DNA of 26,631 bases from IMG/VR virus record IMGVR_UViG_3300013233_000412, positions 1 to 26,631 of that record; one strand, given 5' to 3'. Within the stretch, counting starts at the first letter, position 1; every line of letters starts with the position of its first letter. The DNA is from a virus. The notes beneath the pieces were generated by a model. The model had not been told where the DNA came from and made no database searches. It saw only the letters and a program-made list of their open reading frames with translations. Below, in pieces: positions 1-26,631 of this stretch. The translations under genes were made by a program, and so were the position numbers.

Positions 1-2
1 GT

Positions 3-1346
3 CTTGAGGACTTCTCGTCTGATCAATACAAGGCCAAGATTCGAGGGCTCTACTACGCATACTTCCAAGGACCTACCGTAGCTGCTATTAGGACAGGAGC
101 CCACATACTCATGGGACTGCCTGTAGCGAACTACGCGGGAAGCGTCACAGCTATAAACGAAGGGTTCTCGGGAACCCACGGCCAGATCTTCGTAGGGACT
201 AGGGGGTATCTATATCCGCTAGCAGCAGGAACAAGCCTATCAGTTGGAGATGCAGTAGAGCAGTTCCAGTCTCTATCTGGGGGAGTAGACGTAGTAGATT
301 ACATAAGCTCTCCGACGTGGTTCAGTGGATCTAGCACCGTTAGCGAGATCCAGAAGTATCACACGTTCCAAGTGCAGCTAAACCTGGATGTCCTATCTAC
401 GGATACGCTGTCTCTGGCATCTGCGTTCGTCCAGAAGCTCTCCCCTACATGGAAGCGAGGTACGTTCCTTGGCTACAAGGACTCTGTGGACTCTGTCAGT
501 GTGTCTGACAGGGTCATCGTGGCCCTATCGCTCCGCCTGTACGACATATACTGCGCACCTCTGGCAGCTCCGGCGTTCGATGAGTCTCTACTCGCCCCAC
601 CTACAGTAGACTGGTCCTACGGGCAAGGGACTATCCCTTGGTCCGCTACGACACCTGCTATGTTGCAGGGAGGGACGCTCCTTACCGGGTCCATATTGCT
701 GACAAATGCGCTAACGTTCTCAGGAGTAGGTACTCTGCTGCTGTCTGAGGTAGGAGGCCCCGGAGCTGTGACGGGTGTGCACTTAGCGTTCGCTGTATTT
801 AGGGAGTCGTCATCAGGATCGACTACCGTAGGGAGCACCGTCCTAGTAGATCCGACCGCCAACTTCACGGAGTCGGGCAGGTTGGTGGGCGTAGGAGATT
901 CCGTCATCCTTGAGGGGGTGCATCGCGCAGTCGTCTTGTCCGTAGACAGTGCCACGCAGATCACTCTCGGATCCGCCATCCCAGTAGGCGGGTCGGCTAT
1001 ACACTATACCGTCACTGGGCGGTATGACTCCTGGGCCACCGTAGCAGCAGTGACGTATGATGTGTCTGCGTCATTTACATCATCGTCGCCTATGGTGGCC
1101 GGGTCATATAAGGCGCTCTTACTCAACAACGCGTATATCAATGCCTACTATGACCAGTTCGAGGAGCTCTGCCCAGATGAGAGCCTCTCATTCTCGCTCA
1201 TAATCTCAGCTACGTATGCCGGTACGTTCCCCTTGTATGTTACCCTACCTACATCAAGGACGGCATACACGTCGTATATCATCAGCGCGCCTCTCGGAAG
1301 TCCCGGGGATCGCGCTACTAGCACGCTAACGGAACCGGTAGTATAG
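3..1346 (+). CDS. Tail/baseplate-type virion structural protein, C-terminal part (5' end outside window)
   Basis: The reading frame is open from the window edge, so the gene begins upstream; the ATG at 111 is internal. The codons before it read as well-formed protein (IRGLYYAYFQGPTVAAI, then GLPVANYAGSV). This resembles a segment I know from large tail or baseplate-associated proteins of tailed phages; that is family recall, not a search. A beta-rich stretch about two thirds through (DPTANFTESGRL, then GDSVILEG and ATQITLGSAIP) resembles small inserted beta domains common in virion proteins. No signal peptide or membrane segment is visible. It is followed 9 nt later by a small GTG-start ORF, in line with the other plus-strand virion genes. 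A virion role is likely; the exact position (baseplate wedge or tail tip) is inferred. Confidence 0.7.
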   Translation, partial: LEDFSSDQYKAKIRGLYYAYFQGPTVAAIRTGAHILMGLPVANYAGSVTAINEGFSGTHGQIFVGTRGYLYPLAAGTSLSVGDAVEQFQSLSGGVDVVDYISSPTWFSGSSTVSEIQKYHTFQVQLNLDVLSTDTLSLASAFVQKLSPTWKRGTFLGYKDSVDSVSVSDRVIVALSLRLYDIYCAPLAAPAFDESLLAPPTVDWSYGQGTIPWSATTPAMLQGGTLLTGSILLTNALTFSGVGTLLLSEVGGPGAVTGVHLAFAVFRESSSGSTTVGSTVLVDPTANFTESGRLVGVGDSVILEGVHRAVVLSVDSATQITLGSAIPVGGSAIHYTVTGRYDSWATVAAVTYDVSASFTSSSPMVAGSYKALLLNNAYINAYYDQFEELCPDESLSFSLIISATYAGTFPLYVTLPTSRTAYTSYIISAPLGSPGDRATSTLTEPVV

Positions 1347-1355
1347 GAGGTCTTC

Positions 1356-1523
1356 GTGAGGGACTTATGGGAAGCACTAAAGGCTGAGGACGCCCTACAC
1401 GTCATGCTCAAGAAGAGCGGGAAGGTCGTAGGGGCGATATATAAAGATTCCGACGTAGAGGTAGTCTCCGCGTCACTGAAGATGAGGGACGTCAAAGATG
1501 TTGCACGCGCTAGCCATACTTAA
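1356..1523 (+). CDS. Small 55-aa hypothetical protein, GTG start
   Basis: The GTG at 1356 follows a GGAGG at 1346-1350 with 5-nt spacing. The frame stays open for 55 codons to TAA at 1521-1523. The product is short and charged (MRDLWEALKAEDALHVMLKK at the start), predicted soluble, with no recognisable domain. It fills the space between the tail gene ending at 1346 and the next ORF, which it overlaps by 26 nt in another frame. The ribosome site and the otherwise empty gap argue that it is real. If it is not translated, about 150 nt between two genes would be non-coding, which is unusual for this genome. No function is assigned. Confidence 0.6.
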   Translation: MRDLWEALKAEDALHVMLKKSGKVVGAIYKDSDVEVVSASLKMRDVKDVARASHT

Positions 1524-2076
1524 GATCTGGTGGATAGAGGCCATCAAGGCACGCAATCGCTTCGTGGAATCTTTCAAGCCTAGCGGGTACGTAGAAGCCA
1601 CCCTCATACATGCTACGGGGCCTAACGCAGGGAAGGTGTTCCGCACATACCGCGGCAGCAATATCGTTACGGGGTGGCTGTCTGGAGGATCTCCTACATC
1701 GGGCCGTGATCTAATGCGCCGTATGTTGATCCCACCTAGCTTCTCAGCGGACTCCTTGTCCGGAGTCCCTGACGCATGGGTTGGGCAAGTCGTACTAGGC
1801 TCAGGCACGACGGCCGAGACATCCGCCGACGTAGCCATCGAGGTGGATATGGCGCCACCTGCCATAGCTCCTGTGTCTTCCGTCGTACTAGATCCTATCA
1901 ACCCCTACGTAACCTTCGTCTGCTCGTTCAACGAGTCGGAAGCCAATGGGACTATCTCAGAGGCCGGACTTCTGTCAGGGCCTGCGCGCAATGACTTTCT
2001 AGCAAGGAAGACGTTTACGCCATTTACGAAGACCTCTGACTTCACGCTTGAGATCAGGTGGCAGGTGAGATTCTAA
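1498..2076 (+). CDS. Tail-associated virion protein of unknown function (192 aa)
   Basis: The ATG at 1498 has a GAGGG-like site just upstream and overlaps the preceding small ORF. The order of motifs matches a family of phage proteins I recall near tail-fibre genes: an early SNIVTGWLSGG-type segment, then VVLGSGTTAETSADVAIEV, and a C-terminal half with ISEAGLLSG, FLARKTFTPFTKT and LEIRWQVRF. This pattern (lGtGt..P..sD.., then EaGLl, then ar..f.p..Kt...l.i.W.i.F) usually marks small beta-rich baseplate or tail-associated proteins. It stops in a TAATG junction with the next gene, implying translational coupling. The molecular role is unknown. An internal ATG further in is possible but would remove the N-terminal helix. 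Confidence 0.6.
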   Translation: MLHALAILKIWWIEAIKARNRFVESFKPSGYVEATLIHATGPNAGKVFRTYRGSNIVTGWLSGGSPTSGRDLMRRMLIPPSFSADSLSGVPDAWVGQVVLGSGTTAETSADVAIEVDMAPPAIAPVSSVVLDPINPYVTFVCSFNESEANGTISEAGLLSGPARNDFLARKTFTPFTKTSDFTLEIRWQVRF

Positions 2077-4175
2077 TGACTACGTTCAAGACACGCTCCG
2101 AGATAGCAGCAGCCGGCGAGTTTATTCAGGCGCTGGAGCCTCTGCGCTCAGGCTCCTTAGCATCAGGGCAAGGCACCAACCGCGCGCTCGAGCGGCTAGC
2201 GGAGAACGACAACGCTCTCTTAGAGGCAGTCCAGCAGGCTAAGTCGTCTGTGCTCGCAGGCGGCGGTAACGTGGCGCTGTCTGGTGGATCTCTCTCCTGG
2301 TCTGCTGACATGACAGTGTACTTCGCGGGTGAGGTTGGGGCAGTGACGTACAACACGATCACGGCCGCGACTATCAGCATTGCATCAGGGAACGTCCTGT
2401 ATGTCCTGCTAGATAGGTCCGTGCAAGGAGCAGCAGTCTCAGTTTCCGTAGCGACAGACTTTTCTGCGTACCTGGCTGTGATCACTGGAGCCTCCAGCAG
2501 GTTGGACTACCAGGTTATTGCGTTGTACGACGGCTCCGTGCTGCACTTCACGTCGGGAAGTAGACTTCTATCTGGAGAGTCCCTTAGCGGAGGACTAGTC
2601 ACTGACTCTCAGTATGGGCAGCAATCAGAGGTGACGGCTGTACGTGGCTATCAGCGAGAGAACAAGAACATACGCATGATAGGTGGTGGGGATATTTCGT
2701 GGGACAGTGCGACTAACACCCTCACGTGGTCACAGACTATCTACCTAACCTTCCCATCCGCCGGAGGGACGAACAGGATCATAGGACCGTCTAGCGTCGT
2801 TGTCTCACCGGACTCTGTGTGGTTCGCTACACTAGCGAGGTCCCCGGCAGGCGTGTCGACGCTATCTACGGGAGTCGGCGCCTTATCTGGAGGAGTTCCT
2901 GCGGATGACAACTCACTGGCGTTGGCTATACATAACTCCGTGGATGGGCGAATATACCTAATGGACGGTACTGCGCTGTCTGACTCTGAGACAGTTAAGC
3001 TCGGAGGAGTCCGTATAGGAGTGCAGTGGTTCTACTCGGCAGTAGGGAGCGGAGCTCAGGTAATCGACATAGATGCGTCTGTCGCAGGACCTACATCCTA
3101 CCGCGTAGGGTCTGGCGAGCTCATGGTGTACCGGAACGGGATGAAGGCGACGCCATCGAAGGCATATTGGGCCGGAGGCGCGTATCCAGTTGGGGCACTA
3201 AACACGTCAGCGGGTGCTTTAAGCACACGCGACTCTTACGTGGAGGAGGATATCGGAGATGGGACCGGGACTCGGATCATCTGGCTATCGGATGGCCAGA
3301 TAGCCGGCGAGCCTCTGTTCCATTCCCTTACTGCACACTCTCCGGGGACTCCGTATACGTGGCCCGACTCTACTGACTACGTAGAGGCGTTCATAGGTGT
3401 GCAGGGTGCCGCACCCTCCGTCAATCTACCAGACGGTATCTACGGATTCGAGCGCGTATGGACATCACAACCTACTACCGTCTCTATGGGAGGAGGTAAA
3501 CTGATATCCAACTCAGAGGTGTACGTGAGTCCTCTGGCAGGCATATCCCTAACCGTGTCGTCGATGATCGGAGGGGAGGTGCTAGCCCCGGACTCTTGGC
3601 ACTATGCGTACATAGGCCCCGGCGTGTCTGTGGGCGCTGCTCCCGCATTCGCACTGTCTACGCAGCCCCCAGCTGTCCTAACAGCTGGTCACGGCGTCCA
3701 TCCTACGTCATCTGGATATCGATTCGTGGCGTCTGTCTACGTTCGAGCTACCAGCGACATACTACCTATGTCGAAGGCAGGGAGTCAGGTTGCGTTAGGG
3801 CGCCACTTCGACGTATCGGCTCCGTTCTCTAGCGCGGTGGCGGACGTGTGGAGCACTGTCGACCTATCTGCGCACATACCCGCTGGAGTTAGCTACGTAA
3901 GGCTCAGGCTCCTGATTACGGCGCAAGCGGCAGTGGCTGCTGGAAGTAGGCTACTGCTCGAAGCTAAAGTCCCCGGATTTGCGGCACCTGGACAGGAGAG
4001 CTACGCAATAAAACCGTCTAACTCGAACATCGTCGAGTTCTTGCTGGACATGCCTCTGGACGCACTTCAGAGCGTAGACATACGACTGAGCTCGGCCTCC
4101 TTCCAGAACGTAGCAGCGGTGTACTTGATAGGCTACTCTGAAGGCACATACTCTAGCGGACAAGGATTGCTCTAA
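2076..4175 (+). CDS. Tail-fibre-like virion protein with two repeated beta modules (699 aa)
   Basis: The start is taken as ATG 2076, which overlaps the previous stop (TAATG) and has AGGTGAG upstream. A GTG at 2058 in frame lacks a ribosome site. Residues 1-60 are helical and polar, possibly trimerising or attaching. Residues 61-173 and 199-311 are two divergent copies of one beta-rich module; the second begins GGGDISWDSATNTLTW. A third copy opens the next gene. The segment GSGELMVYRNGMKA near residue 355 resembles the L.VY.NG element common in phage fibres, also present in the neighbour. The remainder is low-charge, rich in Ser, Gly, Ala and Val, and probably beta-structured. The composition and position fit a host-contact fibre or appendage. 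The receptor and exact placement are unknown. Confidence 0.65.
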   Translation: MTTFKTRSEIAAAGEFIQALEPLRSGSLASGQGTNRALERLAENDNALLEAVQQAKSSVLAGGGNVALSGGSLSWSADMTVYFAGEVGAVTYNTITAATISIASGNVLYVLLDRSVQGAAVSVSVATDFSAYLAVITGASSRLDYQVIALYDGSVLHFTSGSRLLSGESLSGGLVTDSQYGQQSEVTAVRGYQRENKNIRMIGGGDISWDSATNTLTWSQTIYLTFPSAGGTNRIIGPSSVVVSPDSVWFATLARSPAGVSTLSTGVGALSGGVPADDNSLALAIHNSVDGRIYLMDGTALSDSETVKLGGVRIGVQWFYSAVGSGAQVIDIDASVAGPTSYRVGSGELMVYRNGMKATPSKAYWAGGAYPVGALNTSAGALSTRDSYVEEDIGDGTGTRIIWLSDGQIAGEPLFHSLTAHSPGTPYTWPDSTDYVEAFIGVQGAAPSVNLPDGIYGFERVWTSQPTTVSMGGGKLISNSEVYVSPLAGISLTVSSMIGGEVLAPDSWHYAYIGPGVSVGAAPAFALSTQPPAVLTAGHGVHPTSSGYRFVASVYVRATSDILPMSKAGSQVALGRHFDVSAPFSSAVADVWSTVDLSAHIPAGVSYVRLRLLITAQAAVAAGSRLLLEAKVPGFAAPGQESYAIKPSNSNIVEFLLDMPLDALQSVDIRLSSASFQNVAAVYLIGYSEGTYSSGQGLL
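2256..2594 (+). repeat. Fibre module copy A (protein-level repeat)
   Basis: Residues 61-173 of the 699-aa protein. Landmarks shared with copies B and C are GGG near the start, SWS, an LYVLLDRS strand (compare LYVDISRT in copy C), and a closing y.G...L..GeS. The similarity is at protein level and strongly diverged; no DNA repeat is visible. Confidence 0.5.
2670..3008 (+). repeat. Fibre module copy B (protein-level repeat)
   Basis: Residues 199-311 of the 699-aa protein. It begins IRMIGGGDISWDSATNTLTW and ends RIYLMDGTALSDSETVKLGG. It aligns closely with copy C in the next gene, sharing GGG, WD..T.TL.W, I.GPSS, an aromatic R strand, and y...G...SD...k..G. Confidence 0.65.
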
Positions 4176-5488
4176 TGTCAACTGTTAAACGCGAACAGCT
4201 TAGGGATGCAGAGTCGTCCACAAATACGAGGCAGGACCGTAACATGTTCGCTACAGGCGGAGGTGCATGGACCTGGGATGCCGGGACTGGGACGCTCTCG
4301 TGGGGTCAAGGGTTTCAGATACAGAGCGGGTCTGGGGCAGTGGCATCTATAGCAGGGCCATCGTCGAGCGTGGTCGGGACAGCATCTGGAAGCACGCTAT
4401 ATGTAGACATCTCGCGTACTACGAGCCTTACTGTTCCTGCTGTGGGGGGCCTCCTTATCACAGATTCGGCATTCGCGTCCGACTACCGGGTAGTCGTCGG
4501 AGTGCGTGGAGCTGACGGGAAGTTCTACTTCCGCAATGGGACTGTGATGTCGGACGGTGACTCCAAGCAGTTCGGCACTCTTAACTCGGTAGTGGATAGG
4601 GTAGATATCGTAGCCGACGGGTTGGCCTTACAGACCGTCGGATTCACATACTTAACCGGTAAAAACCAGCTCCAAGTTTACGTGGGCGGCCTTCTACAGG
4701 AGCTGACCGTCGCGTATGTAGAGACTAGTAGCACGCAGATGACCTTCCAAGCCGGGCATATCCCTGGTGTAGGCGAGACCGTGACGTTCATAAACGGCGT
4801 GGGAGGGCAGGGCCCGGCAGCGACTGGGACTGTGTCCTTGCAGGACGCATGGGCCGTTGGTCGATCCATTGACGTATCATCCGGGAATGGGCTCCAGCTA
4901 TCGGGATCTGTCGGACAGCAGGTGCTCTACACCCTAAATCCTGCTACAGGCCTGCCCACCTACTCCGTGGTAGGGACTACTGGAATGACGCACAACATGT
5001 CAGGTGTGGGAGGGTATACGTTCGACTCTAACGTCTCGACATATCTGTGGGGACTGGTCCCAGCAAACGGCGGGGACGGCGCGCTCCTTTTCATGGATAA
5101 TGGATCAACGAATCCGGGGCTCAGAGTCACATCCAGCGGGCAGCTGGAGTTCGGCTCCTATGCCGGTGCATACCCTGCGGGCGCATGGTCGGGATCAGGT
5201 GGGATCAAATGGTCCGTGTACGTAGGGACGCTAAGTGCTGGAGCTGCTACGGTGGTAGCTACGGGACTTCCCTCCATCATGGGCGTCGTATTCTCCGTTC
5301 ATGATGCAGTGACAGGGATGGAGATCTGCCACGAGGCAGCACTAGGCGCAACAGCATCCAAGGCACATGCTGTGTTCTTCGACTCCGCGACTGGAGATGT
5401 TACGATAGCTGGAACCTCCGCTGCTACTGGATCTACTGGACAGGATGTCGACGGTGAAGCATACTCCCTCGTAGTATTCCACGCATAG
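4175..5488 (+). CDS. Second tail-fibre-like virion protein, 437 aa
   Basis: ATG 4175 overlaps the stop of the preceding fibre gene (TAATG), with AAGGAT upstream. Residues 22-135 are copy C of the module shared with the upstream protein (GGGAWTWD, TLSW, IAGPSS, LYVDISRT, FYFRNGTVMSDGDS). Residues 160-205 (QLQVYVGGLLQ, then TFQAGHIPGVGETVTFI) form the L.VYV.G element seen in many phage fibres. The C-terminal 230 residues are Gly/Ser/Ala/Thr-rich and beta-prone, with no obvious catalytic residues. The shared domain suggests the two proteins were built from the same parts, perhaps as layered fibre subunits or a fibre and its connector. It is transcribed with the gene after it. The assignment rests on composition, repeats and location. 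Confidence 0.65.
   Translation: MSTVKREQLRDAESSTNTRQDRNMFATGGGAWTWDAGTGTLSWGQGFQIQSGSGAVASIAGPSSSVVGTASGSTLYVDISRTTSLTVPAVGGLLITDSAFASDYRVVVGVRGADGKFYFRNGTVMSDGDSKQFGTLNSVVDRVDIVADGLALQTVGFTYLTGKNQLQVYVGGLLQELTVAYVETSSTQMTFQAGHIPGVGETVTFINGVGGQGPAATGTVSLQDAWAVGRSIDVSSGNGLQLSGSVGQQVLYTLNPATGLPTYSVVGTTGMTHNMSGVGGYTFDSNVSTYLWGLVPANGGDGALLFMDNGSTNPGLRVTSSGQLEFGSYAGAYPAGAWSGSGGIKWSVYVGTLSAGAATVVATGLPSIMGVVFSVHDAVTGMEICHEAALGATASKAHAVFFDSATGDVTIAGTSAATGSTGQDVDGEAYSLVVFHA
4238..4579 (+). repeat. Fibre module copy C (protein-level repeat)
   Basis: Residues 22-135 of the 437-aa protein, homologous to copies A and B in the preceding gene. The opening DRNMFATGGGAWTWD parallels NKNIRMIGGGDISWD of copy B. 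Confidence 0.65.
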
Positions 5489-5501
5489 CAGGGAGGAAGG
5501 G

Positions 5502-5912
5502 ATGACTAAGTTAGAGGCATCGCGTAAGTACAAGCACATCATACGACCAAATGGGACCATTCGCGTAGCAACCAAGGCGTCGATCACCATCTCGCCTGAC
5601 GAGATATGTGTGTACTCTGACGATCTCATGTCTCCGAGTAGGAGCGTCTATGACTTTGTGTCTAAGGAGCTCGTCGAGCTGTCCCATGCCCAAGTGAAGA
5701 AGAAGGACGAGGAGCGACACAAGAAGGCCAAAGACCTTCAGGATGTGGAGGAATCCTCTCGAGCTAGCAGACTGTCGGCGCTTACCGCTATACTAGATCG
5801 TGGCTCAGTCCGTAACAAGGACATCAAGGAGGCCCTACGTATCATGGCGTCCCTTCTTGTAGATGGCGTGAGCTACGATCTGCGTGAGGACGAGGACGAA
5901 AAAAAGGACTGA
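5502..5912 (+). CDS. Small charged hypothetical protein, last gene of the tail-fibre operon
   Basis: GGAGGAAGGG directly precedes the ATG at 5502. The product is 136 aa. Its N-terminal half is beta-prone (THIS-type short strands ending in DEICVYSDDL). The middle is a Lys/Glu/Asp-rich helix, residues about 60-90 (LSHAQVKKKDEERHKKAKDL), likely a coiled coil. The end is a short helical segment with a very acidic/basic tail (REDEDEKKD). I do not recognise a family. The final codons GAA AAA AAG GAC TGA overlap a hairpin that serves as terminator for the converging operon, so the charged tail and the terminator constrain each other. The position after the fibre genes suggests an assembly factor or chaperone, which is only an inference. 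Confidence 0.6.
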   Translation: MTKLEASRKYKHIIRPNGTIRVATKASITISPDEICVYSDDLMSPSRSVYDFVSKELVELSHAQVKKKDEERHKKAKDLQDVEESSRASRLSALTAILDRGSVRNKDIKEALRIMASLLVDGVSYDLREDEDEKKD

Positions 5913-5930
5913 GGCATATGCCTCAGTCCT
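5899..5930 (-). terminator. Intrinsic terminator of the leftward replication operon
   Basis: Positions 5905-5930 are a perfect 26-nt palindrome with arms AGGACTGAGG and CCTCAGTCCT around CATATG. Seven A residues (5899-5905) lie on its left. Read on the minus strand, this is a 10-bp stem followed at once by a U-tract, 6 nt beyond the stop of the last leftward gene. On the plus strand no T-run follows, so termination should be strong only for minus-strand transcripts. The U-tract and half the stem lie inside the end of the plus-strand gene that stops at 5912. Confidence 0.85.
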
Positions 5931-5936
5931 AGCTAC

Positions 5937-7040
5937 TTACTGGATCGCCGCTAGGCGGCAAATCCGAGTGACTAGACTCTGTTTGTAGGGAAGCTCTCGT
6001 GCCTTCGGCACTCCGACCTTCTCTGCGATATCGCGGAGCTCCTCAATCCCCATAGCCTTCAACTCTGCGCGAGTGAAGTCTAGCGTGTCAGATGACTCGG
6101 CTGGGGTAGGGGCCGGCTCGTCCGCAGCTACCTTCTCGACAACAGTGGCCTTCTTGTACTTCTTCCGTGTACGCTTCTTGGTGGCCGGTGCCTCTTCCGG
6201 TGCATCCTCCTCGACGATTGTCGAGTCCTCTGGTATGGCTGAGGCCAGTGCCGTCAGGGCAGACTCCGACGGGCCTTCCAGCTCCGCATGCGGGTCTAGG
6301 TATGCGCAGACTGTCTTGAGGTTGTTGTTCACTGTGTTGAGGAATGCGGCCAGACCTACGACGCCTTCGCGAAGTAGCGCTACGTCCTTGGTGAGCGCTT
6401 CCAGCGACTCACCGGTAGACCCTTTATGCTCTTCGAGCATCATGCCAATTGAGCCGACGGCGGTCTCGAGAGGTTGCAGGTCGACGGCGACAGTTGGTGC
6501 CGTGTCCTCATCACGCGTAGGAGTTACTAGGCGTATAGCTGGAGGGTCTGTGACAGTCCGCTTAAGTGGAGTCTTGCGCTTAGATGGGGCTCTCTTCTTT
6601 GCAGGAGCTTTGCGCTTCTTCGCTGGAGCCTTTGCTGACCCAGGACATACGTCCTCTAGCGTGGCCAGTGGGACCTCCTCGCCGTCTACGACCTCGACGA
6701 GCCCTAATGCCCGTAAGTCGATCGCGTCGTACCTGCCTTCCTCTGCGCAGAGGAGGGACTGCATGATCGTCGGAACGTTGTTAGGGTAGACGATCGACCC
6801 CACCTTTGACGTCCGGACGCATCGACCGTAGTCGAACACGTTCTTGGTCTTCGCCTCGATCAGCAGGGCTAGGTCTCGTACATCGCGGAATTGCGAAAAC
6901 GCGGGGAAGTAGACGACTCCCTGTAGTCCGAAGACTTTCTGCGCTTGTGCGATCAGCAGGGGGCGTGATCGCGGGTGCTCCAACATCTCTTCTACGCTCA
7001 TTTCATTACTCATATCTTGTCTCTCTTCTATATCGGTCAT
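5937..7040 (-). CDS. Basic, probably DNA-binding protein with histone-H1-like linker and SAP/Rho-N-like C-terminus (367 aa)
   Basis: This is the last gene of the leftward operon. Residues 1-125 form a compact domain I do not recognise. Residues 136-162 are a Lys/Pro/Ala tract (APAKKRKAPAKKRAPSKRK) like the tails of histone H1-type proteins. Residues 190-250 are helical, perhaps a coiled coil. A second basic patch (KKRTRKKYKK) lies near 288-297. Residues 324-361 (ELKAMGIEELRDIAEKVGV...) resemble SAP, HeH or Rho-N helix-extended-helix motifs that bind nucleic acid. ATG 7040 abuts the previous stop but has no clear ribosome site; ATG 7013 has AGAAGAGAG upstream and may be the true start. A nucleoid-like or recombination-associated DNA-binding role is inferred. 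Confidence 0.6.
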   Translation of the reverse strand: MTDIEERQDMSNEMSVEEMLEHPRSRPLLIAQAQKVFGLQGVVYFPAFSQFRDVRDLALLIEAKTKNVFDYGRCVRTSKVGSIVYPNNVPTIMQSLLCAEEGRYDAIDLRALGLVEVVDGEEVPLATLEDVCPGSAKAPAKKRKAPAKKRAPSKRKTPLKRTVTDPPAIRLVTPTRDEDTAPTVAVDLQPLETAVGSIGMMLEEHKGSTGESLEALTKDVALLREGVVGLAAFLNTVNNNLKTVCAYLDPHAELEGPSESALTALASAIPEDSTIVEEDAPEEAPATKKRTRKKYKKATVVEKVAADEPAPTPAESSDTLDFTRAELKAMGIEELRDIAEKVGVPKARELPYKQSLVTRICRLAAIQ

Positions 7041-7451
7041 TTAGACCAGGTCTTGGTTAACCGCGTAGCACTCTACCACGCGTGAATGTTTGCATGATCT
7101 GCATTGCAAATCACAGCTCATGTTGGCCTGACTTATCGTCCCAGCCTTCTTCTCTATGTAGGCATGTAACATGCTCCTCTGCCCCGCTACAGGGTCCTCT
7201 AGCTGTTTCTCTGCACTCCCTAGTATGTACGTAATCAGGGTAGTCCTATCGACTCCCCTGCTCGCGTAGTCAACGCCTACGTCCTGCGCAATTGACACGA
7301 GCTCGGAGTGACTGCACTCCTCCAAGCCTAGCGGATCAACCGGGTAGTCCTCCTTTATCTTCTTCCTCCTATGAGCCTTTGGCTTGCGTCTAGGCCTGAT
7401 AGCCTCCCTGCTCATCAGTGCTTTGAGTCTGTCGTCGAGTCCTTTGGACAT
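7041..7451 (-). CDS. Small basic protein with SAP/Rho-N-like motif and Cys cluster (136 aa)
   Basis: AAGGAGGAG lies 5 nt before ATG 7451, so the 37-nt overlap with the RusA-like gene is genuine. The N-terminus is basic (RPRRKPKAHRRKKIK). Residues 48-79 (SHSELVSIAQDVGVDYASRG, then TLITYIL) match the C-terminal helix-extended-helix motif of the next gene. The C-terminus carries Cys113, Cys117, Cys120 and Cys128 (CDLQCRSCKHSRVVEC), a likely zinc site. The stop codon abuts the next ATG. I know no name for this family. Location among recombination genes, basic charge and the shared motif suggest nucleic-acid binding, possibly as partner of a nuclease. Confidence 0.6.
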   Translation of the reverse strand: MSKGLDDRLKALMSREAIRPRRKPKAHRRKKIKEDYPVDPLGLEECSHSELVSIAQDVGVDYASRGVDRTTLITYILGSAEKQLEDPVAGQRSMLHAYIEKKAGTISQANMSCDLQCRSCKHSRVVECYAVNQDLV

Positions 7452-7897
7452 GGATACTCCTCCTTCGAGTAATCTAACGGAACAACTAAGGCGACCATGA
7501 ACTCTTGGTCCTCTGCTTCTCTCTTATGCGCGCAAACCGTCCAGTTGTTGCGATCCCTCATACCCAGAAGCTTCGCGATGGAGTCCTCCGCGAGCTTAAT
7601 GAGGTTGGACGTATCCATGTCACGGAATGGAGACTTAACCCTCCCGTCCGTGCCATAGGTTCTGTTGTACAACTTATCTGGGCTTAGGAAGAACCAGAGG
7701 TGCAGAGCGTACTTATCCTCGTGGTCCGGAGAGAACTTCATGAGATCTCCCGCACTCACTCCCCCACGTGACGATACGAACGCATTAATGAACTTCTGCG
7801 CAGCGGAGGACTTTATGCGACGTCCTCCCCTAGTGAAGTACAGCTTGTTCACACTCACTGGGATCTTCGGGAACGTTAGAAGTATGCGACCGCTCAT
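7415..7897 (-). CDS. RusA-like Holliday junction resolvase
   Basis: The 160-aa product has the RusA-family order of elements. It has an N-terminal IPVSVNKLYFTRGGRR segment. The catalytic region at residues 92-118 (RDMDTSNLIKLAEDSIAKLL, then GMRDRNN) includes Asp93, Asp95, Asn98, Lys101, Asp105 and Asp115. RusA enzymes are Mg-dependent dimeric endonucleases that cut four-way DNA junctions using such acidic residues. In this phage it would resolve recombination or replication intermediates before packaging, beside the phage RecA. Its ATG overlaps the preceding stop (ATGA). The usual second Asp of the DD pair appears as Asp-Arg-Asn, a modest deviation. Length (RusA about 120 aa) is slightly long because of a C-terminal extension that overlaps the next gene. 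Confidence 0.75.
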   Translation of the reverse strand: MSGRILLTFPKIPVSVNKLYFTRGGRRIKSSAAQKFINAFVSSRGGVSAGDLMKFSPDHEDKYALHLWFFLSPDKLYNRTYGTDGRVKSPFRDMDTSNLIKLAEDSIAKLLGMRDRNNWTVCAHKREAEDQEFMVALVVPLDYSKEEYPCPKDSTTDSKH

Positions 7898-8547
7898 CGC
7901 TTGAATGTCCTGCGCCTACGCGACGCTCCGGTAGGTGCTGTGGGCGTCTTAGTGTAGCCTCCATGCTCGTCGTGCTCCAGTGCAGCAAGCTCGCTAGCGC
8001 GCCGGGTCTGCTCCCTGCTGATGTTGTTGAGTGTTCTCCTCAGCTGCTCCTCCCTAGACTTCGCGGTCTCCCAGAACACGCGGACACGCAGGAGTCCTGC
8101 ATCTACTTCTACGTAGCGGGAGTCGCAGAAGACCTTATCCTCCACGACATTGGCTGGGACTCCTACTTCCTCCTTGTAGTAGAGCGACAGCGCAGACTTG
8201 ATCACCTTCAAGTGCCTCTCCTGCACGTCCTTTATGCACTTAGCGCGGGTTACCTCACTGGCGACGTAGTTAGTCCAGTTCTGGAAGTAGCTGAACAGCT
8301 TCCCAAGCCCTAGAGGAGACACCTCCGTCATGTCGTCAGGCGGCAGGGGGTCGGAGTGGTCAGCCCACTGGACGTACCCCTCTAGCCCGTCTGGCGCGCT
8401 TGGGGCGTCCAGCGGTCCGGTGATCCGGCTCGCCTCCAGCACCTCATCCGCTGCATCTATAATCCCGTCATAAATCTCCAGCAGATCTTCTACTTGTAGC
8501 GATCGGGCTGTCGGGAATCTACCTGCCCCTTTTCTGTGGTCTGTCAT
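7894..8547 (-). CDS. Conserved-looking phage protein of unknown function (217 aa)
   Basis: AGGAGGT precedes ATG 8547, which overlaps the stop of the Cas4-like gene (TAATG). Residues 1-60 are acidic and loosely structured. Residues about 80-190 are mostly helical and include LGKLFSYFQNWTNYVASEV and LRRTLNNISREQTRRASEL. The C-terminus is Arg/Lys-rich (ASRRRRTFKR), as in proteins that touch nucleic acid. I recall similar helical proteins with an SRE.tRR signature in other phage replication clusters but no established function. Lying between a Cas4-like nuclease and a RusA-like resolvase, a recombination accessory role is plausible but unproven. Confidence 0.55.
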   Translation of the reverse strand: MTDHRKGAGRFPTARSLQVEDLLEIYDGIIDAADEVLEASRITGPLDAPSAPDGLEGYVQWADHSDPLPPDDMTEVSPLGLGKLFSYFQNWTNYVASEVTRAKCIKDVQERHLKVIKSALSLYYKEEVGVPANVVEDKVFCDSRYVEVDAGLLRVRVFWETAKSREEQLRRTLNNISREQTRRASELAALEHDEHGGYTKTPTAPTGASRRRRTFKR

Positions 8548-9902
8548 TAGAACCTCCTGTTCTGTCTCTGTTTATCGGTGTAAGACTGGAGATCAGGCTT
8601 ACACTTCCATCCATACTTGCACCGACTGCATGTGTAGTCGGAGCCCTCGCCTTCCGGCAGCTCTCCGGCATCCACTATGCGTATGATGCGCTCTGCGCGA
8701 GCCGCTACCTCATGCCAGACCCCTGACATAGTGTCTACTACGAACTCGCGAACACTACCCGTAGCCTTACAGACATAGAGGTAGTGTATCCTCTCGTGAC
8801 CGAGAATCTTTGCGTATATAGTCGCTTGTCTTACGTGATCCTTCTTCGGACCAGACAAGGACTTGAATCCCTTCTCGCTAATGGACTTGATCTCCAGCAC
8901 GCCGACAGTGAAGGAGCCGTCACAGGACCCAGCTATGCGCAGCTTAGGCCATACGGCATCGTCCTCCGGAACGAATCCGGGGAGCACGCCGAGTAGCGCA
9001 TGCTGAACTACGTCATGTACGCCATGCCCATAGTCGAAGATCCTACGCAGTGAGGGACTTACAGACTCCACCTGCTTCGTCTTCAGCAGTCCGAGCGCTA
9101 TCTTAAGGTCGCAGGGAGACGTGCTGATCTCCGACGGAGAGATCACCCCACGCCGCCTACCGTTAGGCTTCCTATTCAGCGAGAACAGGTAAGAGTTAAC
9201 CTTGTTCTCCAGATCCTCGTCACGCGTGGAAGAGACTCCTGCTAGCGACATAGGGACAGGGTCCACATCAGCTCCGGCGTCGCAAGAGCCCTTGTATGGG
9301 CAGGCGCGGCAGACGGCGTCTCTGACCATACCTATCGGAGCCATGCTCCCGTTATGCGTAGCAGACACGTAGCAAGCATCGTCCCGGGCGATGGTCGACG
9401 CATTCTCGAAGTCACCAGAGATTCTCCAGAAAGACCACGACTGCGAATTGCAGTCTATGCAGATCAGCACTACCCGCTTAGCCTCCAGAACGTGCGCCTT
9501 CGCAGACGCAACCAGCAGGGACTTCCTATGTGCAGGAGATTTCCCGCTAGCTACCTGCGAGTCTCCGCGTATGGAAATCTCCACGAGCGATTCAGTGCCG
9601 TCCTCACATAGCCACCCGTCACCCCTAACCGTGACCTCGCCGTACGTGGACGAGCTGCCTACCCTATAGCCCTTTAGGGCTCCGAGAAGGTACGACTGCA
9701 CCTTCTCGCGGAATGCCGCTGCCGTCTCTCGAAGTATTATGGCATCAAGTGGCTCAGCATCGCGAGGCTCACCGCTAAGGCTATACACATGACGGGCTCC
9801 ACACCTGTCTTGAACTATCTCCTCGAATCCTACCACCCTACTGTTTCCATACCTGCGCTGCATGGAGTCCTGTAAGAGGTCCCTAAGCTTCATCTTCTCC
9901 AT
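8547..9902 (-). CDS. Tandem Cas4-like PD-(D/E)XK protein: degenerate N-copy plus intact C-copy
   Basis: ATG 9902 is chosen because GGAGG lies 6 nt upstream; the GTG 3 nt earlier is too close. The C-terminal half (about 250-451) has the Cas4/RecB-type nuclease set. This comprises Cys264, GHGVH (His296), Asp328, Glu337-Ile-Lys339, Gln359-x3-Tyr363, and the Fe-S cysteines Cys425, Cys428 and Cys434. Such enzymes resect DNA ends or cut single strands. The N-terminal half repeats the framework: Glu28-Ile29-x4-Cys34, Asp95, Glu108-Ile-Ser110, and Cys198-x2-Cys201-x5-Cys207. It lacks the catalytic Lys and the Gln-x3-Tyr motif. I infer a duplicated protein with one active and one structural domain. 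No CRISPR genes are nearby, so a role in phage recombination is more likely. Confidence 0.75.
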   Translation of the reverse strand: MEKMKLRDLLQDSMQRRYGNSRVVGFEEIVQDRCGARHVYSLSGEPRDAEPLDAIILRETAAAFREKVQSYLLGALKGYRVGSSSTYGEVTVRGDGWLCEDGTESLVEISIRGDSQVASGKSPAHRKSLLVASAKAHVLEAKRVVLICIDCNSQSWSFWRISGDFENASTIARDDACYVSATHNGSMAPIGMVRDAVCRACPYKGSCDAGADVDPVPMSLAGVSSTRDEDLENKVNSYLFSLNRKPNGRRRGVISPSEISTSPCDLKIALGLLKTKQVESVSPSLRRIFDYGHGVHDVVQHALLGVLPGFVPEDDAVWPKLRIAGSCDGSFTVGVLEIKSISEKGFKSLSGPKKDHVRQATIYAKILGHERIHYLYVCKATGSVREFVVDTMSGVWHEVAARAERIIRIVDAGELPEGEGSDYTCSRCKYGWKCKPDLQSYTDKQRQNRRF

Positions 9903-10536
9903 CACTGTCCTCCTTTAGCTCCAGAAACTCGCTCTCATACAGCATGATCCCCTCTGGGACTAGCTGTATGAGGTGAGGAGTCGGAGCATTCTCTGTCTGT
10001 ATCTTGTATGATTTCCTGTTTCTGTTCTTGTTCAGCACGCTAATGAAAGCGGGATATGCATCCCCGGCGCATCTGGAGTCGTACCACGACCTCCTGACGA
10101 TGCACCTACGCGCAATGTTCCCCTCCAGGCAGAGCTCTACATGAAGCAGAGGCTCCTCGCCGGCAGCTGCTGCACCGTCAAGGAGCTTGGACCATACTGC
10201 CTGAGTTAGCAGAAACTTGTCCTTGCGCGTCTGCTTAGACTCTACTCGCCACTCGTAGAAGAGTCGGCCATCTCCGTCCAAGTTGGCCGCACCTGACGCT
10301 ACAGTAGCTCGTGCTCCTACCAACGCATTAGCACGCGCCTCCTGACGCTCCCAAGTAGACTTCCGCTTGAAGTGACTGGCTTGAGGCTTCACGTAGAGGT
10401 GGCACGTGTCTGCGTGCTGTATGAAGTCGTCTACCTTGGTAGACCCTCTAGGGCCTGCTCCTGCCCTGACTCTAACGTCTCCGACCTCTCCGCAGTCCTT
10501 GCACCGTATGCCCTTACACATACGAGGCTCGATCAC
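9883..10536 (-). CDS. Zinc-finger plus PD-(D/E)XK / Holliday-junction-resolvase-like nuclease (217 aa)
   Basis: GTG 10536 overlaps the recA stop (GTGA) with GGAG upstream; an ATG at 10521 is an alternative. Residues 7-46 hold Cys7, Cys12, Cys15, His41, Cys45 and His46, a probable zinc site. Residues 63-135 resemble archaeal-type Hjc and phage resolvases. They comprise Glu63 in a helix, [10 protein letters not shown] with Asp87 and Asp89, EWRVESKQT with Glu99-Ser-Lys101 as the ExK motif, then a helix ([15 protein letters not shown]) and LLHVEL. Such enzymes cut branched DNA. The C-terminus is acidic. It lies directly downstream of recA, fitting recombination. It is a second candidate resolvase next to the RusA-like protein, so its substrate may differ (for example displaced strands or host DNA). 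Confidence 0.6.
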
Positions 10537-11558
10537 TGTGCACTCCGCGCTGCCTTGATCGCAGATACGACGTCTGGATTATCCTTTAGCCAGTCCACGG
10601 CGTTGTCTCGGCCCATCCCTATGCTCTTGCCGTCATGCTTGTACCATGCGCCAGCACGCGACATGATCTTCAGCGACACACCTATGTCTAGAACCTCCGA
10701 CGCCCACGCGATTCCCTCACCAAATCGGATCTCGAACTCGCAAGTCTTGAACGGAGGAGCTGTCTTGTTCTTGACGACCTTGACCTTGGTCTTATTGGCG
10801 TAGACGTCATCTCCCTTCTTAAGTGATCCGACGCGAGACACTTCTAATCGCTGAGACGCGTAGAACTTCAGCGCATTCCCTCCGGGAGTAGTCTTAGGAG
10901 ATCCATAGGTGACTCCTATCTTCATGCGGATCTGATTAATGAAGATGATCGAGCAGTTGTTGTTGTTGCAGTGCCCGGTCAGTATGCGGAGTGCCTGGCT
11001 CATGAGGCGGGCCTGGAGCCCTACATGCTGATCCCCTATCTCCCCTTCCAGCTCACGACGAGGTGTAAGTGCTGCGACACTGTCTATGACGATGAGGGAC
11101 ACTGCGCCCGACTTAGCCCAGGACTCTGCTATCTGTAGGGCCTCCTCGCCGTTAGCAGGCTGCGAGAATAAGATCTCCTCTAGATTAACTCCGAGTGCTT
11201 GCGCATACCCCGGATCTAGTGCGTGCTCTGCGTCGATGAACCCGCAGATCTTCCCAGTCTTCTGAGCCTCTGCTATTGCATGAAGGCTCAGAGTCGTCTT
11301 TCCGGAGGATTCCATGCCGAAGATCTCTATAATCCTGCCGCATGGGTAGCCTCTCCCTCCCAGCACCTCGTCTAGTTGGATGCTTCCAGAGGAGATCCAG
11401 TCCTTCACGCCACCCCCTAGCGAGGCGTGTATGCCTCGCAAGGTCCCTGCGGCCTCGTCCCCGAAGAGCTTTCTGCTCTCCACTAGTATCGATTCTATCT
11501 TGTCTGTCCGCGCCTTCTTGACGTCAGCCGCAGTGGGCTTCCTACTTTTCTTTGCCAT
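10533..11558 (-). CDS. recA: RecA recombinase
   Basis: The 341-aa product has all RecA core motifs: Walker A GMESSGKT at 81-88, catalytic Glu111 in [10 protein letters not shown], and Walker B LIVID ending at Asp159. The L1/L2 region has Gln209 in [10 protein letters not shown], and [15 protein letters not shown] follows. RecA forms ATP-dependent filaments on single-stranded DNA and performs strand exchange. Here it would drive phage recombination-dependent replication and repair with the neighbouring nucleases. AAGGAGAA precedes ATG 11558. The C-terminus ends in AIKAARSAQ without the acidic tail typical of cellular RecA, whose tail restrains filament formation. It differs throughout from a standard host gene, which supports a phage-adapted copy. 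Very confident. Confidence 0.97.
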
Positions 11559-11658
11559 CGCACTTCTCCTTTTTGTCTGTCTGCTTCTTTGCGTCCTTCC
11601 GGACCTTCGCCTGTGCTGTCTTCTCTTGTTGTGTGTTTGCTACTCCGTATTTCTCCAT
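11542..11658 (-). CDS. Small Lys-rich ORF (38 aa) between polymerase and recA
   Basis: This short frame starts at ATG 11658, 2 nt after the polymerase stop, with GGAGGGGAAG upstream. It ends at TAG 11542-11544, overlapping the recA start by 17 nt. The peptide is very basic and polar ([20 protein letters not shown]). The good ribosome site and overlap suggest it couples polymerase and recA translation, as other junctions here do. Without it, the roughly 100 nt between the two genes would be unusually long for this operon. It may be a leader or coupling ORF rather than a functional protein. Confidence 0.5.
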
Positions 11659-11660
11659 GA

Positions 11661-13604
11661 CTACTTCCCCTCCTCCCAGTTGTTGACAATAGCAGGGTCG
11701 ACCTCCAAGACGACCGGGAGGTCATCGTCAAATGGATGCTGCATGTAATACTGAATTAGCTCCTTTGCCTCTTCAGCTGTTTCCTTCGGCCCCTCGAATA
11801 TAAGCTCATCGTGGACCTGATGTAGCAGAAGCCATCCAAGCACGTCAGTCAGGTGAGGATCAGACGCACAGAGGATCATGGCCCTCTTCACGATATCCGC
11901 GGCACTGCCTTGGATAGGTGCGTTGATTGACTGCCTCTCCGCGTGACCACGCTCAGGTCTGCGGCTAGACCGGATCTTGGATAGGCGCCGAGGACGCCCA
12001 CAAAGAGTTAGGACGTAGCCATACTTCTTTGCGAACCACTTCTCATACTGCATATACCGACGCACGCCTGGGTAGGTGTCGAGGTACATATCGATGTAGC
12101 CCTGCGCCTCTACCTCGGAGACAGGCCTGTTCATGGCAGAGGATAGCTGCACCGCTAGTCCTGCCTTAGAGATCCCATAGACAATTCCGAACCCTACACT
12201 CTTCGCGGCCGTCCGGATGCCTATGATCTCTGGATCTCCTGCACCTTTCAGAGCCACGAACTCCTCGTAAGAGATGCCCTGCATCCTGCACCCCGTGTAC
12301 GAGTGCATGTCCAGGCCAGCCTTAATGCTATTGAGCATTGTATCGTCTCCGTGAGACGATGCAACGAACGCAAGAATGCGCATCTCGAGCTGGCCATAGT
12401 CTGCTACAATATACAGGTGACCGTCCTCTGGCGCGAATGCTCTCCTGATATGGTGTGGATCGTTTCCGGGGCGTGGCACATTCTGTAGGTTCGGCTCAGA
12501 CGACCCGAGTCTTCCGGTCGTCTTAGTCGTGCTGTAGCTTGTGTGCACTCGCTTGTCTGTGTGTATCCACTTTAGCAAACCGGTAGCATACGTACCTTTC
12601 AGCTTAGATGCCTTCTTGTACTGTATGATGAGACTCGCCTCTTCACAGCCATGGTTGTCTGCTAGGTCTTGCAGAATAGCCGCCGATGTCTTCCACTTAC
12701 CGCTAGCCGTCTTACCTCCTGATGGTAGGCCCTTCTCCTCAAACAGCAGCTCCCCTATCTGGGGCCCACTGTTTGGGTTGAATGGTCTACCAACCATCTG
12801 GTTCAGCTTACGAGCTACCCGCTCCATCTCAGCGATCAGAGATGCTTCCACCTCGCGCATCCTCTCACGGGACAGGTACATCCCGCGACGCTCCATGTCG
12901 AATAGAGTCTTGATCTGAGCTTCCTCTGTCTGCCAGTAGGCATCCAGAAGCGTGTGCTCGCGCTGGGCTGCGGTGAGCTCGTCCCTATCGGGGAAGTCTC
13001 GCCACACCTTCACGTCGCCCAAGAGCTTCATTAGATGTAGAGCAAGCTTCCGAGTGACCCACGGGTCCATAGAGGAGTAGTCCAAATACTTATCCCACAT
13101 AGGATGCCCCGGAGCGAACTCGCGAGGATCCATAGAGCCGAACAGCTCTTTGTAGTCAAGCATTGGAATCTGGAAGTAGTCCCACGCACAGGGCTTCAGG
13201 CCATGCCTGTTCTCCCGCGTGTCTTCATCTACCATAAAATCCATATGGACTGTATCTATCCACGGACCTGCTAGATGTATCCCGCTCGTGTTTATGAACC
13301 TGTGAGCGTCGAACTTCACGTTGGCTAGCGCTTTCGGAATGACTGGATCTTCTAGCAGGTCTTTGAAGTGGTGCAGTATGTTCCTCCGGATTAGGTACCG
13401 GCTGCCTTCGTCAGGAGATAGACCCATAACGACCACTTGGTCAGTCATCCTATTATAGCGATTGCCGTTCTCATCCTTTATGAGGCCTAACGTCTCTGTA
13501 TCAACTCCCAATACATCGGCAGACATACACCTACGTATGCACGCTTCGATGTCTTCGGGAGTCTGCACATGCGTAGGCGGTGGAGCTATAGTAACGAACC
13601 TCAT
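11661..13604 (-). CDS. Family A (Pol I-type) DNA polymerase with 3'-5' exonuclease
   Basis: The 647-aa replicative polymerase has both domains. The proofreading exonuclease carries DTET (Asp35, Glu37), NVKFDAH (Asp99) and YSSMD (Tyr176, Asp180). The polymerase carries motif A DYGQLEMRI (Asp402), motif B RTAAKSVGFGIVYG (Arg464, Lys468, Phe472, Tyr476) and motif C HQVHDE (Asp599). Also present is ERQSINAPIQGSAADIVKRA. Phe at 472, as in most Pol I enzymes, predicts discrimination against dideoxynucleotides. There is no 5' nuclease domain. AGGAGGT lies before ATG 13604, which overlaps the previous stop (TAATG). With the DnaB-type helicase and primase encoded just upstream it would form the phage replisome. 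Very confident. Confidence 0.96.
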   Translation of the reverse strand: MRFVTIAPPPTHVQTPEDIEACIRRCMSADVLGVDTETLGLIKDENGNRYNRMTDQVVVMGLSPDEGSRYLIRRNILHHFKDLLEDPVIPKALANVKFDAHRFINTSGIHLAGPWIDTVHMDFMVDEDTRENRHGLKPCAWDYFQIPMLDYKELFGSMDPREFAPGHPMWDKYLDYSSMDPWVTRKLALHLMKLLGDVKVWRDFPDRDELTAAQREHTLLDAYWQTEEAQIKTLFDMERRGMYLSRERMREVEASLIAEMERVARKLNQMVGRPFNPNSGPQIGELLFEEKGLPSGGKTASGKWKTSAAILQDLADNHGCEEASLIIQYKKASKLKGTYATGLLKWIHTDKRVHTSYSTTKTTGRLGSSEPNLQNVPRPGNDPHHIRRAFAPEDGHLYIVADYGQLEMRILAFVASSHGDDTMLNSIKAGLDMHSYTGCRMQGISYEEFVALKGAGDPEIIGIRTAAKSVGFGIVYGISKAGLAVQLSSAMNRPVSEVEAQGYIDMYLDTYPGVRRYMQYEKWFAKKYGYVLTLCGRPRRLSKIRSSRRPERGHAERQSINAPIQGSAADIVKRAMILCASDPHLTDVLGWLLLHQVHDELIFEGPKETAEEAKELIQYYMQHPFDDDLPVVLEVDPAIVNNWEEGK

Positions 13605-14689
13605 TATACCTCCTCTAAGGCCTGCCGCACGGCAGTAAGTCCGGGGAGAGTCACCTGATAGCCGAGCTCTTCCTGCGCCACGTCTACGACCCTGACTGCG
13701 TCAGCTGCCCGGCGAGTCTTACGACTCTTCTCCCATCCAGAGCAAGTCGGAGACATTGACAGGAACTCCTCAATGTCCTCCGCAGCCAGCTCTATATGCT
13801 TCCGCAGCGCAGTAGGGCGTGCGCGCATGTACGCATCCCATATCTCCGCATCGGACCACCCGCGCCACCTCAGCACGCCGACGCTCTTCCTGCACCTAGA
13901 CGCCTCAGTCGATAGATCTGCTATGGACTCAGGCATAGACCTCGGCGAGTGGCACCCTGCGTCAGCAAACGCAAGCAACGCCTCGTCCGCCGTCACCCAG
14001 GAAATATCTGAGATATCGTAGAATACGCTACGGCCGTCTGGGGTTTCTGTTATTCCTGACGGAGTGTCGCGAGTAAGGGCACCCACTAGCGATGTCCCTG
14101 ACTCAATACGCAGCTGAGAGACGGATGGGTCTAGGACGACACGAAGCCCCATCATAGATAACGCACGAAGGACAGGCCCCCTAATAGCTGTGATGCCGCC
14201 AGCTGCATAGAAGTAGAACACACTCGCGTCCTGGCTCCTCTTCCCATTTTTCCCCTGAACGTACACCGGACGGCCGAGGCCTTCTAGGTACATGGCAGTG
14301 AGGTCTACGCGTGAGGACTCCGGGACGTCTGACGCCTCCATGTATTCCATGAGCTCGTCGAATGACTTGGCACGAGACACGATGTCTGGAGTCGAGCACC
14401 ACGTCGACTCCGCATAGATGGGCATATAAGCCCTCGCCCTGCGTGGTAGGAAAGAGTCTTGCGTCTCATCTACGTACTTTGCTAAGAGTATCCCCCAGTT
14501 AGCTGGTCTCGACGTCTCTGGCATATCTAGGACCCAGTTCACGCAGGACTCCTCCGCTCCCTCTACCCCCGTGATGTCTAGCGCCCAGCTCCCGGCAGAG
14601 TAGGACAGGAGTCCGCCTGCCAAGGAGGGGAGCACTTTGGCGTCCTTATCCGTGTCAAGCATCTCCATTATCTGTTCATTTATCTCCAT
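13604..14689 (-). CDS. 361-aa protein of unknown function in the replication operon
   Basis: GGAGGAAT precedes ATG 14689 and the stop overlaps the polymerase start, so the two are translationally coupled. I recognise no family. The N-terminal 100 residues are acidic and mixed alpha/beta. A central region (FYFYAAGGITAIRGPVLRAL, LRVVLDPSV) is the most hydrophobic part but not membrane-like. The C-terminal 120 residues are helical and charged, including SVGVLRWRGWSDAEIWDAYM and LRKHIELAAEDIEEFL; the WSDAEIWDAYM stretch hints at a small helical DNA-binding or AsiA-like fold, only weakly. Tight coupling to the polymerase suggests a polymerase-associated factor (clamp-like, loader or processivity protein), which is purely contextual. 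Confidence 0.55.
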   Translation of the reverse strand: MEINEQIMEMLDTDKDAKVLPSLAGGLLSYSAGSWALDITGVEGAEESCVNWVLDMPETSRPANWGILLAKYVDETQDSFLPRRARAYMPIYAESTWCSTPDIVSRAKSFDELMEYMEASDVPESSRVDLTAMYLEGLGRPVYVQGKNGKRSQDASVFYFYAAGGITAIRGPVLRALSMMGLRVVLDPSVSQLRIESGTSLVGALTRDTPSGITETPDGRSVFYDISDISWVTADEALLAFADAGCHSPRSMPESIADLSTEASRCRKSVGVLRWRGWSDAEIWDAYMRARPTALRKHIELAAEDIEEFLSMSPTCSGWEKSRKTRRAADAVRVVDVAQEELGYQVTLPGLTAVRQALEEV

Positions 14690-14690
14690 T

Positions 14691-14870
14691 CTATTCCTCC
14701 AAGATGTCTAATACTATGCGTAAAATAAGGGTCGCATCGACGTGAGCATCAGCCTCATCGATGCGACCCTTCCTATACAGTGGCGCGGAAGCAGCCCTAT
14801 GGTATGCACGTTTCTGTGCAATCCATAGGGCTATAAGCGGATCACTCCCGCTTAAAGCTTCTCCTGCCAC
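14691..14870 (-). CDS. Small helical hypothetical protein (59 aa, possibly 71)
   Basis: The gene lies between the candidate SSB gene and the 361-aa gene, and its stop sits 1 nt before the next ATG. The start chosen is GTG 14870, because GGAAG lies 7 nt upstream. An ATG at 14906 in the same frame would give 71 aa but has no ribosome site and a 65-nt overlap. The product is helical and amphipathic (PLIALWIAQKRAYHRAASAP, then ATLILRIVLDILEE). No function can be given. The conserved tight spacing makes it likely to be real. Confidence 0.55.
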   Translation of the reverse strand: MAGEALSGSDPLIALWIAQKRAYHRAASAPLYRKGRIDEADAHVDATLILRIVLDILEE

Positions 14871-16080
14871 CTTTCTGCTTCCATCCACTAGCACCTCCCT
14901 TCGCATCAGCGAATGGGTTGTCCACTTTCAGCACATCGGCCTGACTGTCTAGGACAGCTGCGACCCACATTGCCTCTCCATCTTCCTCTTCAGGGAAGTC
15001 GGAGCGCTTGACGGACTTCTCGGGCCGGTAGCGCTCTGCTAGATCCATAGGAGTGAGCAGCTTCTCGAGCGTCTCCTCGTCTAGATCGTATGCCTCCAGG
15101 TCTTCCTCCGCAGAAGACCAGCCGCCCACAGCGAAGTTGAAGCCCTTGAGCTCAACATTCTTGCCGTTGATTGACTTCGTCTTCGACGTGATTGTAGTCT
15201 CAAGCGTAGCATCGAACATGCTGGCCTGTACAACCCAATGGTCAGCGCCTTCTGGCAGGAAGGCTGCGCGCTTCTTCGGTGGTAGCTCATCGTACTCCCG
15301 CTTCTCCGAGGGAGTCATAGACACGCCGCAGCGGTCATTGTCGCAAGCGAACATCGGCCACGGGTAGTCATCTGCGCCGCAGGAGCAGTCGATGGTGTCT
15401 TGTTGTACTTGTGAGAGCTCCTTCGGAGACATCCCGCGCACAGTCGACTCATCTATCAGCTCCGCATCGCAGCTTTCGCATACGAAGGAGGTTGGGTAGC
15501 ACTCCGAGTCGCAGATCTCCCCTGAGGAGTCTGCCGCGATGCATACGCTCTGCATCTTTGCGTGAGCTGCCCAAACCTGATCCCACTGGTCCGTATTCAA
15601 CTCGACCACCTTATGCGTAGGCCCGTGACGCTCTGCTACGCGAGCTGACCCGCTAGCGCACAGCGTACACCGATTCCTTCGAGGGTTCGGCGCATCGTGT
15701 GTGCAGCGTGAGATCGTCTCCTTCCCCTCCTTAGTAGGGTGAGGGATGATGTGGAAATACCGGAAGTCGATGACATCCAGCGCAGTCCGCATCGTGCGAC
15801 GTCCACGGTCCTTCTTGTTGGGGAATGTGACACACCCTACGCACTGCTCGTCGAAGCTACTATGCTCCAAAGTACACGCGATAGGGAACCCACCAGCGGG
15901 CCAGTGGTAGAACCTGTAGTAAGGAGACCCGTCCAGAGGAGGCAGGAATCGCAAGTAGAAGGACTCACCGGACTCAAAGGTCAGTTGCTCCATCTCCCAT
16001 GGGGGGAAGTTACCACCACTCTTTCTCTTTGATACTTGTTTGTAGTTTCGTTTGTTAAAGTTTCTTGGATTGAACGCCAT
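14842..16080 (-). CDS. Cys-rich gp32-like candidate single-stranded DNA-binding protein (412 aa)
   Basis: AAGGAAAA precedes ATG 16080. The N-terminus is basic and disordered (MAFNPRNFNKRNYKQVSKRK). Next comes LTFESGESFYLRFLPPLDGS with YYRFYHW, which recalls the opening of phage gp32-type SSBs (a G-x-x-x-x-R-F/I-L-P-P element before a zinc site). Some 15 cysteines lie between residues 69 and 251 in C-x2-C or similar pairs (80/83, 138/141, 201/204, 232/234, 246/251), suggesting several zinc ribbons inserted in the fold. An acidic stretch (DLDEETLEKLLTPMDLAE and DFPEEEDGE) precedes a basic tail. Position between primase and polymerase fits an SSB. Homology is inferred from motif and context only. 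Confidence 0.55.
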   Translation of the reverse strand: MAFNPRNFNKRNYKQVSKRKSGGNFPPWEMEQLTFESGESFYLRFLPPLDGSPYYRFYHWPAGGFPIACTLEHSSFDEQCVGCVTFPNKKDRGRRTMRTALDVIDFRYFHIIPHPTKEGKETISRCTHDAPNPRRNRCTLCASGSARVAERHGPTHKVVELNTDQWDQVWAAHAKMQSVCIAADSSGEICDSECYPTSFVCESCDAELIDESTVRGMSPKELSQVQQDTIDCSCGADDYPWPMFACDNDRCGVSMTPSEKREYDELPPKKRAAFLPEGADHWVVQASMFDATLETTITSKTKSINGKNVELKGFNFAVGGWSSAEEDLEAYDLDEETLEKLLTPMDLAERYRPEKSVKRSDFPEEEDGEAMWVAAVLDSQADVLKVDNPFADAKGGASGWKQKGGRRSFKRE

Positions 16081-16095
16081 GATTATTTTCCTTGT

Positions 16096-17109
16096 TTATT
16101 TCATCGCCCGGAGATTCCCGGGCGATTTTGCTTCTGTGATCATTGAGTGCACCTCATGTGCCTCTTCTATATCGTCCGGTGCTGTACCCGCAGGTCTCTC
16201 CTCGTATAGGCACAGGTAGACTCTCCCAGAGCGCCTAAGCTTCTCTGCAACATTAAGTGCTGCACAGGAACCTCGACTATCCGGGTACGCCTTACCTGGC
16301 TCGTTGTCTAGCATGATGTAGTAGGGGCCGCGAAGCCTCCCTAACTGACGGACCTGCATATCCGACAGCGTAGACCCCTGGAGTCCTACTGCATCTGTGA
16401 AGCCCAGTTGCCTGAGCCATAAAGTAGATTTATACCCTTCCGTTATTATCAGAGGTGACTCCTCTAACGACGGTGAGTAGAATCTACGCGCATATATGGA
16501 ATCGAATCCATATAAGTGCTTTCTGTTATCTGGGACGTAGTTGTCCACAACGCCATAAAACTCACCTGCACGTTGATTACGTGTAGGTTTTCTGGCGTCA
16601 TACACCTTATACCGGGGAATTTGCCACTCGGTCGCTGCCCGGCCACTCACGCCAGCGAGCCTACCAAACATGTCCCTAATGGCAAAGGTGATGCGCTGGT
16701 TGGGTATGTCTGTCCCTACGTCGTGCGCGGCTAGTAGATCACCGTCGAATCCCTTAGCGACTAGGCTCTCTGGGACTCCGTCGTATGCTCCTAGTATGTA
16801 CTCAGGTAGTGTGTGCCAAGATGCTTTAGCCGCTCTGCGAGCCTTAGCCACCCTGCTCATCTCCACGCGGACTGGCATGTTCGCCATCGTCCTGTCAACC
16901 TGCTTCCTAGTCATCCCGCACACGTGGTACAGGAATCCTACAAAGGAGCCACTCTCGTCGCACGAGAAGCATATCCAGCCGCCGTAGCTGGTGTTCATCA
17001 TGAACGCTCGCTTAGAGTCGCATAGCGGGCATGTGGCACGTAATCCGTCCGCTCCCGTAGGCTTCACCCTCTCGAGGTAAGGCATCGCCAGGTCTGCTAT
17101 CCTGCTCAT
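16096..17109 (-). CDS. DNA primase (zinc-finger/TOPRIM)
   Basis: The 337-aa product has an N-terminal zinc finger (Cys27, Cys30, Cys47, Cys50; ATCPLCDSKRAF and WICFSC) as in DnaG-type primases. A TOPRIM domain follows, with LIITEGYKSTLWL (Glu224) and YYIMLDNEPGK (Asp268, Glu270). The usual DxD is DxE here. It would lay RNA primers for the phage fork. AGGTGACGC precedes ATG 17109, 3 nt after the helicase stop, so helicase and primase are made in tandem. There is no helicase domain fused, unlike T7 gp4. The start matches the expected N-terminus of the zinc finger. Confident. Confidence 0.92.
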   Translation of the reverse strand: MSRIADLAMPYLERVKPTGADGLRATCPLCDSKRAFMMNTSYGGWICFSCDESGSFVGFLYHVCGMTRKQVDRTMANMPVRVEMSRVAKARRAAKASWHTLPEYILGAYDGVPESLVAKGFDGDLLAAHDVGTDIPNQRITFAIRDMFGRLAGVSGRAATEWQIPRYKVYDARKPTRNQRAGEFYGVVDNYVPDNRKHLYGFDSIYARRFYSPSLEESPLIITEGYKSTLWLRQLGFTDAVGLQGSTLSDMQVRQLGRLRGPYYIMLDNEPGKAYPDSRGSCAALNVAEKLRRSGRVYLCLYEERPAGTAPDDIEEAHEVHSMITEAKSPGNLRAMK

Positions 17110-17112
17110 GCG

Positions 17113-18477
17113 TCACCTCCCGAAGACTACCTTCTTCTCAGATGGCTTCTTGGCGGGGGCGCCAGTAAACGCCTGAGAGGATAGCTTGGTTCCCGGAGGG
17201 GGGCCTTTTGCCTCTTCCTTCGCCTTACTCTCACTCTCCTTGACGTCGTCTAGGGAGTCTACCCAGTCTGCTCCGGCCTCTAAGAAATTCCCGAATCCGT
17301 TGCACAGCCGGCTGTCGAACGTGAACGCCAAGAACTTCTTGGCATCCCTCCCGGCATTAAGGATGAGTGCCGTCCGGTCGTTTGCGTCGTCAGTTATGAC
17401 TCGAAATCCGTAGTCTACTCTCCGGACAATCTTATCAGACCCTGCATACTCCACGGACGACTTACCCTTAGCCTTCACGCCCTCGCGATTGGCATGCCCG
17501 CACGCGATGATGGGTATCTTGAGCTTCATGGCGAGACGCTTAAAACCTCCTGCCACCTTCCCGATTACCTCGTGCTCCCGAGACTTAGACCTCATCTCCA
17601 TCTCGTCCTCGGCAACGCTCATCATGTAGTCATGGATTATAAGTCCCGGCTTCACCTCTTCGACCTTAGCGCGTACGCCGGCCATGCCTCCGTCCATCTC
17701 AGTGACTATGAGATTCTTACGAGAGTAGAGATCGTCCATGACGTCCTCTAGCTTCGTTATACCGTCGGTCGATATCTGGCCTGCCGTCAGCTCCGAGTAT
17801 GGAAGCCCTGCGCGCATGGGATACATGCGCCACGCTATCTCCTCCAGCGTCATCTCACGTGTGAAGAACAGCACGCGAATGCCTAACGACTCAAACCACA
17901 CGGCTAGGTAGCAAAGTAGGAAGGTCTTCCTGCTCTTCTCCCTACCATAAATGTAGATGAAGTTCCCGGGGCAGACTCCCTTAGAATTTTCATTCATGAA
18001 GGGCCACGGCCACGGGTATCCCATCAGTCCGTTATTCTGCCGAAGGAACTCGATGCGCCTAAGGACTTCCGCTTTATCCGAGCCTGCCACTAAGTCAGTG
18101 ACCTTCTCTTGCACCTCCACGGATAGGTTATCGGCCAGAGAGGATAGCTGCTTGCGCGCCTCCCATGGGTCCGCGTCATTCAGGTCTAGGACCTTCTTGA
18201 CTATGTCCTCTATCTCCCCGTACAGGAACCGTGACTTAAGTTCATGCGCGATGGCCTCCATGCCGTCTCCGCCTACATTATGCTCGTATCCGGGGCACAT
18301 AGAGACGAAGTGCTTAAGGCTTGGAACCTCTTGGAATTGCTCATAGTGGTTAGCTATGATGTCCCAGTAGGTCTGGGCTTCTCCTCCGAGGAATCTAGGC
18401 TTTATTCCTAGCCTAATGGCGGATGCCATATCCCGTTCCTCTAGTACGGCGCTTATTAGCGCCAGGTCGTAGTTCAT
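17113..18477 (-). CDS. DnaB-type replicative DNA helicase
   Basis: The 454-aa product has an N-terminal helical domain (about 1-125) as in DnaB, then a RecA-type ATPase. The motif-1 region is FIYIYGREKSRKT (178-185), a P-loop variant with Arg instead of the usual Gly before Lys. Walker B is LIIHDY (Asp283). GHANR (327-331) takes the place of the Q-loop region. The tail after about 400 is Lys/Glu-rich and ends in KKVVFGR. DnaB-type hexamers unwind the fork 5'-3' and recruit primase, which is encoded next. The upstream 132 nt is non-coding with hairpins. A plain AGAGAG serves as ribosome site. Confident of the family. Confidence 0.9.
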   Translation of the reverse strand: MNYDLALISAVLEERDMASAIRLGIKPRFLGGEAQTYWDIIANHYEQFQEVPSLKHFVSMCPGYEHNVGGDGMEAIAHELKSRFLYGEIEDIVKKVLDLNDADPWEARKQLSSLADNLSVEVQEKVTDLVAGSDKAEVLRRIEFLRQNNGLMGYPWPWPFMNENSKGVCPGNFIYIYGREKSRKTFLLCYLAVWFESLGIRVLFFTREMTLEEIAWRMYPMRAGLPYSELTAGQISTDGITKLEDVMDDLYSRKNLIVTEMDGGMAGVRAKVEEVKPGLIIHDYMMSVAEDEMEMRSKSREHEVIGKVAGGFKRLAMKLKIPIIACGHANREGVKAKGKSSVEYAGSDKIVRRVDYGFRVITDDANDRTALILNAGRDAKKFLAFTFDSRLCNGFGNFLEAGADWVDSLDDVKESESKAKEEAKGPPPGTKLSSQAFTGAPAKKPSEKKVVFGR

Positions 18478-18511
18478 GATTTACTCTCTCTGTAATGCAC
18501 AGCTATTCTAG

Positions 18512-18538
18512 GCGTCCGCGGACATGGACCACGGACGC
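18512..18538 (-). other. 10-bp stem, 7-nt loop hairpin in the helicase leader
   Basis: On the minus strand GCGTCCGTGG pairs with CCGCGGACGC (nine Watson-Crick pairs and one G-U) around TCCATGT. It lies 34 nt before the helicase start. No U-tract follows. Confidence 0.65.
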
Positions 18539-18569
18539 ACGGTTGGTGAGTAAGGCAGGCAGCCTAAGC

Positions 18570-18587
18570 GATCCCCTCTCGGAGATC
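18570..18587 (-). other. 7-bp hairpin with GAGA tetraloop
   Basis: On the minus strand GATCTCC pairs with GGGGATC (one U-G) around GAGA, a GNRA-type tetraloop. Such loops are a feature of stable RNA structures; it lies 23 nt after the stop of the 98-aa gene. Confidence 0.55.
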
Positions 18588-18609
18588 AAGTAGAATGCCC
18601 AAACACTGC

Positions 18610-18906
18610 TCAGGGGAAGGTTACGCCATCGCTGGTGACGGACTCCACAGATGTCTCATCATCCAACGGAATCCTCTCGCTCGATAGCATGGACACTACG
18701 TCCTGCTCGATAGACCTGCCGAGCTCTCGTAGGAGTCGCATAGTCTCTGGAGAGGACGGGGTGACGGACATCTCGCCTAGTATGAACTGCTCATGACTTA
18801 CGAGCAGTACTTTACCTAAGAGCTTCGGGTCTCCCAATAGGAGGGAGTCGCACTCCATGCGAACGCAGACCACGCTGGCGAGATTCCCCGCGTCGTAGAC
18901 ATCCAT
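18610..18906 (-). CDS. 98-aa hypothetical protein
   Basis: ATG 18906 overlaps the preceding stop (ATGA). The product starts with a beta-prone segment (MDVYDAGNLASVVCVRMECD), then VLLVSHEQFILGEMSV, followed by a helix (ETMRLLRELGRSIEQDVVSM) and an acidic tail. I recognise no family. The fold looks small and soluble. It is the last gene before the structured non-coding gap, so a leader hairpin could separate the early regulatory genes from the replisome genes. Confidence 0.55.
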   Translation of the reverse strand: MDVYDAGNLASVVCVRMECDSLLLGDPKLLGKVLLVSHEQFILGEMSVTPSSPETMRLLRELGRSIEQDVVSMLSSERIPLDDETSVESVTSDGVTFP

Positions 18907-19484
18907 CAGGAGTCCAACGTGATTCGGACGCTAGGCGCACGGGACTTTACTTCCTTGCGGTATTCCTCCACGCCCTCTAAGCCTGGCCGTGTACCGCTGG
19001 CCACGATGCGGTCTAGTGCCGCCGCGTCGACCGTCTCCGTCACTACGGATATACCGTCCACCTCCACATCTCTTAGCCAGTCGAACTTATTGAGGACAGC
19101 TGGATCGTAAGATACCTTCGTGGACACCTTTCCGATGGAGACCGCGATACCACTCCCTGACACCTTCCTGCTCTTCCTGAGCGCGGAGAGTGGCATGTTA
19201 TGGCAGAACTTCTTCAGTGACGCGGCGGCCCTCTCGACGCTCCTCTTCGCGTCTTCCAGGTCCTCATGCTCAGTCACGTACTCCTCCCGCATGCGGGACT
19301 TTATGGCATCCATCTCAGCCTTGGATGCTTCTATAACCTCCTCTAATGTCTGAATGGACGCGATCTCCTCTGCGCAGGTCAGACGCAAGTCTTCTTCTAC
19401 GTCTGCTACGCACTCGTGGCAGTCTGCCAAGTCTGCCATCAATGCCTCAAGGTCTTTCATCATCTTATCATCACTCTGTGTCAT
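18906..19484 (-). CDS. Coiled-coil protein, faintly like Mu Gam-type host-nuclease inhibitors
   Basis: ATG 19484 is chosen: GAGAGG lies upstream and the overlap with the previous gene is 14 nt. An in-frame ATG at 19514 would overlap more and lacks a site. Residues 8-95 are a long heptad-like helix pair (LEALMADLADCHECVADVEE, IQTLEEVIEASKAEMDAI). Residues 105-190 form a smaller beta/alpha domain (GIAVSIGKVSTKVSYDP, then FDWLRDVEVDGISVV, DAAALDRIVASG). This layout (antiparallel coiled coil followed by a compact C-terminal domain) is like Gam, which binds DNA ends and blocks RecBCD. Sequence resemblance is weak. If true, it would protect phage ends while phage RecA works. Confidence 0.45.
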   Translation of the reverse strand: MTQSDDKMMKDLEALMADLADCHECVADVEEDLRLTCAEEIASIQTLEEVIEASKAEMDAIKSRMREEYVTEHEDLEDAKRSVERAAASLKKFCHNMPLSALRKSRKVSGSGIAVSIGKVSTKVSYDPAVLNKFDWLRDVEVDGISVVTETVDAAALDRIVASGTRPGLEGVEEYRKEVKSRAPSVRITLDS

Positions 19485-20202
19485 CTTCACTGTCCTCTCT
19501 GTTAGGGACTTCATCGCCCCGATAAATGAATGCTGCCATGTCCGCTACTGCGAACGCCTTCTGCCATGTGTCAAACGCCTGTCTGACCGGACCTCCTTGA
19601 TTCATGTCCCAGTTCATTGCCAAATATTTAGGTGACCACGTAGCAAACGCTGTTCGCCGCACTTTCGCGTACCTGCCCTGCGTGTGTGCCTCTACGTTAG
19701 GTATAAACGGATTCTTAGCCGCCTTAGAGATACCTCCCTTCTGCGGAGACAGCGCTTTGAGCGTGGCTCCTCCGAGCAGTAGGACCACGAATGGGTCCAC
19801 TATCTCTAAGATTCCGGTGAGTCTGGGCATACACGCCGCTATCTCTTGTGCCGCTAGTGGTCGAGACTTGGTGGGGTCATCCGTCGTCGTAGCCCTACAT
19901 GCTGCCAGAGTCGTGATGAATACATCATCTGCTGAGCTCTTTAGCGAATCCAGGTAGATGTCTACTATCTCTCCTTGCGCATCGCCTAGCGGGCTGCTAC
20001 TGCTTGACGACATGGATGTAGGCGCGTCAGCTATTATGACTATGCTGGCGTCCACATTACCTTGACCGAATGCTATAGGCCCCCTAGCGCGCCCCGCTGG
20101 ATTGCATAAGCCACACCGTTCGCACTCACCCCACTTAGCGTAGAGCGCCTGCATCTTAGCTAACTTCTCCTCCTTGCGGGCCTCTCTGTCTTTACTATCC
20201 AT
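19471..20202 (-). CDS. Uracil-DNA-glycosylase-superfamily Fe-S protein with altered active site (243 aa)
   Basis: ATG 20202 has a perfect AGGAGG 5 nt upstream; an earlier in-frame ATG at 20280 lies inside the previous gene and is rejected. Features of the Fe-S (type IV and SPO1-polymerase-related) UDG group are CERCGLC (Cys27, Cys30, Cys33), FGQGNVDASIVIIADAP, VFITTLAACRA (Cys102), EIAACMPRL (Cys124) and VVLLLGG. The family's catalytic GEAPG appears as ADAPT, and the HP-containing second motif as WSPKYL, so normal uracil excision is doubtful. It may bind damaged or modified DNA or support replication. The C-terminus is acidic. It lies between the SF2 helicase and Gam-like genes. Family assignment is fairly sure; activity is not. 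Confidence 0.75.
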   Translation of the reverse strand: MDSKDREARKEEKLAKMQALYAKWGECERCGLCNPAGRARGPIAFGQGNVDASIVIIADAPTSMSSSSSSPLGDAQGEIVDIYLDSLKSSADDVFITTLAACRATTTDDPTKSRPLAAQEIAACMPRLTGILEIVDPFVVLLLGGATLKALSPQKGGISKAAKNPFIPNVEAHTQGRYAKVRRTAFATWSPKYLAMNWDMNQGGPVRQAFDTWQKAFAVADMAAFIYRGDEVPNREDSEDDTE

Positions 20203-20210
20203 TCTGCCTC

Positions 20211-21548
20211 CTATACCATCCTGAATTTGTATCCGAACCCCGTTAGGTGGTTTCGCAGCTTCCTGCACATCCCAACGCATAGCGGGATTCGTCTATCCTC
20301 TATGATTATGACGAGGAGTCCCTGCTTCCCCTCGTGCCGTCTCTGCCCCCTTCCGAGGATTTGTCTGAACATGCCCTCCCGCGCTATCGGCAGAAGGAGT
20401 AGTAGCGTATCTAGGTCACTTCGGTCTAGGCCTTCCTTGGCGATAGACGTGGACGCGAACACTAGATCTTTTCTGTACAGTGCACCATCCCTCTCCTTCC
20501 CGAGAGATCCGTGGATCTTGCTTGCCGTGTCGCCGAACTCCTCTGCGAGGAAGTCTATCTGACCCACTCGACTGGTTAAGGCGAGTATCTTACGATCCTC
20601 TTCGACCAGACCGGCAATGAGATGTATGATCTCCGCGTTCCTCTCCACGTCCTCGGACAGCCACGTGAGTAGCTTCGGGACGTTAGTAGATCCAGTAGAA
20701 TCCGAGAATGACTCCCACTCAGCGCGTGACGGAGAGGTATCTACACGGAAGAATACGACATCCGGGACAATGTCCTGCTCCAAGTTCTCATAGACCACTG
20801 GACCTATGTGGTACTTATACAGGGCATCGAGTCCGTCGTCCCTCTCGTGAGTCGCAGAAAGTCCCCAGCGTGCGCCGCGTCCTACCGCGGCGCACTCCAG
20901 GAACGTAGGCGCCCCTAAGTTGTGGACTTCGTCATAGATCACCAAGCCGAAGTGCTCCTGGAATCCCTCCGGCAAGTCGAACGACTTAGTCCGCAAGGCC
21001 AGTGTCTTCAGCATGGCTATGCACACAGGCTTCTCCCACCTAGCTACGTCCCCTCTGTAGAGTCCTATATCGCCATCAGACAGGTCAGTGAATTGCAGGA
21101 GCCTCTCCTTCCACTGAGTTAGGAGCTCCTCTGTATGAACGACTACGAGTAGCGGGACGCGCATGTCGCACCAAGCCATGATCGAGACGACAGTCTTCCC
21201 CCTACCGCACGCGAGGGACAAGACGCCGTTCACGTTTTCCAGCAGCGCTTGGTGGGCAATCTTCTGGATAGTGCCCCGAGGCTTTGCGTTGCACCTAACG
21301 TGCGTCTTCGGGAAGCTCCCTACAGGCTGGTCGTTTATTTGGAAGGGTAGGGTCTCCCACTCGTCAAACGGTATGTAGTCTCTGGGAACTATGATATGCG
21401 TCTCCGTCTCCTCGAACGCGCGCACGACTGTTCCACTGTTTAAGGTGAATGTCAGGGAACTCTTCACAGAGTCCGTCACCTTGCTCTTCGGAAGCCATAG
21501 GTAGTCTCTCCTATAGCCCTCATCTGTCTTCAATACTGGCAGCTTCAT
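20211..21548 (-). CDS. SF2 DNA helicase (XPB/UvsW-like)
   Basis: ATG 21548 has AGGAGG upstream; longer in-frame starts run into the XRE gene and are rejected. The 445-aa product has helicase motifs in order: Q-like HQALLENVNG (around 99), motif I GRGKT (115-119), motif II DEVH (206-209), motif III SAT (231-233), motif V region FASTSIAKEGLDRSDLD, and motif VI QILGRGQR (396-403). Residues 1-90 form a DNA-recognition-type N-terminal domain. Phage enzymes of this type (T4 UvsW is the known example) migrate branched DNA and help origin-independent replication. With RecA and resolvases here it would process recombination intermediates. Confident of family; specific substrate inferred. Confidence 0.9.
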   Translation of the reverse strand: MKLPVLKTDEGYRRDYLWLPKSKVTDSVKSSLTFTLNSGTVVRAFEETETHIIVPRDYIPFDEWETLPFQINDQPVGSFPKTHVRCNAKPRGTIQKIAHQALLENVNGVLSLACGRGKTVVSIMAWCDMRVPLLVVVHTEELLTQWKERLLQFTDLSDGDIGLYRGDVARWEKPVCIAMLKTLALRTKSFDLPEGFQEHFGLVIYDEVHNLGAPTFLECAAVGRGARWGLSATHERDDGLDALYKYHIGPVVYENLEQDIVPDVVFFRVDTSPSRAEWESFSDSTGSTNVPKLLTWLSEDVERNAEIIHLIAGLVEEDRKILALTSRVGQIDFLAEEFGDTASKIHGSLGKERDGALYRKDLVFASTSIAKEGLDRSDLDTLLLLLPIAREGMFRQILGRGQRRHEGKQGLLVIIIEDRRIPLCVGMCRKLRNHLTGFGYKFRMV

Positions 21549-21556
21549 GTAGCCTC

Positions 21557-21817
21557 CTATTTGCGTGATACGACCACGTAAGGCCTTAACGCCTCCGGTA
21601 TGTTTTCTCTTGCCAGACAGACACGAAGTCTGGCTACTTCGTCCTTGCCTAAGTCCAATGCCTTGGCCATGCGGATCAGCAGGTCGGGGGATGGACGCGA
21701 TAGCGACCTCTCTATGCGCCGCACATGCTCCATGGAGCACCGAGATAGGCTAGCTAACTCGGTCCTGCTCATACTATCACGCTCCCTATAGTATTTGATG
21801 AGATCTCCGACTACCAT
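21557..21817 (-). CDS. XRE-family helix-turn-helix regulator (86 aa)
   Basis: AGGAG lies upstream of ATG 21817, which overlaps the preceding gene by 7 nt. Residues 5-62 are a typical five-helix Cro/C1-type domain: LIKYYRERDSMSRTELASLS, then CSMEHVRRIERSLSRPSPDL as turn and recognition helix, then LLIRMAKALDL. The rest is a short tail. Such proteins bind palindromic operators as dimers. Here the gene is second in the early operon and 460 nt from the divergent promoter region, which it may control, for example to shift early to late expression. I could not find a clear operator palindrome. It is small and Cro-like in size; no dimerisation or protease-sensitive domain is present. Confidence 0.85.
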   Translation of the reverse strand: MVVGDLIKYYRERDSMSRTELASLSRCSMEHVRRIERSLSRPSPDLLIRMAKALDLGKDEVARLRVCLARENIPEALRPYVVVSRK

Positions 21818-22278
21818 CTCCTGCTCCTGCGCTCGCGCTGATCACTCGTAGAGAATCTACGGGAGCTGAAGAAGTATGCGACCTCCTCTCCTATGGCCCT
21901 CGCGCTAGCGGCGACGGCAACTTCCAGCATGCGGAGCCCCAAATCCTTTAGGATGTCCACTACCCCAGGAGGCTCCCACGCTACTATTGTCCCGTCTGAA
22001 TATTCTACAGGCAGGTCATATGCATACGGACGGTCTTCGGACTCTTCTCGCAGAACCCTACGTGGGGGAGCACTTCTCCTCTCTCGCTCATACCGCGGGG
22101 CCTCGTACCTCTCTCTAGTGTCTGGCCGTTCGTAGCGTCGGTCTGGACGTATGCTCTCAGAGGGTTTACTCTGAGAGTGGAAAGGGGAGTCTCCAGACCC
22201 CCTAGACTTAAACGTGTACTTGGGTGCTGGGTCAGCACCTCTCCTATTTCTTAGCTTGCGAAACAACTCATCTGACAT
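21811..22278 (-). CDS. Arg-rich, largely disordered protein, first gene of the leftward operon (155 aa)
   Basis: GGAG precedes ATG 22278. Residues 1-85 are Arg/Ser/Pro/Glu/Tyr-rich (for example RYERPDTRERYEAPRYERER) and probably disordered. Residues 100-138 (WEPPGVVDILKDLGLRMLEV, then AVAASARAIGEEVAYFF) form an amphipathic helix, not a clear membrane span. The tail is again Arg-rich (RERRSRRW). I recognise no family. First position in the early operon suggests a host-takeover or regulatory protein, perhaps RNA- or DNA-binding. The overlap with the XRE gene argues that they are made together. Confidence 0.55.
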   Translation of the reverse strand: MSDELFRKLRNRRGADPAPKYTFKSRGSGDSPFHSQSKPSESIRPDRRYERPDTRERYEAPRYERERRSAPPRRVLREESEDRPYAYDLPVEYSDGTIVAWEPPGVVDILKDLGLRMLEVAVAASARAIGEEVAYFFSSRRFSTSDQRERRSRRW

Positions 22279-22368
22279 GTGCTCTCCAGTGGATGCTGTG
22301 TTTATTTTGATGGGTTCGTGTACTTATGCGTGATAATAGGGAAGTCTTAACGAGCACTTGGAGGATTC
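22279..22368. promoter_or_regulatory. Divergent promoter region between the early operon and the head-gene operon
   Basis: The 90 nt separate two diverging genes, so promoters for both must lie here or nearby. A short inverted pair GTGCTC (22279-22284) and GAGCAC (22352-22357) brackets the region and might be coincidence. No long operator palindrome for the XRE protein is evident. Confidence 0.6.
22307..22337 (+). promoter_or_regulatory. Candidate sigma70-type promoter for the head-gene operon
   Basis: TTGATG (22307-22312) as -35 and GATAAT (22332-22337) as -10, separated by 19 nt, which is slightly long. TG directly precedes nothing canonical. A transcript starting near 22345 would have a leader of about 25 nt before ATG 22369. 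The call is weak because the phage may use another sigma factor. Confidence 0.3.
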
Positions 22369-23448
22369 ATGGGAAGCGCGACAACCGGCATTTACGATAT
22401 CTACGACGATGGAGGAGCTATCCTGCAACGCTACATCCCCGACCCGGCAGATATTCCGGAGTTCGTGAAGACCGCCGAGCGCGTAGGGCACGACGCACAC
22501 ACCAACATGTACGCCCTAGTCATGGTAGAGGATGGGAGGACGTTGAAGAAGTTTGCGACGGCGGATAGAGGGAACACTTGGCTGTCATCCCTCTACTTCG
22601 CAGAAACTCATGTTAACTTACCTGAGGACGCGCAGAAAGTAGCAGCAGCTCACCTATCTGATGCGTGCGTGGAGTTCGATATAGATCCTCCAGACATACT
22701 TATTGCTCTAGCTGGCGACGGTGTCTCATCCAACCTAGTTAGCGTTACTGGAGCGCGCCTACCTGTAAAGGTGGCATCCGCCACAGTAGAGGACTCTGAC
22801 TATGCCATAGTGCGCGAAGACGGTAGCTCGTACTACCCACTCAGGAATGCCGTGGATGTAACTACGGCCATGCACTACTTCGACGAGCACGCGAGTAGCT
22901 TCATTCCGCGGGAGCGGCGAGAGTATGCCGTGAAGGTCGCTCAGGTGGCTGAGCGTCATGGAGTGGCCATCACCGAGAAGATCTCTAAGCACGCTGGAGC
23001 GTCCTGGAATCCTGCCTTAGAGGGCCACCTCACATCTAGGTACCTGTGCCTATCGAATATGGCAGCTCCAGTAGGTATCAAGGAGCGCCTGGTTAAGCTG
23101 TCCCACGCGCAAGAGACATCTACTCCTGAGGAGTTCTCTACGGCGCTAGAGAGGTTCGATCTAGACGCGGGACTCGCCCCGCTATGGGACCGCCACCTAG
23201 CAGACCCTTGGACTGCTACGTTCGGGATCGAGAAAGAGGCGTCCACTAACAAGACTTACTCAGTAGGCGGCGCAGATGTCTCTGGAGACAGCATACGCGA
23301 TCTCGCCCGGAGGCCTAATAGGCTGGGAGATCTGTTCGGGGAGAAGGTCGCCCAGGCGTTCTCAGAGGACCCACTCGCACAATTCGAGGCCATGCCCTTA
23401 CCGCAGAAGAAGCTGATTGCCCAACTAGCGGCGGCCCCAAATGAATAG
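22369..23448 (+). CDS. 359-aa virion/head-cassette protein of unknown function
   Basis: GGAGG at 22360-22364 precedes ATG 22369. The N-terminal third is beta-prone with HTNMYALVMVEDGRTLKKFA. A central element (SSYYPLRNAVDVTTAMHYFD, IPRERREYAVKVAQVAERHG) is a helical segment I recall from phage structural or head-assembly proteins near portal genes. The C-terminal region holds LFGEKVAQAFSEDPLAQFEAM. No catalytic motif of a known protease or terminase is visible. It overlaps the next gene by 8 nt and leads a head-gene operon ending with the portal protein, so a head completion, scaffold or internal-protein role is plausible. The exact function is unknown. Confidence 0.6.
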   Translation: MGSATTGIYDIYDDGGAILQRYIPDPADIPEFVKTAERVGHDAHTNMYALVMVEDGRTLKKFATADRGNTWLSSLYFAETHVNLPEDAQKVAAAHLSDACVEFDIDPPDILIALAGDGVSSNLVSVTGARLPVKVASATVEDSDYAIVREDGSSYYPLRNAVDVTTAMHYFDEHASSFIPRERREYAVKVAQVAERHGVAITEKISKHAGASWNPALEGHLTSRYLCLSNMAAPVGIKERLVKLSHAQETSTPEEFSTALERFDLDAGLAPLWDRHLADPWTATFGIEKEASTNKTYSVGGADVSGDSIRDLARRPNRLGDLFGEKVAQAFSEDPLAQFEAMPLPQKKLIAQLAAAPNE

Positions 23449-24124
23449 GCGCACTAGTCACGCGTTCGCCGATGAGCTCAGCAAAATACACTCCGGCGAG
23501 CTAGAGAAGACAGCCGTCCGTGAGACGTTACGTATAGGCAGGAAGGCATTAAGCGCGGCCCTGCGTGGCGGAACGAAGCTGCATGCACCTCCCGGCGTAT
23601 TTAAGGCTGAGAGGGATGCAGCAGTAACCGCCGGGACAGGTCTGATGGAGGCACTGAAGCGGCGAGGAGTGACTACGCACAGGGCTCGAGTCAAGTCCCC
23701 CGGGTCTATAATGGCCAATGGTGGGTCAGGCCTCCCCGACGACCTACTCGGTATGCAGACATATGGCAAGGGGCCCGAAGACGTAAAGAAGCTACTATCT
23801 GCCCTAAGGTCGGAGGGAGTCACTGGTATATCGGCGTCTACTAAGGCACGGAAGGGGTACCATGGCGTCAACATAAAGGGATCTTACAAGGGCACGCCCA
23901 TTGAATATCAAGTGTCTCCCGGACGCATATCCAACATGGGGCAGATCATGGAGCACTCATTAGGGTACAAGCAGGTGACGGAGGCCCCCAACGCTAATCG
24001 CATAGATAAGTGGGTGGGTCGCGTTATAGCGCCTAAGATGGTAAACTGGGATGCCGCAGGCCCCTTAGATCCTAGCTGGATCAATGAGGCGGCGCCTGCT
24101 ATGAGGCGATTCGGAGTAAAGTAA
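23441..24124 (+). CDS. Head-cassette protein with RelA/SpoT-like nucleotidyltransferase motifs (227 aa)
   Basis: Residues 1-27 (HAFADELSKI, GELEKTA) resemble short helical leaders seen on phage virion proteins. Residues 83-177 match the RelA/SpoT synthetase pattern in order and spacing: R83-V-K85-S-P-G-S89-I, D100-D101-L-L-G104-M-Q106, G139-Y140-H-G-V-N144, E155-Y-Q-V-S159, and E171-H172-S-L-G-Y-K177. In (p)ppGpp synthetases and ToxSAS toxins these positions bind ATP, Mg and GTP or tRNA. The Tyr and the acidic pair D101/E155 are kept, while R (at Q106), H (at N144) and the RT after EIQ are changed. No hydrolase, TGS or ACT domain is present. It overlaps both neighbours by 1-8 nt. Activity and target are unknown. 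Confidence 0.55.
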   Translation: MNRRTSHAFADELSKIHSGELEKTAVRETLRIGRKALSAALRGGTKLHAPPGVFKAERDAAVTAGTGLMEALKRRGVTTHRARVKSPGSIMANGGSGLPDDLLGMQTYGKGPEDVKKLLSALRSEGVTGISASTKARKGYHGVNIKGSYKGTPIEYQVSPGRISNMGQIMEHSLGYKQVTEAPNANRIDKWVGRVIAPKMVNWDAAGPLDPSWINEAAPAMRRFGVK

Positions 24125-24786
24125 TGGCGTATTCTGCTAATGGCGTGCTGGGAGACGACGTAGGTCTTCAGTTTATACCTCTCATAGGGTTGCTCATGAC
24201 GCGCATAGGCCCTGCGTTCGTTACGTGGGACTACACAGCGCTGAGGGCTGAGCTGGAGGAGTCCTACGGGGCCATCGGCGTCCAGACATGGCAGAAGATC
24301 ATGGCTGCGACTGTACTTCTCTCCTCTGAGGTAGCGTGGCAGGAGTGGGAGGTGTTTGAGAACATGGTGGCCGCGATCGTTGGTGAGATGCCAATATTCT
24401 CTTACGTGCAGCCTCCGGAGCCTGCGGAGATGGTCATAGCACTGAGCGTTATGGGTAGGGTAGCTAATTACGGGATCTCCTCTGAGGTAGCGGATTACAT
24501 CACAGCTGCGTGCCTCAATGATGGGTTATGGTATCTTGAGGAGGGGCCGCTGAGCATTGCGCGGATGTCCTTGATGCTGTATGACAAGCGCCTCGGCATT
24601 CAGCGAGATTTCAGTAGCGTCTCTGACGCTATCGCAATGCAGTCTTCTATGTATTCTCCTGCGGAGTCTCCTGAGGAGGTTCAGGCCAATAAGGTGCGTG
24701 AGACTAGACTAGTGCTAAAGCGTTACATAGATACAGAGAAACGGCAGGTCCAGGAACTATCCGGGGTGCTGCAAGGGAGTAAGTAG
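24124..24786 (+). CDS. 220-aa hypothetical protein upstream of the portal gene
   Basis: ATG 24124 overlaps the stop of the RelA/SpoT-like gene (TAATG). The product is largely helical. It has FIPLIGLLMTRIGPAFVTWD near the N-terminus, a central VAWQEWEVFENMVAAIVGEM with PPEPAEMVIALSVMGRV, and a charged C-terminal helix (VRETRLVLKRYIDTEKRQVQ). No signal peptide or clear membrane span is present; the N-terminal hydrophobic stretch contains charged residues. I recognise no family name. Its position immediately before the portal gene, with a TAGTG junction, suggests a small head-assembly or terminase-associated component, which is inference only. Confidence 0.55.
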   Translation: MAYSANGVLGDDVGLQFIPLIGLLMTRIGPAFVTWDYTALRAELEESYGAIGVQTWQKIMAATVLLSSEVAWQEWEVFENMVAAIVGEMPIFSYVQPPEPAEMVIALSVMGRVANYGISSEVADYITAACLNDGLWYLEEGPLSIARMSLMLYDKRLGIQRDFSSVSDAIAMQSSMYSPAESPEEVQANKVRETRLVLKRYIDTEKRQVQELSGVLQGSK

Positions 24787-26631
24787 TGGCAGGCATTGGA
24801 TCAAGTGGCAGCTCGGATAGGTTCTCAGGCTATCGTGGCGGGACGCTAGACGGCAGGAACAACAGCTTCCGCTACCCGTCTCCTTGGTGGGACATCGCCA
24901 GTATGCAGCTCCCTACTACAGTAAAGAGCCTATTCCGCAAGTGCCGATATCATATGCTCGTTAATCCGCTCATCTCCAGCGTCGTCAGGAAGATGGCGTC
25001 CTATCCGATAACGAGCATCGTCATCGACGACACGGCCAAGCCTGGATTCGACAGGGCAACTAAGAAGTGGGATGACTGCCTGAATCGGGTGCTGAGTTTA
25101 TCCTCGTTCCAGGTGGAGGTAGGACTAGACTATCACGGCTACGGGAACTGCATGGTCAGCATCTTATATCCGTTCCATAAGCACCTACAATGCACTGGGT
25201 GCGGCTATAAGAAACGCATCACACGCCTCAAGTATAAAAAAGACTGGAGGTTTAAGAATTTCAAGTACATCTTAGATTGCCCAGAGTGCGGGATATCGAA
25301 GCCTGCGAGAGTGGATGACGTATACTACAGGAGCTACCGGGACATAAAACTCGTCCGATGGAGCCCTACAGACATCGACATCGACTTTAATCCCATTACT
25401 CGTGAGTCCACTTACGCATACAAGGTCCCTGCGAAGGTACGAAAGAAGATACACGAAGGAGATAAGACCTACCTAGAGACTATGCCTGAGGCCATCATAT
25501 CTGCGGCGCGCGGGAAGCGGCCATTCATACTGGCTAAGGAGAACGTCTTCCACTTTAAGGCGCCTACTCCGAGTCTTGACTCTAATGATGAGGGGTGGGG
25601 CTACCCACTCATCCTGCCCGCGTTGAAGGATGCGTTCTATCTACAGATCATGAAGAAGGCGCAAGAGGCTGTAATGCTAGAGCATTTAGTCCCTCTAGAC
25701 ATACTATTCCCGGCATCGTCGGACACGAATGCCAACCCCTACCTCACTATAAACTTGAAGGACTGGAAGGCGCAGGTCGAGTCGGAGGTAGGCAGATGGC
25801 GTAGAGACCCAAACTACAAGCCAGTTATGCCTGTCCCGGTAGGGCACCAGAGGATTGGAGGGAACGGGCGCGCACTGATGCTCACACAAGAGATACGTGC
25901 TATGTCCGAGCACATTGTAGCAGGTATGACGGTCCCGCAGGAGTTCGTATTTGGCGGACTAACCTACTCGGGGACTAGTGTATCTCTCAGGATGCTAGAG
26001 AATCAGTTCATAACATACAGGACGCTACACGAGCACTTCCTGCAACATTTCCTTGTCCCTAATATTGCTAGGTTCATGGGATGGAAGGAGGTGAACGTGC
26101 ACATGAAGGCATTCAAGATGGCAGATGACATGCAAGCCAAGAGACTGCTTGTCGCGCTCAACCAGTCCCGCAAGATCTCAGACAAGACTATGCTGGCTGA
26201 CTTCGACAAGGACTCGATCGCGGAGGCCAAGCTGATTGAGCAGGAGATGAGGCAGGGACTGAGTATCGCAAAGCTGGACGCACTGGCCAAGGCTCAGATA
26301 CAGGGAGAGCAGCAGACAGTCGCCACTAAGTTCCAGATTAAGAACCAGATGACAATGCAGGACGCGCAAGCTAAGGCGCAAAAAAAGGCGCAGGAGGCTG
26401 CTGCGAGAGATGCCGCTCAGCAGCAGGCCGCGCAGGCGAGCGCGCAAAGCACGCCCACCATAGATGCCAGCAGGCTAGCTACCAGCTACGCGCATAGGCT
26501 CTCTAGTATGGCAGTTCCTGATCGTCAGGTGGTCTTGTCACGTATGCAGAAGGATATGCCTCAACTGTACGACGTTGTGAATCAACAGCTCCAGGGGATG
26601 AGTGCCAAGAGTCCGGAGGACCCTCCGGAGC
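24786..26631 (+). CDS. Portal protein with internal zinc ribbon (3' end outside window)
   Basis: GTG 24786 overlaps the previous stop (TAGTG) with AAGGGAG upstream. The frame is open for 615 codons to the window edge. Landmarks of a portal family known from some large tailed phages are LVNPLISSVVRKMASYPIT, KLVRWSPTDIDIDF, NVFHFKAPTPS, EGWGYPLILPAL, KKAQEAVMLEHLVPLDILFP, RWRRDPNYKPV, MTVPQEFVFGG and SVSLRMLENQF. Residues 136-168 insert a four-Cys zinc ribbon (C136-x2-C139, C165-x2-C168). The C-terminal part is a Gln/Ala/Lys-rich coiled region. Portal rings sit at the capsid vertex and thread DNA. The terminase large subunit is expected nearby but is not in the window. Confidence 0.9.
   Translation, partial: MAGIGSSGSSDRFSGYRGGTLDGRNNSFRYPSPWWDIASMQLPTTVKSLFRKCRYHMLVNPLISSVVRKMASYPITSIVIDDTAKPGFDRATKKWDDCLNRVLSLSSFQVEVGLDYHGYGNCMVSILYPFHKHLQCTGCGYKKRITRLKYKKDWRFKNFKYILDCPECGISKPARVDDVYYRSYRDIKLVRWSPTDIDIDFNPITRESTYAYKVPAKVRKKIHEGDKTYLETMPEAIISAARGKRPFILAKENVFHFKAPTPSLDSNDEGWGYPLILPALKDAFYLQIMKKAQEAVMLEHLVPLDILFPASSDTNANPYLTINLKDWKAQVESEVGRWRRDPNYKPVMPVPVGHQRIGGNGRALMLTQEIRAMSEHIVAGMTVPQEFVFGGLTYSGTSVSLRMLENQFITYRTLHEHFLQHFLVPNIARFMGWKEVNVHMKAFKMADDMQAKRLLVALNQSRKISDKTMLADFDKDSIAEAKLIEQEMRQGLSIAKLDALAKAQIQGEQQTVATKFQIKNQMTMQDAQAKAQKKAQEAAARDAAQQQAAQASAQSTPTIDASRLATSYAHRLSSMAVPDRQVVLSRMQKDMPQLYDVVNQQLQGMSAKSPEDPPE
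26381..26424 (+). promoter_or_regulatory. Candidate -1 ribosomal frameshift signal in the portal gene
   Basis: In the zero frame the heptamer A_AAA_AAG (26381-26387) is the canonical slippery sequence. A 9-nt spacer leads to a 7-bp stem (GCTGCTG 26397-26403 with CAGCAGC 26418-26424, 14-nt loop). A -1 shift would add about 36 codons and stop at 26495-26497. The Ala/Gln-rich protein could generate such pairing by chance. Confidence 0.3.

Follow-up and report, generated by a model that had tools for sequence, protein, structure and literature searches.

The intergenic gap in front of a DnaB-like helicase gene probably holds an internal promoter and a structured 5' leader serving the helicase and primase genes, a reading to which we assign a probability of about 0.7. 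The window, that is, the whole stretch of DNA that was analysed, is a virus record of 26,631 bases, and the gap occupies positions 18478-18609 on its minus strand. A preliminary description had offered an RNA leader, an RNase III site or an origin element for this gap, and the RNA leader is the option that has gained ground, because 10 of the 11 close phages compared share a promoter whose distance from the start codon hardly varies, together with a leader stem whose position is constrained. The element appears to be an ordinary one, a structured leader behind an internal phage promoter, and the phages that carry it form an undescribed group.

The gap measures exactly 132 nt, as first described, and is flanked by two ORFs of the minus strand: the dnaB-like replicative helicase gene (17113-18477; PHROG 19, E 1.7e-41; Pfam DnaB_C, E 1.3e-16) and, on its upstream side, an ORF of 98 aa without a family match (18610-18906). 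The DNA primase gene follows the helicase gene (16096-17109; PHROG 47, E 1.4e-25), and both gene identities hold. The two belong to a minus-strand replication block that begins with another helicase (20211-21740) and runs through a uracil-DNA-glycosylase-like gene, two ORFs without assignment, the DnaB-like helicase, the primase, two further ORFs without assignment and a family-A DNA polymerase before it ends with a UvsX-like recombinase. Immediately before dnaB, a purine-rich GAGAGAG (18484-18490, minus strand; read by eye) is the probable ribosome-binding site. Translation of a short ORF within the gap is unlikely, as only ORFs of 28-32 aa touch it (cut-off at least 20 aa). No tRNA was found in the window or in 14 loci, and Rfam 15 gave nothing above the gathering score in the window, nine close loci or seven distant loci; a permissive Rfam search returned only a chance-level match (E 2.6).

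The operon had been called otherwise gap-free, which is nearly right: a second stem-rich stretch, at 14690-14841 (minus strand), looks noncoding and is covered only by an ORF of 71 aa. It contains two strong stems, the second of which (14 bp) is followed by TTATTTTA and is terminator-like, lying between two unassigned genes upstream of the polymerase. Elsewhere in the block, a lysine-rich ORF of 38 aa (11542-11658, minus strand) overlaps the UvsX-like recombinase gene at its start.

Relatives were collected by protein searches of IMG/VR that started from the polymerase and were widened with alignments, the last search being represented by the best 80 of 207 matches. A single-sequence search with the helicase found no relative, no DNA similarity to named phages was detected, and the exact sequence of the stem described below as stem 2 had no match in viral contigs. 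Among GTDB genomes, the helicase search gave no match and the polymerase search a single distant locus (L096), which was left out of the analysis. The close group comprises 11 distinct phages, namely the window and L002, L003, L004, L006, L009, L012, L015, L022, L023 and L026 (L009 and L010 share one gap stretch and count as a single phage), whose helicases are 40-50% identical to that of the window. A gap of 113-135 nt precedes dnaB in 10 of these 11 phages, the remaining one, L015, having only 16 nt. In most of them, blastp of the upstream ORFs showed that the ORF adjoining the gap is related to the 98-aa ORF of the window, directly or via other members. L026 lacks the 98-aa ORF, yet keeps a gap of 125 nt; there, the ORF next to the gap has its relative in L003 (34% identity, E 1e-16), one gene further upstream.

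Distant relatives, with helicases about 22-30% identical, did not enter the close-group counts. A gap of at least 70 nt before dnaB was present in 19 of 54 distant rows, some of which are near-duplicate contigs, and 7 of the 54 had a match within 140 nt to a looser form of the promoter pattern; no start was found for five rows, and 13 in which the match began after residue 8 were dropped. Three distant loci (L070:5090-5185, L094:5128-5224 and L095:4633-4729) carry a palindrome that straddles a conserved GGTTGAC before dnaB; within it, one pair reads A-T, G-C and T-A, respectively, a compensatory change. Six others (L071, L073, L076, L077, L081 and L091) have gaps of 151-185 nt before dnaB whose predicted folds are very stable (-58 to -94 kcal/mol); in several of them TTGAC forms part of a long stem, and none of these gaps gave an Rfam match.

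That the gap holds an internal promoter of the host-sigma70 type is well supported by sequence comparison. In the window, the predicted -35 box (TTGATC, 18584-18589, minus strand) and -10 box (TAGGCT, 18561-18566, minus strand) are separated by a 17-nt spacer. The corresponding pattern TTGAYN-N17/18-TANNNT, which was formulated after inspection of the gaps and stands as comparative evidence, occurs on the coding strand of all 10 long gaps and on the opposite strand of none, with a chance of 0.0002-0.0142 per shuffled gap; in each gap the boxes fall within the 16-18 nt spacing of sigma70 promoters. Across the close-group loci (n=11, 391,154 bases over both strands), the pattern was matched 17 times, 10 of them in dnaB gaps. 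The end of the -10 box lies 76-91 nt before the start codon in every one of the 10, the fifth base past the box is a purine in all (G in eight), and the eighth is C in nine. If the predicted promoter fires, transcription would start at 18556, the purine 5 nt past the -10 box, giving a predicted 5' leader at 18478-18556 on the minus strand. Within the window alone, the pattern is not unusual (three found vs 3.13 expected), and a standard promoter scan (9-of-12 consensus) did not list the site; L015 has no match within 700 nt.

A stricter form of the pattern, applied to 12 records, was found at nine places, five of which are dnaB gaps; three of the other four were inspected. Two of these sites, in G008 and G009, stand before related genes with 37 and 25 nt, respectively, between the -10 box and the start codon, and the third, in G010, has a strong stem behind it and no clear gene start nearby. 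The leaders in G008 and G009 would be too short for a stem of the kind considered here, which suggests, from two cases, that a long structured leader is not general for this promoter type. The same type (TTGACCCC...CATAGGCT) is seen at L103:1501-1529 and L104:1501-1529, before related unassigned genes whose leaders measure 37 and 25 nt, respectively.

The promoter resembles sigma70/HrdB-type promoters of actinobacteria in both boxes, in their spacing and in the likely purine start 5 nt past the -10 box. Its letters fit promoters of Streptomyces avermitilis, given as TANNNT and BTGACN (PMC8780764), and those of M. tuberculosis, where the centre of TANNNT lies 7-12 bp upstream of the start (PMC3898074). 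The best named matches of the helicase are Streptomyces phages, at about 25% identity, and 125 of the 181 matching records are Streptomyces phages. WhiB was found in none of 12 records, and four further protein searches for the host gave no match in three cases and mixed hosts with the other helicase.

A conserved stem at a constrained place in the leader is moderately supported by comparison of predicted folds. The preliminary description had noted two hairpins in the gap, neither with a T-tract after it, and both exist on the coding strand. The one in the leader, stem 2 (18538-18512; GCGTCCGTGG-TCCATGT-CCGCGGACGC), is a 10-bp stem with a 7-nt loop, paired by nine Watson-Crick pairs and one G-T. 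Read on the coding strand, the gap gives a better RNA fold than its shuffles do (z -2.61, matched by 2 of 200); as opposite-strand RNA it folds no better than shuffles (z -0.72). Stem 2 is unusual against leader shuffles (p 0.006 by energy, 0.023 by pairing) and, when native windows from its own phage serve as the reference, only weakly so (p 0.092 by energy, 0.080 by pairing and 0.162 by total energy). When seven leaders were compared with shuffles, the energy p values were 0.006, 0.58, 0.002, 0.018, 0.44, 0.22 and 0.35 (Fisher 0.0004), and when ten were compared with native windows from their own loci, the Fisher p was 0.0011 for stem energy, 0.0017 for total energy and 0.0087 for pairing. 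Taken singly, three of the ten leaders (L003, L004 and L026) reached p<0.05 by stem energy against native windows, with weak results for L002, L012 and L022.

The position of the stem is also constrained. The best stem of the leader is central in all ten phages, and its 3' end lies 16-33 nt before the start codon; the smallest distance, 16 nt, compares with an average smallest value of 1.4 in shuffles. The stem centres scatter by 5.8 nt vs 15.4 in shuffles, and the summed stem energy of the ten leaders is -183.5 vs -134.3 (sd 11.0). None of 300 shuffle sets reached the observed centre scatter, end distance or summed energy. Part of the position effect may stem from the purine-rich ribosome site, since shuffling destroys it and it may by itself keep stems away from the 3' end. 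Both stem and loop letters differ among the ten leaders, making a sequence-specific binding protein unlikely; the leaders are too divergent to align for a pair-by-pair count of compensatory changes.

The other hairpin, stem 1 (18587-18570, coding strand; GATCTCC-GAGA-GGGGATC), overlaps the -35 box and spacer of the predicted promoter and for this reason is not taken as a separate RNA element; as such an element it is weakly supported. By pairing it is ordinary (p 0.565), and with its outer arms it is borderline (p 0.048). The overlap itself would suit an operator, at which a repressor of the dnaB-gap promoter would bind, and the upstream halves of the gaps fold somewhat better than expected (combined z -1.84 over 10 phages; p 0.03-0.05 for the window, L023 and L026), with the distant loci L070, L094 and L095 holding their palindrome around TTGAC in the same slot before dnaB. 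Against an operator stand the ordinary pairing of stem 1 and its absence from L022, which keeps TTGATC/TAAGCT and lacks the palindrome. We consider an operator possible in the window phage and, on balance, improbable.

Several other explanations of the leader stem have to be weighed against a promoter with a structured leader. Only the promoter might matter, the stems being incidental in a fairly G+C-rich leader whose sole constraint is an open ribosome site. Seven of the ten stems are indeed not unusual singly against native windows, and a study of M. smegmatis saw no link between leader structure and the half-life of mRNA (PMC11728522); however, the summed energy and the position exceed all 300 shuffle sets, and the combined p against native windows is 0.0011, which leaves incidental stems a real but doubtful prospect. 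Alternatively, the stem, sitting as it does between promoter and gene, might act as an attenuator or terminator that halts part of the transcripts before dnaB. The eight bases after it contain five T, the loose threshold of the scan, in L003, L006 and L026, but fewer in the other seven (two in the window), and never more than three T stand in a row, so that no G+C-rich stem followed by a T-tract, as in an intrinsic terminator, was found; attenuation thus seems unlikely. Cleavage by RNase III or another RNase, which would separate the dnaB part of the operon mRNA from that of the 98-aa ORF, is still less probable. A transcript entering from upstream would carry the full gap folded into two stems, which fits such sites, but stem 1 is not conserved, the element is kept in L026 without the 98-aa ORF, and a stem of 10 bp is short for RNase III.

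An origin of replication finds the least favour. The gap adjoins the helicase and primase genes, and a promoter with a stem could start a primer; against this, no direct repeats occur in 18400-18700, G+C is 0.55 like the rest, the stem letters are not kept among relatives, and no repeats, A+T-rich stretch or skew turn were found at the gap. The cumulative GC skew, proposed earlier as a check, turns near 22 kb, where gene direction switches. The origin element of the preliminary description is thus unsupported and very improbable.

Known structured leaders offer partial parallels. The put leader RNAs of phage HK022 act in antitermination through two adjacent stems of constrained sequence; they are like the dnaB leaders in placing stem-loops directly after a phage promoter, and differ from them in that the letters of the dnaB leader stem are free. 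In E. coli, 5' stems can stabilise mRNA, for example in the ompA leader, which has a similar length and likewise carries its stem upstream of a free ribosome site. The esxB leader of M. smegmatis shares these likenesses; it is 70 nt long and forms two hairpins that do not stabilise the mRNA, and removal of both raised transcript and protein levels (PMC11728522). The phage leaders differ from those of ompA and esxB in having one main stem, with letters that differ in every phage. Given the esxB result, a function cannot simply be transferred from such leaders to the phage ones. No comparable phage leader was recognised in the literature as represented in search listings.

Under the promoter-and-leader reading, a sigma70-type promoter (TTGAYN, 17-18 nt, TANNNT) would provide a separate transcript for helicase, primase and the genes that follow within the replication operon. 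This transcript would begin with a 5' leader of roughly 72-87 nt, whose single main stem-loop, ending within the stated distance of the start codon, would leave the ribosome-binding site free. The stem would keep the leader folded away from the open ribosome site and in this way set the expression level. We infer that its role is one of structure only, setting a level rather than serving as a sequence-specific protein site or stabilising the mRNA; the choice of level-setting over stabilisation rests on the M. smegmatis leader, whose two hairpins gave no stabilisation. A bolder version, in which the leader is a structure-only control element common to a group of uncultivated phages, such as an antitermination or helicase-dosage switch kept in shape and in distance to the ribosome site with its letters free, is rather unlikely. 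Since L070, L094, L095 and others among the distant relatives carry larger palindromes around TTGAC before dnaB, replisome expression may have long been controlled at this slot.

If the promoter and structured leader are real, this phage group would regulate helicase and primase independently of the genes that precede them in the block. It would do so with a single conserved promoter and a leader in which shape is retained more than letters. The gap would then be an exact, testable site for such control, and its promoter consensus may hint at the host group of these phages.
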